A stretch of DNA of 61,760 nt, taken from the NCBI GenBank assembly GCA_030668485.1, contig DAOUTW010000025.1, positions 1-61,760 on the forward strand, in the 5' to 3' direction. This document shows positions 1-61,760 of the stretch, piece by piece. Below the pieces are notes generated by a model. The model was given only the letters and a program-made list of their open reading frames with translations. It did no database searches and was not told the origin of the DNA. A program made the translations under genes and the position numbers. Each line of letters opens with the position of its first letter. The first letter of the stretch is position 1. Source of the DNA: Candidatus Zixiibacteriota bacterium. GTDB lineage: Bacteria; Zixibacteria; MSB-5A5; GN15; JAAZOE01.

Positions 1-1
1 A

Positions 2-91
2 CCAACTCCCCCTTCCAATAACCATCCCTGGAGGAGATCGCCCTTGAAGACGGTGATAAGAAAACGGATGTACAATGAAATAACAAAATAG
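2..91 (+). pseudogene. possible C-terminal tail of a transposase (cut by window edge)
   Basis: An open frame runs from the window edge to a TAG at 89-91 (29 codons). The tail contains 'NNHPWRR', a string I associate with the basic ends of some integrase-core transposases, but this is too short to prove. The two direct repeats just downstream look like IS-end sequence and give the main contextual support. It could equally be chance open frame. Confidence 0.3.
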
Positions 92-132
92 GACATTTCT
101 ATTTTGCTAAGAATAGGACATTTCTATTTTGC
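87..132. repeat. two direct copies of a 21-bp IS-end-like sequence
   Basis: The 21-mer beginning AATAGGACATTTC occupies 87-107 and again 112-132, a 25-bp period with perfect identity. Each copy also contains a short inverted repeat (AAAATAG/CTATTTT). Paired short repeats like this are common at the ends of insertion sequences. The second copy overlaps the last codons of the minus-strand gene that ends at 107. Confidence 0.6.
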
Positions 133-643
133 CTTGACAATATGAACGTTGGTATTGCCAATCTTGTTTTTTCTTAGTATATATGTCAATTCTCAAATCG
201 AATGTCAACGGAATATCATTTTGTCTTATCGGCTCGAATGGAAGAAAGCCATATTGCCTTATTTCTGTTGATTTTCCCAATATAACAATAGGCGATATTG
301 GGTCAGCTTCGTATAATCCGGATGCCAGAAAAAAGTTATCAATTTCAGCTCCAGCTTTAAATTCACGTGCCAGTTTGACTCGCTGATCAACTAGCCATGT
401 AACATTGAGTTTGATATCAGTTATATGGTTCGCTTTCCCACCATCATTTGTGAAACTCAATGTCATAAAGATGCAAGGTTGTAGCTGGTTTGAATCTTTT
501 CTAAATTCTTCATATGCTGCGAATAGACGGATTTGTCGACCAGCGATTACTGTATTACTAGAGTGAAAATTTAAGTCATATAGATTATATGATGATACTA
601 AGATGGCTATAATAATCCCGAATACTTTAACTCTTTCTTTCAT
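107..643 (-). CDS. hypothetical membrane-anchored protein
   Basis: 178 residues with one N-terminal hydrophobic segment (about residues 7-22), which acts as a signal anchor or uncleaved signal peptide. The rest is a soluble, mixed-charge extracytoplasmic domain I do not recognise. The ATG is preceded at a good distance by AAGGAG, so this is probably a real, translated gene. The last seven or so codons lie inside the IS-like 21-bp repeat at 112-132, so the native C-terminus may have been replaced when that element arrived. No co-directional neighbour lies close by, so it is probably monocistronic. No function can be assigned. Confidence 0.6.
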   Translation of the reverse strand: MKERVKVFGIIIAILVSSYNLYDLNFHSSNTVIAGRQIRLFAAYEEFRKDSNQLQPCIFMTLSFTNDGGKANHITDIKLNVTWLVDQRVKLAREFKAGAEIDNFFLASGLYEADPISPIVILGKSTEIRQYGFLPFEPIRQNDIPLTFDLRIDIYTKKKQDWQYQRSYCQGKIEMSYS

Positions 644-1060
644 TCACAACTCCTTCCACTAATTAATGGATAACTAGATTTTAGTCAAGTATATAATAAA
701 TACTGAATCGATAATATAACACCTTCACAGACAAGCAGACAAATAATACCGATATTTGCTGGTTTTATGCTCCCCCTGAACTCACGGGCGCGTGGGCAGG
801 GGTCGGCATATGTCACACTGCTAAAGCAGTGCGGCACCCGGCCACTTTTCGGCTGTCGCGTGGATGGTCTCAACTAATTGCCATAGTAAACGCTGGGGCA
901 GACGGGACGTCTGCCGCCCACAAAATTCTTAGATCGACAGCACCGGGTGTATATTGAGGAAAGCGGGAACCCACCCGCTCGCCCGCAAGAACGGCCGACC
1001 GGACTGGGCCACCAGTCTGTGCCGATGTGGATATCGGCCCTGCACAGATTCGATTGATGG
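644..1060. repeat. repeat-rich intergenic region
   Basis: No convincing gene. It holds three repeat types found elsewhere in the window: a TTTT-c-GGCTGTCGCG box (box at 851-860) behind a degraded hairpin; a hairpin GGCAGACG/CGTCTGCC followed by GCCCACAA (895-923) that recurs at 10342-10371; and a CCGGGTGCCGCA-type string (reverse strand, near 832-842) that recurs near 58900 and 60600. The short open frames here are translations of repeats. Confidence 0.6.
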
Positions 1061-3385
1061 CTATGAAATATTCTCTTGGCAATTATTGAGAATAAGATTG
1101 ATGACCTTTAACGTCATTGACTTGCCGTAATCGCCCAACTCTAATGGTGGGCCGGCGCAGGAGGGGCAACCTTCATCGCAGCCACAGCCGGTGAGATGAG
1201 CTTTGCAGGCTTGAAATAAATCGGGGACCATGCCAAATAATTTCCGGGCAAATCCAACCCCGCCGGGGATGTTGTCATAAATGTACAATGTCGGGCCGCC
1301 ATGAAACGGATCGCGCACCCGCGACAAGGCGCGAACATCGCGCGGATCGCACATCAGCCACAAAGGAGCTATCTTTTGCAGTAGATTAGCCACCCCACGC
1401 AAACCCCCACCGAGATTCGATTCGGTCAGGTTGGCGGTGATGGCAAAATCGGGCGGGAAACGATACCAGAAGGCGGTCGTATGCATCTCCTGCTCAGGCA
1501 GAGAAACCGGCCCGGAACCGACATTCTCATGCGTATGAAATTTGACCTTCTTGAAAAGCACCACCACTCTTGTCAGCGCGATATCGCCATGCCCGATCAC
1601 CGGCATAGTATCGACCTCAGGCGCGACGCCATCCTCGGTGGCCGATACCAGTTCCTTCTCCTCATCCGCCTCGAGCATCTTCAAATCGGTTTTGGATTCG
1701 GCATCGGTATAATAATCGACTTTGGCATCCTCGACATAGGCGCGGCGGCCTTCCCAGTCGAGTTTCTTGACCTGAAACGTGTCGGCGCCATGCATGTAAA
1801 TCGCCTCGGGATGCAGCATCTCCGGCGTGGCAAAATAATCGACTTCACCGATTACGCGGTCATTGTCGCTGCGGTTGAGGATAACGAAATTTTCGGGCGA
1901 GGCCGACCGTAGGGAGACTTCATTGGCCGGGTAGATATCGGACGACCAATAATACTTATCACCGGTTTTGCGGACGATCCGCTTTTCCTCGAAATATTCC
2001 ATCATGTCGTCAACCGGTTCCGGCCCGATCTTTTCACCCATCCATACCGGCAATTCAAAAGCGGCGCATTTGATATGCGAAGAACGAATAATCAGATTGT
2101 CGGGATCGATAATCCCTTCTTCCGGCGAGCGTTTGAAAAAATACTGCGGATGCGACATCAAAAACTGCGGCAGGGGAGACGACGTCGCGACCATAATTGC
2201 TGCCGAAACCCCGGACTTCCGTCCGGCACGTCCGGCCTGCTGCCAGACCGATGCGATCGAACCGGGAAAACCGCACATGATACTGACATCGAGCGACCCG
2301 ATATCGATTCCCAATTCGAGAGCGTTGGTCGATACGACACCGGTGATTTCGCCGGTGCGGACGCCATGCTCGATGGCTCGCCGTTCATTGGGCAGATAGC
2401 CGCCGCGATAACCGGCGATTTTTATCCCCCGGCTTTCTTTATTCTTGAAGCGGTCCTTCAGATATTTCAGGATAATCTCGACCTGCATCCGATAGCGACC
2501 GAAGACAATCGTCTGAATCCCCTGGCTGATAAAGCGCGAGGCCAGTCGCTCGGCTTCGTTGATAGACGATTTACGAATACCGAGTTCGCGATTGATCACC
2601 GGCGGATTATACAAAACGAAATGTTTTTCACCTGACGGCGCGCCGTTGTTGTCGATTTTGACCACCGGCGCTTCGATCAATTTCGAGGCCAACTCATCGG
2701 GATTGGCAATTGTTGCCGAACAGCAGATAAACTGCGGATCGCTTCCGTAGAAATGACAGATCCGCTTCAATCGCCGAAGAAGGTTGGCCAGATGCGATCC
2801 GAAAATGCCCCGGTACTGATGGACTTCGTCGATAACGATATATTTCAAATTCTCGAACAGTTTGATCCATTTGGTATGATGCGGCAATATCCCGGCATGA
2901 AGCATATCGGGATTGGTGACGACTATATGACCCGCCGAACGAATCGCTCGCCGGGCGTCCTGCGGCGTGTCGCCATCGTAGGTAAAGGTTCCGATGTCGA
3001 CTTTGGTGTCGGTGATGACACCATGCAGTTCATTGACCTGGTCGGCCGATAGAGCCTTGGTGGGGAAGAGGTACAACGCGCGCGATTCCGGTTCCTTCAT
3101 GATTTGACTCAATACCGGAATATTATAGCAAAGGGTTTTTCCCGAGGCTGTCGGCGTGACTACGACAACATTTTTTCCCGCCTCGATCGCCTCGATAGCA
3201 TCATGCTGATGGGAATAGAGATTCGGAATACCGCGGCTGGCCATGACATCGACGATCCGTTTGTCGACATGACCGGGAAAAGGCCGGGTGATCGGCGCGC
3301 GCGGTGGAATTGTTTCCCAGTGAACGATAGCGTCGCGAGTTTCCGGATCGGTTTTAAGCGATTCCAAAACCTGGACAAGATTCAT
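1061..3385 (-). CDS. DEAD/DEAH-box helicase with DUF1998 (MrfA/YprA type)
   Basis: 774-residue superfamily 2 helicase. Visible motifs from this start: Walker A TPTASGKT near 77-84, DEVH box near 186-189, SAT motif (CSATIANP), QQAGRAGR motif VI, and a C-terminal four-cysteine cluster (CGCDEGCPSC, about 730-742) typical of DUF1998. In Bacillus the related MrfA is a 3'-5' helicase for mitomycin damage repair. A genome-repair role here is inferred from family only. I chose the ATG at 3385 over a longer in-frame start because it overlaps the upstream gene's TGA as ATGA, indicating translational coupling. It is the last gene of a three-gene operon with the archaemetzincin-like and zinc-ribbon genes. 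Confidence 0.9.
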   Translation of the reverse strand: MNLVQVLESLKTDPETRDAIVHWETIPPRAPITRPFPGHVDKRIVDVMASRGIPNLYSHQHDAIEAIEAGKNVVVVTPTASGKTLCYNIPVLSQIMKEPESRALYLFPTKALSADQVNELHGVITDTKVDIGTFTYDGDTPQDARRAIRSAGHIVVTNPDMLHAGILPHHTKWIKLFENLKYIVIDEVHQYRGIFGSHLANLLRRLKRICHFYGSDPQFICCSATIANPDELASKLIEAPVVKIDNNGAPSGEKHFVLYNPPVINRELGIRKSSINEAERLASRFISQGIQTIVFGRYRMQVEIILKYLKDRFKNKESRGIKIAGYRGGYLPNERRAIEHGVRTGEITGVVSTNALELGIDIGSLDVSIMCGFPGSIASVWQQAGRAGRKSGVSAAIMVATSSPLPQFLMSHPQYFFKRSPEEGIIDPDNLIIRSSHIKCAAFELPVWMGEKIGPEPVDDMMEYFEEKRIVRKTGDKYYWSSDIYPANEVSLRSASPENFVILNRSDNDRVIGEVDYFATPEMLHPEAIYMHGADTFQVKKLDWEGRRAYVEDAKVDYYTDAESKTDLKMLEADEEKELVSATEDGVAPEVDTMPVIGHGDIALTRVVVLFKKVKFHTHENVGSGPVSLPEQEMHTTAFWYRFPPDFAITANLTESNLGGGLRGVANLLQKIAPLWLMCDPRDVRALSRVRDPFHGGPTLYIYDNIPGGVGFARKLFGMVPDLFQACKAHLTGCGCDEGCPSCAGPPLELGDYGKSMTLKVINLILNNCQENIS

Positions 3386-3921
3386 GGAATATGCACCTTC
3401 TGAAGCGAACGCTGACAGATATCGCACAGCCGAGTGGACTTGTTGTCGATATCGAGCATCTCGCGGGAATCAAAATGAACGCATGACGGATTGGCGCAGC
3501 GGGGGATATTATAAAGATGGGCCATTTGGTGTATGACTTCTTTGTATAACCGGGGGTAAATCTTGGTGTCGTCTTCCGGCAAGCCGTAAAATTCCTGGCG
3601 AAAATGAAACAGCGAGACTACCGCCGTGCCGGAAAGTGAATCGGCGTATCCGAGAACATAATGGGCATTGGGCAGGTAAATATCCTCTTCGCAAATACCG
3701 ACCACCGTTTCCCGATCGTTGGCTTTCACCCGTTCCAGTTTGGACAGGATGATCCGGGCATAATACTGGCTGCGGGTCTCGTTGAACGCCTCGACCGGCA
3801 TTCGCATCCCCTTTAGGATATCGACGCCGCGATTGAAGACTCCACCCAATGAACCAGCCAGGCGGTTGATCGTAATCAGATCGGCTTCACCCAGGGGTAC
3901 TATGACGATTTTTGCTCTCAT
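3382..3921 (-). CDS. archaemetzincin-like protein with degraded catalytic motif
   Basis: 179 residues matching the archaemetzincin (AmzA/AMZ, M54) layout. The family signature is HExxHxxGxxHC followed by CX4C and CxxC cysteine pairs. Here the equivalent segment is HQMAHLYNIPRC (131-142): the catalytic Glu is Gln132, the Gly is Asn138 and the third zinc His is Arg141. The four structural-zinc cysteines remain (Cys142, Cys147, Cys166, Cys169). The fold is therefore likely kept but zinc proteolysis is probably lost; a binding or scaffold role is inference. The codons are unambiguous (CAC CAA ATG GCC CAT on the coding strand). It sits 14 bp after the zinc-ribbon gene and overlaps the helicase by four bases. 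Confidence 0.8.
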   Translation of the reverse strand: MRAKIVIVPLGEADLITINRLAGSLGGVFNRGVDILKGMRMPVEAFNETRSQYYARIILSKLERVKANDRETVVGICEEDIYLPNAHYVLGYADSLSGTAVVSLFHFRQEFYGLPEDDTKIYPRLYKEVIHQMAHLYNIPRCANPSCVHFDSREMLDIDNKSTRLCDICQRSLQKVHIP

Positions 3922-3935
3922 AACTCCGCTGTCTT

Positions 3936-4124
3936 TTAGTCCGCGAAAAAGAATCGGCTGGGCGATCCGGTCGGGGACACTTTCATCTCAATTTTGCCGG
4001 CACATTTGGGGCACCAGCCGACAAAGGCGGTGCCGGCTTTGTTCAGGTAAATCCGGGAATAAATATGGCAGCATCGAAAGTAAATCCCTACCGACGGTCG
4101 CGGTCCTTTTTGTTTGTCATCCAT
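3936..4124 (-). CDS. small zinc-ribbon-like conserved protein
   Basis: 62 residues with two cysteine pairs (FRCC near 17-19 and CPKC near 38-41) and a C-terminal SPSRFFFAD segment. I recognise the pattern 'RCC..YSRIYLN..GTA..G.CPKC' from short conserved hypothetical proteins in several uncultured phyla, but no function is known to me. The paired cysteines suggest a single zinc site. It is the first gene of the zinc-ribbon/archaemetzincin-like/helicase operon, with a plausible promoter about 20 bp upstream. A role as adaptor for the two downstream proteins is speculation based only on operon position. Confidence 0.7.
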   Translation of the reverse strand: MDDKQKGPRPSVGIYFRCCHIYSRIYLNKAGTAFVGWCPKCAGKIEMKVSPTGSPSRFFFAD

Positions 4125-4142
4125 AGCTCATCTCAAAAAAAC

Positions 4143-4171
4143 AATATACATTGCTGCAAAGTTGAAACCAA
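4143..4171 (-). promoter_or_regulatory. sigma70-like promoter of the zinc-ribbon/helicase operon
   Basis: On the minus strand TTGGTT (4166-4171) is followed after 17 bp by TATATT (4143-4148), about 19 bp before the ATG at 4124. The -10 is good, the -35 only partial. Confidence 0.4.
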
Positions 4172-4234
4172 GCTTTTTGGCCATCGACGTTTTTAAAAGT
4201 GATACTCAGAGCAAGAAAGAGCCCCGGTGAGAAA

Positions 4235-4897
4235 TTACTTTTTTGCGCCGTTTTTCATGTTCTCGATAATCGAAACCGACGATGAGCTGCCGATTCGAGC
4301 CGCTCCAGCCATGATCATTGCCATAGCATCGGCCGCGGTGCGGATTCCGCCGGCTGCCTTGATTTTAATCCTGTCGCCGCAGTAATCCTTAAGTTGTTCC
4401 ACATGCTTGCGGGTGGTGGTGCCGAAAAATCCGGTAGCGGTTTTGATGAAGTCGGCCCCGGAGCGGATCACCGCCTCGGCGGTATCAGGCCATACCTGGG
4501 GATTCAACAGCGGCGTTTCGATGATAACTTTCAAAATCGTATCGGATGACAATCGCCGGCGAATATCAATCAATTCTTTGGTCACGAGCGAAAACTGGCC
4601 CGATTGCAGCCAACCGAGATTGGCCACCAAATCGATTTCTTCCGCCCCGTCAGCCTCCGCCCGAATAGCTTCGGCAATTTTTATTTCGGTTTGGCTCGTC
4701 CCCATTGGAAAGGCGACCACCGAACAGGTCTTGACCTTGCTATCAAGGAGTAATCTCGCCGCCATCTCGACATAAACGGGATTCACGACGGCGCAGCAAA
4801 AACCGCCGTCATAAGCTTCGCGACACAACTTCTCAATATCTTCGCCGATGGCATCGGGGCGAAGCAAGGTATGGTCGAGGTATTGATTAAGATTCAT
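4235..4897 (-). CDS. deoC: deoxyribose-phosphate aldolase
   Basis: Cleaves 2-deoxyribose-5-phosphate to glyceraldehyde-3-phosphate and acetaldehyde in cytoplasmic nucleoside catabolism. 220 residues, normal for DeoC. The Schiff-base lysine lies in DFIKTATGF (Lys152), the proton-relay lysine in IKAAGG (Lys180), and the conserved Asp in EIDLVANLG (Asp89). An in-frame GTG exists four codons upstream, but the ATG at 4897 gives the standard N-terminus (MNLNQYLDHTLL). It overlaps the end of deoB by 11 bases, so the two are surely co-transcribed. The pair converts deoxyribose-1-phosphate to central metabolites. Confidence 0.95.
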   Translation of the reverse strand: MNLNQYLDHTLLRPDAIGEDIEKLCREAYDGGFCCAVVNPVYVEMAARLLLDSKVKTCSVVAFPMGTSQTEIKIAEAIRAEADGAEEIDLVANLGWLQSGQFSLVTKELIDIRRRLSSDTILKVIIETPLLNPQVWPDTAEAVIRSGADFIKTATGFFGTTTRKHVEQLKDYCGDRIKIKAAGGIRTAADAMAMIMAGAARIGSSSSVSIIENMKNGAKK

Positions 4898-6071
4898 GTT
4901 TAATCTCACTTATCACAGATTGGCCGGGGAAGGGGTAGTCGATTCCAAAGTTTTCCGCAATCGTCTTGCCGGTATCGGCGAATGATTTCCTTATTCCCAA
5001 GTCAATATCAGTCTCCATCCCCGGATAATAAACCAACATTGGCACATATTCGCGGCTGTGATCGGTCGATGGCGTAGTCGGGTCACAGCCGTGGTCGGCG
5101 GTAATGACAAGCAGGTCATTAACCCTCAAAAGCGGCAATAATTCACCAAGACGTCGATCAAAGGCTTCCAGGCCAACGGCAAAGCCGCGGTAATCGTTGC
5201 GATGTCCCCACAGCATATCGAAATCAACAAGGTTGACCATCACCAGTCCCGCCTTGAATTCACGAGCTGCCTTGATCGTTTCATCCATCGCCGCCATATT
5301 TCCCGAAGCCTTGATTGTCTGACTCACTCCCCGTTGGGCCATGATATCATATATTTTGCCGATCGCGAGCACTTCTATATTTTTTTCCACCAGTTTCTCG
5401 GTCACAAACGGTCCTGGCGGCGCAATCGAGAAATCCTTACGTCTCGCAGTTCGAATATAAGCACCCGGATCACCCTCGAACGGCCGGGCTATTACCCGTC
5501 CGACTCCATGTTCGCCGGTCAAAAGTTCCCGGGCGGTAATACAGATACGATACAATTCGTCCGGAGGAACAATCGATTCATGTGCCGCTATTTGAAAAAC
5601 AGAATCGGCCGAGGTATATACAATCAATTTTCCTGTTTTCATATGCTCATCACCGAGCCGGGCGATAATCTCGGTTCCCGAAGCCGGCTCATTGCCGATG
5701 GTTCCGTAACCGGATCGGCGCTCGAATTCGGAAATAAGATCATCGGGAAAACCGTCCGGGTAGACCGGGAAGGGAGTATCGAGGATAACTCCAAAATGCT
5801 CCCAATGTCCCGACGTGGAATCTTTCCCCGCCGAAACCTCATTCATTTTTCCGTGAGCGGCCATGGCCGCACCCTCCGGCGATACCCCGGCTATATCGGC
5901 AATTTTCCCCAACCCCAGCTTTTCCAGATGGGGGAGAGTCAGGCCGCCGACAGCCCTGGCGATATTGGGTAAAGTGGCCGATCCGCCATCGCCATAATCG
6001 GCGGCATCCGGCAATTCGCCGACGCCGCAGGCGTCAAGGACGATAAAAAAAACCCGCATGAATTGCTTCAT
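4887..6071 (-). CDS. deoB: phosphopentomutase
   Basis: Interconverts (deoxy)ribose-1-phosphate and -5-phosphate, feeding DeoC. 394 residues, full length. Alkaline-phosphatase-superfamily metal ligands are visible: Asp13 in VLDACGVG, Asp326-His327 in ITADHG, Asp337-His338 in TDHSREY. The phosphorylated Thr86 is in GKDSTSGHWE. A second ATG four codons in (6059) would give a start closer to some family members; neither has a strong ribosome site. It lies 41 bp after a lipoprotein gene and overlaps deoC. Its position at the end of an ECF sigma/anti-sigma/lipoprotein run is unusual; deoB normally sits with nucleoside phosphorylases or regulators. Confidence 0.95.
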   Translation of the reverse strand: MKQFMRVFFIVLDACGVGELPDAADYGDGGSATLPNIARAVGGLTLPHLEKLGLGKIADIAGVSPEGAAMAAHGKMNEVSAGKDSTSGHWEHFGVILDTPFPVYPDGFPDDLISEFERRSGYGTIGNEPASGTEIIARLGDEHMKTGKLIVYTSADSVFQIAAHESIVPPDELYRICITARELLTGEHGVGRVIARPFEGDPGAYIRTARRKDFSIAPPGPFVTEKLVEKNIEVLAIGKIYDIMAQRGVSQTIKASGNMAAMDETIKAAREFKAGLVMVNLVDFDMLWGHRNDYRGFAVGLEAFDRRLGELLPLLRVNDLLVITADHGCDPTTPSTDHSREYVPMLVYYPGMETDIDLGIRKSFADTGKTIAENFGIDYPFPGQSVISEIKHES

Positions 6072-6112
6072 ACGGGTTAAGCTAATCGGTTTCGCCTGTG
6101 ATGTAAAGCGAA

Positions 6113-6979
6113 TTAAGTTGAACTGAGGCTGACCAGGTTCTGGCTAATTACCGCCTCGAAATCGTTTTTCCGCTCCACTTGTTTTCCGCCCTTGAAATGG
6201 AACCGCTCCGAAACAACCCGGCGACGCTCCTCAATATTAATGGCGAGACCGGCTTCGATAGCGAAATACATAATGCCGTTCATCTCAATCCAGTCAACTC
6301 CCGACTGACTCATCGAATCGGAGGGATTGGGGAAAAGCGGTAGCGCCAGACTGGCCTGATACTCGATAATGGCGCATTCATAACCCTGCTTATGGGCGAT
6401 CCCCTTGACAATATAGACCGCTTTTGCCTCATAGGTCTGGCTGTCGGGAAGGTCGACCATAACGGTTTGTGTCCACTGATAACCGGCCGAAATCTTTTCT
6501 TCGGGGAACACCGGCATCCCCTGTTCGGTGAAGCTCCTGACGTAGTCTTCCCATGTCTGGGACGGTTTGCCCAGCATCTTTAATGATCTCATTTTGCTCG
6601 TCGTTGAGACCTCGTATTTATAGGCATAATCTTTGGTGACCCGTTTTACCTTGCCGGTATCATCGACCGCTTCGTCCCAACTCCATTCGTTCTCCTCCAG
6701 GACGAGGGTATATCCATCGGGTAACACCTTCTGGGCGGTATAGGTGATATCGCCCTCGACTTTGACGTCGAATTCTTCGACCACTTCACCGTTATTATAG
6801 GCAGTGCCGACCCGATGCGAATCCAGCTTATACTGGATTATTTTGCCGACCGGGCCGTATTTGGCCTCCAGCTTGAATTCGGTCGGCTGGTTGGAACATG
6901 ACAGCCCGCTTATTATGAGAAGAGTACAAAAGACAAAAAATAGCGAGGCAGCGAGGGGTGGGGAATGTTTCATTTTCAC
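6113..6979 (-). CDS. hypothetical lipoprotein or secreted protein
   Basis: 288 residues. The N-terminus has a basic stretch, a hydrophobic core (about 9-27) and a cysteine in ISGLSC. The lipobox is imperfect, because Leu is at -2 rather than -3. The mature part is beta-rich, with no domain I can name. A central segment reads like the long hypothetical beta-sheet proteins that bacteria of this group secrete. It is 63 bp downstream of the anti-sigma gene and 41 bp upstream of deoB in the same direction. It may be a target or accessory of the sigma system; that is inference from position. Confidence 0.65.
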   Translation of the reverse strand: MKMKHSPPLAASLFFVFCTLLIISGLSCSNQPTEFKLEAKYGPVGKIIQYKLDSHRVGTAYNNGEVVEEFDVKVEGDITYTAQKVLPDGYTLVLEENEWSWDEAVDDTGKVKRVTKDYAYKYEVSTTSKMRSLKMLGKPSQTWEDYVRSFTEQGMPVFPEEKISAGYQWTQTVMVDLPDSQTYEAKAVYIVKGIAHKQGYECAIIEYQASLALPLFPNPSDSMSQSGVDWIEMNGIMYFAIEAGLAINIEERRRVVSERFHFKGGKQVERKNDFEAVISQNLVSLSST

Positions 6980-7042
6980 AAGCTCCTTGTTGGTTCTATA
7001 AATCGGCCCGAAGCAGCCGACATTTATATAAAACCAGATAGT

Positions 7043-7588
7043 TTATTCTTTGACCGCTCCTTCAGGAAGCGGATTTTCCTCCAACTCCGTCTCGGATGTC
7101 GGGGCCAGGAGGGTGTTAATTCCTATGGACAGCGGCATCATATATTCATCCGTACCGGCTGCGTCGGTAGTGACATAGCCGCTCTGACCGATATGTTCGG
7201 CCCATCGCGTGGCATGGTTTTTATGGCTAAAATCGGATATATAAAAGGCTGTGAACAGCAGCGTGACCGCCGCTGCCAGCTTGATCAGGGTCGTCAACAC
7301 CTGCCGCCCGGAACTATGCCGGTCTGTAACCGGCTTGGAAGACAACTCCGGTCCCGTCATAGAAGCCGTTCGGGCCATGACGATGTCAGCCAGGCTGTCA
7401 AAATAGGCTTTACCCGGATCGGGGCCTTCTATGCCTTGCAGAGCCTGAGTCAACTTTTTCAGCTTTTCCAGGTCCTGGCGGCATTCGTCACAGGTCGCCA
7501 GGTGCCGCTCGACACGATTCCTCTGCTCCGGCGATAAATCGCCGTCGAGGTAATCTCCGTGAATATGTGAGGTATGGCGGTACGTCAT
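7043..7588 (-). CDS. zinc-finger anti-sigma factor
   Basis: 181 residues. The N-terminal putative zinc-finger (zf-HC2) has the HxxxCxxC pattern HLATCDEC at His29, Cys33 and Cys36. One transmembrane helix lies at about 97-118. The C-terminal part would be periplasmic. This is the usual architecture for a membrane anti-sigma factor that holds its ECF sigma until an envelope signal arrives. Its gene starts 12 bp after the sigma gene stop, a typical sigma/anti-sigma pair. The signal sensed is unknown. Confidence 0.85.
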   Translation of the reverse strand: MTYRHTSHIHGDYLDGDLSPEQRNRVERHLATCDECRQDLEKLKKLTQALQGIEGPDPGKAYFDSLADIVMARTASMTGPELSSKPVTDRHSSGRQVLTTLIKLAAAVTLLFTAFYISDFSHKNHATRWAEHIGQSGYVTTDAAGTDEYMMPLSIGINTLLAPTSETELEENPLPEGAVKE

Positions 7589-7600
7589 TTCAGAAACTCC

Positions 7601-8185
7601 TTACACATCCCCTTTTTTGGGAGAAAACAATTTCTCCAGCTTCTTTTTCATTTTGCTTCGGGCGATATGCAGATTGGATCGTACGGTCGCCTCGGGACAA
7701 CCCATGATCCGGGCAACTTCTTCTTTCGATAGTCCCTCAATATCGTGAAGAATCAGCGTTGCCTTCTGTCTCGGCGGGAGCTCCTCCGCTGCTTTGGTAA
7801 TCGCCTCCAACAGTTGCTTGTTTTCCAGAACCTTTTCCGGGCTGGCCACGCGAGATGACAATGTCATCTGGACCGAGCCGGGAAGTTCCGATTCACTCGA
7901 CATCGCCACAATCCGACCTCTTCGTTTACGCAACATATCAATTGCGTAATTGGTGGCGATCCGGTACACGAAAGAGTCAAAATGTTCAGGCGACTTCAGT
8001 TGTCCGATTCGGTTATAGATCCGAACGAATGTTTCCTGCGCCACCTCGTCGGCGTCGATATGATTTAGCAATATCCTGAAGGCCAATCCATAGACCTTCC
8101 GTCGAAATGCCTCAACGAGCTTGGTAAAAGCCTGCCTGTCGCCTTTTTGAAACAGCAACACCAGACGGGTTGTCTCTTCCGTCAT
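7601..8185 (-). CDS. ECF RNA polymerase sigma factor (RpoE-like)
   Basis: 194 residues. Sigma region 2 covers about 18-90, with the typical 'DADEVAQETFVRIY' core-binding segment and 'YRIATNYAIDMLRKRRGR' -10 recognition region. Region 4 covers about 130-185 (LPPRQKATLILHDIEGLSKEEVA, then the helix-turn-helix). There is no region 1.1 or 3, as expected for ECF factors. It heads the run sigma, anti-sigma, lipoprotein, deoB, deoC, and is divergent from the MFS gene across about 160 bp. I looked for an autoregulatory ECF promoter upstream but none was convincing. Confidence 0.9.
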   Translation of the reverse strand: MTEETTRLVLLFQKGDRQAFTKLVEAFRRKVYGLAFRILLNHIDADEVAQETFVRIYNRIGQLKSPEHFDSFVYRIATNYAIDMLRKRRGRIVAMSSESELPGSVQMTLSSRVASPEKVLENKQLLEAITKAAEELPPRQKATLILHDIEGLSKEEVARIMGCPEATVRSNLHIARSKMKKKLEKLFSPKKGDV

Positions 8186-8345
8186 TTTCGGCTATTTCTC
8201 TTTCGTCTAAATATTGACGAACCTGTTTCCGAATTGTGCAACCGAAAATTAATTCGATTGACAATAAATCCTCCATAGGGTATGATTGTTTCGGCAGTTT
8301 GTCAATTTATTTTTGTTCAACAGCTTGGACAGGACAGCGATACCT

Positions 8346-9746
8346 GTGGATACGGCGATTTATCAAAAAAAGTACCGTTTTTTGCTCGTCAGCGCCCTGT
8401 CGGCCTTTATCGGAACCCTCGATGCCTCTATTGTCAATGTCAGCCTGCCGACCCTTTCCCGCACCTTTTCCGTACCGATCGATATTGTCGCCTGGGTGGT
8501 GCTGGCCTATGCCCTGGCGGTATCCGCGACACTGCTGCTGGTAGGAAGGCTGGCGACCAAAAAGGGATACCGTTTCGTCTATATGACCGGCCTGATCCTG
8601 TTCACCTGTGGATCGCTGCTCTGCGCCCTTTCCGATTCCATCTGGCATTTAATCGGTTCCAGGATTGTCCAGGGAGTCGGAGCCTCATTTATGATGGCCT
8701 CGGGACCGGCTCTGGTAACCAGGGCTTTTCCTGCCAATGAACGGGGCAAGGCGATCGGGCTTATGGGTACTGTCGTCGGCGTCGGTTTGATGACCGGGCC
8801 GCCGCTGGGAGGATTTATTGTCACCACCATCGGTTGGCACTGGATTTTTCTGATTAATATCCCGGTAGGCATATTTGGGATAATTTATGTCAGCCGGTTG
8901 CTGAAAATAATCCCACCGGATCATCCCGAAACAAAAATCAACTACATCAACTGGATATTACAGGCGCTCGGCGTCATCTGCCTGCTGCTTTTTCTAAATC
9001 GCATTAACAGCCCTGACTGGCCGCAGCAAACCCTTTATTTTATCCTGGCCGCCTCATTAATATGCCTGGTTGCCTTTTTATGGCGAGAGACTCACGCCGA
9101 GCACCCTTTGGTTGGCTTTTCGATTTTCCGATACCGGCAATTTAGCATCGCCATTTCAGCCATGTTTTTTTATTTTACCTGCATCGCCTCGTGGCTGGTA
9201 TTGATTCCCTTTTATCTTGAGAATATCGTCGATCTCCTGCCGAGTCAGGTCGGGCTGGTATTAATGACGATTCCGATCTGCACCGCTCTGGTGGCGCCGA
9301 TGTCGGGCCGTATTTCCGACGCTATCGGTTATCGTTTCCTGACCACCCTGGGATTGTTTACCGTTTTTGCCGGAACCCTCTGGATCAGTACCCTCGATCA
9401 AAATGCTACCCGAATCGACGTGGTTATGCGCCTGATTGTCGTCGGGGTGGGAGCCGGCATGTTCCAGGCGCCGAATTCATCGGCGATGATGTCCGGGGTG
9501 CCACGAAATGTACTGGGAATCGCCTCGGGGCTATTGGCCATCAGCCGTAATCTGGCGATAACCGGGGGAGTGGCCGTTTCGACGGCGATATTCGCCTATC
9601 GCAGAGGCATCTATGCTCAGTCGATGCCGGTCGAGGACGCCTTTGTCGAGTCCTTTTCATGGGTGGCGATTGCCTTCGCTTTCCTGGTTTTCCTCGGAGC
9701 GATTATCTCCTCATTCCGCAAGAACAGACCGCAAATATTGCCGTAA
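8346..9746 (+). CDS. MFS drug transporter, DHA2 (14-TM) type
   Basis: 466 residues of almost continuous transmembrane helices, matching the length of DHA2 proton-coupled drug exporters. The first loop has the MFS motif A form 'GRLATKKGYR', TM1 has the DHA2-like 'FIGTLDASIVNVSLPTL', and TM5 has motif C-like 'GPPLGGFI'. Exports hydrophobic compounds across the inner membrane; substrate unknown. I prefer the GTG at 8346, with AGGA about 11 bp upstream and ten or so residues before TM1, over a TTG at 8286 that adds 20 odd residues. It is divergent from the ECF sigma gene and followed by tRNA-Ala. Confidence 0.85.
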   Translation: MDTAIYQKKYRFLLVSALSAFIGTLDASIVNVSLPTLSRTFSVPIDIVAWVVLAYALAVSATLLLVGRLATKKGYRFVYMTGLILFTCGSLLCALSDSIWHLIGSRIVQGVGASFMMASGPALVTRAFPANERGKAIGLMGTVVGVGLMTGPPLGGFIVTTIGWHWIFLINIPVGIFGIIYVSRLLKIIPPDHPETKINYINWILQALGVICLLLFLNRINSPDWPQQTLYFILAASLICLVAFLWRETHAEHPLVGFSIFRYRQFSIAISAMFFYFTCIASWLVLIPFYLENIVDLLPSQVGLVLMTIPICTALVAPMSGRISDAIGYRFLTTLGLFTVFAGTLWISTLDQNATRIDVVMRLIVVGVGAGMFQAPNSSAMMSGVPRNVLGIASGLLAISRNLAITGGVAVSTAIFAYRRGIYAQSMPVEDAFVESFSWVAIAFAFLVFLGAIISSFRKNRPQILP

Positions 9747-9755
9747 ACTTATTGC

Positions 9756-9783
9756 TTGACAGAACCGAATAGAGGTGTATATT
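9756..9783 (+). promoter_or_regulatory. sigma70 promoter of tRNA-Ala
   Basis: TTGACA (9756-9761), 16-bp spacer, TATATT (9778-9783), 20 bp before the mature tRNA 5' end. The tRNA-Thr promoter at 47547 has the same design and spacer length. Confidence 0.75.
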
Positions 9784-9803
9784 GGAACGTCTAAAACGGT
9801 TGT

Positions 9804-9879
9804 GGGGCCGTAGTTCAGTTGGGAGAACGCATGACTGGCAGTCATGAGGTCAGGGGTTCGAACCCCCTCGGCTCCACCA
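9804..9879 (+). tRNA. tRNA-Ala (anticodon GGC)
   Basis: 76 nt including an encoded CCA. Acceptor GGGGCCG (9804-9810) pairs with CGGCTCC (9869-9875) with one G-U. The anticodon stem is CATGA/TCATG with loop CTGGCAG, giving GGC. The T-arm contains GGTTCGAACC. The last ten bases are repeated twice more at an 83-bp period downstream. Confidence 0.95.
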
Positions 9880-10069
9880 ATAACGAAGTTATTTTGAGGC
9901 TGTCGCCAATACGACCGTAAAGTCCACTTGAAGTTGAGTACGTCGATGCGTTGGCTCCACCAATAACGAAGTTATTTTGAGGCTGTCGCCAATACGACCG
10001 TAAAGTCCACTTGAAGTTGAGTACGTCGATGCGTTGACTCCACCAATAACGAAGTTATTTTGAAGCTGT
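9870..10069 (+). repeat. 83-bp tandem repeat that includes the tRNA-Ala 3' end
   Basis: Copy 1 (9870-9952) and copy 2 (9953-10035) are identical over 83 bp; a partial copy 3 runs from 10036 to about 10069 with two changes. Each copy begins with the tRNA tail GGCTCCACCA. A terminator-like hairpin (AATAAC-GAA-GTTATT) with a short T run follows, then the box GGCTGTCGC at 9898-9906, 9981-9989 and about 10064-10072 (variant AGCTGTCGC). The hairpin probably terminates the tRNA transcript. No tRNA body is repeated, only its tail. Confidence 0.9.
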
Positions 10070-10390
10070 CGCGAGCTTGAGTTGACTATCTACCCCGGTA
10101 ACCAGAATTGGGCCTCCTTATTATGGAAACTGAGTAGTACTGAGTTAGTTGAAACCCCTTCGGTTCAGACACCGTAGATAATATAAAAGACATATTTTAG
10201 AAGAACCCTGGTCTTATCTACCCTCCCTGGACTGGGGTTTTTCGTTTGCAAAAATATGTGCAGCGCAGATGTCAGCATCTGCGCCGGATAAAACTCCATG
10301 GCAGATGGGTTTATGTTCACATATTTACTGATGCTAAGGCCGGGGCAGACGGGGGCGTCTGCCGCCCACAAGTAAGATTAATTCCCGAAT
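10070..10390. repeat. non-coding gap with two strong hairpins
   Basis: No supportable gene. 10263-10284 is a 9-bp-stem palindrome (GCGCAGATG/CATCTGCGC). 10342-10371 is the GGCAGACG/CGTCTGCC hairpin followed by GCCCACAA that also occurs at 895-923. Both resemble REP-type extragenic palindromes. The open frame 10165-10371 is a reading of these repeats. Confidence 0.55.
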
Positions 10391-10750
10391 TTACCGATCT
10401 TTATTGGGGTTTTCCATTGAAGGAGTCTGCATCCAGAGAGTAATCATCTCTTTCAATTCCTTGGTCGGATTCTGAATCTGGAATCCTCCCTGGTGCTCGG
10501 ATGTTTTTCCATCCTTGCCGGACCACAGACAGATAGCATTGAACTTTATTTCGTTTTTGCCATATATTGATACCGGCAGATAAATTCTGAACTCATAAAC
10601 GGTATTGATCGTCATCGGCTGGCCGCCGGCCAGCATGATCCCCTCGGTGGAAATATCGACCAGGCGGCCGACCCGTTCACCTGATTTTATATCGAAAACT
10701 CCGATTTCAACACAGAGGCGGATTCTTTGAGTTTTCCTGCGTTCTTGCAT
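10391..10750 (-). CDS. PilZ domain protein
   Basis: 119 residues, a single PilZ domain, the usual cyclic-di-GMP receptor. The two binding signatures are present: RxxxR at Arg5-Arg9 (RKTQR) and (D/N)xSxxG at Asp32-Ser34-Gly37 (DISTEG). It has no other domain, so it probably works by binding a partner protein. The ATG at 10750 has AAGG about six bases upstream. It stands alone on the minus strand, so the partner cannot be deduced from context. The C-terminal tail (about 100-119) is polar and probably flexible. Confidence 0.85.
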   Translation of the reverse strand: MQERRKTQRIRLCVEIGVFDIKSGERVGRLVDISTEGIMLAGGQPMTINTVYEFRIYLPVSIYGKNEIKFNAICLWSGKDGKTSEHQGGFQIQNPTKELKEMITLWMQTPSMENPNKDR

Positions 10751-11002
10751 CTATGCCTTTCCCAGATGCTGATCTTAAAAAACCTGCCGGTCGTAAATGT
10801 CCATACTCAATATTCTACATTTCGGAGTTGCCTGAGATTACTTGACCGCTGGAGAGGGGAGAGTCATTATTGGGATAGTATAATAAAAACGCAGCGGACG
10901 ATCCATCGCCCGCCGCGCCGGTTTATGAGACTCCGACTCCGGACTCACTCTCAAATATTGCCTCAGGGGCAACACGTCACATCAGATAGAGGCCTAACAC
11001 GC

Positions 11003-11770
11003 TTAAGCTTTTCGGTGCCGTCGCACAGCCAGACTGAAAGCCAGCAAACCGGCTCCAAAGAGAAGAACCGAGGCCGGTTCCGGTACTACATGGGTGGTGA
11101 TGATCGTGGTATAGGCGCTATTGTCACCTCTTTGACCATAATCATCGTCGGGACCATAGCCGTCTGGAAGAGCCGTCGGATTGTTCCACAAATCGATATA
11201 TGAACCGTCACCCGAAGACATACTCCAATTCTGGATATCTCCGAACATATAAGGATTGATCGCAATTTCCCAGTAACCGGCCGTGGACATGAGGTTATTA
11301 AATACACCTCCGTCGGTATTCAATATATATGACCAGCCCGCATGGTAGTTGTAGGCATCGAGGGCGACGATCCCCGGTTCGCCGCGATTTTCAGGCGAGT
11401 CGTCGACGAAAGCGACCGAAGATGTCATGTTGCGAAATTGAAAATCCCAACCGACATGATTCCAGTAATTGTTGCCGCCGGCGTCAACATTGTGAAAGAA
11501 ACCGAATGACAAACCATCTGCGCCCTCATACAAATACATTTTGCTCTTGTACGCTTCCGGAGTTGGCCCGCTAATCGGGTGAGCCGAGGCCGAGTAGTAG
11601 CCGTAATTCGCCACGGCGGTTTTACCTCCACTGTAGGACGAAACTGTGCCGAGGTATGTGTCTTTGATGCCGTCAAAATTGGTGTCATGCCAGACATCGA
11701 AATACATCGCATTAACACCTGCCCCCAGCAGCAGGGTCAAGACCAGAACGCTGAGGGTGATCCATTTCAT
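11003..11770 (-). CDS. secreted PEP-CTERM sorting domain protein
   Basis: 255 residues: signal peptide (about 1-20), a tyrosine- and asparagine-rich extracellular region, then a textbook PEP-CTERM tail, VPEPASVLLFGAGLLAFSLAVRRHRKA split as PEP motif, transmembrane helix and basic end (about 228-255). Such tails are cleaved by an exosortase and are linked to exopolysaccharide or biofilm matrix. No exosortase is in this window. The region 60-210 (with YGPDDDYGQ and NTDGG-like turns) is not a domain I can name. Strong ribosome site AAGGAG before the ATG at 11770. Appears monocistronic. Confidence 0.85.
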   Translation of the reverse strand: MKWITLSVLVLTLLLGAGVNAMYFDVWHDTNFDGIKDTYLGTVSSYSGGKTAVANYGYYSASAHPISGPTPEAYKSKMYLYEGADGLSFGFFHNVDAGGNNYWNHVGWDFQFRNMTSSVAFVDDSPENRGEPGIVALDAYNYHAGWSYILNTDGGVFNNLMSTAGYWEIAINPYMFGDIQNWSMSSGDGSYIDLWNNPTALPDGYGPDDDYGQRGDNSAYTTIITTHVVPEPASVLLFGAGLLAFSLAVRRHRKA

Positions 11771-12221
11771 TTTTATTTCTCCTTGTTTTAGCCCAATGAT
11801 GCTATAATATTAAGCAAAATTACTGCCATTTCTACGATAATCGCATAAGCTGTCGTGCCACAATAAATTATATAAATCCTACGATCTTGATACAATAATG
11901 CGAAGATTGATCTGTTCGGAATGTGAACAGATTATATCTTTAGGTAAATAACGGATGAAAATATCTTGCTTTCGCACAACAGATTGCGATCCTGTGAATG
12001 GTGTCAGTATATTGAACAAATAACAGCGGAACAGTCAGAATAACGAATGGGGGAAATAGATACCCATGATACGGTGTTGCGCCCCTGCCCTTTATTGCAT
12101 TCTATTGCCCAGCGGCAACTTATCCAATGTGACCCGAACCCTGATCAAAAAATCTTCTGCCGCTTCAAGAAAGCCCCTTCATACAATTGACTATCTTCGG
12201 CGATTGTCATATCTTTATCCG
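11771..12221. other. AT-rich intergenic region between divergent genes
   Basis: About 450 bp with no credible gene or repeat family. It must carry the promoters of the PEP-CTERM gene (minus) and the exonuclease-WYL gene (plus). On the minus strand TGGCACG at 11854-11860 resembles half of a sigma54 site, but the -12 GC is at the wrong distance. The open reading frame of the exonuclease could start further left (12066), but that extension has no family-like sequence. Confidence 0.4.
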
Positions 12222-13055
12222 ATGATTGACAACAGTAGTGTTTTTATCGCTTTTGATACCGAAACGACCGGATTGTCGGCGGCCCAGGGGAAGATAGTCG
12301 AAATCGCCGCTTTGAAATTTGATATAACCGGCGCCGTTGTCGGAGAATTTTCCGAATTGGTCAACCCCGGTGAGAAAATACCGGAAGTGGCGATCGGTAT
12401 TCATCATATCACCGACGAAATGGTGGCCGACATGCCCGATATCTCGCAGGTCCTGCCACGTTTCATCGAATTTTTCTCAGGGGAAAACAATATCCTTCTG
12501 GCTCAGAATGCTCTATTCGATATCGGTTTCATCAATCACGAGGCGCAGACCGCCGAAATCAAACTCCCTCGCAATATTGTTCTCGATCAGATCGGGCTGA
12601 CCCGGAAAGCATTTCCCGATCTGCCGACCTATTCTCTGGAACGGACCTGTCGCCGTTTTAATCTGGTCGAAACCCAGTCGCATCGGGCTATGGCCGACTC
12701 CATCCTGGTCATGAAGCTGTTTCATCATTGTCTGAATCAGTTTGAAAACGAACAGGAACGGTTTGCCGTTCTGAATAGTCTGTATCATTTCAGTTTCGGG
12801 GGCCCGATGGTGGTCAAAACCGATGAGGCGATGATGGAAACTATCAACCATGCGCTGGAAACGGGAACGCCGTTGGAAATAGTCTATTCCGGGGGATCAT
12901 TGAAGGGGAAACCGCGGCAGATTATTCCGGCTCTTTTATATAATCGCGATGGACTTGCTTACCTGACAGCCAAATGCCTCAATTCCAATTCCAACAAACA
13001 ATTCCGCCTGGATCGTATCCAGGAATGCCGCCTGGTCAATGGTCAGAGTGGCTGA
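12222..13055 (+). CDS. DnaQ-type 3'-5' exonuclease fused to a WYL domain
   Basis: 277 residues. The N-terminal DEDDh exonuclease has ExoI FDTETTG (Asp12, Glu14), ExoII Asp100 in NALFDIGF, and ExoIII HRAMAD (His154, Asp159), so it should be active on single-stranded DNA or RNA. The C-terminal part (about 215-272) looks like a WYL domain: 'LEIVYSGG', 'PRQIIPALLYNRDGLAYLTAK' and the hallmark FRLDRI at 261-266. WYL domains bind nucleic-acid ligands in regulators and defence proteins. The ATG at 12222 gives a normal exonuclease N-terminus; there is no clear ribosome site. The 3' end overlaps the convergent VOC gene by 20 bp. Confidence 0.8.
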   Translation: MIDNSSVFIAFDTETTGLSAAQGKIVEIAALKFDITGAVVGEFSELVNPGEKIPEVAIGIHHITDEMVADMPDISQVLPRFIEFFSGENNILLAQNALFDIGFINHEAQTAEIKLPRNIVLDQIGLTRKAFPDLPTYSLERTCRRFNLVETQSHRAMADSILVMKLFHHCLNQFENEQERFAVLNSLYHFSFGGPMVVKTDEAMMETINHALETGTPLEIVYSGGSLKGKPRQIIPALLYNRDGLAYLTAKCLNSNSNKQFRLDRIQECRLVNGQSG

Positions 13056-13416
13056 TCTTATCTTCCGCTTTCATTTGCACCAGCCGCAGGCGGTTGCCGT
13101 CGGGATCGGAGAATATCGCCGTCATCCCGCCATTGGGTGTTTCATAAGGCGGCTCGATACAATGCACTTTTCTATCCCTGAAAAATTTGAAAGCAGCATA
13201 AATATCATAAACTGAAAATCCGATATCCGGTTCTCCCTGCCGCGGGCGTTCCGGATCATCGCTGCAAATGAGCTCGAGTTCTATCCCTCCGGCGTCGAAT
13301 CGCGCCTTTTCGCCTGTCTCATATATTTTCCGCAAACCGATTATCTTCCCATAAAACTTCACCGACCGGCCCAGATTGGTAACCGTCAGTGTAATGTCGC
13401 ATATTTTCTGGATCAT
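13036..13416 (-). CDS. glyoxalase/VOC family protein
   Basis: 126 residues, a single vicinal-oxygen-chelate domain with the paired beta-alpha-beta-beta-beta layout (N-half 'ITLTVTNLGRSVKFYGKIIGL', C-half 'FSDPDGNRLRLVQ'). Members include glyoxalase I, dioxygenases and antibiotic-binding proteins; the substrate cannot be told from sequence. Candidate metal Glu residues are in 'ELELIC' and near the C-terminus. The ATG at 13416 has AAAGGGTGG at seven bases and is better than the upstream in-frame TTG at 13434. It overlaps the 3' end of the convergent exonuclease-WYL gene. Confidence 0.8.
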   Translation of the reverse strand: MIQKICDITLTVTNLGRSVKFYGKIIGLRKIYETGEKARFDAGGIELELICSDDPERPRQGEPDIGFSVYDIYAAFKFFRDRKVHCIEPPYETPNGGMTAIFSDPDGNRLRLVQMKAEDKISHSDH

Positions 13417-13663
13417 GAAAAGCCACCCTTTCAAATTATCCTGATGTATGGCCCAGCGTTGATATAAGTATCTTGAAGACGCCTCTTACGCCCTTTTCCT
13501 GTTCGTTCCTATTTAGGTAATGCCGACACAGATGACAATTACATATATATACGACTCATAAAATTAATGCTATATTAAAATAAGAAAATATTGATACCGT
13601 GACAAAAATTGTGATCTATCGATTTACGAATTGAGTTTGCATGCCGTGACAGAGTAGAAATAA

Positions 13664-14254
13664 TCAATCCGCGCTCCGGATCATCTCAAGATAAAAAATC
13701 TGATCTCGCTCCCATTGGTCATTAATCCGGAAGCCGGCTTCTTCGGCAAGCCCGGCATAATAGGCGAGGTTCTGCCTGCGATCCTTCCATGGCACTCCGT
13801 AAGCGGTAGTGATTGTCTCTGATGGTAATGATATCTCAATCGGCATTACAAATATCTCTTTGCCGGGGTCCGATCGGTCGGGGATGGTTACTTCCCAAAG
13901 TAGAAGCCTGCCGCTTGGTTTCAAAACCCGGAAACATTCCCGCATCACGTCGGTACGTTTTTCGGAGGAGATATACATAAATGAGAAAAAAGCCGTTATG
14001 AGGGCGAATGACTGGTCGACAAAATGCAGGTCGGCGGCATCCATGACCGTTTTCAACGGCCCCGCAGGGGCTTCTACCAGTTCATCCCGGTTATTATCGA
14101 TGGCAATTACCCGATTACCTCCGATCCGGCCGATAACCCCTTCGCCGCCACCGCCGATATCGAGTAGACAACCGGAACCTTCGAGAGCGGCAAGGTCGAT
14201 TTTCTGCCGTTCAATTATATAGTATTTTTCATCGGGTAATTTGGAATGCCCCAT
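13664..14254 (-). CDS. class I SAM-dependent methyltransferase
   Basis: 196 residues with the Rossmann-type motif I LLDIGGGGEG (about 30-39), an acidic strand end 'VIAIDNN' (binds the SAM ribose), and post-motif 'FRVLKPSGRLLLWEVTIP' typical of UbiE/type 11 methyltransferases. The substrate is unknown. The C-terminal 'YYAGLAEEAGFRI' is also common in this group. It is 15 bp after a lipoprotein gene on the same strand, so the two are likely co-transcribed. The ATG at 14254 lacks a strong ribosome site, consistent with coupling. Confidence 0.85.
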   Translation of the reverse strand: MGHSKLPDEKYYIIERQKIDLAALEGSGCLLDIGGGGEGVIGRIGGNRVIAIDNNRDELVEAPAGPLKTVMDAADLHFVDQSFALITAFFSFMYISSEKRTDVMRECFRVLKPSGRLLLWEVTIPDRSDPGKEIFVMPIEISLPSETITTAYGVPWKDRRQNLAYYAGLAEEAGFRINDQWERDQIFYLEMIRSAD

Positions 14255-14269
14255 CAGTGCCGATTCCGT

Positions 14270-14899
14270 CTAATGTAACACATAGCCGGTCAATTCCTCA
14301 TGGACGTAAAGGGTAGTATCGTCCTCTTCGCCAATAGTATAGCTTTTGGTCAGGACCCTGCCGATTCCGGGTGCGAAATATATTTGTCTCGACCATGTCA
14401 CGCCCGCCGAACCGGTAACCGTTTTAAAACCATAGCACAGGAACTGACCCGCCATGACATCAATCGGCTTGGCAATATCGGTGACGATGACAGTACTGGA
14501 ACCCTCATTGGCCGGATTGATATATGCATCACCCACCGACGCGGGATACCGGTATACAACCGGACCGTATGTACCCAGGAAATAATAGTAATTTATATTC
14601 AAACCGTCGTTGCCATTGATATACTCGCCATCATTGGCCGTATACCAGGTGTCTTCGCCGATGATTGTGTCTTGCTCAATCTGAAAAGTGGTGTTGGTGA
14701 TATCATGACTGCCGCCTCCGACATAAGAAATCGTTATTTTTCGATATGACCAGTTGTTATCGACCGCCAACGGCATCAGGACTGCCGGCTCGGACACCAC
14801 CGGATTACTCTCATCATCCTCGCCACATCCGCCCAGGACCATTGTCATAACAAGGATAGCCAACATAGCCGACAAAATCCGCCGGGGGTTCGATTTCAT
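14270..14899 (-). CDS. hypothetical lipoprotein
   Basis: 209 residues from the ATG at 14899, which is preceded by a perfect AGGAGG. Lipobox LGGC gives Cys about residue 22, followed by an acidic GEDDES linker. The mature part is beta-rich, with aromatic and glycine turns; 'PLAVDNNWSYRKITI' resembles the start of many hypothetical outer-membrane lipoproteins of the FCB group. No catalytic motif. It lies directly upstream of the methyltransferase gene. Confidence 0.75.
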   Translation of the reverse strand: MKSNPRRILSAMLAILVMTMVLGGCGEDDESNPVVSEPAVLMPLAVDNNWSYRKITISYVGGGSHDITNTTFQIEQDTIIGEDTWYTANDGEYINGNDGLNINYYYFLGTYGPVVYRYPASVGDAYINPANEGSSTVIVTDIAKPIDVMAGQFLCYGFKTVTGSAGVTWSRQIYFAPGIGRVLTKSYTIGEEDDTTLYVHEELTGYVLH

Positions 14900-15042
14900 A
14901 TCTCCTCCTGATAAAGCCGCTTCGAACGTCACGATACAATATATCAAATATAAGACGCCGGTGGGGAGAAATTTATCCAACAGGCGCAAGATAGAATTTC
15001 TAATGATTAATTACTTCAGGGTCTCAATCGGCCTTCTGGCCC

Positions 15043-15399
15043 TCAGGTCGTAAAAACTTTTTGAATATCTTCGTTAAACAGCACCCACAGGGAATAGACC
15101 CCGATTGCGGTGCCGACCGGGAAAGCGGGGAGAGCCATAAAACTCATGACAATCACCAGCGTTTTCGCCCAGGGTTGGCCGTTTTTCAGGGCAATTCCGC
15201 CAATAATATGCGGCAGCCCGAAAATGACAAACATCGACAGCAGGAAAATGCTTAGAAGCCCCGTCGCTAATATAGCCGGGCGTTCATACGTGGCAAGTCC
15301 TGCTCCGGTCATCAGCAGAAATAAGAAAACGCCGACAGTCAGCAGGATAGCGCCATGAGCGATATGTAACCAGGCGACGATTGGTAAATGTTTTTCCAT
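15043..15399 (-). CDS. hypothetical four-helix membrane protein
   Basis: 118 residues with four predicted membrane helices (about 8-30, 40-65, 75-95 and 95-112). The sequence 'GIALKNGQPWAKTLVIVMS' and the ending 'GVYSLWVLFNEDIQKVF' are shared with many small inner-membrane proteins of unknown role. GGAGGAGG lies eight bases before the ATG, so translation is likely strong. The gene is isolated, with a repeat-filled gap upstream. Confidence 0.7.
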   Translation of the reverse strand: MEKHLPIVAWLHIAHGAILLTVGVFLFLLMTGAGLATYERPAILATGLLSIFLLSMFVIFGLPHIIGGIALKNGQPWAKTLVIVMSFMALPAFPVGTAIGVYSLWVLFNEDIQKVFTT

Positions 15400-15780
15400 C
15401 AGATCCTCCTCCGTATCATAGTCACTACTACGAGGAAATCACAGAGGTCGTTTCAAAAATCTTATTGATGGTTGTTCCGCCGGGTCTTGTTCGCCTCTGG
15501 CGGATGTGACCCGGCGGCATCGACTGTCAGGTCACACTCCGCTTGAGCGGAGCAAGACCTGACAGAACATGGATTTATATGGATACTAATTGTCTGGGTG
15601 CCTCACCGCTTGCGGTGAGAATTTGATGCAGCCAATTCAATCTTGACTACAGGGTGCCACCCTCAAACTTACTTGGGGGGGAATAGCAGAATGATTTTCA
15701 GTGTTCTGCAGGGTCCTTTCCGTAAGGATTCGCCAAAGGCGAATGACCCTGCAGTGTTTGGATATACGCCTGCCTAATAC
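15400..15780. repeat. intergenic cluster of nested palindromes
   Basis: No gene. Two nested (two-level) palindromes are plain: near 15522-15565 an outer stem CTGTCAGGTC/GACCTGACAG encloses an inner stem CTCCGCTTGAGCGGAG; near 15706-15760 an outer stem CTGCAGGGTC/GACCCTGCAG encloses ATTCGCC/GGCGAAT. A third hairpin, CTCACCGCTTGCGGTGAG, lies near 15603. All three have the same outer-plus-inner plan, a REP/BIME-like family. No RAYT transposase gene is present in this window. Confidence 0.65.
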
Positions 15781-16101
15781 CTACTCGTCCTCAACCACAA
15801 CCGCCGTGCCGTAGCACAACAATTCCGCCGCGCCCTGCATCATCGACGAAGTTGAAAAGCGAATCGTTACCACTGCGTTGGCGCCCAATGCCTCGGCTTC
15901 CGCAACCATCCGATCGACCGATTGCTCCCGCGATTCGGCAATCATCTTGGTATATTCGGTAATCTCGCCGCCGATCATACCTCTGAAGGCAGCGAGAATA
16001 TCTCGCCCCATATGACGGGCCCGGATAGTATTGCCCCTGACCAATCCCAGGACCTTGATAACCCGTTTACCAGATATCTCGTCTGAAGTTACCAGAATCA
16101 T
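15781..16101 (-). CDS. ybjQ: YbjQ family protein (UPF0145)
   Basis: 106 residues, the normal length for the UPF0145/YbjQ family, which forms a pentameric barrel and is annotated as a putative heavy-metal-binding protein. The diagnostic C-terminal segment 'AEALGANAVVTIRFSTSSM' is present, as is the N-terminal 'ILVTSDEISGKRVIKVLGLVRG'. Biological role is not established. Its ATG overlaps the stop of the anti-sigma gene (ATGA), so it is the last gene of the second ECF sigma operon. Confidence 0.85.
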   Translation of the reverse strand: MILVTSDEISGKRVIKVLGLVRGNTIRARHMGRDILAAFRGMIGGEITEYTKMIAESREQSVDRMVAEAEALGANAVVTIRFSTSSMMQGAAELLCYGTAVVVEDE

Positions 16102-16544
16102 CTTTGTACCTCCCGATATCTATCACGATTATAGGCGAAGATACGTTCCCGGAGCACCGAAACCAACAAAAATGATCCGCCAATGATCAGGCCGCCCACT
16201 CCGGCCTTGGGAATCAGTGCGACGGCGGGATCGAGAAAGAAATCTTTCACCAGATAAAAACCGCCCACAGCCGCCATGATGATGGCTCCGATGGACAAGA
16301 AAATCCAACCCAGACCGCGTTCGATGCGGCGGTAGATTCCCTGCCAGTAACTCTCCCAGACTTCCAGTGGTAAATCATTGTATTTCACTTTTCCGGCGAC
16401 CTCCTTGACCTTATTCAGTCGGGCCAGCTCTTCTCGGCAGTCGGCGCATTCGGCCAGATGAGTCTGGACCGTCTCCAACTGCTGTGCATCCAGTTCCCCA
16501 TCCTGGTACCCGGCTAAAAGCTCTTTGATTTTGTCACACTTCAT
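16098..16544 (-). CDS. zinc-finger anti-sigma factor
   Basis: 148 residues with zf-HC2 ligands His29, Cys33 and Cys36 (HLAECADC). Unlike the anti-sigma at 7043, it has two predicted membrane helices (about 78-100 and 112-132) and a short basic cytoplasmic end, so almost nothing is periplasmic. It probably holds the ECF sigma encoded six bp upstream. It is translationally coupled to ybjQ. Confidence 0.85.
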   Translation of the reverse strand: MKCDKIKELLAGYQDGELDAQQLETVQTHLAECADCREELARLNKVKEVAGKVKYNDLPLEVWESYWQGIYRRIERGLGWIFLSIGAIIMAAVGGFYLVKDFFLDPAVALIPKAGVGGLIIGGSFLLVSVLRERIFAYNRDRYREVQR

Positions 16545-16550
16545 AACCAG

Positions 16551-17099
16551 TTAACCCTCTTCCATTAATTTCGCCAGTCTCTTTCTGGCGTAGTACAAAC
16601 GGGACATGACCGTCCCTTTGGGGATATCTAAAAGTGTTGCGATTTCATCGTAACTCATCATGCGGAAATGGTTGAGATTGATAATTTCCTTATCGGCGAA
16701 ATTCAATTTCCGCATGGCGCGGAATAAACTCTCTTTTTCTTCCTTTTCCACGAGGGTGCTTTCCGGCGTGGTACTGTCGGTCAAAAGATATTCGACATCG
16801 GCCATATCGACCGACCGGGCGGCATTGACCTGCCGTTTGCGCAGCAGGTTGCGACACAGGTTGGCGACGATGGAATAGAACCAGGGGAAAAACTTCTGGG
16901 TCTCGTCGAATGTTTTAGCCGAACTATACACGCGCAAAAAAGCCTCCTGAGAAATATCGTAAGCGTCGTCTGAATTTCCGAGCATACCTAAAGCCAGGAA
17001 ATACGCCTGCTTTTTGTATTTCTCTACGAGTCCCGCCAGCGCCTTGACCTTACCGCGCTTGAGCTGGGACATGATCAATATGTCGTCATCCCTCATCAT
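16551..17099 (-). CDS. ECF RNA polymerase sigma factor
   Basis: 182 residues. Region 2 includes 'DDAYDISQEAFLRVYSSAKTF' and 'WFYSIVANLCRNLLRKRQ'; region 4 includes 'LNHFRMMSYDEIATLLDIPKGTVMSRLYYARKRL'. Two adjacent ATG codons (17099 and 17096) can serve as start; the frame's TTG at 17108 is less likely. It forms an operon with the anti-sigma and ybjQ. It is only distantly similar to the other ECF factor in the window, so the two are not a recent duplication. Confidence 0.9.
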   Translation of the reverse strand: MMRDDDILIMSQLKRGKVKALAGLVEKYKKQAYFLALGMLGNSDDAYDISQEAFLRVYSSAKTFDETQKFFPWFYSIVANLCRNLLRKRQVNAARSVDMADVEYLLTDSTTPESTLVEKEEKESLFRAMRKLNFADKEIINLNHFRMMSYDEIATLLDIPKGTVMSRLYYARKRLAKLMEEG

Positions 17100-17236
17100 C
17101 CTAATCAATATACCGGGGTGTGGAGGATTTATTCAATAAAAAATACAGATTTTTACACGTTGGGGGAGAAGGGGTTAGGTATTTTACCCAAGGTTTTATT
17201 CATCTCCCGACAGCCTAAAGCCACCTTCTGGTGGTC

Positions 17237-17292
17237 ATCGCGAGGAGGCCCGTAAGCGGACCGAAGTGAACGGCGGGGCCGACGTGGCGATC
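17237..17292. repeat. dispersed repeat of the CGCGAGGAG...GACGTGGCGATCT type
   Basis: The string from CGCGAGGAGGCCCG to GACGTGGCGATCT is a widespread extragenic repeat style in many bacterial genomes. Only one copy is visible in this window. It forms no gene. Confidence 0.45.
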
Positions 17293-17412
17293 TATGGCTC
17301 TCCTGTATGTATTTTACATACAGCACAGCCTTTTTCCGCAATTCTAATGAAATGTCATGCAGCGACATACAAGAGATTTGGCTTTGGTCGCTCATTTTTA
17401 AAGTTTTTTTTT

Positions 17413-17442
17413 GCGGCAGGGGCCGCTTTTGGGCTGTCGCGG
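17413..17442 (+). repeat. hairpin/T-tract/GGCTGTCGC element
   Basis: Stem GCGGC/GCCGC with loop AGGG (17413-17426), TTTT, then GGCTGTCGCGG (17432-17442). Same plan as the elements at 24523, 47788 and 53612, with different stem bases. Confidence 0.75.
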
Positions 17443-17757
17443 TTGTATGACAATGGTTTAGGGTTCGTTTCTCATAATTAAGGTTTTTCCTTCCTTTGGC
17501 TTTCGATGGGGTTTTCTTTTCGGTTACGGGCATGGATAGTATCTCCTTAAATGATTAGGTTCAATAATAGGGGAGTTGCCGGAATCAACAGCGGTTCTAT
17601 GTCATTTTTGTAGGTGGGATGATTTTATGCCACAATCATGCGAAAGTGGATGAGAGAGAGATAGCAGGTCAAAAAACTAAACCCACCTGGCGCCTGCAAG
17701 CGGGCTTGGGTGAAGTACAGAGTTGGCCCTCTGCCACTGGTCCCGACTATTTATCTG

Positions 17758-17791
17758 AAAAAAGGCCGGTCCGGATAATGCCGGACCGGCC
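17758..17791 (-). terminator. Rho-independent terminator
   Basis: 11-bp perfect stem GGCCGGTCCGG/CCGGACCGGCC with a six-base loop, followed on the minus strand by TTTTTT. It is one base different (in the loop) from the terminator at 21032 and sits 36 bp after a 20-codon open frame. Confidence 0.85.
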
Positions 17792-17826
17792 CGAATTCAT
17801 ACCGGAGCCGCGGATCACCTGCTTGG

Positions 17827-17889
17827 TCAGGCCAGACGACGGCGGCGGCGGATGGTCTTGAATCGCCTTTTGCGCTTGTATAAACTCAT
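17827..17889 (-). CDS. 20-residue arginine-rich open frame, or 3' remnant of a CTERM gene
   Basis: ATG at 17889, TGA at 17827-17829, encoding 20 residues that end in TIRRRRRLA. The end and the 95 bp that follow, including the terminator, are a near copy of the 3' end of the IPTL-CTERM-like gene at 21101. It may be a leftover of a deleted paralogue. Against that, it has its own ATG and an AT-rich TATATT sequence just upstream. Too short to decide by eye. Confidence 0.3.
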   Translation of the reverse strand: MSLYKRKRRFKTIRRRRRLA

Positions 17890-18244
17890 TTCCCAAGTTA
17901 TAATATAAGTACTGGGAAGCCTGTTTTTTGGGAAAAATAAGACAAGTTCAGTAATGTGGTATTGCTCAACTTCCAATGAACTTAATTAAGCTTCTCGCTC
18001 ATTAATATCATGTTTTGTTGATCGGGGATTGGTAACCTATCCTGCTTTTCATATCTGATAGTCAGATATGTAATCAGGCATTTTCGAAAATATCTGATTC
18101 CCTGATATTATGCGATGGGGTGCCCTGGATTGATTAGCAGAATCTGAGACATTATGGTTTTCAGCATCAATTTTTTACACCAGACTCTTTACTGAACGTA
18201 CGTGTAGACAATTTGCGCATCACTCAGATTGACAGGAGGAAAAA
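17890..18244. promoter_or_regulatory. leader region with a 9-bp perfect palindrome
   Basis: No gene. 18050-18070 is a perfect inverted repeat CATATCTGA-TAG-TCAGATATG, and partial ATCTGAT/AATCAG words recur over the next 60 bp. This is upstream of the secreted-protein operon starting at 18245, so it may be an operator. A good AGGAGG precedes that gene's ATG. Confidence 0.35.
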
Positions 18245-19120
18245 ATGAGGAAAACATCATTACTGGTATTCCTGCTAATGGTTTTGCTGAGTGCCTGTTT
18301 GTTGGCTCAGTCCCCATTGTGGGGGCCGGTGACCCTGGAGCGAACCACAGGCGCTCCTGATACATATCAGGACACCTTCGCTGCGCCTGATTCAACCTGG
18401 GAGTATTCCCTCCAGGTACTGGCGGCGACGGATTCCGGCGAGGCTGTAAGTAGCGCCTGGATTGAAATCAATGGTTCTGCGGTCGTTCGCCCTCAGGATT
18501 TCAACCAAAATGTGAATGAAATCGAAGTACCGATATCGCTCGATCATCAAAATCAGGTTGATATGCGTCTTGCAGGCCTGCCCGGATCAAAAATGGAGGT
18601 TGCCATTTATGGCCCTTCAGTTTCCCAAAACGTTTCTTCCAATGGAGGTTCTCTCAACCTGCCCGGAATTGCCGAGGTGACTATTCCACCCGGGTCGTTT
18701 GACGAGTCGGTGCCGGTAACTTTGTACACTGCCGCCGATAGCCTCACGCGAGACATCTTTGACATTTCGACGATTGTATTTGCCGCGGGTCCGGCCATGC
18801 CGTTTGAACTGCGGATCAATACGAATACGGTGAAAGCGGATAGTTCGCTGTGGGTAACTTTGATGTTGCCGGGTGAATTTATTGAGGCCATGGGGAACGG
18901 GCGATATGAAGCTCAGGCCTTTGTACAGCTTGAGGAAACCGGCGGTGGGGCGCCATTGGATAATTTCGACGTTTTTGAAAGCACCGTCGACATTGAATTG
19001 GGAACAATATCGGTGGAACTGCCGCCGTGGGCATTTACCTCATCGCGGACAGCGAATGATACCTTCGAGGCTATAATCATTATCGGTACTACACAGGCAA
19101 TATGGGAGGATGAGTTATGA
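18245..19120 (+). CDS. secreted protein with ZU5-like domain
   Basis: 291 residues. Signal peptide about 1-21 (cleavage likely after LLAQS). A segment near 135-165, 'GGSLNLPGIAEVTIPPGSFDES', has the look of a ZU5-type beta domain start. The rest is beta-rich and acidic. AGGAGG lies six bases before the ATG. The stop overlaps the start of the M23 peptidase gene (ATGA), so the two proteins are made together and may act together at the cell surface. No enzyme motif visible. Confidence 0.75.
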   Translation: MRKTSLLVFLLMVLLSACLLAQSPLWGPVTLERTTGAPDTYQDTFAAPDSTWEYSLQVLAATDSGEAVSSAWIEINGSAVVRPQDFNQNVNEIEVPISLDHQNQVDMRLAGLPGSKMEVAIYGPSVSQNVSSNGGSLNLPGIAEVTIPPGSFDESVPVTLYTAADSLTRDIFDISTIVFAAGPAMPFELRINTNTVKADSSLWVTLMLPGEFIEAMGNGRYEAQAFVQLEETGGGAPLDNFDVFESTVDIELGTISVELPPWAFTSSRTANDTFEAIIIIGTTQAIWEDEL

Positions 19121-20856
19121 TACGCACATTCTCTCTTTTTGCAATAGTGATAGTTTTATTACTGTCACGGCCGGTGATCGGAACCGAAACCAATTGCGAG
19201 GGTCTTAATCCGGCCATGCCGCTCAGCCAATTAACAATTATAGATAATGGTGAATTTGGCGATCCCCGCACTGGTGGTAATACTCATAAAGGAACGGATT
19301 ATAAGGCCGAACCGGGCACGCCGGTATATGCGATAGCCAAAGGAGTAATCCGTGACGCGCAAGTAAATACATATAAATGGGGGCATATTCTTGTACTTCA
19401 GCATGCGGTCACGCTTGAGAATGGCACCAAGATCATTTATCACTCGCTCTATGCCCATCTTCAAGAACAGGAAGTAAAAGATATCCGTGAGCAAATTCAG
19501 CAATCAGGCCCTATCGCTGTGGAACGCGGGGCCCCTTTGCTCGGCGCCAAGACCGGTACGTCGGGAAATGCGCAGGGTACAAAAGATCCACATCTCCATC
19601 TGGAAATAATAAAAAACTGTGTTTTCAAACCGACTTATAGAAAGTGTAACCCCCAAAAAATCAATCCCAAAAACTGTCTTCAGGTGGTACCGGATTTTGA
19701 TATAACCTATGTGTATCCGGGGCCGGGAGACACCATTCGGGCCGATCGGACTGTTTTTTTGCGACTGATTATTGAACCGGAAAACGCTCAAGTGCCTGAC
19801 GGTACATTAATCGAAATCTGGTCTGACGGAAACCTCATGAGCCAACAGGAACTGGATCGGACAGGACATGTCACAGTGCGTTCATCCAGATTTCCCAATA
19901 TCTGGAAAGTGATTAAAAGGGGTATTGGCATACAACTTAAATATGGTAATACTCTGATCGATGATACCAGTTTTGTCTATAATGTGGAATACAATTGGTC
20001 GGCGATAAATCGGGGGCCGTGGCAGATTACATATGACTGGACGTACAACTGGAAATCAAAACAATCGCCGTCTCACACGGCATTGGAGCACCATACCGGA
20101 ACCGGGTACATAGGCAGCCAAAGCTACTATAACGTGGCCCCTTTCAATGAGACATTTGCCAGAACGGCGTGGGTCAACGAATATGACTTCAAATACGATG
20201 ATATGATCGGTTGCACGTATGTAAGCATTGGCCCCAGTGGTAATTTGGTACATTTCCGATTGTTCCGGCGCTCGTGTTTTGATCCGCCGACAGAAAACGC
20301 TTTACGCACCGGGATGAAGGCGGGTTTCATAATGCCTGAAACCGGTCTCCATACATTCGATGATCCAGATGAACGGGATGGGCAATATATGAGTGAATTG
20401 GGTTTCCGTCTCGTAGACGGCGACCATCATCCCGAAATCTTTTGCAGCCGGACTGTAGATACGGAAACCTACAGCTCAATCTGGTCTTTGAAATATAGCG
20501 TCTATCTCAGGCGGATTCCATTTCCGGAGTGGTATGAAAGCGCAGAAAAAACAGTTGTCCAGACATATCGTGAACCTGAAATAAGTCTTCCTGCCGATAT
20601 GAAATTGCAACAGAATTCGCCCAATCCGTTTAATCCGGTGACAAATATCTCATTCTCGCTACCAGTTTCGGCCCGTGTAAAACTCGAAATATACAATATT
20701 CTGGGAGAGAAGATTGAAACCTTAATCAATGCCGATTATGATGCCGGTGAATATTCAATTTCCTGGAATGCGAGCAAATACCCGTCTGGAATCTATTTAT
20801 ATAGGCTGCATGTCGATGACCAGGAGGAGACCAGGAAGATGATCCTGCTAAAATAA
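19117..20856 (+). CDS. secreted M23 metallopeptidase with T9SS-type C-terminal sorting domain
   Basis: 579 residues. Signal peptide 1-22, then a LytM/M23 domain (about 40-165) with HKGTD (His57, Asp61), HSLYAHL (His109, His114) and HLHLE (His159, His161). This covers the zinc ligands and catalytic His of a peptidoglycan or peptide endopeptidase. A long beta region of unknown fold follows (about 200-490). The end (about 497-579) is a type A sorting domain: SPNPFNPVTNISF, then 'GEKIETL', 'GIYLYRLH' and the final KMILLK. This predicts export by a type IX-like secretion system. Coupled to the upstream ZU5-like gene by a four-base overlap. Confidence 0.9.
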   Translation: MIRTFSLFAIVIVLLLSRPVIGTETNCEGLNPAMPLSQLTIIDNGEFGDPRTGGNTHKGTDYKAEPGTPVYAIAKGVIRDAQVNTYKWGHILVLQHAVTLENGTKIIYHSLYAHLQEQEVKDIREQIQQSGPIAVERGAPLLGAKTGTSGNAQGTKDPHLHLEIIKNCVFKPTYRKCNPQKINPKNCLQVVPDFDITYVYPGPGDTIRADRTVFLRLIIEPENAQVPDGTLIEIWSDGNLMSQQELDRTGHVTVRSSRFPNIWKVIKRGIGIQLKYGNTLIDDTSFVYNVEYNWSAINRGPWQITYDWTYNWKSKQSPSHTALEHHTGTGYIGSQSYYNVAPFNETFARTAWVNEYDFKYDDMIGCTYVSIGPSGNLVHFRLFRRSCFDPPTENALRTGMKAGFIMPETGLHTFDDPDERDGQYMSELGFRLVDGDHHPEIFCSRTVDTETYSSIWSLKYSVYLRRIPFPEWYESAEKTVVQTYREPEISLPADMKLQQNSPNPFNPVTNISFSLPVSARVKLEIYNILGEKIETLINADYDAGEYSISWNASKYPSGIYLYRLHVDDQEETRKMILLK

Positions 20857-20871
20857 TATTTTGCGCGATCA

Positions 20872-20892
20872 CCCGCCGCGGCGGGCTTTTCT
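20872..20892 (+). terminator. terminator-like hairpin after the M23 gene
   Basis: Palindrome CCCGCCGCGGCGGG (20872-20885) followed by CTTTTCT, 16 bp after the stop. A close relative (CCCGCCTCGGCGGG) follows the gene ending at 24084, also preceded by TTTTGCGCG. Confidence 0.65.
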
Positions 20893-20923
20893 GACCGCCA
20901 GAAGCCGCGAATAAATAAACTGG

Positions 20924-21024
20924 CGTCAGGAAGGGGTTCCTGAAACCGCAGCGAATCATTGGCGGGATCACACGGATCCCGCCCTACTGTCCACCAAAAC
21001 AGGGCAAGATCAATCCCGCCCTAT
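20924..21024. repeat. 101-bp three-hairpin repeat, copy A
   Basis: 98 of 101 bases match copy B at 23516-23616. It contains three hairpins in order: TCAGGAA/TTCCTGA, GGCGGGATC/GATCCCGCC, and AGGGC/GCCCT. The first hairpin alone also occurs near 23029-23050. Looks like a composite REP (BIME-like) element. Confidence 0.85.
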
Positions 21025-21031
21025 ATAACTG

Positions 21032-21065
21032 AAAAAAGGCCGGTCCGGATAATACCGGACCGGCC
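21032..21065 (-). terminator. Rho-independent terminator of the IPTL-CTERM-like gene
   Basis: Stem GGCCGGTCCGG (21038-21048) pairs with CCGGACCGGCC (21055-21065) without mismatch, followed on the minus strand by TTTTTT, 35 bp after the stop at 21101. Confidence 0.9.
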
Positions 21066-21100
21066 CGAATTCATTCCAGAGCCGCGGATCACCTGTTTGA

Positions 21101-21955
21101 TCAGGCCAGACGACGACGGCGGCGCATGACAATAATCAAAGTCGAAAGGATCAGCAGCGAAACCAGAATAATGATACCCCAGCCGGTCAGCGAAGGCACC
21201 TTCGTTCCGTACTTGTATGAAACGACATCATAGGCCTGCTCACCGCCCGGTCCTTCCATTTGATAGTATAGAACAATATTCGTTCCCAATTCGATCGGTT
21301 CGCTTCCGACCAGAGCGGATATTATCTCTCCGCCATTCAGCGGACCGGTCAAGTCTGGGATGGGAAGCCAAGTGAGCTCTCCGGCCTCCAACATGGTACT
21401 ATCCAGTTCCTCCAGTTCCCGGTCGGTGACATCGATGGCATACTGAACGTCAATCATGGTAATCGGTCCGACATAGTCTCCCAGACCGTTGCCCGTTTCC
21501 GGCGGATACCCCGATCCCGTCCATTGATGCCACTGGTTTTCCAATTGGAATTGGATTTCATTAGTCACCTGATTATAGCTGATATACGGGATGGCTACCG
21601 GCCCGGCCAAACCAATAAAGCTGCCGGAGGCATCGGTCCACAAGGCGACATATGGCGGTGCCACCGGAGCATTGGTCGAGAAACAGCAATGGGCCTTCTC
21701 ACCGGGGGCTACAGTGCCATTATACCAATGGAAAACAGAGTAAACTCTGAAGCCGGTTCTGGTGAAATCGGCAAACGGCTGATTCAGCATAGTGTCGGTG
21801 CAGGTGATGTTGCCCAGAAGTATTTTTGTGAGGTCGTAAGCGGTCTGCCCGGTGTTGTTGGTATAGTGCTGATTGACCTGCCAGGCAAAAGCCGAACTGC
21901 CGGCGAGGAGAACCAAAACCGTCAGTAGAGCCAGAATCATTTTATTGGCATTCAT
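21101..21955 (-). CDS. secreted protein with IPTL-CTERM-like sorting tail
   Basis: 284 residues. Signal peptide about 1-24 (ends SSAFA). The C-terminus (about 252-284) reads VPSLTGWGIIILVSLLILST, then a basic MRRRRRLA end: a close variant of the IPTL-CTERM tag (IPTLSEWG, helix, arginines), which is processed by a dedicated exosortase-like enzyme. The middle is beta-rich, with no known domain; 'YNGTVAPGEKAHCCFSTN' and 'ITMIDVQYAIDVTDRELEEL' are readable but unassigned. GAGAGGT precedes the ATG. Followed by a perfect terminator. The tail and terminator are duplicated at 17757-17851. Confidence 0.8.
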   Translation of the reverse strand: MNANKMILALLTVLVLLAGSSAFAWQVNQHYTNNTGQTAYDLTKILLGNITCTDTMLNQPFADFTRTGFRVYSVFHWYNGTVAPGEKAHCCFSTNAPVAPPYVALWTDASGSFIGLAGPVAIPYISYNQVTNEIQFQLENQWHQWTGSGYPPETGNGLGDYVGPITMIDVQYAIDVTDRELEELDSTMLEAGELTWLPIPDLTGPLNGGEIISALVGSEPIELGTNIVLYYQMEGPGGEQAYDVVSYKYGTKVPSLTGWGIIILVSLLILSTLIIVMRRRRRLA

Positions 21956-22098
21956 TACAGATTACCTCTCTTTTGTCAGATGCAACAAGAACTGTCGGCG
22001 GGATGCGGTGCCAGTTAATGAATGAACAATAGCCTATAATCAGCCCGACTTGGCCTGTTTGAATCTGATCGTTTTAATTGTATGAGACTTGGTTCGCA

Positions 22099-22761
22099 TC
22101 AGATGTATAGCGGAGGGGCCCGGCCTGGAGGAAAAAGATGAGCCTGTATCTCAAAGACTATATGTTTTGGCAAAGGCGCCACTTTTTCGGGGGGGCTTTC
22201 GGCATGGGGCGAATTTGATCTCTGCAGGGTCAGCACGTTTTCGAAGAGGATTATGATCAGCCAGTTTATCAGAACCACCAGGAAGGAAACGAAGAGGACT
22301 CCGAAGAGGGAACCGATCTTGATAAATAACATGGTATTCTGGCCGGTGACGTCAATGACGCCCTTCATCCCGACGTAACGGGTCATCACAAATTCGAGGG
22401 GCAACCAGAGAACAGCCATTAGAACAATATTGAGTTCGATCTGTTTTCCGAGACGGTTCACTATCGCGCTGTAAAATACGAAGAGGATATTGAGGGCCGC
22501 AAATTGGTAGAGGGCCGTCGACGTGAATCCCCAGTAAATCATCGGAAATGAGACGATGTAGAAGGATGTGGCCAGCATTGAGCCGAGGGTAATCGATCTT
22601 ACTAACGGCACCCGTCGCGCCTGCCAGAGAAACGGTATCAGGGCAAAAAACGAGACTAGCCGATACTGGGGATAAAGATGGGCTATTGAAAGCAACAGGC
22701 CGGAAGTCCCCGCAAAAAGAAAATCTGTTAAGAATCGATTCTCACGACACACAGAATTCAT
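22099..22761 (-). CDS. Lnt-like membrane protein lacking the nitrilase domain
   Basis: 220 residues, about six membrane helices. The order of segments follows the N-terminal membrane domain of apolipoprotein N-acyltransferase: 'FFALIPFLWQARR', 'SFPMIYWGFT', 'LWLPLEFVMTRY', and 'SLFGVLFVSFLVVLINWLI', where Lnt proteins go on to the carbon-nitrogen hydrolase domain. Here the protein instead ends in about 40 proline-rich polar residues, so the catalytic Glu-Lys-Cys triad of Lnt is absent. It cannot acylate lipoproteins alone. Whether it is a decayed gene or a separate family is unclear; the frame is intact to the stop. Confidence 0.65.
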   Translation of the reverse strand: MNSVCRENRFLTDFLFAGTSGLLLSIAHLYPQYRLVSFFALIPFLWQARRVPLVRSITLGSMLATSFYIVSFPMIYWGFTSTALYQFAALNILFVFYSAIVNRLGKQIELNIVLMAVLWLPLEFVMTRYVGMKGVIDVTGQNTMLFIKIGSLFGVLFVSFLVVLINWLIIILFENVLTLQRSNSPHAESPPEKVAPLPKHIVFEIQAHLFPPGRAPPLYI

Positions 22762-23134
22762 GAGATTTTCCAGTATCTGTGTTTTTATCCGATAACCGTC
22801 TTATTGGCTGGCCGAGTAGTCCGATTGTCTTCTGAGTTCCCCGTCGTGACGCCAATCAAAGAGACGATAAGTTAATAAACGGCCTTAAAATATTAATGTG
22901 TCGGTGACAAATTATATCAGAGTAATCATGGTGAACGTCCGCGCTGCAAATCTCGGACACATCGCTAATTCCATTTTATAGGAAAAGGCGTTTTTTGTCA
23001 AGCATTATTCTAAAAAACGGACGTCAGGAAGGGGCTCCTGACGCCCATTAAATATTAGGGGCCATCGGCGGGGCATTCACCTGCGGCGGACCGAGTCGAA
23101 TTCAGGCCCGCCGAACGATTAATGCAAATCTTGA
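22762..23134. other. intergenic region with one TCAGGA hairpin
   Basis: About 370 bp with no gene found. Near 23029-23050 a CGTCAGGA/TCCTGACG hairpin matches the first hairpin of the 101-bp repeats at 20924 and 23516. A GGCGGG...CCCGCC pairing near 23072-23110 may be a weak terminator for the peptide gene ending at 23135. Confidence 0.45.
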
Positions 23135-23347
23135 CTATGGCTCGATTTGACAGTCGTCCGCATACCAGTTGCAGTTCCAATGTTTATGTCTGCAAACACA
23201 GAGATAGAGATCATCTTCGATACATTTAAAAGTGGCAATGCCGTTGGGATAACAATATTCGTCCGCGGTGGCGGTGGAAATCATGAGATCGCAGACGAAC
23301 GAAAATACAAATACGCAGATGAAAAGAATCATTATCAACTTCTTCAT
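23135..23347 (-). CDS. small secreted cysteine-rich peptide
   Basis: 70 residues: signal peptide about 1-28 (ends TATA-DEY), then a 42-residue mature peptide with six cysteines (positions about 32, 42, 50, 52, 59 and 66). An even number suggests disulfides. A GGAAGGAGGTGA ribosome site precedes the ATG. The same word precedes the unrelated Cys-rich peptide genes at 36196 and (nearly) 24299. Function unknown; secreted bioactive, adhesive or substrate peptide are all possible. Confidence 0.7.
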   Translation of the reverse strand: MKKLIMILFICVFVFSFVCDLMISTATADEYCYPNGIATFKCIEDDLYLCVCRHKHWNCNWYADDCQIEP

Positions 23348-23515
23348 GCCGTTTCACCTCCTTCCATCACTCCCCCCATCGGCTTATATCCGATGGTAAA
23401 GGAAATGATCTGAGGGTTTAAAAATATTAATGCCCGTAAATCTTGGGATGTCCGTGAAGCCCGCCTCGATGCCCCGACTAATATACTCAAAATCACTACG
23501 AAATCAATTTAAAAA

Positions 23516-23616
23516 CGTCAGGAAGGGGTTCCTGAAACCTCAACGAATCATTGGCGGGATCACACGGATCCCGCCCTACTGTCCACCAAAACAGGGCAAG
23601 ATCAATCCCGCCCTAC
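23516..23616. repeat. 101-bp three-hairpin repeat, copy B
   Basis: Near-identical to copy A at 20924-21024 (three differences). It fills most of the 347-bp gap between the Cys-rich peptide and the SpoIIAA-like gene; nothing else is recognisable there. Confidence 0.85.
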
Positions 23617-23694
23617 GTTTCCGCAATCAATTTCATATTAATACCGGACTAATTTTATCAAATATGTGGCCGATAGATATATAGAGGATAATAA

Positions 23695-24084
23695 ATGACG
23701 TATAAACTCAGGACAGAACAAAAACATGATTTCATCCATGCCGAAGTATCCGGTGAAAGGACCCGGAAGAATATTTCGTTGATAGCTCAAGAAATCCTCG
23801 AGGCCTGCCGGGAGCATCAGGTCGAAAGAGTTCTGGTCGACGTGCGTCGCCTGAACGGTCGTCTGAGTGTTTTTGATTCTTTGCTTATTATCTCAAGAGA
23901 ATTTCCTCGGATAAAGAGAGCCAATATTATCACCAAAGCTGTGATAGTGGATGATACCGCCCGCCGGGAGAGGTCACACTTCTTTCAAAGTATCGCCCGC
24001 AAAAGCGATTATAATATCCGCATGTTCGAAGATGTCGACGAGGCCGAACGCTGGCTTCACGATAAACAGACAATCACCATATAA
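23695..24084 (+). CDS. SpoIIAA/STAS-like small protein
   Basis: 129 residues. The pattern 'VERVLVDVRRLNGRLSVFDSLLI' then 'AVIVDDTARRERSHFFQSIARKSDYNIRMFEDVDEAERWL' matches the SpoIIAA-like (STAS-fold) family of small cytoplasmic proteins: a beta strand with a conserved Asp, then a final FED..EA..WL helix. Such proteins are often standalone regulators with unknown partners. No Ser phosphorylation site is obvious. AGAGGA precedes the ATG. It is monocistronic and followed by a GC-rich hairpin. Confidence 0.6.
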   Translation: MTYKLRTEQKHDFIHAEVSGERTRKNISLIAQEILEACREHQVERVLVDVRRLNGRLSVFDSLLIISREFPRIKRANIITKAVIVDDTARRERSHFFQSIARKSDYNIRMFEDVDEAERWLHDKQTITI

Positions 24085-24102
24085 ATTATTTTTGCGCGGT
24101 CA

Positions 24103-24122
24103 CCCGCCTCGGCGGGGTTTCG
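24103..24122 (+). terminator. terminator-like hairpin after the SpoIIAA-like gene
   Basis: CCCGCC-TC-GGCGGG (24103-24116) followed by GTTTC; an outer GGTCA/TGACC pairing may extend it. Same design as 20872-20892, including the preceding TTTTGCGCG. Confidence 0.55.
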
Positions 24123-24197
24123 TGACCGTATTGAGCCTTTGCGTAAAACGGCGTCACCCGCAAATTTGGGCGACGCCGCAATCAATGCTATATTACA

Positions 24198-24299
24198 CTA
24201 TTTCCCATACCACAGGCAAAGGGGATGGCAGAACAGGGCCAAACATACCGGAGGGCAAGAATAGCCACTCTGTTTCAAAGGCTCCACCAAATAAAGCAT
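24198..24299 (-). CDS. 33-residue cysteine-rich small open frame
   Basis: ATG at 24297-24299, TAG at 24198-24200. The ATG has a very strong ribosome site, GAAGGAGGTGA four bases upstream, almost the same as that of the Cys-rich peptides at 23347 and 36196. The product has five cysteines and several prolines and aromatics in its C-terminal half, and no clear signal peptide. It may be a real small protein, or the beginning of a truncated peptide gene of the same family. The remainder of the 24085-24535 gap has no other gene. Confidence 0.4.
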   Translation of the reverse strand: MLYLVEPLKQSGYSCPPVCLALFCHPLCLWYGK

Positions 24300-24522
24300 G
24301 CACTCACCTCCTTCAGACAAATTAGACAATACAAAACACGCCGGTTATCCGGCCTATAACTTTGATTCAAATGAGAAACAGGAATTAATGCCAATCAGTG
24401 AAGAATAGTATGTTGAACAAATCATGTCAAGGAATTACTAATTTATTGGGGCATGTGCCATGTCGACTCGTGAGACGCTATTGTCTGTCTCGCCATATAT
24501 TTTGCCATGTGTCCCCTGCTAG

Positions 24523-24550
24523 GCGACAGCCAAAATCAGGCTTCTGCCTG
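24523..24550 (-). repeat. hairpin/T-tract/GGCTGTCGC element overlapping recN stop
   Basis: On the minus strand CAGGC-AGAA-GCCTG (24537-24550), ATTTT, then GGCTGTCGC (24523-24531). The recN stop TGA is within the right arm, so the last recN codons are also half of the hairpin. It likely serves as the recN terminator. Confidence 0.75.
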
Positions 24551-26188
24551 GCCGGCCATACGGGCTAATTCTTGTTTGAGTTCGCGGCCTTTGATTTCTT
24601 TGACAGCGATGATATTGCGGCCGTTATTAAGCGATTTACTGACCGCCAGATGATGATCGGCCTGCTCGGCCACGGGGGAGAGGTGACTGATGGTGATGAC
24701 CTGATGCCTCTTCGATAGCTCTTTCAATTTCTCGCCCAGCCTGATGGCGGTGGTCCCGCCGATACCGGTGTCGATCTCATCGAAGATAATCGTCGGGAGG
24801 TGATATTTCCCGGCAATGACGATAAGGAGGGCAAGCATAATACGCGACACCTCACCGCCCGATGCGATCTTGACCAGCGGCTTGATCGGTTCATTCGGAT
24901 TGGTCGAAATCAGAAACTCGATATTTTCCAGACCATGCGGATATGCGGCCACTTTCTCGCCATCGACCTCGAAACCGTTGGCATCGTGCTCAGTCTGGAA
25001 ATCGATTTTAAATTTGGCCTTACTGATCGCCAAATCGCTTAGCTGTTTCTCGACCTTCTTCTCCAGAACGGGGGCTTTTGCCCTTCGTTTGGCTGAAATC
25101 TCGACTGCCAGATCAAGATATGATTTTTGGGCATTGGCCAATTTTGCCGAAAGGTTTTTAATAAGAGTCTCGAAATCATCGGCGCCCATTGACTGCTTTT
25201 GCAATTCATCGAGCTTATCCGGAAGTCCCGCCTCATCGGTGCCGTATTTTTTCCTCAGGCGATACAATTCCGCCAGGCGACCGTTTATTTCCTCCAGCCG
25301 TTCCGGATTATCCTCCAGCCGCGACAGATACGATTCCAGATTGCGGGTCAATTCATTGAGGTTGATGACGCTTTCACTCAAGAGTGCCGCTTCCGGTTCC
25401 AGTTGTTTATCCAGCCCAGCCGCCTGCTTCAATTGTTTATCGAGTTGTGACAAGATTGTATTGACGGCATTATCGTTTTCACTAAGAGTGGCTACCGCCA
25501 CCTGTCCGGCCTCCATCAGAGTTCGCACCGACTGCAGCCGTTTGCTCTCCTCTCCCAACTCCTGCTCTTCACCGGCTCTAATGCTGGCCCCGGTCAATTC
25601 GTCGATCTGGAAATTGATCAGTTCCAGTTTTTCCTTCATGGCAGCGGCATTATTGCAGGCATCATCAAGTTGTTTCTGAAGAGTATGATACTCCTGATAT
25701 AATCCAGCCAGCTTCTCCACGGCCTTTGCTACTCCGGCAAAGCTGTCCAGAAAGCGGAGATGCTGGTCAATTTCCAGCAATTGCCGATGACCCTGCTGCG
25801 AATGAAAATCAACCAGCAGGGGAGAAGCATGACGCACTTTGGCCAGAACCGCCGGAGAACCGTCTATGAGGCATTTCGAAGCCCCCGATTGGGTGACTTC
25901 CCGCTCAAAGCAGAGTTGCGCTGCGACGGGCGTTTCAAGAATATTTTTGAGTTTCGCTTTTAGGGGGGAGGTCGATGAGATACTGAACTCGGTTTTGATC
26001 GAAGCTTTCTTTGTCCCGTGGCGGATATGATCGCGGTCGGCCCGTCCGCCCAGGGTCAGCGCCAGTCCGCCGATGATAACCGATTTGCCGGCACCGGTTT
26101 CACCGGTAAGAACAGTAAGCCCCGGTCCAAAATCGATCTCGACTTTTTCGACCAGGGCATAGTTTTCGATCGTCAGTTTTTTGAGCAA
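24536..26188 (-). CDS. recN: DNA repair protein RecN
   Basis: 550 residues, full-length SMC-like ATPase for double-strand-break repair. Walker A GETGAGKS at 29-36, a long coiled coil in the middle (about 150-380), an ABC signature 'ASGGEVSRIMLAL', Walker B 'TIIFDEIDTGIGG', and a final 'QVITISHLSPVAEQAD' His-switch region. Starts two bp after the ASCH-wHTH gene, so co-transcribed with it and probably with dnaG. Its stop codon lies in a hairpin element (24523-24550). Confidence 0.97.
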   Translation of the reverse strand: MLKKLTIENYALVEKVEIDFGPGLTVLTGETGAGKSVIIGGLALTLGGRADRDHIRHGTKKASIKTEFSISSTSPLKAKLKNILETPVAAQLCFEREVTQSGASKCLIDGSPAVLAKVRHASPLLVDFHSQQGHRQLLEIDQHLRFLDSFAGVAKAVEKLAGLYQEYHTLQKQLDDACNNAAAMKEKLELINFQIDELTGASIRAGEEQELGEESKRLQSVRTLMEAGQVAVATLSENDNAVNTILSQLDKQLKQAAGLDKQLEPEAALLSESVINLNELTRNLESYLSRLEDNPERLEEINGRLAELYRLRKKYGTDEAGLPDKLDELQKQSMGADDFETLIKNLSAKLANAQKSYLDLAVEISAKRRAKAPVLEKKVEKQLSDLAISKAKFKIDFQTEHDANGFEVDGEKVAAYPHGLENIEFLISTNPNEPIKPLVKIASGGEVSRIMLALLIVIAGKYHLPTIIFDEIDTGIGGTTAIRLGEKLKELSKRHQVITISHLSPVAEQADHHLAVSKSLNNGRNIIAVKEIKGRELKQELARMAGQAEA

Positions 26189-26190
26189 GG

Positions 26191-26787
26191 CTAAATCTGA
26201 CTGTCAAGGAACGCCTTCCCGCGCAGGGTGATGACATATCCCTCCCGCCGGGAAGATATCATTCCCTCGTTTTTGAGTTGTGTCATCCGTTTTCTGACTT
26301 CATCGCGCGGCAGATCGAATTTCTTGGCAATCGCCAGAGAATTCTGAGCTTTTTCTATATCAAGAAACTCCATGATCTCTTCCGATTTGGTTTCGATATC
26401 GGAGAGAACATCGATCTCGACCAGCCGTTCCATAATCTTGATCATTTCCCGCTCATTCGGTTTGACACCGGCTGCGGTACGATTTTCGGAACCGAGATAG
26501 GAGTATTTGATCCTGATGATTCTGCCCGATCCGAAATTGAATCCGGGATTCCGTTTCCGGAACATAGCTTTGAACTCATCCAGATCGTAAAACCCGGCAG
26601 CACTCAGGTCTTCCTCAGTAATTTTCTTAAAATCGACATACCCGACTTCTTCGACCCGGACAAATCCCAGAAGGAATGACTTGTATTCCTTGCCTGCCTC
26701 GACTCGTATTCTGTCCCAATCGCGGAAGGTTACGGTCAGTTCGCCGTTTCTGACTTGATCGTGTTCTTCTTTAGGAAAAAGCAGCAT
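26191..26787 (-). CDS. ASCH/PUA-like domain protein with C-terminal winged helix
   Basis: 198 residues. The N-terminal half (about 1-95) has the ASCH pattern 'NGELTVTFRDWDRIRVEAGKEY' and 'EEDLSAAGFYDLDEF'; ASCH domains are PUA-related RNA-binding folds. The C-terminal part (about 130-195) reads as a winged helix: 'NSLAIAKKFDLPRDEVRKRMTQLKNEGMISSRREGYVITLRGKAFL'. It may thus bind RNA and DNA or a modified nucleotide. It lies between dnaG and recN (68 bp and 2 bp gaps), suggesting a genome-maintenance or stress role, but that is inference. Confidence 0.65.
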   Translation of the reverse strand: MLLFPKEEHDQVRNGELTVTFRDWDRIRVEAGKEYKSFLLGFVRVEEVGYVDFKKITEEDLSAAGFYDLDEFKAMFRKRNPGFNFGSGRIIRIKYSYLGSENRTAAGVKPNEREMIKIMERLVEIDVLSDIETKSEEIMEFLDIEKAQNSLAIAKKFDLPRDEVRKRMTQLKNEGMISSRREGYVITLRGKAFLDSQI

Positions 26788-26855
26788 CTAAATTCACCTC
26801 AGTTATAACATGGAAATCCACAACACCTTTGGTCACGGCAGATAATAAACGGTAT

Positions 26856-28589
26856 TTAAGGTCGTTTTTCAAGCAGATATTTTATTTCTTGGGTCAATTT
26901 TTGGGCCGTTTCCCGGTCGGCCTTCTTCTCCGCCTCTGCAAGTTGCTCCTTTAGCCCCGAAATTTGCCTATCCCGCTTCTGGTTGAGAATCATCTGCTTA
27001 TACTCCTTGACGATACCGCTCAGGTCGAGATCACCCCATTCCAAAGTAGAAATAAACGATAATCCCGATTTTTCGACCTCATCGTCAATCGCCTCGATCA
27101 GCTTGTCGGGGTTGATTTCCCCCGAAGCGCGATACGATTCGATCATCAGCGCATAGAGCGCTTTATGCCCTGGACCGCTTAAATCGTCAGGTGAGATATC
27201 ATTCCAGGCGGTCTCAATCAAGGGTGGCCGGGTGACAAATATCGAAAGAAATTCCGATTCCAAAACATTGGTATTCCGTACCCGTTCCGGCAGCTTTTCT
27301 ACCATTTTTGAATGTTTCGTATCCGACCGAAAAGATGACACCGGGAGGGTCAATCGTTCGGAGGCGGACGCAATAAAAATGTCTCGTTTCAGGGGATCGT
27401 CGATTTTTCCCGCCAGTGACCGTACTTCACGAACCACAGTCTCCTTTTCGCGACTGGTCATGGCCGAGGTGTCGCTTTTGTTGAATCGGAATGAGATATA
27501 GCTGATCCCGTTCTCGGTCAACTCATGAACCGCTGCGGCTCCATGTTCCCGGACAAAGGAGTCGGGGTCATGCCCCTGCGGCGGGTTGACAATTATCGGA
27601 TCTATGCCTGCATTATAAAAATGCTCAACCGATCGCAGCGTGGCATTGCGGCCTGCGGAATCGGAATCGAAAAAGAGATATGATTTCTGGGCAAAACGCC
27701 CCAGAAGTTTGGCCTGCTGCGGCGTAAAGGCGGTTCCGGACACGGCGACAACATTTTCAATACCAGCCTGAAATAAGGACAGGAAGTCGAAATACCCTTC
27801 CACCAAAAAGGCCGACCCGGCATCACGGATCGCGGTTTTGGAGAAATTCATCCCGTATAGAATAAAAGATTTGCTATAAATCGGGGTTTCGGGTGAATTC
27901 ATGTATTTAGCAGGTTCGCCCTTTTTAAGAGTTCGTCCTCCGAAGCCGACGATTTTTCCGCCGAGATTATAAATCGGAATCATCAGGCGCATCCGAAAAC
28001 GATCATAATATTCGCCGGTCTTATCCGATTTGATCGCCAGCCCTGCCTCGGCCAGCTCCTGCGGTTTGATATCTTTTTTGCGCGCGTATGCTTCCAGTCC
28101 ATGCCAGTCGTCGATCGCCAGACCGATTTGAAATTTCTCCACAATTTCCGGCTTCAGGCCGCGCTTTTGATACAGATAATATTCTATTTTCTCCCGGTAG
28201 GTTTTGTTTTTCAGATTTTTCTGAAAGAATTCGGCGGCGACACTGTTGGCATAGAGCATCCGCTCGGTACGGGTATCTTCCTTTTTCTCATAGCGGGGAA
28301 GGGCAATACCATAACGGTCGGCCAGCGATTTGATCGCCTCGATGAAGGAGAGCTTTTCATACTCCATCAGGAAGGTGAAAACATTGCCGCCTTTGCCGCA
28401 GCCGAAACAATGAAAAATCTGCTTGTCGGGCGAGACCGAAAAAGACGGCGTCTTTTCATTGTGAAAAGGGCAGAGGCCCATGAAATTTCGACCGCGCTTT
28501 TTTAGCGCGACATATCCGGAAATAATTTCGACGATGTCGGCCGCTGTCCGGATTTCATCAATTTTATTTTCTGGAATTCGACCGGCCAT
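26856..28589 (-). CDS. dnaG: DNA primase
   Basis: 577 residues. Makes RNA primers at the replication fork. The CHC2 zinc finger has Cys40, His43, Cys61 and Cys64 (CPFH...CFGC). The RNA polymerase/TOPRIM core (about 255-345) contains FLVEGYFDFLSL and the metal-binding FFDSDSAG. The C-terminal helicase-binding part ends in a charged coil 'LKEQLAEAEKKADRETAQKL'. The ATG follows the mutS2 TAA with no spacer. The rpsU-dnaG linkage of the classical macromolecular synthesis operon is preserved loosely (rpsU is 4 kb upstream). Confidence 0.97.
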   Translation of the reverse strand: MAGRIPENKIDEIRTAADIVEIISGYVALKKRGRNFMGLCPFHNEKTPSFSVSPDKQIFHCFGCGKGGNVFTFLMEYEKLSFIEAIKSLADRYGIALPRYEKKEDTRTERMLYANSVAAEFFQKNLKNKTYREKIEYYLYQKRGLKPEIVEKFQIGLAIDDWHGLEAYARKKDIKPQELAEAGLAIKSDKTGEYYDRFRMRLMIPIYNLGGKIVGFGGRTLKKGEPAKYMNSPETPIYSKSFILYGMNFSKTAIRDAGSAFLVEGYFDFLSLFQAGIENVVAVSGTAFTPQQAKLLGRFAQKSYLFFDSDSAGRNATLRSVEHFYNAGIDPIIVNPPQGHDPDSFVREHGAAAVHELTENGISYISFRFNKSDTSAMTSREKETVVREVRSLAGKIDDPLKRDIFIASASERLTLPVSSFRSDTKHSKMVEKLPERVRNTNVLESEFLSIFVTRPPLIETAWNDISPDDLSGPGHKALYALMIESYRASGEINPDKLIEAIDDEVEKSGLSFISTLEWGDLDLSGIVKEYKQMILNQKRDRQISGLKEQLAEAEKKADRETAQKLTQEIKYLLEKRP

Positions 28590-30980
28590 TTATTGTTTGA
28601 GACGGGCGATGGTTACCCCGTGTCCTCCCTCGTTCCAATCACCTATACGAATCGTATCGACCGCCCGATGCGATTTCAGGTAGGTCGACAGGTTTTTCCT
28701 GAGTCGTCCGGTTCCTTTGCCATGAATAATATATACCTGACCGACTCCGGCCAACATGGCATCATCCAGAAATTTCTCCAGTGCCTCCAGCGCCTCATCG
28801 ACGGTCATGCCACGCAGCATAATTTCGGGGCTGAATTCGCCTTCGGCGGCAGCCGCATGAACAGTGCTCGTCTTACGATATTTCTGCGTCCCGTCAAACT
28901 TTTTGCCCGACTTTTTTCGCGTCAATTCAATGGTGTCAACCGTCATGAAGGCCGATCCGATGGCAACCTTGGCTTTCTTTTTGCCGATCATCTCGACCAC
29001 TTCTCCTTCAGTATTGAATTTCTCGATCCAGACAGTATCGCCTTTCTTCAAAACCCGGCCGTCACCGGTTTTATTTTCGGCGGTTGCTTTCTTCAATTTG
29101 CTCGCCTCATCGGCGCGCTTATGAATAGTGTGGTGCCCTTCCTTTACTTTCTCCGGCGACGCCTGCGATTCCCGAATACTTTTTACGAGCCGATCGATTT
29201 CACGCTTGCCCTCTTTAAGCTGTTGTTCCAGCTTCTCGACATATTCCCGCGAGAGATTCTTTTCTTTTTGGTCTACCTCGGCGTGACGAGCCTTAAATTG
29301 TTCCTCAAGGGTTTTGGCCCCGGTCAGTCTTGTCTCCAGTTCCTTTTTGCGGTGCTGAAGGGAATCAAGATCATTATCGAGTTTGGCAATAAGTTTATCG
29401 AGGGAACGCTCATCGGACCCAAGGAGAACCGAGGCCTTATCGGCCATCTCGGATGGCAGGCCGAGGCGCCGCGCGATGTCGATTGCATAACTGGAACCGG
29501 GAAGACCGAGTTTGAGACGGAATGTCGGCTCAAGATTCTCCCGGTCAAATTCCAGGGAGGCATTAAGCAGTTCCGGATGTTCGAGAGGGAGGGTTTTCAA
29601 TTGTGAATAATGGGTGGTGGCGATCAGGTTGCTACCCCGTTCCAGAAGAGTCAGGATAATGACTTCGGCCAGCGCCGCACCCTCTTTGGGGTCGGTGCCG
29701 GCGCCTATTTCGTCAAGAAGGATCAGCGAATTATCATCGGCGTCGTTGACGGCGGCGATAATGTTCCGAATATGGGAGGAGAAAGTCGAGAGCGAAAGCT
29801 CCAGCGATTGTTCATCTCCGATATCGGCATAAATCTTACCATAAATACCGATCGTGCTTTTATGATCGGCCGATATTTCCAGTCCTGACATCGCCATCAG
29901 GGTCAGGAGGCCGATAGCCTTCAATGCCACTGTTTTGCCGCCGGTGTTGGGGCCGGTGACCAGCAGGCTCTGGGTGCTGTCGTTGAGGCTGATACTAAGC
30001 GGAACGACATCCTTGCCCGATCCGGCAGCATAGATCAAAAGAGGATGGCGAGCGTCCAGCAAATTGAGACAGCCGTGATCGGAAATAACCGGAGAAGAGG
30101 CCTCAATTTTGAGGGCGAAAGAAGCTTTGGCATGGACACAATCAAGAAAGCCATAGGTATCGAGGTCGGCAGCGATATGATCGGCTGCTTCACCGACCAT
30201 GGATGTCAATTCCCGTAGAATGCGGTCGATCTCCAGCCTTTCGTCCTGCTGGAGCTGGCGCAGTTTGTTGTTGAACGGGATCGCGGAACTCGGCTCGACA
30301 AACAAGGTCGCGCCGCTGTGAGATTTGTCGTGGACAATACCGGCATCGGCGCGGAAATCGCCGGAAAGAACCGGGATAACAAAGCGACCTTCACGCATCG
30401 TTATGACATCATCCTGCCATCCGGCATGTTTACGGCGAGAACCGAGAATCCGCTCCAGGTGTCCCTTGAGCTTCAATTCCGAATCACCCAAATCGCGCCG
30501 GATACGTGCCAGAGAAGAGGAGGCCGAACTAAGAATATCTCCGGACGAATCGACCGCCTTTCCGATTGCTTTCGAGATTTCCGGTTTCGGATGGAAACGG
30601 TCGATTATTTCAGATACATCCGGGAATTTCTCTTTGCGGTCTTCACTCTTGCGGTAATTGCTCAAATCGCCGACGGTATCGAGGAACAGCTTGATTTCCA
30701 AAAGAGATTTTGGCTCGAGGTGGATGCCATCGACGCGGGACTTTTCTATCAGTTCTGAAAGGTCCTCGATCCGCTGAAGCGGCATCGCCTCTTCGAACCG
30801 GATGATATCACGCATCTGAGCCGACTGGCGTAGCGATTGTTCAATGGCTTTCCGGTCGAAAATCGGGCGTATTTTTTCGGCGTACCCTTTACCATACGGC
30901 GAAAGGGTAGATCCCGCGATAATCTCACATATCCGCGAGAATTCGAGAACCTTCAATGAATGAGTATCTATCTCTTGCAT
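28590..30980 (-). CDS. mutS2: MutS2 (RqcU) family ATPase with Smr domain
   Basis: 796 residues. The N-terminal clamp/lever begins 'SLKVLEFSRICEIIAG', the usual MutS2 start. Walker A GPNTGGKT is at 343-350, followed by the Walker B 'LILLDEIGAGTDP' and signature region. A coiled coil lies about 510-620, and a C-terminal Smr domain about 718-795 with HGKGTGRLR at 753. The usual Smr signature LDLRG is IMLRG here (about 720-724): the Asp is Met. MutS2 suppresses recombination and/or rescues collided ribosomes. There is no ribosome site: the ATG is two bases after the T-tract of an intrinsic terminator (30983-31014). Confidence 0.95.
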   Translation of the reverse strand: MQEIDTHSLKVLEFSRICEIIAGSTLSPYGKGYAEKIRPIFDRKAIEQSLRQSAQMRDIIRFEEAMPLQRIEDLSELIEKSRVDGIHLEPKSLLEIKLFLDTVGDLSNYRKSEDRKEKFPDVSEIIDRFHPKPEISKAIGKAVDSSGDILSSASSSLARIRRDLGDSELKLKGHLERILGSRRKHAGWQDDVITMREGRFVIPVLSGDFRADAGIVHDKSHSGATLFVEPSSAIPFNNKLRQLQQDERLEIDRILRELTSMVGEAADHIAADLDTYGFLDCVHAKASFALKIEASSPVISDHGCLNLLDARHPLLIYAAGSGKDVVPLSISLNDSTQSLLVTGPNTGGKTVALKAIGLLTLMAMSGLEISADHKSTIGIYGKIYADIGDEQSLELSLSTFSSHIRNIIAAVNDADDNSLILLDEIGAGTDPKEGAALAEVIILTLLERGSNLIATTHYSQLKTLPLEHPELLNASLEFDRENLEPTFRLKLGLPGSSYAIDIARRLGLPSEMADKASVLLGSDERSLDKLIAKLDNDLDSLQHRKKELETRLTGAKTLEEQFKARHAEVDQKEKNLSREYVEKLEQQLKEGKREIDRLVKSIRESQASPEKVKEGHHTIHKRADEASKLKKATAENKTGDGRVLKKGDTVWIEKFNTEGEVVEMIGKKKAKVAIGSAFMTVDTIELTRKKSGKKFDGTQKYRKTSTVHAAAAEGEFSPEIMLRGMTVDEALEALEKFLDDAMLAGVGQVYIIHGKGTGRLRKNLSTYLKSHRAVDTIRIGDWNEGGHGVTIARLKQ

Positions 30981-30982
30981 AT

Positions 30983-31014
30983 AAAAAACCGGCGGTTAAA
31001 TTAAAACCGCCGGT
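30983..31014 (-). terminator. Rho-independent terminator between cvpA and mutS2
   Basis: On the minus strand ACCGGCGGTT and AACCGCCGGT pair perfectly around a short AT loop, followed by TTTTTT and then AT-ATG, the mutS2 start codon. It ends transcripts from the HIT-rpsU-yqeY-cvpA unit, or forms the mutS2 5' leader. Confidence 0.9.
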
Positions 31015-31042
31015 AACATACAATAATTTTGCGAGATTTCAA
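31015..31042 (-). promoter_or_regulatory. candidate mutS2 promoter
   Basis: Minus-strand TTGAAA (31037-31042), 16-bp spacer, TATGTT (31015-31020). Transcription would start at about the first base of the terminator hairpin, so the mutS2 mRNA would begin with that hairpin. Strength uncertain. Confidence 0.4.
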
Positions 31043-31052
31043 ACGATTTAGG

Positions 31053-31673
31053 TCATTCAGCGCCGACACTGAGAAATCGTTCGATCTGGAAAAGGACCGA
31101 TTCCACTTCGGCCTGAGTCGTGGCATCGAGCGATATCGACGATTTTTTCAATTCCAGGGCCGATTCAACCTTAGAATAAAAAGAAGGGTTATGAGAATGA
31201 AGGGCGCTGCTGGATTCATACATAATCGGAACCGTCTTGATCAGGGTAGGGCCGAAGAAAGAATTCTCCACCGCCAGGTAAAAACTGGCCGGCATCGGCA
31301 GCAAAAAGAGCAGGAAGAATACAAAGGAAATAACCACCCAGCCTCGCGCGAATCCGATAAAGGCGCCGCCCATCTGGTCTTTTTTCCCTTTTCTTTCCAG
31401 ATGGATAATTTTGGCGATGCCGATACCGATCAACTTGAAAGTGGCATATGCCATTCCCAGGAGGAGTATAAAACTTAAAAAAGTAACCACCATCGGCGAT
31501 CCGCCGATTTTTTCATAAACGATGACCGAAAAGGAATCCATGAAATTGATGGAGACGACCACCGCCGGAATCAGGGTAATAAAGGCTGTTAATTCCCGAA
31601 TCAGTCCTTTTTTGGATCCAACGATTATCATCGCTATCAATAGCGCCAGCAGAACATAATCGACTATATTCAT
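31053..31673 (-). CDS. cvpA: CvpA family membrane protein
   Basis: 206 residues with four membrane helices in the CvpA pattern: 'NIVDYVLLALLIAMIIVGSKKGLIRELTAFITLIPAVVVSI' at the start, 'VVTFLSFILLLGMAYATFKLI', and 'GFARGWVVISFVFFLLFLLP'. CvpA is linked to colicin V production and envelope integrity; its biochemical role is unsettled. A GGAGG is upstream of the ATG. Its position upstream of mutS2 is widespread in bacteria. A strong terminator follows. Confidence 0.85.
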   Translation of the reverse strand: MNIVDYVLLALLIAMIIVGSKKGLIRELTAFITLIPAVVVSINFMDSFSVIVYEKIGGSPMVVTFLSFILLLGMAYATFKLIGIGIAKIIHLERKGKKDQMGGAFIGFARGWVVISFVFFLLFLLPMPASFYLAVENSFFGPTLIKTVPIMYESSSALHSHNPSFYSKVESALELKKSSISLDATTQAEVESVLFQIERFLSVGAE

Positions 31674-31880
31674 CCGCCACCTGTCCTCCGGTAATAATTT
31701 TCTCAGGGAAACCTATAAATATCAAAACCTTATGGCAACCAAAAAATTACCTAAAATCGACCATCCGATTGACTCCGCTTTTCAGATAATTATTACCATA
31801 GATCACAATCCACCGCCTGATTTGACATGCTTATAGACGGATTTACGGTAATTAATGGTCAATTGCAGATTTAAATATCG

Positions 31881-32327
31881 CTAAGAAAGAAGGCGTTTGA
31901 CAATCTGGCTGACCAGTTTACCGTCGGCCTTACCCTTAGTCTTTGGCATTAAAACCTTCATTACCTTGCCCAGATCGGAGATCGCCTCGGCCTCGGTTTC
32001 GGCAATCGCTTCTTTGACCAGTGCTTCGACTTCCTCTTCCGGCATATCTTCGGGGAGGTAGGCCTTGATAATTTCCAATTCTCTGGTTTCTTTGGCCACC
32101 AGATCTTCGCGGCCGCCGTTTTGGAATTGCTCGATCGAGTCTTTCCTCTGTTTGGCAGCGGAAGCCAAAACGCTCAAAATCTCTTCGTCGGTGAGTTTAT
32201 CGAGCTTATTATCGATTTGATAATACTTTATATTAGACTTAAGGCCCCTAAGAGTTGTCGCAGCTACCTGATCGCGACCCTTAAGGGCCTTTATTAAATC
32301 TTCGTCAATTCTTTTAAGGAGAGCCAT
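31881..32327 (-). CDS. yqeY: GatB/YqeY domain protein
   Basis: 148 residues, standard for YqeY, a standalone version of the tRNA-binding tail of GatB. The signatures 'LLKRIDEDLIKALKGRDQVAATTLRGLKSNIK' and the C-terminal 'SDLGKVMKVLMPKTKGKADGKLVSQIVKRLL' are clear. Role is probably tRNA-related but not firmly known. The ATG abuts the rpsU stop with no gap, so the pair is co-translated, a common rpsU-yqeY arrangement. Confidence 0.93.
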   Translation of the reverse strand: MALLKRIDEDLIKALKGRDQVAATTLRGLKSNIKYYQIDNKLDKLTDEEILSVLASAAKQRKDSIEQFQNGGREDLVAKETRELEIIKAYLPEDMPEEEVEALVKEAIAETEAEAISDLGKVMKVLMPKTKGKADGKLVSQIVKRLLS

Positions 32328-32525
32328 TTAGCGCTGATTCTCCTTCATAACTTTACGCAATTTGCGTTTCGCAGCATTGAGTTTACGTTTCTTGCGTTCG
32401 GACGGTTTTTCAAAATGCTGGTGTTTTTTGATGTCGGAGAGAATCCCCATCTTTTCGCAGAACTTGTTGAAGCGCCGCAAGGCTTTTTCGAAGGATTCGT
32501 CGTCCCGGACTTTAACGCCTGTCAT
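32328..32525 (-). CDS. rpsU: 30S ribosomal protein S21
   Basis: 65 residues. S21 (bS21) sits near the mRNA exit and anti-Shine-Dalgarno helix on the small subunit. The N-terminal 'VKVRDDESFEKALRRFNKFCEKMGI' and the basic C-terminus (KPSERKKRKLNAAKRKLRK) are typical. GGGAG lies about 12 bases before the ATG. It has its own candidate promoter and also follows the HIT gene. Confidence 0.97.
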   Translation of the reverse strand: MTGVKVRDDESFEKALRRFNKFCEKMGILSDIKKHQHFEKPSERKKRKLNAAKRKLRKVMKENQR

Positions 32526-32590
32526 ATATTAAGTATCACTCCCTTCAGTCGTGCTCAAGGTCTATCAAAATAATGCTTCATACCAAGATC

Positions 32591-32618
32591 AAGATATGTC
32601 ATTATTTAACTTAGTCAA
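32591..32618 (-). promoter_or_regulatory. candidate rpsU promoter
   Basis: Minus-strand TTGACT (32613-32618), 16-bp spacer, TATCTT (32591-32596), about 65 bp before the rpsU ATG in an AT-rich gap. Confidence 0.45.
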
Positions 32619-32631
32619 TAGAAATCTAAAC

Positions 32632-32979
32632 TTATTCCAGATCAATTTCAATCTTTCCCGGCTCCAACTTCTTGAGCCCGCTCATGAAATGAACGTGCAC
32701 GTGATAAACAATCTGGCCCCCCTGAGGGCCGTTGTTGATTAGCATCTGGAAACCGTTCTCCACACCCAACTGTTCGGCTAACCGGGCGCATACCTTGAAT
32801 AAATAGCTGATTTCCTCCGAAGGCGCGTCAAGAAATGTACGGTAATGCACTTTCGGGCAAACCAGCAAATGGATTTTGGCCTGCGGGCGATAGTCCTTAA
32901 AAACGATCACACGATCGTTTTCGAAGACAATTTCCGCCGGGGCGCTTTTGGTTATGATCTTACAAAAAATGCAATCCAA
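32632..32979 (-). CDS. HIT family nucleotide-binding protein
   Basis: 115 residues from a TTG at 32979, which has AAGGA six bases upstream and yields the normal HIT N-terminus (LDCIFCKII, zinc Cys4 and Cys7). The HIT motif HVHVH is at His94, His96 and His98 (Hint/PKCI type, hydrolyses adenosine phosphoramidates). A longer frame from 33126 exists, but a perfect promoter (33014-33042) lies inside it, so that extension is not translated. First gene of the HIT-rpsU-yqeY-cvpA unit. Confidence 0.92.
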   Translation of the reverse strand: MDCIFCKIITKSAPAEIVFENDRVIVFKDYRPQAKIHLLVCPKVHYRTFLDAPSEEISYLFKVCARLAEQLGVENGFQMLINNGPQGGQIVYHVHVHFMSGLKKLEPGKIEIDLE

Positions 32980-33013
32980 AGTCTTTTCCTTATAGGGTCG
33001 ATTGGGAGATTCT

Positions 33014-33042
33014 ATGGTATGTGATCGAAAGGCGATTGTCAA
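33014..33042 (-). promoter_or_regulatory. sigma70 promoter of the HIT-rpsU-yqeY-cvpA unit
   Basis: Minus-strand TTGACA (33037-33042, consensus), 17-bp spacer, TACCAT (33014-33019). It ends 34 bp before the HIT TTG start and supports that start. Confidence 0.75.
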
Positions 33043-33157
33043 GCGCCGTAGCCGGCCACAATCAAACACGCGAGCAAACAAGTTTGCGCGGGGACACCCA
33101 TAATCTTGCTCAGATATTTGGATCATTTCGGCGACAGCCTCAAACAGGCTTTGCCTG

Positions 33158-35689
33158 CTACTTGATGATTACTAATTTGCCCAGTTGCTCGCCCATCTCC
33201 GAACGGACCGACCAGATATAGATGCCCGTCACCACCGCCTGAGTATTACGGCTGACCACATTCCACTCCTCATGCTGGGATTCCGGGCCGCCCGTGGGAT
33301 TGTAATGCTTGATTTCCTTGATAAGATCACCGTCGATGCTGAAGATGCGGATAGTGCAAATATTCGGTAAATTGGCAAAATGTATCCTCCGCGACCATAC
33401 CGCTGATTTGGTCCGATCACGATTCTCATAACCGGCCCGGGCGTAACCGCCGTCGATTCGATAAGGGTTAGGATAGACTACCACATTTAAACCCCTATGC
33501 TCGACCGTATCGGCCGATGGCAGGGGATACTCACGAACCGCGTTGGTTTGGGGCGATGTCTCCAACTGGCCGACATCATACTGAAACGAGCCATAATCAA
33601 AGGCTGTCACAGCGAAATAATAGGGTTTTGACGGCTCCAGGTTCTCGATAACATATTCATACTCATAATAACGTCGCCAACCTTCCAGTGTAACATCGGT
33701 CGAATCGTAGGGCGAGGCGTTGGGATAGACCTTGTGGATGCCGAGAGGATTGGATAAATCGGACTGGTTCCAGTCCTGGCGGGTGAAGTAATAAATTTCA
33801 CCCGTATGCGGATCGAGGAAATAATTAAATTGATCGTAATACTCGTTGGGGTCAAACTCAGATCCTTGAAGATTTTGTAGGCTGTCGAGTTTGGCAGAGT
33901 TGGATATTTTTCTCCAGGTCCGATTGTCGGTGTCGAACCAATGAACGATATAATCATCAATATCATAGGAGGCCAGCAAGACAAAATCCGTAAGGCGGTT
34001 ATCCTCGCCGTAATATACCCGATACCCCTCAAAATCGACTTGTCCGGAGAAATAATCGGGGGTGTTTTCCGATTCCTGGCCGTTCCACCGGAGCACTACC
34101 TTGCCGTAGCTGGGAGTCACCCGCACCACCGGCGGCGGTGGCGGGGCCATAGCTCGAAAATCGGGAATGCTGTCGCCGGTATAAAAATATCGGATGGAGT
34201 CAATAACAAAGCTGTCGGACGGGTCGGATGCGGTTGTGTCGCGCCATGTATATCTCCAGCAAAATTCGCCGCTGTAGCCGTCGCCGTCGGTATCGACGCC
34301 GGGGTTGTCGAAGACGGCCCGCGCCCAGCGGGAGTTTTCGGCCAGATCGGAAAAGTCGAGCTTATTGTAATAAATTTTCGGACGGTAGGGATCAAAATAA
34401 TTCTCATAATCCCAGGGATTGACATGGAAATTCTCCCCTGCTACAAAAGCCATTGTAAAGGGAAAGCTGTCGCCGGGGGCAAGGTTAAACGGCCCGAAGG
34501 AATATATTATGCCGCCACCAAAGCCACTTGCTATCTGCTCGGCCAATTCCCGGTCAGGCGGCGGCATAAAACCTTCGCCGGTATGACTGATGGCGGTAAA
34601 CATTTGGTCATAATCAACCTCCCGATGAGATAGCTGGTAATAATTGTCGACATCAATTCTTGGGGATTCAGTATAGCCGGCAAACACCCGATAAGGGTCA
34701 TCATCGGTCGGCGACAAACGAGGAGAGTATTGGTTTGTTATCCAATTAAAATTGGTGATAATATCCTCCGGCCTCGGCCTCAGAAGCTGAACACCTATAA
34801 CTCCCCGAAGTGAGAGATAATCCCACTGATGGTCAACTGTCGATTCGCCGTCATCGTCTGCGAACCAGGCTATGTTTAATGTATCCAGTTCGCGACAATT
34901 CCCCGGCGGCAACTCTATGGTTTCACGAAAACCGTGATAGTCCATATGGTCATGATCAAGTATCGAATTATGGCGAGCATTGGCGCTCATTGTAAAACCT
35001 ATATAGATGTCGCTAATATCCAGATTCCCGACATTAGTGATGAGGTAATCCAGTAAGATAAAATCTTTGGCATAATCCAGACTCCAGGCATAACTGGATA
35101 GCCGGATGGAAATATTCAACGGTTTATGCGGCCTGTTTTCATAGAATGACTCTCCTATTATATCCGGGTCGGCGAGGGTGTCAGTCATTGTCACGATAAA
35201 ATCCTGCTCCGAAACAGCTTCCGGATGAAAATACTCACTGGAGCTTAGAATAGACCGGCGGATAATAGCACCGGCCTCACCGATATCGGGATTCAACTCT
35301 CTATAATCCCCGCCTCTTCCACGGGAGACCAGCGTATCATGACCAACAACGCCGCCGATCAAAATATAGGCCGAAGACGTATAGACAAGATTTGATCCTT
35401 TGGGAAATGACACGGGACCGATTACTCCATAGTTGGTTATACCAAGCCCGATGTCTCCGACGTTGTGTATTTCGTATTCATAATTTGGGAACTCGATTAT
35501 GGCAGATTTGTAAGATGGGTCCTTGGCGATTTTGGCTGAATCACTCTCGTATGTTGGCCAGGCGTTGGCGGGGTAAACAATGAAAAATTGAATAACAAAT
35601 AACAGCCAAAAGTAAAGGAGGCGGGCACGGTCGTTAGTACCCGATCGGTGAATATTTGTAATCCATTTTATCCCAGCAATGGCATTCAT
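33158..35689 (-). CDS. large secreted protein with T9SS-like C-terminal domain
   Basis: 843 residues from the ATG at 35689. The hydrophobic stretch near 25-44 (LLYFWLLFVIQFFIVYPANA) is a signal peptide with a long n-region. The body is aromatic- and Asp-rich ('DTDGDGYSGEF'-type calcium-like turns), with a fibronectin-III-like segment near 545-600 ('PPPVVRVTPSYGKVVLRWNG'). The tail (about 745-843) has 'VVYPNPYRIDGG', 'IRIFSIDGDLIKEI' and 'GIYIWSVRSEMG', ending GKLVIIK: the FlgD-like/T9SS sorting form common in this group. Function unknown; probably an exported surface or matrix protein. Confidence 0.8.
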   Translation of the reverse strand: MNAIAGIKWITNIHRSGTNDRARLLYFWLLFVIQFFIVYPANAWPTYESDSAKIAKDPSYKSAIIEFPNYEYEIHNVGDIGLGITNYGVIGPVSFPKGSNLVYTSSAYILIGGVVGHDTLVSRGRGGDYRELNPDIGEAGAIIRRSILSSSEYFHPEAVSEQDFIVTMTDTLADPDIIGESFYENRPHKPLNISIRLSSYAWSLDYAKDFILLDYLITNVGNLDISDIYIGFTMSANARHNSILDHDHMDYHGFRETIELPPGNCRELDTLNIAWFADDDGESTVDHQWDYLSLRGVIGVQLLRPRPEDIITNFNWITNQYSPRLSPTDDDPYRVFAGYTESPRIDVDNYYQLSHREVDYDQMFTAISHTGEGFMPPPDRELAEQIASGFGGGIIYSFGPFNLAPGDSFPFTMAFVAGENFHVNPWDYENYFDPYRPKIYYNKLDFSDLAENSRWARAVFDNPGVDTDGDGYSGEFCWRYTWRDTTASDPSDSFVIDSIRYFYTGDSIPDFRAMAPPPPPVVRVTPSYGKVVLRWNGQESENTPDYFSGQVDFEGYRVYYGEDNRLTDFVLLASYDIDDYIVHWFDTDNRTWRKISNSAKLDSLQNLQGSEFDPNEYYDQFNYFLDPHTGEIYYFTRQDWNQSDLSNPLGIHKVYPNASPYDSTDVTLEGWRRYYEYEYVIENLEPSKPYYFAVTAFDYGSFQYDVGQLETSPQTNAVREYPLPSADTVEHRGLNVVVYPNPYRIDGGYARAGYENRDRTKSAVWSRRIHFANLPNICTIRIFSIDGDLIKEIKHYNPTGGPESQHEEWNVVSRNTQAVVTGIYIWSVRSEMGEQLGKLVIIK

Positions 35690-35796
35690 ACCGATGCCTT
35701 TCAATATAATGCAAAGGTAAAACAAATTGCTCCGCATTTCAACATTATTAATATCATATATTTAAATTCAGAATGTGAACTTAATTGCTATATCAC

Positions 35797-35826
35797 GGTG
35801 CAACCGGATTATGGGCCGGTTGCACC
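35797..35826 (-). terminator. strong hairpin downstream of the Cys-rich peptide gene
   Basis: 11-bp perfect stem GGTGCAACCGG/CCGGTTGCACC with an eight-base loop, 41 bp after the stop at 35867. No T-tract follows, so it may be an mRNA-stabilising or Rho-dependent end rather than a classical terminator. Confidence 0.5.
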
Positions 35827-35866
35827 CCACGGATTAATCAATCCGGGCATAAGTTCTATTCAAACA

Positions 35867-36196
35867 TCAGTCAGGCCACCCACCGCAACTGAAACTGCAA
35901 TCGCATGGATTCCAGATAAGGGGTCCTTCGTATAGCCCGGTGCAATTACAAATCCAATCTTTCAATGAAGGTTCGGGATTAATGTCTTCCCACTGGCCTC
36001 TAACGCCGTCGTAGATACAACATTGGCCTTCAATGGTCTCAGTATATAGATCATAAGGATCATAGGGATTACCCCAATAGCACCATAGCGGCGGCCCGCC
36101 ACCCTCTCCGGCATAGACTGCCATACTCAGGACTATCGTGAGAGAGAAGACAAAAGCAAAAATCCCGGCCAAAGATGTCATCGTCTTGAACTTCAT
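35867..36196 (-). CDS. secreted cysteine-rich protein
   Basis: 109 residues from the ATG at 36196. Signal peptide about 1-29 (ends VYAGEG). The 80-residue mature protein has eight cysteines in pairs (QCC, ICNC, NPCDC, SFSC) plus many Trp, Tyr and Pro: a compact disulfide-linked or metal-binding domain I cannot name. The ribosome site is GGAAGGAGGTGA, the same word as at the peptide gene 23347. It follows the thioredoxin-fold gene by 72 bp on the same strand. That hints that its disulfides are handled or recognised by that neighbour, although the neighbour lacks a CxxC. Confidence 0.7.
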   Translation of the reverse strand: MKFKTMTSLAGIFAFVFSLTIVLSMAVYAGEGGGPPLWCYWGNPYDPYDLYTETIEGQCCIYDGVRGQWEDINPEPSLKDWICNCTGLYEGPLIWNPCDCSFSCGGWPD

Positions 36197-36268
36197 TTTG
36201 TTCACCTCCTTCCATAGCAAATAATGATTAATGATACATCCTAATCACCTTTCCATGTTTGCCGCTGT

Positions 36269-36841
36269 CTATGAAACGGAAAGGCAATGATCTCTTATAT
36301 ATTCTCTTCCCAGAACCCCCGGTTTGATGGCATCAATTATAAGTCCTGAATCAACAACGATATTGAATGGGAATATTATAATGCCCAAACTCGTTTCGTA
36401 TTCCCCGTCGATGTCAAGTAAGAAAGTACTTCGGATTGCAAATTCGTCACGCAGAGCATTGAGTTCCGCTATGGGTGATTTTGAAATTATAATCAAGGCC
36501 TGGTCTTTATCGTCGCATTCGATGATGCGCTTAAATTCTTTCAGTTGAAACCTACTATAATCCGATTTATGATCGATGAAGGCAATTATGACCCGATTGC
36601 TGATTATTTCACTCAGCCGCACAAAATGCCCGTCAAGGGTCATAAATTGTGAATCCGGGAGTCTGTCGCCTGCTTCCAGCGGGAAATCAAGTTTAGATAA
36701 TATGAATTTTTCCCGTTCCGCCTGGCGATCCATCGGCATTGCGTCAGAACGGTTTCCTGAAAGCATATTCGCCATAAAATAGCCGGCTAAAGCGGTAAAA
36801 AAAATCACGGAAAGGAATAATAAGAGTTTTTTTAATCTCAT
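36269..36841 (-). CDS. thioredoxin-fold (redoxin-like) protein without active-site cysteines
   Basis: 190 residues with an N-terminal membrane anchor (about 5-25). The body follows the TlpA/AhpC-TSA plan: 'LPDSQFMTLDGHFVRLSEI', then the strand 'RVIIAFIDHKSDYSRFQLKEFKRII', and 'DEFAIRSTFLLDIDGEYETSLGI' and 'PFNIVVDSGLII' at the cis-Pro side. The place for CxxC (about 88-97) holds FIDHKSDYSR, so it cannot be a normal disulfide oxidoreductase. Similar Cys-less redoxins occur as binding proteins in FCB bacteria (general knowledge). Operon with a secreted Cys-rich protein. Confidence 0.7.
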   Translation of the reverse strand: MRLKKLLLFLSVIFFTALAGYFMANMLSGNRSDAMPMDRQAEREKFILSKLDFPLEAGDRLPDSQFMTLDGHFVRLSEIISNRVIIAFIDHKSDYSRFQLKEFKRIIECDDKDQALIIISKSPIAELNALRDEFAIRSTFLLDIDGEYETSLGIIIFPFNIVVDSGLIIDAIKPGVLGREYIRDHCLSVS

Positions 36842-37064
36842 AACCCCTCAATTCATTTCAAACATTTCAACCCACCGGCATGTTGCTGGTTAATAGGGTG
36901 GGCCTACGAAATGCTATCGATCATGGTCAATCAGGTGATGATGCTCCAAATGCCGTTAGTCCCCACTATTATTAATATGTGAAAAACAGGGGGGGGGGCA
37001 AGCTATTTTTTATTCAAGCCGAGACGAGAATCGCAAAAATAGCCTCCTGATCGCATAATTGGTA

Positions 37065-37093
37065 TTGCCAATCAGGGTCTAATTGGGTACAAT
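37065..37093 (+). promoter_or_regulatory. sigma70 promoter of the yebC-ruvCAB run
   Basis: TTGCCA (37065-37070), 17-bp spacer, TACAAT (37088-37093), leaving a leader of about 40 bases to the yebC ATG. About 65 bp upstream is a run of ten G residues (36989-36998), which could vary in length. Confidence 0.7.
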
Positions 37094-37138
37094 ACAGTGT
37101 ATATATCTGAAAATTCGTTAAGCTGATTTGGAGGTGAC

Positions 37139-37888
37139 ATGTCCGGTCATTCAAAATGGGCCACAATCAAGCGCAAGAAAGGCAAACTCGATGCCGCGCG
37201 CGGCCGCATATTCACCAGATTGATCAAAGAAATAACCGTAGTCGCTCGCGACGGAGGCGGTGATCCCGATACCAATGCCCGTCTGCGGACCGCCATAGCG
37301 ACGGCAAAAGCGGCTAATATGCCTGCGGATAATATCAAGAAGGCGATCAAAAAAGGCACAGGGGAACTTCCCGGCGTCAATTATGAAGAAGCGACCTTTG
37401 AGGGATACGGCCCGAACGGTGTGGCCGTCTTTATCGATTGCCTGACCGATAATCGCAACCGAACCGTTGCCGAAGTAAGGCATATCTTCGGCAAGTATAA
37501 CGGCAACCTCGGTGAAAACGGCTGTGTGGCATGGATGTTCGATAGAAAAGGCATCATTGCCGTGAAAGCCGATGGTATTGACGAGGATGCTTTCATGGAA
37601 ATCGCCCTCGAGGCTGGAGCGGCTGATATCCAGACCCAGGAAGACGCCTTTGAGGTGACCACCGAACCGAACGACCTGGAGCAAGTGCGTGGAGCCCTTG
37701 AAAAATCGGAAATGCCGATTCTCGAGGCGGAGGTACGCCGCATTCCTCAGAATACGGTCAAGCTGGATCGTAAAGGGGCTGAGTCGATGATGAAATTGAT
37801 GGATGCCCTGGAAGATCAGGACGATGTCCAGCAGGTTTCGGCCAATTTCGACATCGACGACGCGGTTTTGGAAGAACTGTCCGGCTGA
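37139..37888 (+). CDS. yebC: YebC/PmpR family protein
   Basis: 249 residues, full length. N-terminal '[32 protein letters not shown]' and '[23 protein letters not shown]' are diagnostic. The family was called transcriptional regulators; recent work on relatives points to relief of ribosome stalling. GGAGGTGAC precedes the ATG. It is the first gene of the plus-strand run and is followed one base later by ruvC, the common yebC-ruvC order. Confidence 0.96.
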
Positions 37889-37889
37889 T

Positions 37890-38378
37890 ATGCTGGTCCT
37901 TGGCGTTGACCCCGGCCTGGCGGCAACCGGATACGGATTGATCAATTTTGAATCGACCCGGCTGCGGTTGGTTGAGGGGGGGGTAATCAGATCCCAGAGC
38001 AAGGATCCCCTCGAAAAACGGGTCGGTGATATCTATACCGGTATACAGGAGATTCTCAACGAATTTCATCCCGATGTTCTGTCGATGGAGGATCTTTATT
38101 CGCATTACAAGCACCCCAAAACGGCCATTATTATGGGTCATGCCCGAGGCGCGGTGATGGTTGCCGCCAACCAGGCAGGGATTAATGTAATAAGTTATGC
38201 GGCCACTACAATCAAAAGCGCCCTGACCGGGAACGGGCGGGCAAGTAAAGAGCAGGTACAACGCATGGTTTTGAACCACCTGGGATTGACCTCACCGATG
38301 GAACCATATGATACATCCGACGCCCTGGCGGCGGCTTTGTGCCATATAAACCAGAATCTGAAAGCGGCAATTTCGTGA
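37890..38378 (+). CDS. ruvC: Holliday junction resolvase RuvC
   Basis: 162 residues. Catalytic acidic residues by alignment: Asp7 (GVDPG), Glu67 (SMEDLY), Asp141 and Asp144 (DTSDALA). Cuts four-way junctions pulled by RuvAB. The ATG at 37890 is one base after the yebC TGA, and the longer in-frame start is inside yebC. A run of eight G residues (37976-37983) inside the gene could slip. The 3' end overlaps the ruvA GTG. Confidence 0.97.
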   Translation: MLVLGVDPGLAATGYGLINFESTRLRLVEGGVIRSQSKDPLEKRVGDIYTGIQEILNEFHPDVLSMEDLYSHYKHPKTAIIMGHARGAVMVAANQAGINVISYAATTIKSALTGNGRASKEQVQRMVLNHLGLTSPMEPYDTSDALAAALCHINQNLKAAIS

Positions 38379-39019
38379 TACAGAAAATTTGCGGCAAAAT
38401 CGACAGCGTGGGAGAAGAGACCGTCACTCTCGAAGTGGGCGGTATATTCTATGAAATCCTGATTCCGTCAGGTCTGTCCGAACCATTGAAAAACCAGGCT
38501 CGCGAAGAGCGACCGGTAACCCTTCATACCTACTACTATATTGAATCTTCGGGCAGCGCCTCCAATCTTTATCCGCGCCTGGTCGGTTTTACGGTTCCCT
38601 CCGATCGCGAGTTTTTCAAGCTGTTCACCACCGTCTCGGGTGTCGGGGTTCGCAAGGCGCTACGCTGCCTGACCCTGCCAGTGCGGGATATCGCCCGTTC
38701 GATTGAAAATAAAGATACTACGTTACTCCGGAAGTTGCCGGGGATAGGTCCCCGGATGGCCGAGAAAATCGTGGCTGCACTGTCGGGTAAGGCGGCACGC
38801 TTTGCTCTGTCACGCAGCGGTCGGCCGCTTTCGATTTCTGACAAGAAAGCAGTCGATTTTGAAGAGGAAATTTACGAAGTGCTCAGCCAGCTTCAGTACA
38901 AGCCATCGGAAATCGACGGCATGATCAAGAAGGCTCTCGAGGCCAAACCGGAGATCAAAACGGTCGAAGAAATGGTCGAGATTATCTTTTCAATGCAGGC
39001 TGAGGTGGTGACCGAATGA
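38375..39019 (+). CDS. ruvA: Holliday junction DNA helicase subunit RuvA
   Basis: 214 residues from a GTG at 38375 that overlaps the ruvC TGA (GTGA). N-terminal OB fold begins with IQKICGKIDSVGEETV; the helix-hairpin-helix pair has 'VSGVGVRKAL' and 'LPGIGPRMAEKIV'. The C-terminal domain III that regulates RuvB is present (about 165-214). Binds the four-way junction and loads RuvB. Confidence 0.96.
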   Translation: MIQKICGKIDSVGEETVTLEVGGIFYEILIPSGLSEPLKNQAREERPVTLHTYYYIESSGSASNLYPRLVGFTVPSDREFFKLFTTVSGVGVRKALRCLTLPVRDIARSIENKDTTLLRKLPGIGPRMAEKIVAALSGKAARFALSRSGRPLSISDKKAVDFEEEIYEVLSQLQYKPSEIDGMIKKALEAKPEIKTVEEMVEIIFSMQAEVVTE

Positions 39020-40047
39020 AGCGAGAGCGGATAATCTCCCCCGAGGTGGCCGATCCTGTAGAGGAGAAGACTTTTCTGTCGCTGAGGCCGACGGTCCTCG
39101 ACGAATATATCGGGCAGAAAAACCTGGTCGAAAAAATGCAACTGTCGATAGCGGCTGCCCGAAAACGGGACGAGCCGCATGAGCATATGCTATTCTACGG
39201 TCCGCCCGGACTGGGAAAAACCACTTTGGCTTATATCTTGGCCAAAGAAATGGGCGCCAACATCGTTTCTACTTCCGGCCCAACCCTGACTCGATCCGGC
39301 GACCTGATGGGAATTCTGACCAATCTAAAGCATGGCGACGTTTTGTTTATCGATGAAATCCATCGCCTCAACCCGGTGGTGGAGGAATTCATCTATCCGG
39401 CACTGGAGGATTTCCGGGTCGAGTTCCTGATCGACAAAGGCGCCTTTTCGCGTGTGATCAATATGCCGCTCAAACAATTTACGATGATAGGAGCCACCAC
39501 TCGCGCTGGATTGCTTTCGGCGCCGCTGCGCGACCGTTTCGGAATATATCATCATATTGACTTTTACGAAGTAGAAGATTTGAAGGAAGTTGCCTTGCGT
39601 TCGGCCGGTCTCCTGAAAGTGGAGATCGACGAAGAAGGCGCCGAGGTAATCGGTCGGCGTAGTCGCGGCACACCGCGTATCGCCAATCGGCTGCTTCGAA
39701 GAGTTCGCGATTATTGTGAAATCAAGGGTGACGGCACCATCAACGCCGAGGTTGCTCGGAAGGCGCTGGATATGGAAGGTATTGATCATATCGGTCTGGA
39801 TAAACTCGACCGCGACTATCTGAAAATTATCATCGATTATTATAACGGAGGTCCGGTCGGGCTGGAGACAATCGCGACCACCCTCAATGAGGAAAGCGAT
39901 ACTCTGGTCGATATGGTCGAGCCGTTTTTATTAAAAATCGGGCTTATACAAAGAACAAGGCAGGGGCGTATCGCGACTGATGCGGCTTATACGCATCTCA
40001 AAATCAAAAAAGGCGGAAGATCGAACCCGCAGGAGTCGCTGTTCTAA
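39016..40047 (+). CDS. ruvB: Holliday junction branch migration ATPase RuvB
   Basis: 343 residues. Walker A GPPGLGKT at 62-69, Walker B DEIH at 113-116, sensor I 'IGATTRAGLLSAPLRDRFG', then the C-terminal winged helix ('GLIQRTRQGRIATDAAYTHL'). Motor of branch migration, acting with RuvA and RuvC encoded just upstream. The start overlaps ruvA by four bases (ATGA). Confidence 0.98.
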   Translation: MKRERIISPEVADPVEEKTFLSLRPTVLDEYIGQKNLVEKMQLSIAAARKRDEPHEHMLFYGPPGLGKTTLAYILAKEMGANIVSTSGPTLTRSGDLMGILTNLKHGDVLFIDEIHRLNPVVEEFIYPALEDFRVEFLIDKGAFSRVINMPLKQFTMIGATTRAGLLSAPLRDRFGIYHHIDFYEVEDLKEVALRSAGLLKVEIDEEGAEVIGRRSRGTPRIANRLLRRVRDYCEIKGDGTINAEVARKALDMEGIDHIGLDKLDRDYLKIIIDYYNGGPVGLETIATTLNEESDTLVDMVEPFLLKIGLIQRTRQGRIATDAAYTHLKIKKGGRSNPQESLF

Positions 40048-40112
40048 GCAGGGGACCTGCTCCGGAATAGCTTCAAAATGCGGAATTCGGCTATCTGTCA
40101 ACGAAGTTGACC

Positions 40113-40343
40113 ATGGAACAATTTTCGGTAAATACTCTCGCCAAAATCCTGATTGTCGTCGGGGGATTAGTTTTGCTGGCCGGAATAATCCTGCTGGCAG
40201 CAGGGAAAATCCCGCTTGTGGGGAAATTGCCGGGTGATATTTCGATAAAGGCAAAAAGTTTTTCATTTTATTTCCCCATTGTCACCTGCCTGGTCGTATC
40301 AGTTGTTTTAACGATAATCTTAAACTTGATATTTCGCCGATGA
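40113..40343 (+). CDS. DUF2905 family small membrane protein
   Basis: 76 residues from the ATG at 40113 with two membrane helices (about 10-32 and 50-72) and the linking 'GKIPLVGKLPGDISIKAKSFSFYFPI' that is characteristic of DUF2905 proteins. The function is unknown, but this family is often found between ruvB and queA, as here. It overlaps the queA start by four bases. Confidence 0.85.
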   Translation: MEQFSVNTLAKILIVVGGLVLLAGIILLAAGKIPLVGKLPGDISIKAKSFSFYFPIVTCLVVSVVLTIILNLIFRR

Positions 40344-41365
40344 AACTGACCGATTTTGATTATACCCTCCCTCCGGGGATGATAGCCCAGCAACCATCAC
40401 AGAAAAGGGCCGATTCCCGCATGCTGGTGCTTGATCGCAACCAGGAAACCCTGGTCGATTCCCATTTCCATGACCTGCCCGATTTTCTCGATTCTTCCTA
40501 TTTCCTCGTTCTGAATGACAGTAAGGTTTTCAAGGCACGCCTTTTTGCCCGTCGTTCCACTGGCGGCAAAGTCGAGATATTCCTCGTTCGCCGAGTCAAT
40601 CATGATCGTTGGCTGTGTCTGTTACGGCCGTCAGGGCGGATCAAGGAAGGCGAACAGTTGTTTTTTGACAGCCGCAATTTTATCACCGTCCATGATAAGC
40701 CAGGTCCGATTGAACGCGAAATATCATTTGTCGATTCCAAGCGGGAAAAATTCATTATCTCGCAGTATGGAATGGTACCGTTGCCGCCCTATATCAAACG
40801 CGAGGCAGTGAAAAACGACCTCAGTCGTTACCAGACTATCTATGCCGATAACACCGGCTCGGTTGCAGCGCCGACCGCCGGTCTGCATTTCGATAAATCG
40901 ACTCTGGCCCGTCTGACGAAAAAGCGAATCAAATATGAGCGAATCACCCTGCATGTCGGGCCGGGAACCTTCAAGCCGGTCTTGACCGAAAATATCGAGA
41001 GCCACATCGTCGATCCCGAGTATGCCATCATCACTGCCAAAACGGCCCGCTCGATAAACAAGTACAAACAACATGGTAAGAAACTTCTCGCCGTCGGGAC
41101 AACTTCGGTCCGAACGACCGAATCGGTATCGGATGGCGCCGGGCTGATTTCGGCTTATTCGGGGCTGGTGGATCTGTTTATTTATCCGCCTTACCGGTAC
41201 AAGTCGGTCGATGCCATCCTGACCAATTTTCATCTGCCGAAAACGTCGCTGTTGATGCTGGTCGCCGCCTTTTGCGGGCATGCCCCGCTTTTTAAGGCTT
41301 ATCGCCATGCAATTGAAAAAAGGTATCGCTTTTACAGCTACGGCGATTGCATGCTGATTCTCTGA
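40340..41365 (+). CDS. queA: S-adenosylmethionine:tRNA ribosyltransferase-isomerase
   Basis: 341 residues, full length. Transfers and isomerises the ribose of SAM to make epoxyqueuosine in tRNA. Family signatures: 'FDYTLPPGMIAQQPSQKRADSRMLVLDR', 'GSVAAPTAGLHF' and 'NFHLPKTSLLMLVAAFCG'. ruvAB-queA is a common gene order. tgt, the other expected neighbour, is not here. Confidence 0.97.
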   Translation: MKLTDFDYTLPPGMIAQQPSQKRADSRMLVLDRNQETLVDSHFHDLPDFLDSSYFLVLNDSKVFKARLFARRSTGGKVEIFLVRRVNHDRWLCLLRPSGRIKEGEQLFFDSRNFITVHDKPGPIEREISFVDSKREKFIISQYGMVPLPPYIKREAVKNDLSRYQTIYADNTGSVAAPTAGLHFDKSTLARLTKKRIKYERITLHVGPGTFKPVLTENIESHIVDPEYAIITAKTARSINKYKQHGKKLLAVGTTSVRTTESVSDGAGLISAYSGLVDLFIYPPYRYKSVDAILTNFHLPKTSLLMLVAAFCGHAPLFKAYRHAIEKRYRFYSYGDCMLIL

Positions 41366-41414
41366 CGGCTCTTTTCTCTTTGCTCACGATTCAAACTATG
41401 TTATTTTGCAGGTT

Positions 41415-42107
41415 ATGAGTACGATTGCATTGATCGTCGCTGGCGGCAGCGGCGAGAGGTTCGGCGGTGAAATTCCCAAACAGTACCTTATGGTGGCTGG
41501 CAGGCCGCTGATGTCATGGACCATCGCCCGCTTCGAGGAAGCCGAAACGATCGATCGGATCGTGATCGTTGCCGGTGAAGATTATCTGTTGCATGTCAAT
41601 AACAGTGTCGTCAATCCGTATGATTTTAAGAAGGTATCAAAGGTCGTACCGGGCGGCGCGACCCGGTCTGAATCTGTCCTGCGGGGGATAGAATCGCTAC
41701 CCCTGGCGACATCTTTGGTTGCCATTCATGATGCCGTACGTCCGTTGGTGACGCCTCACGATATCGATGCCGTCGTTCGCGAGGCGGAAAAACATCGCGC
41801 CGCCATCCTGGGGACTCCCGCGAGCGATACTGTCAAACGAGCCAGGGAAGGGATGGTTTTTGCCACCCTCGATAGATCCAACCTGTTTATGGCCGAAACG
41901 CCCCAGGCTTTTCAATATGATCTAATAAAAGAGGCTTACATCAAAGGTATGGAGTCGGGACTGAACGCCACCGACGATGCGGTGATGGTTGAGGCGATGG
42001 GGTTTATGGTCAGGCTGGTAGGGTCGACCGGCCCTAATCTCAAGCTGACCACCGCCGATGATATGGCCTTTATTGAAATAATGCTTAAAAGAGAATACCA
42101 TGACTGA
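41415..42107 (+). CDS. ispD: 2-C-methyl-D-erythritol 4-phosphate cytidylyltransferase
   Basis: 230 residues from the ATG at 41415 (a TTG three codons upstream is weaker). MEP-pathway step making CDP-methylerythritol. The nucleotidyltransferase signature is [16 protein letters not shown]; the second is '[11 protein letters not shown]'. Overlaps ispF by eight bases; the ispD-ispF pair is classic, so isopentenyl diphosphate is made by the MEP route. Confidence 0.96.
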
Positions 42108-42579
42108 TTTCAGATGCGGTACCGGTTTTGATGTTCATGCTTTCGCCGAGGAGCGGCGTCTGGTCCTCGGGGGAGTCGAGATCGACTATCCGCTCGGACT
42201 GGCCGGTCATTCGGATGCCGATGTTCTCACTCATGCGATTATAGACGCCCTTCTTGGAGCGGCCGGGATGGGCGATATCGGAACTCATTTCCCTGATAGC
42301 GATGACATCTATAAAAATATCAATTCAATTATCCTGCTGGAAACGACCCGGGATAAACTGATCGAAAACGGCTGGACGATTTCGAACATTGACGCCACTA
42401 TCATTGCCCAGAAACCGAAATTGGCGCCGTATCTGGACGGGATGCAAATCATGTTGGCCTCGGCGTTGAACATAGATCCAGACCGGGTCAATATCAAGGC
42501 GACGACGACTGAGAAACTCGGCTTCACCGGTCGGGGGGAGGGGATCGCGGCCCTGGCGGCGGCGATGGTTAAAAAATAA
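42100..42579 (+). CDS. ispF: 2-C-methyl-D-erythritol 2,4-cyclodiphosphate synthase
   Basis: 159 residues, normal for a trimeric IspF. Metal ligands Asp11 and His13 (GFDVHAF) and His45 (LTHA). Other signatures: '[11 protein letters not shown]' and '[19 protein letters not shown]'. Works directly after IspD and IspE; ispE is not in the window. Confidence 0.97.
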
Positions 42580-42580
42580 A

Positions 42581-43219
42581 ATGCTGGAGTTCTTATCCTC
42601 AGGCTTCAATGATCTGCTCGTATTCGTCGATAAAATCAACCCGATTTATATCTATCTCATCCTTTTCGGAATGGCCTTTGTAGAAAATATTTTCCCGCCG
42701 CTTCCCGGCGATACCTTTACAATTATTGGAGGTTATCTCGCAGCCGCAGGAAAACTGAATTTGGCGATGACACTCGGCTCGGTCACGCTGGGGACGATCT
42801 TATCGGTGATGCTGATCTATAGCCTCGGTTACCGTCATGGAAGGGAGTATTTCGTTCGCAAGCGATTCCGGATTTTCAACGCCTACGATATCAGGCGGGT
42901 AAAAGGATGGTTTTACCGTTTTGGAGTCTGGACCCTGCTCTTCAGCCGCTTTGTTGTCGGCGGGCGAGTGGCTATCGCTATTGGAGCCGGCATAAGCAAA
43001 TACCCGCCAATCAGGATGACGATCTATTCTTTTATTTCGGCCGTGCTTTTTCATGGAACATTGATTGTCCTGGCATATCTGACCCATGCCTACGTCGATG
43101 ACCTGATTAGAGGGTTTGACCTTTACAGCAAAATAATCTTGATAATTCTGACGATCCTGATTATATTCTGGGTTGTTATTTTGGTGAGACGGTATAAACA
43201 TGGAAAAAAGAAAACTTAA
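42581..43219 (+). CDS. DedA family membrane protein
   Basis: 212 residues, about five helices. DedA signatures: 'FVENIFPPLPGDTFTIIGGYLA' and 'FSRFVVGGRVAIAIGAGISKYP'. DedA proteins act as lipid (undecaprenyl-phosphate or phosphatidylethanolamine) flippases in some bacteria; the substrate here is unknown. It starts one base after the ispF stop and overlaps ddl by 20 bases. Next to undecaprenyl-precursor (isp) and cell-wall (ddl) genes, C55-P transport is an attractive but unproven role. Confidence 0.9.
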   Translation: MLEFLSSGFNDLLVFVDKINPIYIYLILFGMAFVENIFPPLPGDTFTIIGGYLAAAGKLNLAMTLGSVTLGTILSVMLIYSLGYRHGREYFVRKRFRIFNAYDIRRVKGWFYRFGVWTLLFSRFVVGGRVAIAIGAGISKYPPIRMTIYSFISAVLFHGTLIVLAYLTHAYVDDLIRGFDLYSKIILIILTILIIFWVVILVRRYKHGKKKT

Positions 43220-44162
43220 TATCCTGGTTTTGGCCGGCGGTGAGTCTGCCGAACGCGAAGTGTCGCTCGATTCATCGCGAGCTATCGCCAAATCGTTGAT
43301 AGATGACGGGCATGATGTCAGGGTTGTCGATTTGCTTGACCTTCCTGTTCAGGATATGGTTGCTATCAGAAGTGATGATACCGATGTCGTCTTCCTCGGT
43401 CTGCATGGCGGAATGGGCGAAAATGGAAGCATTCAGGCGGCGCTGGAGATGTTGGGGATGACTTATACCGGATCGCCGATGGCAGCCTCGGCCGTCGCCA
43501 TGAATAAAGATATATCCAAACGTGTCATGCAGACTCTGGGAATCCCGACGGCTGAGTGGTTTTCACTGAAGGCAACCGGAAATGTCGACGAACTTATCAG
43601 CGAGGTGAGAGCTCAGCATGCAGTCGGATCGAGAAAATTACCGGCATTTCCATTTATCGTAAAACCGACCGATGGCGGTTCAACGGTAGGATTATCACTG
43701 GTGGAAAATGCGGAGCAACTGCCTGATGCTATCCGGGGAACTGCCAAAGAATCGGATCTGATCCTGATAGAAGACTACATTGAGGGCCGGGAGATAACCA
43801 TTGCGGTCCTTGATGGACAAGCCCTGCCGCCGGTGGAAATCAAGCCGACACATAAACTTTATGATTATGATTGCAAGTACACGAAAGGCAAATCGGAATA
43901 TTTCTGCCCGGCCGATATCGATGCCGAAATAGTAGAAAAGCTGTCGCGGGATGCCGTACGATTCTATAATACTATAGGCTGCCGCGGGTATGGTCGGGTC
44001 GATTTTATTGTCGCACCTGACGATAGCTATGTCTGCCTGGAATTGAATACCCTGCCCGGCATGACGGAATTGTCACTTTTTCCGATGGCGGCCCGCGCCG
44101 CCGGGATCGAGTTCGGCGAGCTTCTCGAAAGAATCTGCCTTCTGGCGCTGGAGGGGCGATAG
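43200..44162 (+). CDS. ddl: D-alanine--D-alanine ligase
   Basis: 320 residues, ATP-grasp enzyme making the D-Ala-D-Ala end of peptidoglycan stems. N-terminal 'VLAGGESAEREVSLDSSRAI', 'LHGGMGENGSIQAALEM' and 'SPMAASAVAMNKDISKRVM' are diagnostic; the ATP-grasp region has 'FPFIVKPTDGGSTVGLS' and the final metal site 'CLELNTLPGMTELSL'. Start overlaps dedA by 20 bases. Together with cysS and isp genes it makes this a biosynthetic operon. Confidence 0.96.
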   Translation: MEKRKLNILVLAGGESAEREVSLDSSRAIAKSLIDDGHDVRVVDLLDLPVQDMVAIRSDDTDVVFLGLHGGMGENGSIQAALEMLGMTYTGSPMAASAVAMNKDISKRVMQTLGIPTAEWFSLKATGNVDELISEVRAQHAVGSRKLPAFPFIVKPTDGGSTVGLSLVENAEQLPDAIRGTAKESDLILIEDYIEGREITIAVLDGQALPPVEIKPTHKLYDYDCKYTKGKSEYFCPADIDAEIVEKLSRDAVRFYNTIGCRGYGRVDFIVAPDDSYVCLELNTLPGMTELSLFPMAARAAGIEFGELLERICLLALEGR

Positions 44163-44906
44163 ATGCCTATGACTGATATAAAGGGAATAATTTTCGATCT
44201 CGGATCGACTCTGATTGAATTCGAATCGAGGTCCTGGGATGAAATGACAGATGAGGGTCAGCGGATGGCTTATGATCATCTGATCGCATCGGATCACTCG
44301 CTGCCCGACTACGAATCGTTCAATGATCGCCTGGAGGAAATAAAGAATCAATACCGGGCGGCGGCGACTGAATCGCTGGTCGAATGGTGTGCGCTCGATG
44401 CCTGGAGGAAACTGTTGCTCCAACTGGGATTGGAAAACCCCGAAGAGCAGAGCCGGCGAAGTATCGATCTCTTTTATAATGTTGTACGCGATGGCGTGGT
44501 GCTTTGTGAAGGCGCCCTGGTGACGCTTCAGGCCCTGAAGAGGGAGGGGTACAAAGTCGGGTTGATATCAAATACGATTTTCCCCCGATGGTCCCATGAA
44601 GTCGATCTGGACAATTTCGGGCTGACACCGTATATTGACTTTCGCATCTATTCCAGCGAATTCGGCTATCGCAAACCACATTTGAGTATATTTGAAGCCG
44701 GACTGGAAAAGATTGGCTTGCCTGCCAATGAGACCATATATGTCGGCGACCGTTATATAGAAGATGTAGTAGGACCGATGAAAGCCGGCATGTCGGCGGT
44801 ATTGAAATATCAGGAGGGACGCGATTACCCGGACCCGATGCCGGAAGGATTTGAGGTTATAGATAAAATTTCCGATTTGCTGAAAATACTCGATATAGAA
44901 CAATAA
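44163..44906 (+). CDS. HAD superfamily hydrolase
   Basis: 247 residues, HAD subfamily IA with an alpha-helical cap (about 20-110). Motif I is IFDLGSTL (nucleophile Asp about 11), in which the usual second Asp is Gly. Motif II 'LISNTI', motif III Lys in 'YRKPH', and motif IV 'YVGDRYIEDVVG' are normal. The DxG form is known in some active phosphatases such as YihX. Substrate unknown; probably a sugar or nucleotide phosphate. Starts right after the ddl stop. Confidence 0.85.
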   Translation: MPMTDIKGIIFDLGSTLIEFESRSWDEMTDEGQRMAYDHLIASDHSLPDYESFNDRLEEIKNQYRAAATESLVEWCALDAWRKLLLQLGLENPEEQSRRSIDLFYNVVRDGVVLCEGALVTLQALKREGYKVGLISNTIFPRWSHEVDLDNFGLTPYIDFRIYSSEFGYRKPHLSIFEAGLEKIGLPANETIYVGDRYIEDVVGPMKAGMSAVLKYQEGRDYPDPMPEGFEVIDKISDLLKILDIEQ

Positions 44907-44919
44907 AAAGGGAGGAATT

Positions 44920-45993
44920 TTGGATTTTACTGCTGAAATGCTGCGCGACCTGACCAATGCTTATGGTACATCGGGTCATGAAGAGGCTGCTACTGAAGTA
45001 ATGGCGAATTATTTGAAAGATGTGGTGGATGATATACAGTACGATCGCCTCGGGTCTGTGATTGGTGTCAAAAAAGGCGCCTCATCCGAACCGCGAGTTC
45101 TGATCGATTCGCATATCGATGAAGTCGGATTCATGGTCAAGGAGATCACCAAGGAAGGATTTATCAAGTTCCTGCCGTTGGGCGGATGGTGGGGGCATGT
45201 CGCTTTGGGTCAGCGGATGCAGGTGATTACCAAAAAGGGTCCGGTGCTCGGTGTTGTCGGTTCCAAGCCGCCCCATATGTTGAAAGCCGAGGAACGCAAA
45301 AAGGTGATGGATATCGCCGATATGTTTATCGACGTCGGCGGCATGGCGAAATACGATATTACGAAAAAGCTCGGAGTCGAAGTCGGTAATCCGATTGTGC
45401 CCGATTCCGAATTTACGGTGATGAACAATAATCAAGTCTATATGGCCAAAGCTTTCGATAACCGCGTTGCCTGTGCGCTGGCGATCGACACCCTTCGCAA
45501 ACTACAGCGTAGCAAACATCCCAATACCATCTTCGCCTCCGGATCGGTCCAGGAAGAAGTCGGTTTGCGGGGCGCCGCCACGGTGGCTCATATGACCAAT
45601 CCCGACGTGGCCATATGCATCGATGTCGGAATAGCCCTTGATGTCCCCGGTTACACCGACCGTGTGGAAAAATTCGGATCCGGCGCCGCGCTTTTGATCT
45701 ATGACGGCGGCATGATCCCTAATACCCGCCTGCGGGAACTGTTTATGGATACCGCCAGGAAACACAAACTGCCGTTCCACCTCAGCTATATGGAACGAGG
45801 CAGCGGTGACGGAGCGCGAATTCATATCACCCGCGAGGGGGTGCCGTCGATCTATATCGGGCCTCCGACCCGGTATATTCATAGTCATAATTCGCTGCTG
45901 TATCGCAAAGATTATGATAATACTTTGAAGCTTATTGTCGAAGTTGTTAAAAGACTCGACAAGAAAACAGTAGCATCTCTAACGGCGAGGTAA
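44920..45993 (+). CDS. M42 family metallo-aminopeptidase
   Basis: 357 residues, TET-type peptidase of the M42 family (includes cellulase M/FrvX). Metal and catalytic residues: His65 (DSHIDEVG), Asp180 (FDNRVAC), Glu212-Glu213 (QEEVGLRG), Asp235 (CIDVG), and the last His in 'YIHSHNSLL'. Trims peptides in the cytoplasm. The TTG at 44920 is five bases after a perfect GGAGG, so it is the preferred start. Between a HAD gene and cysS. Confidence 0.92.
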   Translation: MDFTAEMLRDLTNAYGTSGHEEAATEVMANYLKDVVDDIQYDRLGSVIGVKKGASSEPRVLIDSHIDEVGFMVKEITKEGFIKFLPLGGWWGHVALGQRMQVITKKGPVLGVVGSKPPHMLKAEERKKVMDIADMFIDVGGMAKYDITKKLGVEVGNPIVPDSEFTVMNNNQVYMAKAFDNRVACALAIDTLRKLQRSKHPNTIFASGSVQEEVGLRGAATVAHMTNPDVAICIDVGIALDVPGYTDRVEKFGSGAALLIYDGGMIPNTRLRELFMDTARKHKLPFHLSYMERGSGDGARIHITREGVPSIYIGPPTRYIHSHNSLLYRKDYDNTLKLIVEVVKRLDKKTVASLTAR

Positions 45994-45995
45994 TA

Positions 45996-47393
45996 ATGGC
46001 CTTACGGTTTTATAACACGATGACCCGGAGCAAGGAAGAGTTCAAGCCGATCGAGGAAAATCACGTCCGTATGTATACCTGCGGGCCGACCGTCTACAAT
46101 TTCGCTCATATCGGCAACCTCCGTACTTTTTTATTCGAGGACTTGTTGCGTCGATATTTGAAGTACAGGGGATACCGGGTGACTCATGTTATGAATCTGA
46201 CCGATATCGACGACAAGACCATCAAAGGATCGCAGGAAGAAGGAATATCGATCTCGGAATACACCGACCGCTATAAAAGGGCCTTCTTCGAGGATATTGA
46301 CACTCTCAATTTCGAGCGGGCCGAGCATTACCCGGCCGCGACCGATCATATCCCGGAGATGGTGACGATTATTAAGAAGTTGCTGGAAAAGGGGTATGCC
46401 TATGAAGCCGGCGGCTCCCTCTACTATAAAATCTCGGCCTTCCCCGAATACGGTAAGCTGTCACATATGAAACTCGACAGCCTCAAATCGGGTGCGCGTG
46501 TCGCGTCGGATGAATACGAGAAGGACCAGGTCTCCGACTTCGCCCTGTGGAAAGGTTGGGAGGCAGTCGATGGTGACGTTTTCTGGGAAACCGAACTGGG
46601 AAAAGGCCGGCCCGGATGGCATATTGAATGCTCAGCGATGTCGATGAAATATCTCGGTGAACATTTCGACATCCATACCGGCGCGGTCGACAATATGTTC
46701 CCGCATCATGAAAATGAAATCGCGCAGTCGGAGGCTGCCACCGGGCAGCCGTTCGCCGATTTCTGGCTTCATTCGGCTCATCTGATTGTCGAAGGCCAGA
46801 GAATGGCCAAGTCGGCTGGGAATTTCTATACTCTCCGGCAGGTCCTCGACAAGGGGTATGCACCGCTGGCTGTCCGTTATCTGCTTCTGGCCACTCATTA
46901 CCGGATGCAGCTGAATTTTACTTTCGAGGGCCTCGATGCAGCTCGTAACGGCCTGGAACGATATAACGATTTTATAGCAAATCTCGCCGACGTCTCATCC
47001 GAGACCGACGGGGGAGAGGCTGACAAATTCATCAAGCAAGCCAAAGAAGGTTTCGAGGAAGAGCTTGATGACGATCTAAACATCTCGGGCGCCTTGGGCA
47101 AGGTTTTTGACTTTATTCGGGATATCAATCGCCTGAAGGCTGAAAATAAATTATCCCGCGCCGAGGCCGACCGGGTGCTGGAAACAATGGATGGCTTTGA
47201 CGGGGTCCTTGGTTTACGGAAAAAGGCGGATGCTTCACTGGATGATGAAATCGAGGCCAAGATTCAGGCCCGCATCGATGCCCGCAAATCCAAAAACTGG
47301 GCCGAGGCCGACCGTATCCGCGACGAACTGGTGGATCAGGGAATAATCCTCGAAGACTCCCCATCCGGCACCAAATGGAAGCGGAAGATATAG
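45996..47393 (+). CDS. cysS: cysteinyl-tRNA synthetase
   Basis: 465 residues, class I aminoacyl-tRNA synthetase. Zinc Cys29 (TCGPTVYNFAHIGN), signature HIGN at 38-41, other zinc ligands in 'WHIECSAM' and 'FPHHENE', and the KMSKS-equivalent MAKSAG at 270-275. The C-terminal anticodon-binding part is complete. Starts three bases after the M42 gene stop and is the last gene of the run, followed by a hairpin terminator. Confidence 0.97.
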   Translation: MALRFYNTMTRSKEEFKPIEENHVRMYTCGPTVYNFAHIGNLRTFLFEDLLRRYLKYRGYRVTHVMNLTDIDDKTIKGSQEEGISISEYTDRYKRAFFEDIDTLNFERAEHYPAATDHIPEMVTIIKKLLEKGYAYEAGGSLYYKISAFPEYGKLSHMKLDSLKSGARVASDEYEKDQVSDFALWKGWEAVDGDVFWETELGKGRPGWHIECSAMSMKYLGEHFDIHTGAVDNMFPHHENEIAQSEAATGQPFADFWLHSAHLIVEGQRMAKSAGNFYTLRQVLDKGYAPLAVRYLLLATHYRMQLNFTFEGLDAARNGLERYNDFIANLADVSSETDGGEADKFIKQAKEGFEEELDDDLNISGALGKVFDFIRDINRLKAENKLSRAEADRVLETMDGFDGVLGLRKKADASLDDEIEAKIQARIDARKSKNWAEADRIRDELVDQGIILEDSPSGTKWKRKI

Positions 47394-47404
47394 AACCGAT
47401 TTCA

Positions 47405-47437
47405 GAATGGCGCACCATCCGGCGCGCCATTCTTATT
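47405..47437 (+). terminator. terminator after cysS
   Basis: GAATGGCGC (47405-47413) pairs with GCGCCATTC (47424-47432), followed by TTATT. The weak T-run lowers confidence. It is 11 bp after the cysS stop and ends the ten-kilobase plus-strand run. Confidence 0.65.
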
Positions 47438-47546
47438 CAATTGGAAAGCGATGGCATTATCAATCCAAAATATTTATCAGTTTTTTCGCCGCCTTGCCGT
47501 AAAAAAGAGAAAGGGCGGGCTTCTGCCTGCCGATAAAGAAAAGGAC

Positions 47547-47574
47547 TTGACAGTCTGCCAGAAATAAGTATTTT
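47547..47574 (+). promoter_or_regulatory. sigma70 promoter of tRNA-Thr/tRNA-Tyr
   Basis: TTGACA (47547-47552), 16-bp spacer, TATTTT (47569-47574), 19 bp before the tRNA-Thr 5' end. Same architecture as the tRNA-Ala promoter at 9756. Confidence 0.75.
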
Positions 47575-47593
47575 ATAGGCCTTGTTTTTATAA

Positions 47594-47666
47594 GCCGGCG
47601 TAACTCAGTTGGTAGAGTAGCTGATTTGTAATCAGCCTGTCGGGGGTTCGAGTCCTCTCGCCGGCT
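47594..47666 (+). tRNA. tRNA-Thr (anticodon TGT)
   Basis: 73 nt, no encoded CCA. Acceptor GCCGGCG (47594-47600) pairs with CGCCGGC (47659-47665), discriminator T. Anticodon stem GCTGA/TCAGC, loop TTTGTAA, anticodon TGT. T-arm GGGTTCGAGTCC. Co-transcribed with tRNA-Tyr 40 bp downstream. Confidence 0.95.
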
Positions 47667-47706
47667 GAATAAAAGTGGCTTGAAAAAGCAACGATCTTTG
47701 ACAAGT

Positions 47707-47791
47707 GGAGGGGTTCCCGAGTGGCCAAAGGGAACAGACTGTAAATCTGTCGGCGAAGCCTTCGGAGGTTCGAATCCTCCCCCCTCCACCA
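47707..47791 (+). tRNA. tRNA-Tyr (anticodon GTA)
   Basis: 85 nt with encoded CCA and a long class II variable arm. Acceptor GGAGGGG (47707-47713) pairs with CCCCTCC (47781-47787). Anticodon loop CTGTAAA. The encoded CCA is part of a following hairpin ACCATT/AATGGT with a TTTTT run, which acts as terminator. The last 20 bases recur at 53596-53615 (remnant). Confidence 0.95.
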
Positions 47792-47904
47792 TTACAAATG
47801 GTTTTTGGCTGTCGCGCAGACGGCCATTTTTTTGTGGCATAAGCCGCTTTGAGACTGTCGCGGTGGCAGGAGCCACTTTTAGGCTGTCGCGTAGACGGCC
47901 GTTT
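47788..47904 (+). repeat. three hairpin/T-tract/GGCTGTCGC elements after tRNA-Tyr
   Basis: Unit 1: ACCATT/AATGGT hairpin, TTTTT, GGCTGTCGCG (47807-47816). Unit 2: GTGGC/GCCGC hairpin (47834-47847), TTT, GACTGTCGCG (47853-47862). Unit 3: GTGGC/GCCAC hairpin (47863-47876), TTTT, GGCTGTCGCG (47882-47891). After units 1 and 3 comes AGACGGCC and a run of seven T. No protein gene. The open frames here translate the repeat and share the string RPSTRQPKSG-like on the reverse strand. Confidence 0.85.
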
Positions 47905-47927
47905 TTTTGTGCGCAAATCTTCGCAAA

Positions 47928-48001
47928 TTGTCATTCCCGCACATGTGGGAATCCAGAATTATCAATAACTTCCTGGATGCCCGTTTTCATGGGCATGACA
48001 A
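47928..48001. repeat. 74-bp palindromic MITE-like repeat
   Basis: Terminal inverted repeat TTGTCAT (47928-47934) / ATGACAA (47995-48001), with an inner CCCGCACATGTGGG hairpin and a GGATGCCCG...GGGC hairpin. The TGTCATTCCCG...GGAATCCAG sequence style is common as an extragenic repeat in many bacteria. Single copy here. Confidence 0.7.
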
Positions 48002-48722
48002 GACCACCTTACTCAATTTTGGAACGCGGTTTTTCAGCAAGTCCCTACCGACTGAGCCACCCGTGCTATGTGATAGCATCCCAACAAATTGCAAAACGGC
48101 CCGGATGTTTTCATGAAGAATTAACAAATATTGAGATATTATATTATTTGGATAATATAAAAATGGGTGTTGATATTTTGGGATCAACCTGTTATATTTC
48201 GAATACATCAAGGCATTAATATCATTGGTTGAACAGGCATTTTCTCTCTGTTGAATATTAAATAAATAACTGTCCCGTACTAATCGAATAAAGTCGACAG
48301 AGATGGAAGTTCCCATTCAAGGTACATCCGAAGGATGAAGGGAGGTGGTTTATACAACCGAAATGATTCTGACTTAACGTGGTGATGATCATGGGACTTT
48401 GAAGGCATCAGACGTCAATTTTCAAATCCGAGTTGAGTATCAACGAGACGTTCCGATTCGAATCCGCCTGGAAGGTTGGGCACATTTTAATTAAGGTCGA
48501 TACCGTCCGGTATCGCAGGCCTATAAGGAATCAGCCTGCTGGATTGCATATTCGGGCCTTTGGCATCATCATGGATAATTATCAACGCCGCGTTGATTGT
48601 ATGGATATGGGCAAAATCCGGATTCCGGAAAGTAGTAGGTGAGGTAGGTTCACAGGATTTTGTTATCAGCACGACGCGGAATTGATTAACCCTAGCTATT
48701 TTGTTCAAGGGAGGAAACTAAA
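48002..48722. other. intergenic region upstream of the C25 protease gene
   Basis: About 720 bp with no gene that I can support. An AAGGGAGGTGG ribosome-site-like sequence near 48337 leads only to a stop after about ten codons. No known riboswitch fold was recognised. The last bases carry a good ribosome site (AAGGGAGG) for the gene at 48723. Confidence 0.4.
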
Positions 48723-51700
48723 ATGCACAAGACAAGTATCTTTGTATGCGTTCTGCTGTTTTTGGGCACGTTGGCCGTTATACCGGCGTATGCTGAGCCG
48801 ACCTGGGTTTCAGTCGGCGGGCCGTCAATGCCTGAAAAGCCATCGGCAGATATAATTAATTCAGATGAGACCTCAACCACTATTACGTTTACGACCACCG
48901 GTTTCTGGTCCGAGATTGTCGACGAAGGCGCGGTCACTTTTCAGCGCCTGAGCTTCCCCGAGTATCATACTACCATGGAAGTCGGCAAGCCTGAGATACC
49001 CGCTATTGTCGGACTGGTGCGGATACCCGGCTTAACCGATGTCAGCGTGAGTGTAACAGGATATACGCAAGAAACGCTGACCGGGTACAATGTGTATCCA
49101 TACCAAACGGCTTTGCTCGAGACCGAGAGTTCGGGCCCATTCGCCTACGACCAGGGCTGTTATGAATTGGATCAGGTTTATCCCACGGTAACTACCGATA
49201 TTACCGACCCCGCAATATGGCGCGATATACGGATGGTCAAACTGATCGTGTATCCGATTCGACATAACCCCGTTACCGGAGATCTGATTGTCTATACGGA
49301 TATCACGATCCAACTGGATTATTCGGGTACAAACTCCATTAACCAACTGGAGACCACCGATAATCCAATATCCCTGCGATATGACGAGATGTACAACCAG
49401 GCCGTCTTGAATTATGACGGACCTTCGTTATCCCCGGAAAACAAGGGTTCCTCCTCATCGGCCCTTACCACCGGATATGATTACCTGATTATTTCCAGGG
49501 ACGACTATATCTCAAACCTGACTCCGCTCGTCACCTGGAAAACAACTCAGGGGCTGGCTGTTCAGGTGGTGCCGCTTTCAACCGTTGGCAGTACTGTTAC
49601 AGCGATCAAGAATTACATCACCCAGGAATACAATGTCAACGGTATTCAATATGTACTCCTGGTCGGCAACGAAAGCGATATCCCGGGATACACGGGGTAC
49701 GGCAGTTTCAGTGATTATTACTATTCACTGGTCGCTGGTGGCGATGATTATCCCGACTTGGCGATCGGGCGATTATGCGTGCACTCTGCTGCTGATGTGG
49801 ATTTGATGGTCAGCAAAAGCGTTACTTTCGAATCGAATCCACCGCCGGGAGACTGGCTTAACAATGTACTCCTGATCGCGAACTTCGAGCAGGCGCCGTA
49901 CAAGTACCAAGAGTGCAAAGAGGAAATCCGCACAGCCTCATACAGCGTCCAGACGCCCAATTTCACGACAGCTTATGGCGCATCGTACGCCAACGGCGGT
50001 GATGAGGCCACCAATGCTATGGTCAAAGCGTGGATTAACAGCGGGCAACGGGTTGTTAATTACCGTGGCCACGGCGATGTTGGTTACTGGTACTATTGGA
50101 ATATCTGGGGAGAATATTTCTACAATTCGGATGTTTACGATTTGGCCAATGGTCAGTTGACTCCTGTCGTCTTCAGTATTGCCTGTTGGAATGGCAATAT
50201 CGAATCGGCGAGCACTTGTTTTGCCGAAGCCTTTACGCTGCAAGCTTATGGCGCTTCTGCAATTCTGGCTGCCTCACGACCATCGTATACGATTGCCAAT
50301 CACACCTACGATAAGAAGCTTTTCAAAGCAATCTATGACGAGGGAATAAATTCCATAGGCGATGTTTCCAATGTGGCAGCCATTGAGATGATCAACTACC
50401 ACGGATATGCGGGGCTGGCCAATGCAAGGATGTATCTATGGTTCGGTGATCCGACTTTGAATGTAATTTATACACCATCCGAAGAGCCCCAAATCATTGC
50501 TACCTCACCGACACAAAATGAGCTTGATGTGGCGGCAGGTGTCGATATTTCAGTCACCTTTGACATGCCTATGGATGAGACAACGATCAATAGTTCCTCT
50601 TTCGTAGTCAATGCCACTTCGACAGGGCTACATCAGGGAACTTTCGCCTGCGCTGATCCGGTGACGGTCATTTTCTACCCAACCGAAGATTTCGATGATG
50701 GAGAGGTCGTTACCGTGGTTTTAACGACCGACATCCAATCCGAAGGCGGAGGCAACCTGGAAAGCAGTTATATCTGGTCATTTACTATCGCAACGAGCAA
50801 CCCCAGTCCGGCGACTTTCCTTTATGACGCCGGATATGCCGCCGGTGATTTCCCGTATGCGGCCTATGCGGCTATGTTCGATGCCGATGATGATCCCGAT
50901 CTGGCAGTGCCCAACTGGATGACCAATAATGTTTCGGTTTTCCTGAACAATGGCGATGCCACGTTCCCTTCGGCAACGAATTATGCCACCGACTCCACCC
51001 CGGATTATATTTACTGCGCTGATTTTGATGCTGATGGAAACATGGATATGGTTACTGCCGATTATTGGGCGGGCGAACTGTCGGTTCTGCTGGGTAACGG
51101 AGACGGCACCTTTGCGCCATATACTAACTACTCGCCCGATACACCCACCGCGGGAGTAGTCGCTGCCGACCTGAATGGTGACGGTATCTTTGACCTGGCC
51201 GCTCCCAACCATGCTCTCAACAATGTCGCCGTTTTATTCGGGAACGGTGATGGGTCCTTTGGGACGCCGTCGAATTATGGCACCGATGATGGTTCCAATC
51301 ACATCATAGCCGCAGACTTGGATAACGACGCAGATATTGACCTGATAACAACCAACTGCGTTCCCCAAACGGTGTCAATCCTCCTTAATAATGGGGACGG
51401 AACTTTCGCAACGCATGTTGATTATTCGGTTAGTTCATGTCCCATGGGTTCCTATCCGGCAGATCTGGATAATGACGGCGATCTTGATCTTGTCACAGCC
51501 AATAAGGACAATAGCACCGTTTCAGTCCTGATCAACGACGGCCTTGGCGGTTTTGCCGCCGAAGTTTCGTATGGGGTAGGCTCCTTCCCAATGCATATTT
51601 TCGCTTCCGATCTGGATGCTGATGGCGACCTCGACATCGTCGCCCCCAATGTCTTCTCGGACAACGTCTCTATCCTCCTGAACAATGGCAATGGCACATT

Positions 51701-53375
51701 TGCAACTCATTCGACTTATGCGGCGGGGGATGGTCCGGTCCATGTCTATCCCTCCGATCTCGATGGCGACGGTGATCTCGACTTGGCTGTTGTCAATGAA
51801 TATGTTGATTCAATCGCGATCTTACTGAATCAACCGCTGATCGTGCCATCGGCGCCAATCCTGTTGTCGCCGTTGAATGGCATAGCTTTCCTCTCGTTCG
51901 GAAGTCGGCGGATTACACTCGACTGGGATGATGTCAATTATGCCATCAATTATGAGGTTTTGCTGGATAACAACATTGATTTCAGTTCGCCCATATCAAA
52001 TCCCAATAATCTGACGGCATCAACATGGACGACGCCTTTTCTGGGGCCGGGGAGATATTATTGGAAGGTGCGCGCCTCCAATGAGGTCGGTTGGGGTGGA
52101 TGGTCCGCAACCTGGACCTTCAGGATTATTCTGAGCGAAATATCCTGTCCCATATTGTTCAGCCATACCGATGAAGGTTTCAAAAAAGAAGACCCGCTCC
52201 TCACTGCCTGCGCGAATTCAGGATATGTGGATGTCGTGACCGATTACTACCATCTTACCTCGCCCATCGTACCACGGGACGGCAAAATCGTATTCCAATT
52301 GCGCGAATTGGAGGATGAAATAACGTATTTGCATGGTATTGAATTAATCACCGTAGATCACAAAGATGAGACTCGGGTTTCCTGCGATGCCAGCGGGCAA
52401 ATCAGTCTCTATCAAACCTCGGCCGGTCCGCTGACGGCAATTGATAATCATGGCAATGATCAATTGGCGGTGGTATCTCAGGAAGATGGAGTTCTGTTCT
52501 CAGCAACTGAGCCTGGTCATCTAATGGTAACTTTCTCCAATAATCAGGATGACGGATCCAATATTCTGCTGTCGTCTCCCAAGCGGCCGCCCTGCTATGA
52601 AATTGAGCAGGAACCGGATCCTTATGTCAAAGCCAATCCTGAAAGCGATGAGTCGGTGGATCTGATAGTCGAGATTCTTGACGCTGAAGGTAATTGGGTT
52701 GAAGTGTCCGGCTCAATTCCGTCTCGTGAAAATCCATCTCAGGAGATCGCATTGGCGGATATTGCGGGCGAGATTACCGATGATGTCATCACCCTGCGCT
52801 TGTCTTGGCAGAGGGGCTACTCCGCCGATGCAATCATAAGGACGGTCCCGTCTGAGGAGACTCCAGCAATTAGAACATGGCAGGTAGGGACTTATGATAT
52901 AAGCTCAGGCAATCAAGCCCAATCAATAGGGGATGATTTTGCCAACGGCAACCCGCTAATCCTTACCAAAGGCGATGTGTTCGAATTCAGTTTCACGCCC
53001 GATGGACCAGCCAATCCCAACCTGACTCGCGATTATATTGTCCGTGCAGTGGGTCGGTACCAGCCGGATTACAATGTTTTTGCGCATCTGCTTCCCAGCG
53101 AAACCAAACTTCACGCTAATTATCCCAATCCATTCAACCCGGTGACGACCATCAGCTATGATCTCCCCACAGCTTCGCATATTCGTCTCGATATTTACAA
53201 TATCACCGGGCAGTTGGTGACGACACTAATAGATGGTATGCAGGAGGTCGGTCGCCATCAATGTATCTGGAATAGTCAGGACGCTGACGGGCGAAATGTC
53301 GCCAGCGGCGTGTATTTCTATCAGTTGAAGGCGGGTGATTTTGTGAGTTCGAGGAAGATGGTCCTTCTCAAGTAA
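48723..53375 (+). CDS. gingipain-like C25 cysteine protease with FG-GAP repeats and T9SS sorting domain
   Basis: 1550 residues. Signal peptide about 1-24; propeptide-like region about 55-235; peptidase C25 domain about 265-590 with catalytic His450 in YRGHGDVG and Cys488 in SIACWNG; a Big_5/Ig-like domain about 600-695 ('SPTQNELDVAAGVDISVTFDMPM'); seven or so FG-GAP/VCBS repeats about 705-1035 (DxDxDGDxDL-type loops, e.g. DLDNDGDLDL); a fibronectin-like domain about 1040-1140; a beta-rich region; and a type A T9SS tail from about 1460 (NPFNPVTTISYDLP ... KMVLLK). Predicted to be exported by a type IX-like system and to degrade extracellular protein. GGGAGG precedes the ATG. Flanked by tRNA-Tyr and a tRNA-Tyr remnant. 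Confidence 0.9.
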   Translation: MHKTSIFVCVLLFLGTLAVIPAYAEPTWVSVGGPSMPEKPSADIINSDETSTTITFTTTGFWSEIVDEGAVTFQRLSFPEYHTTMEVGKPEIPAIVGLVRIPGLTDVSVSVTGYTQETLTGYNVYPYQTALLETESSGPFAYDQGCYELDQVYPTVTTDITDPAIWRDIRMVKLIVYPIRHNPVTGDLIVYTDITIQLDYSGTNSINQLETTDNPISLRYDEMYNQAVLNYDGPSLSPENKGSSSSALTTGYDYLIISRDDYISNLTPLVTWKTTQGLAVQVVPLSTVGSTVTAIKNYITQEYNVNGIQYVLLVGNESDIPGYTGYGSFSDYYYSLVAGGDDYPDLAIGRLCVHSAADVDLMVSKSVTFESNPPPGDWLNNVLLIANFEQAPYKYQECKEEIRTASYSVQTPNFTTAYGASYANGGDEATNAMVKAWINSGQRVVNYRGHGDVGYWYYWNIWGEYFYNSDVYDLANGQLTPVVFSIACWNGNIESASTCFAEAFTLQAYGASAILAASRPSYTIANHTYDKKLFKAIYDEGINSIGDVSNVAAIEMINYHGYAGLANARMYLWFGDPTLNVIYTPSEEPQIIATSPTQNELDVAAGVDISVTFDMPMDETTINSSSFVVNATSTGLHQGTFACADPVTVIFYPTEDFDDGEVVTVVLTTDIQSEGGGNLESSYIWSFTIATSNPSPATFLYDAGYAAGDFPYAAYAAMFDADDDPDLAVPNWMTNNVSVFLNNGDATFPSATNYATDSTPDYIYCADFDADGNMDMVTADYWAGELSVLLGNGDGTFAPYTNYSPDTPTAGVVAADLNGDGIFDLAAPNHALNNVAVLFGNGDGSFGTPSNYGTDDGSNHIIAADLDNDADIDLITTNCVPQTVSILLNNGDGTFATHVDYSVSSCPMGSYPADLDNDGDLDLVTANKDNSTVSVLINDGLGGFAAEVSYGVGSFPMHIFASDLDADGDLDIVAPNVFSDNVSILLNNGNGTFATHSTYAAGDGPVHVYPSDLDGDGDLDLAVVNEYVDSIAILLNQPLIVPSAPILLSPLNGIAFLSFGSRRITLDWDDVNYAINYEVLLDNNIDFSSPISNPNNLTASTWTTPFLGPGRYYWKVRASNEVGWGGWSATWTFRIILSEISCPILFSHTDEGFKKEDPLLTACANSGYVDVVTDYYHLTSPIVPRDGKIVFQLRELEDEITYLHGIELITVDHKDETRVSCDASGQISLYQTSAGPLTAIDNHGNDQLAVVSQEDGVLFSATEPGHLMVTFSNNQDDGSNILLSSPKRPPCYEIEQEPDPYVKANPESDESVDLIVEILDAEGNWVEVSGSIPSRENPSQEIALADIAGEITDDVITLRLSWQRGYSADAIIRTVPSEETPAIRTWQVGTYDISSGNQAQSIGDDFANGNPLILTKGDVFEFSFTPDGPANPNLTRDYIVRAVGRYQPDYNVFAHLLPSETKLHANYPNPFNPVTTISYDLPTASHIRLDIYNITGQLVTTLIDGMQEVGRHQCIWNSQDADGRNVASGVYFYQLKAGDFVSSRKMVLLK

Positions 53376-53419
53376 ATGCTTGAGAGGATAAGAATTAGAA
53401 TCTCTTTTCAGAAAAAGAA

Positions 53420-53447
53420 GGGCCGGTTTCTGACCGGTCCTTTTATT
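53420..53447 (+). terminator. Rho-independent terminator of the C25 protease gene
   Basis: GGGCCGGT (53420-53427) pairs with ACCGGTCC (53433-53440, one G-U), loop TTCTG, then TTTTATTT. It is 45 bp after the stop. Confidence 0.85.
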
Positions 53448-53590
53448 TGTGCCTATTCTGTGCCAACCCTTGACCAAACTAGCTGCAAACAAACAAAACC
53501 AAACAAAACCAAATAAAAATACCTAAATGACTCCGGATTAACGTCTTGTAAGGTAATTCGCAGTAGGTCAATACGTTACGAAGACAGGCG

Positions 53591-53615
53591 TCGGAGAATC
53601 CTCCCCCCTCCACCA
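53591..53615 (+). pseudogene. tRNA-Tyr 3' remnant
   Basis: From 53596 to 53640, 44 of 45 bases equal 47772-47816: the tRNA-Tyr T-arm/acceptor 3' strand, CCA, hairpin and GGCTGTCGCG box. The five T-loop bases before it (GTTCG) are missing, and the rest of the tRNA is absent, so it cannot be a functional tRNA. Confidence 0.85.
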
Positions 53616-53790
53616 TTTCAAATGGTTTTTGGCTGTCGCGGTGGCGGGGGCCACTTTTAGGCTGTCGCATAGATGGCCATTTTTTGTGGCAAAGACCAAT
53701 GGCAGGGGCCATTTTTGCGCTGTCGGGAAGACGGCCTTTTTTTGTGGCGGAAGCCAGTGGCAAAAGCCTTTTCCGAACTGTTGCGATGAT
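53612..53790 (+). repeat. array of hairpin/T-tract/GGCTGTCGC elements
   Basis: Unit 1: ACCATT/AATGGT, TTTTT, GGCTGTCGCG (53631-53640). Unit 2: GTGGC/GCCAC (53641-53654), TTTT, GGCTGTCGCA (53660-53669). Unit 3: ATGGC/GCCAT (53699-53712), TTTT, CGCTGTCGG (53718-53726). A decayed unit (GGC-AAAA-GCC, TTTT, ACTGTTGCG) follows near 53760-53785. The whole 53376-53968 gap has no protein gene; near 53490 there is also a short AAACAAAACC simple repeat. Confidence 0.8.
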
Positions 53791-53968
53791 AATCTTGGCC
53801 AACGCAAAAGCATTATTCAGTAATACCCCCCATTTATCTGAATCCATTCCGGATGTTCCTTCGTAGTAACTGCTTTACAGAATGCCTCTATTGTGTTATA
53901 TCCTCCTGAAGGATTATTGCAACGACAGGGTTTAATTCAACCGGGTACTACTGTAAGGGCAGAGGTCT

Positions 53969-55327
53969 TTGAATAATAAACAGCCGATAGATCACACCGA
54001 AGGATCGATAATAAAATCAATCCTCCGCATGGGCCTGCCATCCATGATCGGATTCGGCGCCGGTAATCTCTATGCCCTGATCGATACCTATTGGCTTTCA
54101 CGCCTCGGCCCGGAACCGGTGGCTGCCTTGACTGTCCTGGGCCCGTTTTTGTGGGTTATTCATTCGGCCAACATGATTGTCGGTACCGGATCGGTGGCGA
54201 TTATTTCCCGTCGTTACGGCGAGAAGGATATCCCCGAGACCGAGATGTCAATCAAGGAGACTATCCTCCTGAAATGGCTGGTGGCCATCTTTTTCGGAAT
54301 CGTAGGCTTTATCCTGACTCCAATTGTTCTCGATATTCTTGGTGCCTCCGAGGAAGTGATGGAAATCGGTACTGTTTATGGCCGGATTATTTTTATTGGT
54401 CTCGGTTTCAATTTTGCCACTTATTCGGTTTTCACGGCGATGAGAGGCGTCGCTAATCCCAAACTGGCGATGATCCTGATGATATCCTTGAGTGCTCTTA
54501 ATATCGTCCTCGATCCCTTTATGATATTCGGCTGGTGGATATTCCCTGAAATGGGCGTGGCCGGTGCTGCCTGGGCCTCGGTGATATCGTATGCACTGGC
54601 CTTTTTTGTCGGCCTGATGTTCTTCTGCACCGGAAAAACTAATGTTCGCCTGAGCTTGAAAAACACCCGTCCTGTTAGCTGGGCGACCATGTGGAAAATA
54701 TTAAAAATTGGAGCACCCGCCGGCATAGGATCGGTCTCTTTTGCCGGTGCCCGGCTCGTGATCATGCCGATGATAACCATTTTCGGGACCGGGGTGGTAG
54801 CCGCCTATGGTGTCAGTCAGCAAATCTCCCATGTAGGGATCATGCTCCTGGTCGGGATCGGTCTTGGGATGTCGGCTCTGCTAGGGCATAACCTCGGGGC
54901 CGGAAAGAAGGAAAGAGCCAAAGAAACAGCCCGGCAGGCGATGATGCTGGCAACCGGGATGATGACTGTTCTCGGGCTGTTAACCTTTGTGTTCGCCTAC
55001 CAAATCATGAGGATGTTTTTTGAAGATCCGCAAATCATTGAGTATGGTATTGAAATATTGAGAATCCTGGCGGTCAGTTTCCCGTTTTTGGGGCTGCATA
55101 TTATGATGGAAAATATTTATACCGGAGTAGGCGAAAATCGACCGCCGATGTTTATTAATATTTTCCATGCCTGGATTATCGAAATCCCCGCCGTCTATAT
55201 CGCCACGCGACTTCTGGGTTTCGATCAGACCGCCGTCTGGTGGTCGATCACCGGAGCTACTCTGGTTTCAGTAACGGTTTTCTATTTCTATTTCCGCAAT
55301 GGTAAATGGCTGCATGTCAAAGTTTGA
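53969..55327 (+). CDS. MATE family efflux transporter
   Basis: 452 residues, twelve membrane helices in two homologous halves (about 14-220 and 240-445). Family features: 'MGLPSMIGFGAGNLYALIDTYWLSRLGPEPVAAL' in TM1-2, the paired segment 'APAGIGSVSFAGARLVIMPMI' at the second half, and the conserved 'MRGVANPK' loop. Exports cationic drugs or metabolites using H+ or Na+ gradients; substrate unknown. The start is a TTG with GAGG a few bases upstream; no ATG fits better. Downstream of the repeat array, so probably has its own promoter. Confidence 0.9.
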   Translation: MNNKQPIDHTEGSIIKSILRMGLPSMIGFGAGNLYALIDTYWLSRLGPEPVAALTVLGPFLWVIHSANMIVGTGSVAIISRRYGEKDIPETEMSIKETILLKWLVAIFFGIVGFILTPIVLDILGASEEVMEIGTVYGRIIFIGLGFNFATYSVFTAMRGVANPKLAMILMISLSALNIVLDPFMIFGWWIFPEMGVAGAAWASVISYALAFFVGLMFFCTGKTNVRLSLKNTRPVSWATMWKILKIGAPAGIGSVSFAGARLVIMPMITIFGTGVVAAYGVSQQISHVGIMLLVGIGLGMSALLGHNLGAGKKERAKETARQAMMLATGMMTVLGLLTFVFAYQIMRMFFEDPQIIEYGIEILRILAVSFPFLGLHIMMENIYTGVGENRPPMFINIFHAWIIEIPAVYIATRLLGFDQTAVWWSITGATLVSVTVFYFYFRNGKWLHVKV

Positions 55328-55430
55328 TCTTTCCGTTTGACTAAAATCGAACTTGCCTTTATTCCGCTATTGAATTAGATACCCTTTAAGATTATATCGC
55401 CAAGTATTAATGGACAAAGGACGGCAGAAA

Positions 55431-57455
55431 ATGCGAAAGTTATTGATTATAACGATAAGCCTCTGTCTGATGACGCCAATAGTCGCCCGCCATATTACCT
55501 TTGATGATCTCTATAGCGTTCCGAGGTACGGTGACATTCAAATTTCGCCCGAGGGTTCACGAGTTTTGTTCGTTATGACAACTCGGGACCTGACGGCAAA
55601 TTCCAGCGAAAGCCATATCTGGATGATCTATGATGGTCGCATCGATCCAATGCAATTGACCAGTGGAGAAAATTCCGCATACCATCCCCGCTGGTCCCCT
55701 GACGGACAATGGATTTTCTTCCTCTCATCCGACGATTCCGGAACCACCCAGATCTGGCGGATGGGACAGCATGGCGGCGAGAAAAGGCTGGTAACAAAAT
55801 TATCAACCGGAGTATCGTCATTTCAGGTTTTTCTATCCAATGATAAACTTCTGATTGTATCCCGGGTTTTCCCCGATTGCCATGCCGATAGCTGTAATCA
55901 GGCCCGGCATCTGGAGCAGGATGGAAATCCGGTCAAGGCTCGCCTCTACGATAAATTACTTTACCGGCATTATAACCGATGGGATGATGGTAAGGTCAAT
56001 CGTATGTTAATTTATGATATCAACTCCGGCTCCTACCAAGAGGTTTATGGCGAGCCCGATGACGCGCCGACATCGCTTCTCGGCGGATCGGGAGACTGTG
56101 CCATTTCTCCCGATGGCGAAGAAATATGCTTTGCCATGAATACCACCGACAATCCGGCCGTCAGAGTCAACAACGATCTCTTTGTCATCTCATCCAACGG
56201 CGGCGATCCAATTAAAATCACCGACAATGGCGGCCTCGATCAATCGCCTCAATATTCGCCCGACGGCCGCTTCATCGCCTATCATTCCATGGCGCGAGCC
56301 GGATACGAGTCGGATCAGCGCGACCTGGTTTTGTATGATAAGGGAGAGGGGATGCATGTCAATCTGACCACCGAATTCGATCGCTCCATAGGCGGATATC
56401 AGTGGGGACCCGACTCGGATTATATCTATTTCTCGGCCATCGAGCATGGTCTTGCGAAAATTTACAGAATAGAAATTGCGACCGATAAGGTCGATACATT
56501 GTTGGATACTGCCGTCTACGGCGAAATGCAGGTTTCACCGGACGGCAAGTTTATGATCGTCAGCCGCTCCCAATCGCATAAGCCGTATGAGTTGTATCGT
56601 TTCGATATCGAATCAAAGGTACTGTCACAATTCACCGAATATACCGAAGTGATCATAGCTGACCTTGATATGAATCAGGGCGAGGATTTCTGGTTTGTCG
56701 GAGCTATGGATGATTCGGTCCATGGCTGGTTGACCTTACCTCCTGATTTCGATTCAACCCATAAGTACCCTCTGGTCCTTTTGATTCATGGCGGACCGCA
56801 GTGGTGCTGGCTGGGCGATTTCAATTACTATGGATGGAATACCCAGTTGATGGCGGCGCAGGGATACGTGGTGGCTCAGATCGATCCGCATGGCAGTGTC
56901 GGTTACGGCCTGAAATTCAAGGAATACGTTTCCGGCAACTGGGGCAAGGGCGATTACGAAGACCTGATGAAAAGTGTCGATCATTTAATCGAAACGCATT
57001 CCTTCATCGATTCCACCCGCATGGCCGCCTTGGGGAGATCGTATGGCGGCTTTATGGCCAACTGGATTTGTGGCCATACCGATCGATTCAAATGCCTGGT
57101 CAGTATCGATGGTACTTATAATCACATAAGCGGCTACGGCTCGACCGAGGAACTATGGTTCCCAGAATGGGAATACAAAGGGACTCCCTATGATAATTGG
57201 GATGAATATGTCCGTTCTTCGCCGGTGACCTACGCCAAAAACTTTAAGACACCAACCATGGTTATTCACGGTCAAAAGGATTACCGCGTCGATCTCAGCG
57301 AAGGATTACAGATGTTCACAGCTCTTCAGCGGCTGGGCGTTCCATCGCAATTGCTGTATCTCCCCGACGAGGGCCACAATGCCCGCAAGTTGCAAAATTT
57401 GCGTGTTATCTATGAAAAGCAATTTGAATGGCTGAAACGGTGGCTGGCTCAATAG
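55431..57455 (+). CDS. S9 family (prolyl oligopeptidase-like) serine peptidase, exported
   Basis: 674 residues from the ATG at 55431 (AAAGGA nine bases upstream; another ATG seven codons earlier has no ribosome site). Signal peptide about 1-19. Beta-propeller with WSPDG-type repeats about 30-400 ('HPRWSPDGQWIFFLS', 'PQYSPDGRFIAYHS', 'MQVSPDGKFMIVS'). The alpha/beta hydrolase domain has catalytic Ser537 (GRSYGGFM), Asp617 (GQKDYRV) and His649 (DEGHN). Acts as a periplasmic or outer-surface dipeptidyl/acylaminoacyl peptidase that trims peptides, perhaps those from the C25 protease upstream. 34 bp before the SDR gene. Confidence 0.92.
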   Translation: MRKLLIITISLCLMTPIVARHITFDDLYSVPRYGDIQISPEGSRVLFVMTTRDLTANSSESHIWMIYDGRIDPMQLTSGENSAYHPRWSPDGQWIFFLSSDDSGTTQIWRMGQHGGEKRLVTKLSTGVSSFQVFLSNDKLLIVSRVFPDCHADSCNQARHLEQDGNPVKARLYDKLLYRHYNRWDDGKVNRMLIYDINSGSYQEVYGEPDDAPTSLLGGSGDCAISPDGEEICFAMNTTDNPAVRVNNDLFVISSNGGDPIKITDNGGLDQSPQYSPDGRFIAYHSMARAGYESDQRDLVLYDKGEGMHVNLTTEFDRSIGGYQWGPDSDYIYFSAIEHGLAKIYRIEIATDKVDTLLDTAVYGEMQVSPDGKFMIVSRSQSHKPYELYRFDIESKVLSQFTEYTEVIIADLDMNQGEDFWFVGAMDDSVHGWLTLPPDFDSTHKYPLVLLIHGGPQWCWLGDFNYYGWNTQLMAAQGYVVAQIDPHGSVGYGLKFKEYVSGNWGKGDYEDLMKSVDHLIETHSFIDSTRMAALGRSYGGFMANWICGHTDRFKCLVSIDGTYNHISGYGSTEELWFPEWEYKGTPYDNWDEYVRSSPVTYAKNFKTPTMVIHGQKDYRVDLSEGLQMFTALQRLGVPSQLLYLPDEGHNARKLQNLRVIYEKQFEWLKRWLAQ

Positions 57456-57489
57456 TGATCGTATCTAACATGAGTAGCGAGGATATGCG

Positions 57490-58245
57490 ATGATAAGTTT
57501 GAAAAACAAAACGGCACTAATCACTGGCGGTTCGCGGGGGTTAGGCAAGGCTATAGTACTTCTCTTTGCCCGGGCCGGATGCGATGTGATAATCAACTAC
57601 CGCAACGATGATAACAGCGCCGTTAAGGTCAGGGAAGAGGCGGAAGGCTTTGGTGTCAGGGCCAAAGAATATAAGGCCGACATTGCCAAAAAATCAGAGG
57701 TCGACGCCATGATCGAGGCGGCGGTAAAGGAATTCGGCCGCATCGATATCCTGGTAAATAATGCCGGAATATGGGAGCATAATCCGATTGATGAAATGAC
57801 CGAGGAGCGGTTGAAAGATACGATAAATATAAATGTTCTGGGTAGCTTCTATACCGCGATGGCAGTCGTACCTCATATGAAACGGCAGAAATCAGGAAAT
57901 ATTATAAATATCTCATCGACGGCAGGGCAGAGGGGAGAGGCCTTCCATTCTCCCTATGCCGCCTCCAAAAGCGCCGTGATCGGCCTGACCAAATCGCTGG
58001 CGCCGGAACTGGCCGCATACAATATCCGCGTCAATTGTGTCGCCCCGGGCTGGTTTGAAACCGACATGAGTCATGATGCCCTGCTCGGTGACGGACGCGC
58101 CAGAGTTGCGGCGCAGATTCCATTAGGGCGAGTCGGCGACCCCGATGAACTGGCCGGACCGGTTCTGTTTCTGGCCTCGGACCTGTCGACTTTTATGACC
58201 GGGGAAATATTGAATGTGAACGGCGGCGCCGTTCTGTGCGGATAA
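57490..58245 (+). CDS. SDR family oxidoreductase (FabG-like)
   Basis: 251 residues, classical short-chain dehydrogenase. Cofactor motif TGGSRGLG at 12-19, NNAG motif, catalytic Ser143, Tyr156 and Lys160 (YAASK). It resembles 3-oxoacyl-ACP reductases, but such similarity does not fix the substrate; with no fatty-acid genes nearby it may reduce another keto compound. It follows the S9 peptidase by 34 bp in the same direction, possibly co-transcribed. Confidence 0.9.
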   Translation: MISLKNKTALITGGSRGLGKAIVLLFARAGCDVIINYRNDDNSAVKVREEAEGFGVRAKEYKADIAKKSEVDAMIEAAVKEFGRIDILVNNAGIWEHNPIDEMTEERLKDTININVLGSFYTAMAVVPHMKRQKSGNIINISSTAGQRGEAFHSPYAASKSAVIGLTKSLAPELAAYNIRVNCVAPGWFETDMSHDALLGDGRARVAAQIPLGRVGDPDELAGPVLFLASDLSTFMTGEILNVNGGAVLCG

Positions 58246-58402
58246 TAACTGTCGTAAATTATATAGCATATTATTCACGGTTGGTCGAAAAATCCTAAAC
58301 CGATCATGATTAAAATTCTGTTGCGGTAATAGTGTGTTTAAATGATATTCAGATGGGATATGCAAACCCCGATAGCATTAAGGGATGAAAGGATATTTGG
58401 GT

Positions 58403-58873
58403 ATGAAAAAGGCGTTATGTCTGTTGATAAGCCTCTTTTTATTGGGCTGCTCCGGTCAGGAGAAATCCGGAGAGCAAACTCAGGATACGCCGGCGGAACA
58501 GGTATCGCTTGAATTTCGGGTGGCTGATGATGAACCGGCAGAAGGATTGATCGAGTCTGTGTTTGCAATTACCGGCGAGACATTTTATCTCCATGCCGAG
58601 CCGATGTTTGACGAATCCGGTATTGATTCCGCCTATCTTATGAGGGGCGGGGAAAATCCGTTGATCGGGATAATCCTCAATAAGGATGCCGCTGAGAGTT
58701 TTGAGAAAGTAACCGGTGAGAATGTCGGAAAAAGAACGGCTATTTTGGTCAATGGTAAATTGGTCTCTGTTCCCAAAATCCGTGCCGCCATCCCGGGGGG
58801 GAGAGCGATGCTCACCAGCGGCTCCGATCTGGAAGAGACGAAGCGGATCATAAAAAGCCTCAATAAAAAATAA
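58403..58873 (+). CDS. lipoprotein with a SecDF P1-head-like domain
   Basis: 156 residues from the ATG at 58403. Lipobox LLGC gives Cys16; an acidic/Gln linker follows. The remainder (about 35-155) reads like the periplasmic P1 head subdomain of SecD: 'EFRVADDEPAEGL', 'FYLHAEPMFDESGIDSAYL', 'GIILNKDAAESFEKVTGENVGKRTAILVNGKLVSVPKIRAAIPGGRAMLTSGSDLEETKRIIKSL'-type spacing (only key words quoted in part). SecD normally has this head between membrane helices; here it is a standalone membrane-anchored lipoprotein. Function may be chaperone-like during late export, but this is inference. Confidence 0.7.
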   Translation: MKKALCLLISLFLLGCSGQEKSGEQTQDTPAEQVSLEFRVADDEPAEGLIESVFAITGETFYLHAEPMFDESGIDSAYLMRGGENPLIGIILNKDAAESFEKVTGENVGKRTAILVNGKLVSVPKIRAAIPGGRAMLTSGSDLEETKRIIKSLNKK

Positions 58874-59020
58874 GGAGCGCTGCTATAGTCTTTAGACCGG
58901 GTGCCGCATTTCTATCAATTACAAAAAAGTGCGAAATGAATTTGAACTCATGTGTCTAAGGCCAACTACCACTTTGAGTGCTGAATAAATCTTGACACCA
59001 TTTGGTCAGTCAATTTCAAT

Positions 59021-59048
59021 TTGAGAAATGCACTTTGAGAATTATATT
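59021..59048 (+). promoter_or_regulatory. candidate promoter of the GT-C-like gene
   Basis: TTGAGA (59021-59026), 16-bp spacer, TATATT (59043-59048), eight to ten bases before the ribosome site AGGTGAT. This would give a very short leader. Confidence 0.4.
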
Positions 59049-59062
59049 GGATCGCAGGTGAT

Positions 59063-60577
59063 ATGATGATGGCATTGGAAAACAACAGTTTGCACTTGAA
59101 ATCCAGGGTTGTATGGTTCGTCCTTATCGCCTTTTGTGTCATCATCCTTGGTCCACTCCTGTACAACCTCCTGCCTGCATACATCTTTTCGCCCGATATT
59201 CAATATGTCAAGGGGAAGGTTCTCTGCGTTATGGAGGGGGAACCGTATGCCGACCCGGTTACCGGATACTCAACCTTCCATCCGCCCTATTATCACTATT
59301 TTCTGGCAGCCCTGGTCCTTATTGGATTCGGCTTGGATCATGCCCTGGTCTTAGCCATAATACTTGCAACGGCTCTGTCTGTGTTCTTTCTCTACAAGTT
59401 GACCAAGGCACGATTCAATAAGGAAACAGCCGTTTATACCGTATTGCTCTTGCCATTGATAGCTGAGTTTATCAACAATGCGAACCTGCTGCTGGCGAGC
59501 GCCTTTTATTTCTCGATGCCTGTCTTTTTGGCCGGATTATGGTTGTATTATCGTGTGGATAGGCAATATCGATTTACCGTTGGCTATAGCTTACTCTGGG
59601 GCGTTGCCTTTCTCATCTCACCCGGGTACCTGTTTTTGATCGGATTGTTTTTGCTCTCCGAAGCTTTGCTTCGTCGCCGGAAAAAACACTTTTTCGTCGC
59701 GATCGGTACCATGTTGGTCACCTTGATACCGTTTTATATTCACGCATATGTGATATTCTCCAATAATATGTTCGGTACCGCCGCCTTTTCTCTTTGGCCG
59801 GGATTGCCCGATATATCGTTTTTCTCAACACTCGGGCGGACATTACTGATACCGGGCGGGCATAAACTCGCCGAACCCATAGTATGGGCCGGATTGATTG
59901 CCGCCCTCGGCGGCATTGCGGCAATGATCAAAACCAGGCGAAACAACGGCCTTATAATTATTGCCGCGATAGCTTATTTTCTGACATTTTATCATTATCT
60001 GCCGCAGTATGCCATTCGCATTCATTTTTTCATCCTAATTCTTCTCCTCCCTCTGGCGGTCGGAATGTTGCTTGGGATGAAGAAGAAAAGGCTACTGGCC
60101 CGGGGGGTTATATTATGTTTCGCCGTCATTGGAGTTTATTATCATTACAGCGATCTACTGGGTGCATATAGGGGGCAGAGGGAAGACCTACCGGTTCATC
60201 AGGCCATGATGACCAGGCAAGTCCTTAATCAGCTTTACACGAATATGCGGACAGATGAGTTTATCCTGGTTTCGGCTGAAAACTATCGATTGAACGTCCT
60301 GCCATACATTCCGGCGCATGCCCTGCGCGCATGGCGATCCGGGGAATATTATCAGTTGAAAACCGACATATCGGATCGACTAAATTCCGACTATGATACC
60401 TTGATGCAATGCTCGGACACAATCTGTCTGAATCGTTTCTGCGATAAATATGACATACAAATCGCATTTGTCTGCGATCCGCTTGATGAGGACGATTATC
60501 CCGTGTTTGATGTCGTGGATGAGTATTGGCACAATGTTTACGATGGGGCTCATTGCCGTATCTATCGGAAACGATGA
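59063..60577 (+). CDS. GT-C-like integral membrane protein (glycosyltransferase 39-like)
   Basis: 504 residues. About ten membrane helices cover 15-385; a soluble C-terminal part (about 390-504) follows. The first periplasmic loop has an acidic/aromatic run after TM1 (AYIFSPDIQYVKG, then 'TGYSTFHPPYYHYFLAALVLIG'), the arrangement of GT-39/ArnT-like polyprenol-sugar transferases. The match is to general architecture, not to a certain family. It would transfer a sugar from a lipid carrier at the periplasmic face. Three ATGs in a row follow AGGTGAT; the first is used here. Confidence 0.6.
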   Translation: MMMALENNSLHLKSRVVWFVLIAFCVIILGPLLYNLLPAYIFSPDIQYVKGKVLCVMEGEPYADPVTGYSTFHPPYYHYFLAALVLIGFGLDHALVLAIILATALSVFFLYKLTKARFNKETAVYTVLLLPLIAEFINNANLLLASAFYFSMPVFLAGLWLYYRVDRQYRFTVGYSLLWGVAFLISPGYLFLIGLFLLSEALLRRRKKHFFVAIGTMLVTLIPFYIHAYVIFSNNMFGTAAFSLWPGLPDISFFSTLGRTLLIPGGHKLAEPIVWAGLIAALGGIAAMIKTRRNNGLIIIAAIAYFLTFYHYLPQYAIRIHFFILILLLPLAVGMLLGMKKKRLLARGVILCFAVIGVYYHYSDLLGAYRGQREDLPVHQAMMTRQVLNQLYTNMRTDEFILVSAENYRLNVLPYIPAHALRAWRSGEYYQLKTDISDRLNSDYDTLMQCSDTICLNRFCDKYDIQIAFVCDPLDEDDYPVFDVVDEYWHNVYDGAHCRIYRKR

Positions 60578-61033
60578 CAGTTAGGGCTCTGCTCTTCGCC
60601 GGGTGCCGCACTCCTTCTGGAATGTGTTATCCCAAATACAAAAAGTTCCTTGCGCCAAATCATGCAATATCATAAATTAGCGGGGTATGTTTCCGCGAGC
60701 TAATCCGCGGACATGAAAAACAAGCTTTTGCTTGTGCCGGAGTTTGCATTGATTTGGCTTTGCCATGGACACTATTTGGACACCCGATTGCGTAATATTA
60801 ATAGTTAATCGTATTAATGGCAGCATATCCAGCGTTTTTTTAATTAATCATTGTGTTATCTGCGAGAGGTATTGTTGACAAATTCCTGAAACCAAGTATA
60901 TTGTAATTAGCTACGCATCTATACGCCAACTGGTGGTTAGGATAATTCTAAAAGTTGGAGCATGTTTTCAGGTGTACTGCTTTTTCCGGGATTATTGGTT
61001 TAAAGAATAAAATGGCTTATCAGGGGAGGTTAT
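60578..61033. other. intergenic region, no gene seen
   Basis: About 455 bp, AT-rich in its right half. A GGGTGCCGCAC word near 60602 also occurs near 58900 and (reversed) near 835. ATTAATAG/TATTAATG-like words near 60796-60818 may be chance. The ribosome site GGGGAGG precedes the ATG at 61034. Confidence 0.4.
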
Positions 61034-61741
61034 ATGAAAAACACTCGTTTTTCCATAATTATCTGTATCGCGGGCATAATACTTTTTGGAGTAACCGGGG
61101 CTTACGCTCAAGAGACGGGTGCCTGTTGTACGCCGGATTTCACTTGTATTGATGATATTAATGTTGAAGATTGTGAGTCCTTGGGCGGTATTTATCAGGG
61201 GGATGGATCAAATTGCGCAACAGTTACCTGTACGGCTCCTACCGGTGCTTGTTGTACGCCGGAACTCACTTGTATTGATGATATTAATGCTGTAGATTGT
61301 GAGTCCTCGGGCGGTATTTATCAGGGGGATGGCTCCAATTGCGCAACAGTTACCTGCACGGCTCCTACCGGTGCTTGTTGTACGCCGGAACTCACTTGTA
61401 TTGATGATGTAACTAATGCCTATTGCCAATCCCAGGGTGGGAGTTATCAGGGAGATGGCTCCAATTGCGCAACGGTAACATGCGATGTATGCGATTGCAG
61501 ACCGGGTGATGCCAATGACGACGGAGTTGCCAATGTCGGGGATGTTGTATATATCATCGCCTATGTTTTTAAAGGCGGCCCGGCACCTCAGCCCTATGAA
61601 TTGTGCAGCGGTGATCCAAATGCAGATTGCGGCGGCGGTGTCGGCGACGCCGTTTATTTGATAGGCTATGTTTTCAAGGGTGGCCCGCCTCCCTGCAGTT
61701 GCGAAGATTGGGTGACCGCCTGTGGTATGCCGATTCATTGA
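61034..61741 (+). CDS. secreted cysteine-repeat protein with dockerin-like tail
   Basis: 235 residues. Signal peptide about 1-26 (ends AYAQ). Three near-identical 42-residue repeats follow (about 28-152), each with six cysteines (TGACCTP..TCIDD..DCES..SNCATVTC). Then a dockerin-like pair of calcium loops: GDANDDGVANVGDVVYIIAY and GDPNADCGGGVGDAVYLIGY, each followed by VFKGGP (about 157-222). Dockerins bind cohesins; in Zixibacteria-like genomes such KGGPAP tails occur on many secreted proteins and may be a surface-anchoring tag. Function unknown. Confidence 0.85.
   Translation: MKNTRFSIIICIAGIILFGVTGAYAQETGACCTPDFTCIDDINVEDCESLGGIYQGDGSNCATVTCTAPTGACCTPELTCIDDINAVDCESSGGIYQGDGSNCATVTCTAPTGACCTPELTCIDDVTNAYCQSQGGSYQGDGSNCATVTCDVCDCRPGDANDDGVANVGDVVYIIAYVFKGGPAPQPYELCSGDPNADCGGGVGDAVYLIGYVFKGGPPPCSCEDWVTACGMPIH
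61115..61489 (+). repeat. three 126-bp tandem repeats inside the dockerin-like gene
   Basis: Unit starts at 61115, 61241 and 61367, a period of 126 bp. Units 1 and 2 are nearly identical at DNA level, unit 3 more diverged, which suggests recent expansion by recombination. Copy number may vary between strains. Confidence 0.85.
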
Positions 61742-61760
61742 TTTAATTACCCTCAATCAC

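Follow-up and report, generated by a model that had tools for sequence, protein, structure and literature searches.

A compact tandem array at a tRNA-Ala 3' end as a candidate footprint of a lost integrative element

Behind an intact tRNA-Ala gene of a Candidatus Zixiibacteriota genome lies a tandem array whose units each open with the end of the tRNA gene. On our reading, an element once sat at the tRNA-Ala 3' end and decayed to its att footprint, which a single round of slippage later amplified; we put the probability of this reading at roughly 55%. The array lies in a stretch of 61,760 nucleotides, hereafter the window, which also holds a larger parallel case at a tRNA-Tyr gene.

Results

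A tandem array opens with the last bases of tRNA-Ala

The array and its surroundings comprise the following features, all on the + strand:

9804-9879: intact tRNA-Ala gene (anticodon GGC; ARAGORN and Rfam RF00005, 67.5 bits), its 3' end being the proposed integration site
9870-9952: unit 1, 83 bp, made up of the last 10 nt of the tRNA, the hairpin AATAAC-GAA-GTTATT, TTGAGGCTGTCGC and a 46-bp spacer
9953-10035: unit 2, identical to unit 1, without the tRNA body
10036-10072: partial unit 3, 37 bp, 35/37 identical, without the spacer; a candidate for the original host tail (attR position)
9907-9952 and again 9990-10035: the 46-bp spacer, which resembles neither the tRNA body nor known element ends in any recognisable way
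10200-10246: strong terminator-like hairpin (-20.9 kcal/mol, z -3.5)

Tandem Repeats Finder (TRF) delimits the array at 9870-10072, with a period of 83, 2.4 copies and 98% matches. The tail that opens each unit consists of the last ten bases of tRNA-Ala, GGCTCCACCA, and the 37-bp repeat that includes it recurs beyond the intact gene, with starts at 9870, 9953 and 10036. TRF and direct comparison of the units thus bear out what an earlier note on this DNA had described: an 83-bp tandem repeat that begins with the tRNA tail, the absence of the tRNA body from it (units 2 and 3 have none) and the identity of the first two units (83/83 bases). The note had placed the end of the array at 10069; the match to the unit runs to 10072 and stops there, and only 12 of the next 46 bases agree with the unit. 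The third unit departs from the others by G>A changes at unit positions 2 and 29.

Tandem arrays with a period of at least 30 bp and at least 85% matches number only four in 650 kb, and the tRNA-Ala array has the highest percentage among them, so we do not regard it as background. A 126-bp tandem repeat (2.8 copies, 88% matches) also occurs in the window at 61118-61473.

An assembly error is very improbable. The draft is in 139 contigs and the array contains an 84-base identity run at a shift of 83, as such an error might produce, but ordinary reads are longer than this run, the third copy is not identical to the other two, and assemblers collapse short tandem repeats more often than they expand them.

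The identity pattern points to two steps

The earlier note took the array for the product of a recent event. That description suits the second step, in which units 1 and 2 are identical, but not the third copy, whose divergence (2/37) points to an older first duplication. Because the third copy stops short of the spacer and unrelated sequence comes after it, a pair of repeats 83 bp apart must have existed before the last duplication, or else the last unit was partially lost later.

This arrangement bears on the leading rival account, which needs no mobile element: replication slippage or a tandem duplication would simply have copied DNA behind the tRNA gene, and the start in the tail would be a coincidence of breakpoints. 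Such an origin is a real possibility, though the less likely one. It would account for two identical units in direct tandem and for the lack of any recognisable element, and the genome does contain other tandem arrays. Slippage alone, however, leaves unexplained why the third copy has no spacer and gives way to foreign sequence, and several other genes of this genome also show repeated tRNA tails. With only 4 such arrays in 650 kb, a start in a tRNA tail is also unlikely to be due to chance.

Integration at the tRNA end and slipped duplication, which the earlier note had offered as alternatives, give the best account when taken together. We infer the integration at tRNA-Ala itself, because no element end is recognised in the 46-bp spacer. 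The tRNA-Ala(GGC) 3' end would serve as an attachment site for integrative elements. An element would have integrated there and rebuilt the tRNA; the host tail that it displaced, together with the hairpin and box behind that tail, would have stayed on as attR. Loss of almost the entire element would then have brought two 37-bp repeats of tail, hairpin and GGCTGTCGC to a distance of 83 bp. Finally, as the identity pattern suggests, the 83-bp unit would have been copied once, by slippage between these repeats or by their unequal exchange. The expected outcome is a pair of units without differences and, behind them, an older copy that has diverged, all next to an intact tRNA: a scar that needs no function of its own. 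That an element was once present, that the spacer is its remainder and that the two steps came in this order, as the divergence indicates, are likewise what we infer.

By analogy with other loci of this genome, an att footprint would be a natural source of such a 37-bp pair. In favour of integration, the repeat begins within the 3' end of the tRNA, where att sites usually lie. Against it, the repeated part of tRNA-Ala is only 10 nt long, compared with about 17-20 nt in clear cases, and no integrase or cargo is left at the array.

The spacer and unit lack relatives, and the neighbourhood varies

Between the tRNA-Ala repeats there is no recognisable element end or cargo, only the 46 bp of spacer. 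Compared with the tRNA body, of which it might have been a decayed copy, the spacer gave no significant similarity; nor did it when compared with known element ends (best p 0.05, uncorrected). The 83-bp unit does not occur in the 79 other genomes of the order that were searched. The earlier note had also suggested looking for the unit in mobile elements; collections of phage, plasmid and viral contigs did not contain it.

Gene order around tRNA-Ala is kept in relatives (sigma factor, MFS transporter, tRNA-Ala, ..., exonuclease dnaQ-like gene), whereas the sequence after the tRNA differs in those inspected. From tRNA-Ala to the dnaQ-like gene the distance is 2.2 kb here, as against about 7-12 kb, with other contents, in relatives. 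One member of the same family (G001) has a second, decayed tRNA-Ala 1.4 kb behind the first. The variable interval and this decayed copy fit a site prone to integration, albeit one without a clear integrase remnant. Searches beside tRNA-Ala in relatives brought up no integrase homologue; a possible integrase relic in G001 is weak (Pfam E 0.06, no PHROG) and we do not rely on it.

The array probably separates tRNA-Ala from its original terminator

The hairpin within the unit, which the earlier note had taken for a terminator, is A+T-rich and folds no better than shuffled sequences (z about 0); folding thus gives no support to that role. The strong hairpin at 10200-10246 is probably the original tRNA-Ala terminator, and the array therefore sits between the tRNA gene and this probable terminator. 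In another relative (G006), tRNA-Ala also has a similar hairpin downstream.

The box in the unit belongs to a genome-wide repeat

GGCTGTCGC is present in the unit as the earlier note had reported, but it is not specific to this locus: it forms part of a dispersed intergenic repeat with many copies in tandem modules. A T-run followed by GCTGTCGC occurs at 88 sites in 638 kb, against two for the reversed pattern, and 33 of the 88 lie directly behind a perfect short hairpin, where about 3% would be expected at random positions. The repeat, a hairpin of variable stem followed by a T-run and GGCTGTCGC, ends in a GATGAYC-like sequence. Example sites in the window are:

859, 17440, 47815-47890 and 53639-53668: hairpin, T-run and GGCTGTCGC repeat

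This family could itself recombine or copy its modules, one of which would have taken the neighbouring tRNA tail along. We consider that unlikely. The box is very frequent and often stands in tandem modules, the repeated stretch at both tRNA-Ala and tRNA-Tyr ends at or next to the box end, and body-less tails have a box behind them more often than tRNA genes do. Yet tails are also repeated without a box (fMet on contig C105, tmRNA on C93, Ser on C47, Asp on C18).

With one mismatch allowed, a box lies within 45 nt of 6/12 body-less tails and of 3/42 tRNA genes (p 0.002); with Ala and Tyr left out, the counts are 4/10 and 1/40 (p 0.004). Because some of these tails were found via the box or via element ends, the association is suggestive only. 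Displaced tails may keep older, box-type terminators, for example GGCTGTCGCGCAGACGGCC plus T7 behind tRNA-Tyr, where a 42-nt fold reaches -15.9 kcal/mol (z -3.6). The box behind many displaced tails is an association worth testing.

A tRNA-Tyr interval in the window resembles an integrase-free island

A parallel case lies further along the window, with these features on the + strand:

47707-47791: tRNA-Tyr
47772-47823: proximal tRNA-Tyr tail with hairpin and box, 52 nt
53455-53595: element right end, common to contigs C47 (83%) and C42 (78%)
53596-53647: distal tRNA-Tyr tail with hairpin and box, 92%, without the tRNA body

The two tails are 5.8 kb apart and, as at tRNA-Ala, the repeat spans the stretch from tRNA tail to box end. 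The one large gene between them encodes a C25-family peptidase of 1550 aa that also has FG-GAP repeats and a type IX sorting domain. About 140 bp preceding the distal tail recur on C47 and C42, where they are joined to tRNA-Ser-type tails; one element end beside different tRNA tails is the trace expected of site-specific integration. On C47, too, a large type IX-sorted protein is encoded directly before the common element end. No recombinase was matched on the contig of the tRNA-Tyr interval. Flanked by tail repeats and bearing an element end, with neither recombinase nor transfer genes, the interval at 47.8-53.6 kb conforms in its sequence to the structural definition of a cis-mobilizable element (CIME), and 47707-53647 as a whole looks like an integrase-free island.

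A more speculative reading would extend this to tRNA-Ala. A family of cassettes that lack a recombinase, have the right end in common and use an att of tRNA tail, hairpin and GGCTGTCGC box would be moved in trans between tRNA genes of this lineage, and the 83-bp unit would be its minimal tandem form. We hold this to be quite improbable.

tRNA and tmRNA 3' ends are integration sites elsewhere in the genome

The earlier note's statement that no integrase is present is correct for the window's contig (C48), which has no PF00589 or PF00239 match, but not for the genome, which has recombinases, several of them behind tRNA genes. There are seven tyrosine and three serine recombinase matches (PF00589, PF00239), and those on C50, C18, C120 and C129 follow tRNA-Ser, -Asp, -Gln and -Asn genes. 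In this genome, the 3' ends of tRNA and tmRNA genes are demonstrably frequent targets of integration. Tails were surveyed by genome stretches and searches, in a list that is perhaps incomplete; one tail search covered the first 23 of 39 tails.

On C18, the tRNA-Asp gene is followed immediately by an integrase and, 13 kb further along, by a second copy that has decayed. A body-less tail marks an integrated element at tRNA-Ser too. Three tRNA-Ser genes (L099, L116 and L119) are each followed directly by the start of a very similar integrase-like gene. The tmRNA gene on C93 is intact and has two further tails in series, about 3.1 and 5.2 kb downstream, and the element end before the last of these resembles the one before a tmRNA-like tail on C44. 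As a whole, the tmRNA and its tails (L184, G000:C93, 929-6530) look like tandem ssrA islands.

The closest parallel to tRNA-Ala is the tRNA-fMet gene on C105, whose tail is copied about 137 bp downstream. The sequence before this copy is related to what precedes an fMet tail on C113 (score 18, where 1000 shuffles gave at most 15). Part of the fMet spacer resembles a decayed tRNA-fMet (score 14, p 0.0035), and this repeat may mix two histories, since it could also include a decayed tRNA copy.

Discussion

Taken alone, the tRNA-Ala array is a scar; taken with the other tail-marked loci, it shows many tRNA and tmRNA genes of this lineage to be sites of integration. These include, in the window itself, an interval with a large secreted peptidase gene and no recombinase gene. 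In draft genomes, such islands can be located cheaply through their tail repeats.

Three known situations invite comparison. In CIMEs, integration and transfer genes are lost while attL and attR are kept, and accretion stacks CIMEs in tandem (PMC5704250). The loci described here are alike in showing serial att-type repeats of a gene 3' end without integration genes, and the tRNA-Tyr interval is a good match. The tRNA-Ala units, in contrast, have neither cargo nor a recognisable end and a spacing of only 83 bp; they fall short of a CIME and are a probable relic rather than an element.

The ssrA islands of Dehalococcoides form rows of 20-bp tail repeats, with 15 islands lacking integration modules (PMC3146451). 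They resemble the tmRNA locus on C93, where several tail repeats likewise stand in a row behind one tmRNA gene. Those islands are full-size and have serine integrases, whereas the tRNA-Ala array has no genes.

Misannotation is known to arise from partial tRNA genes at attR (PMC9897764), which share with the array the body-less 3' part of a tRNA beyond an intact gene. They mark full-size elements, however, and contain a longer part of the tRNA, while the tRNA-Ala part is 10 nt long and stands in tandem. The tRNA-Ala array is most likely of a known kind, that of CIME and accretion relics, produced by an ordinary mechanism and set apart by an unusually compact tandem form.
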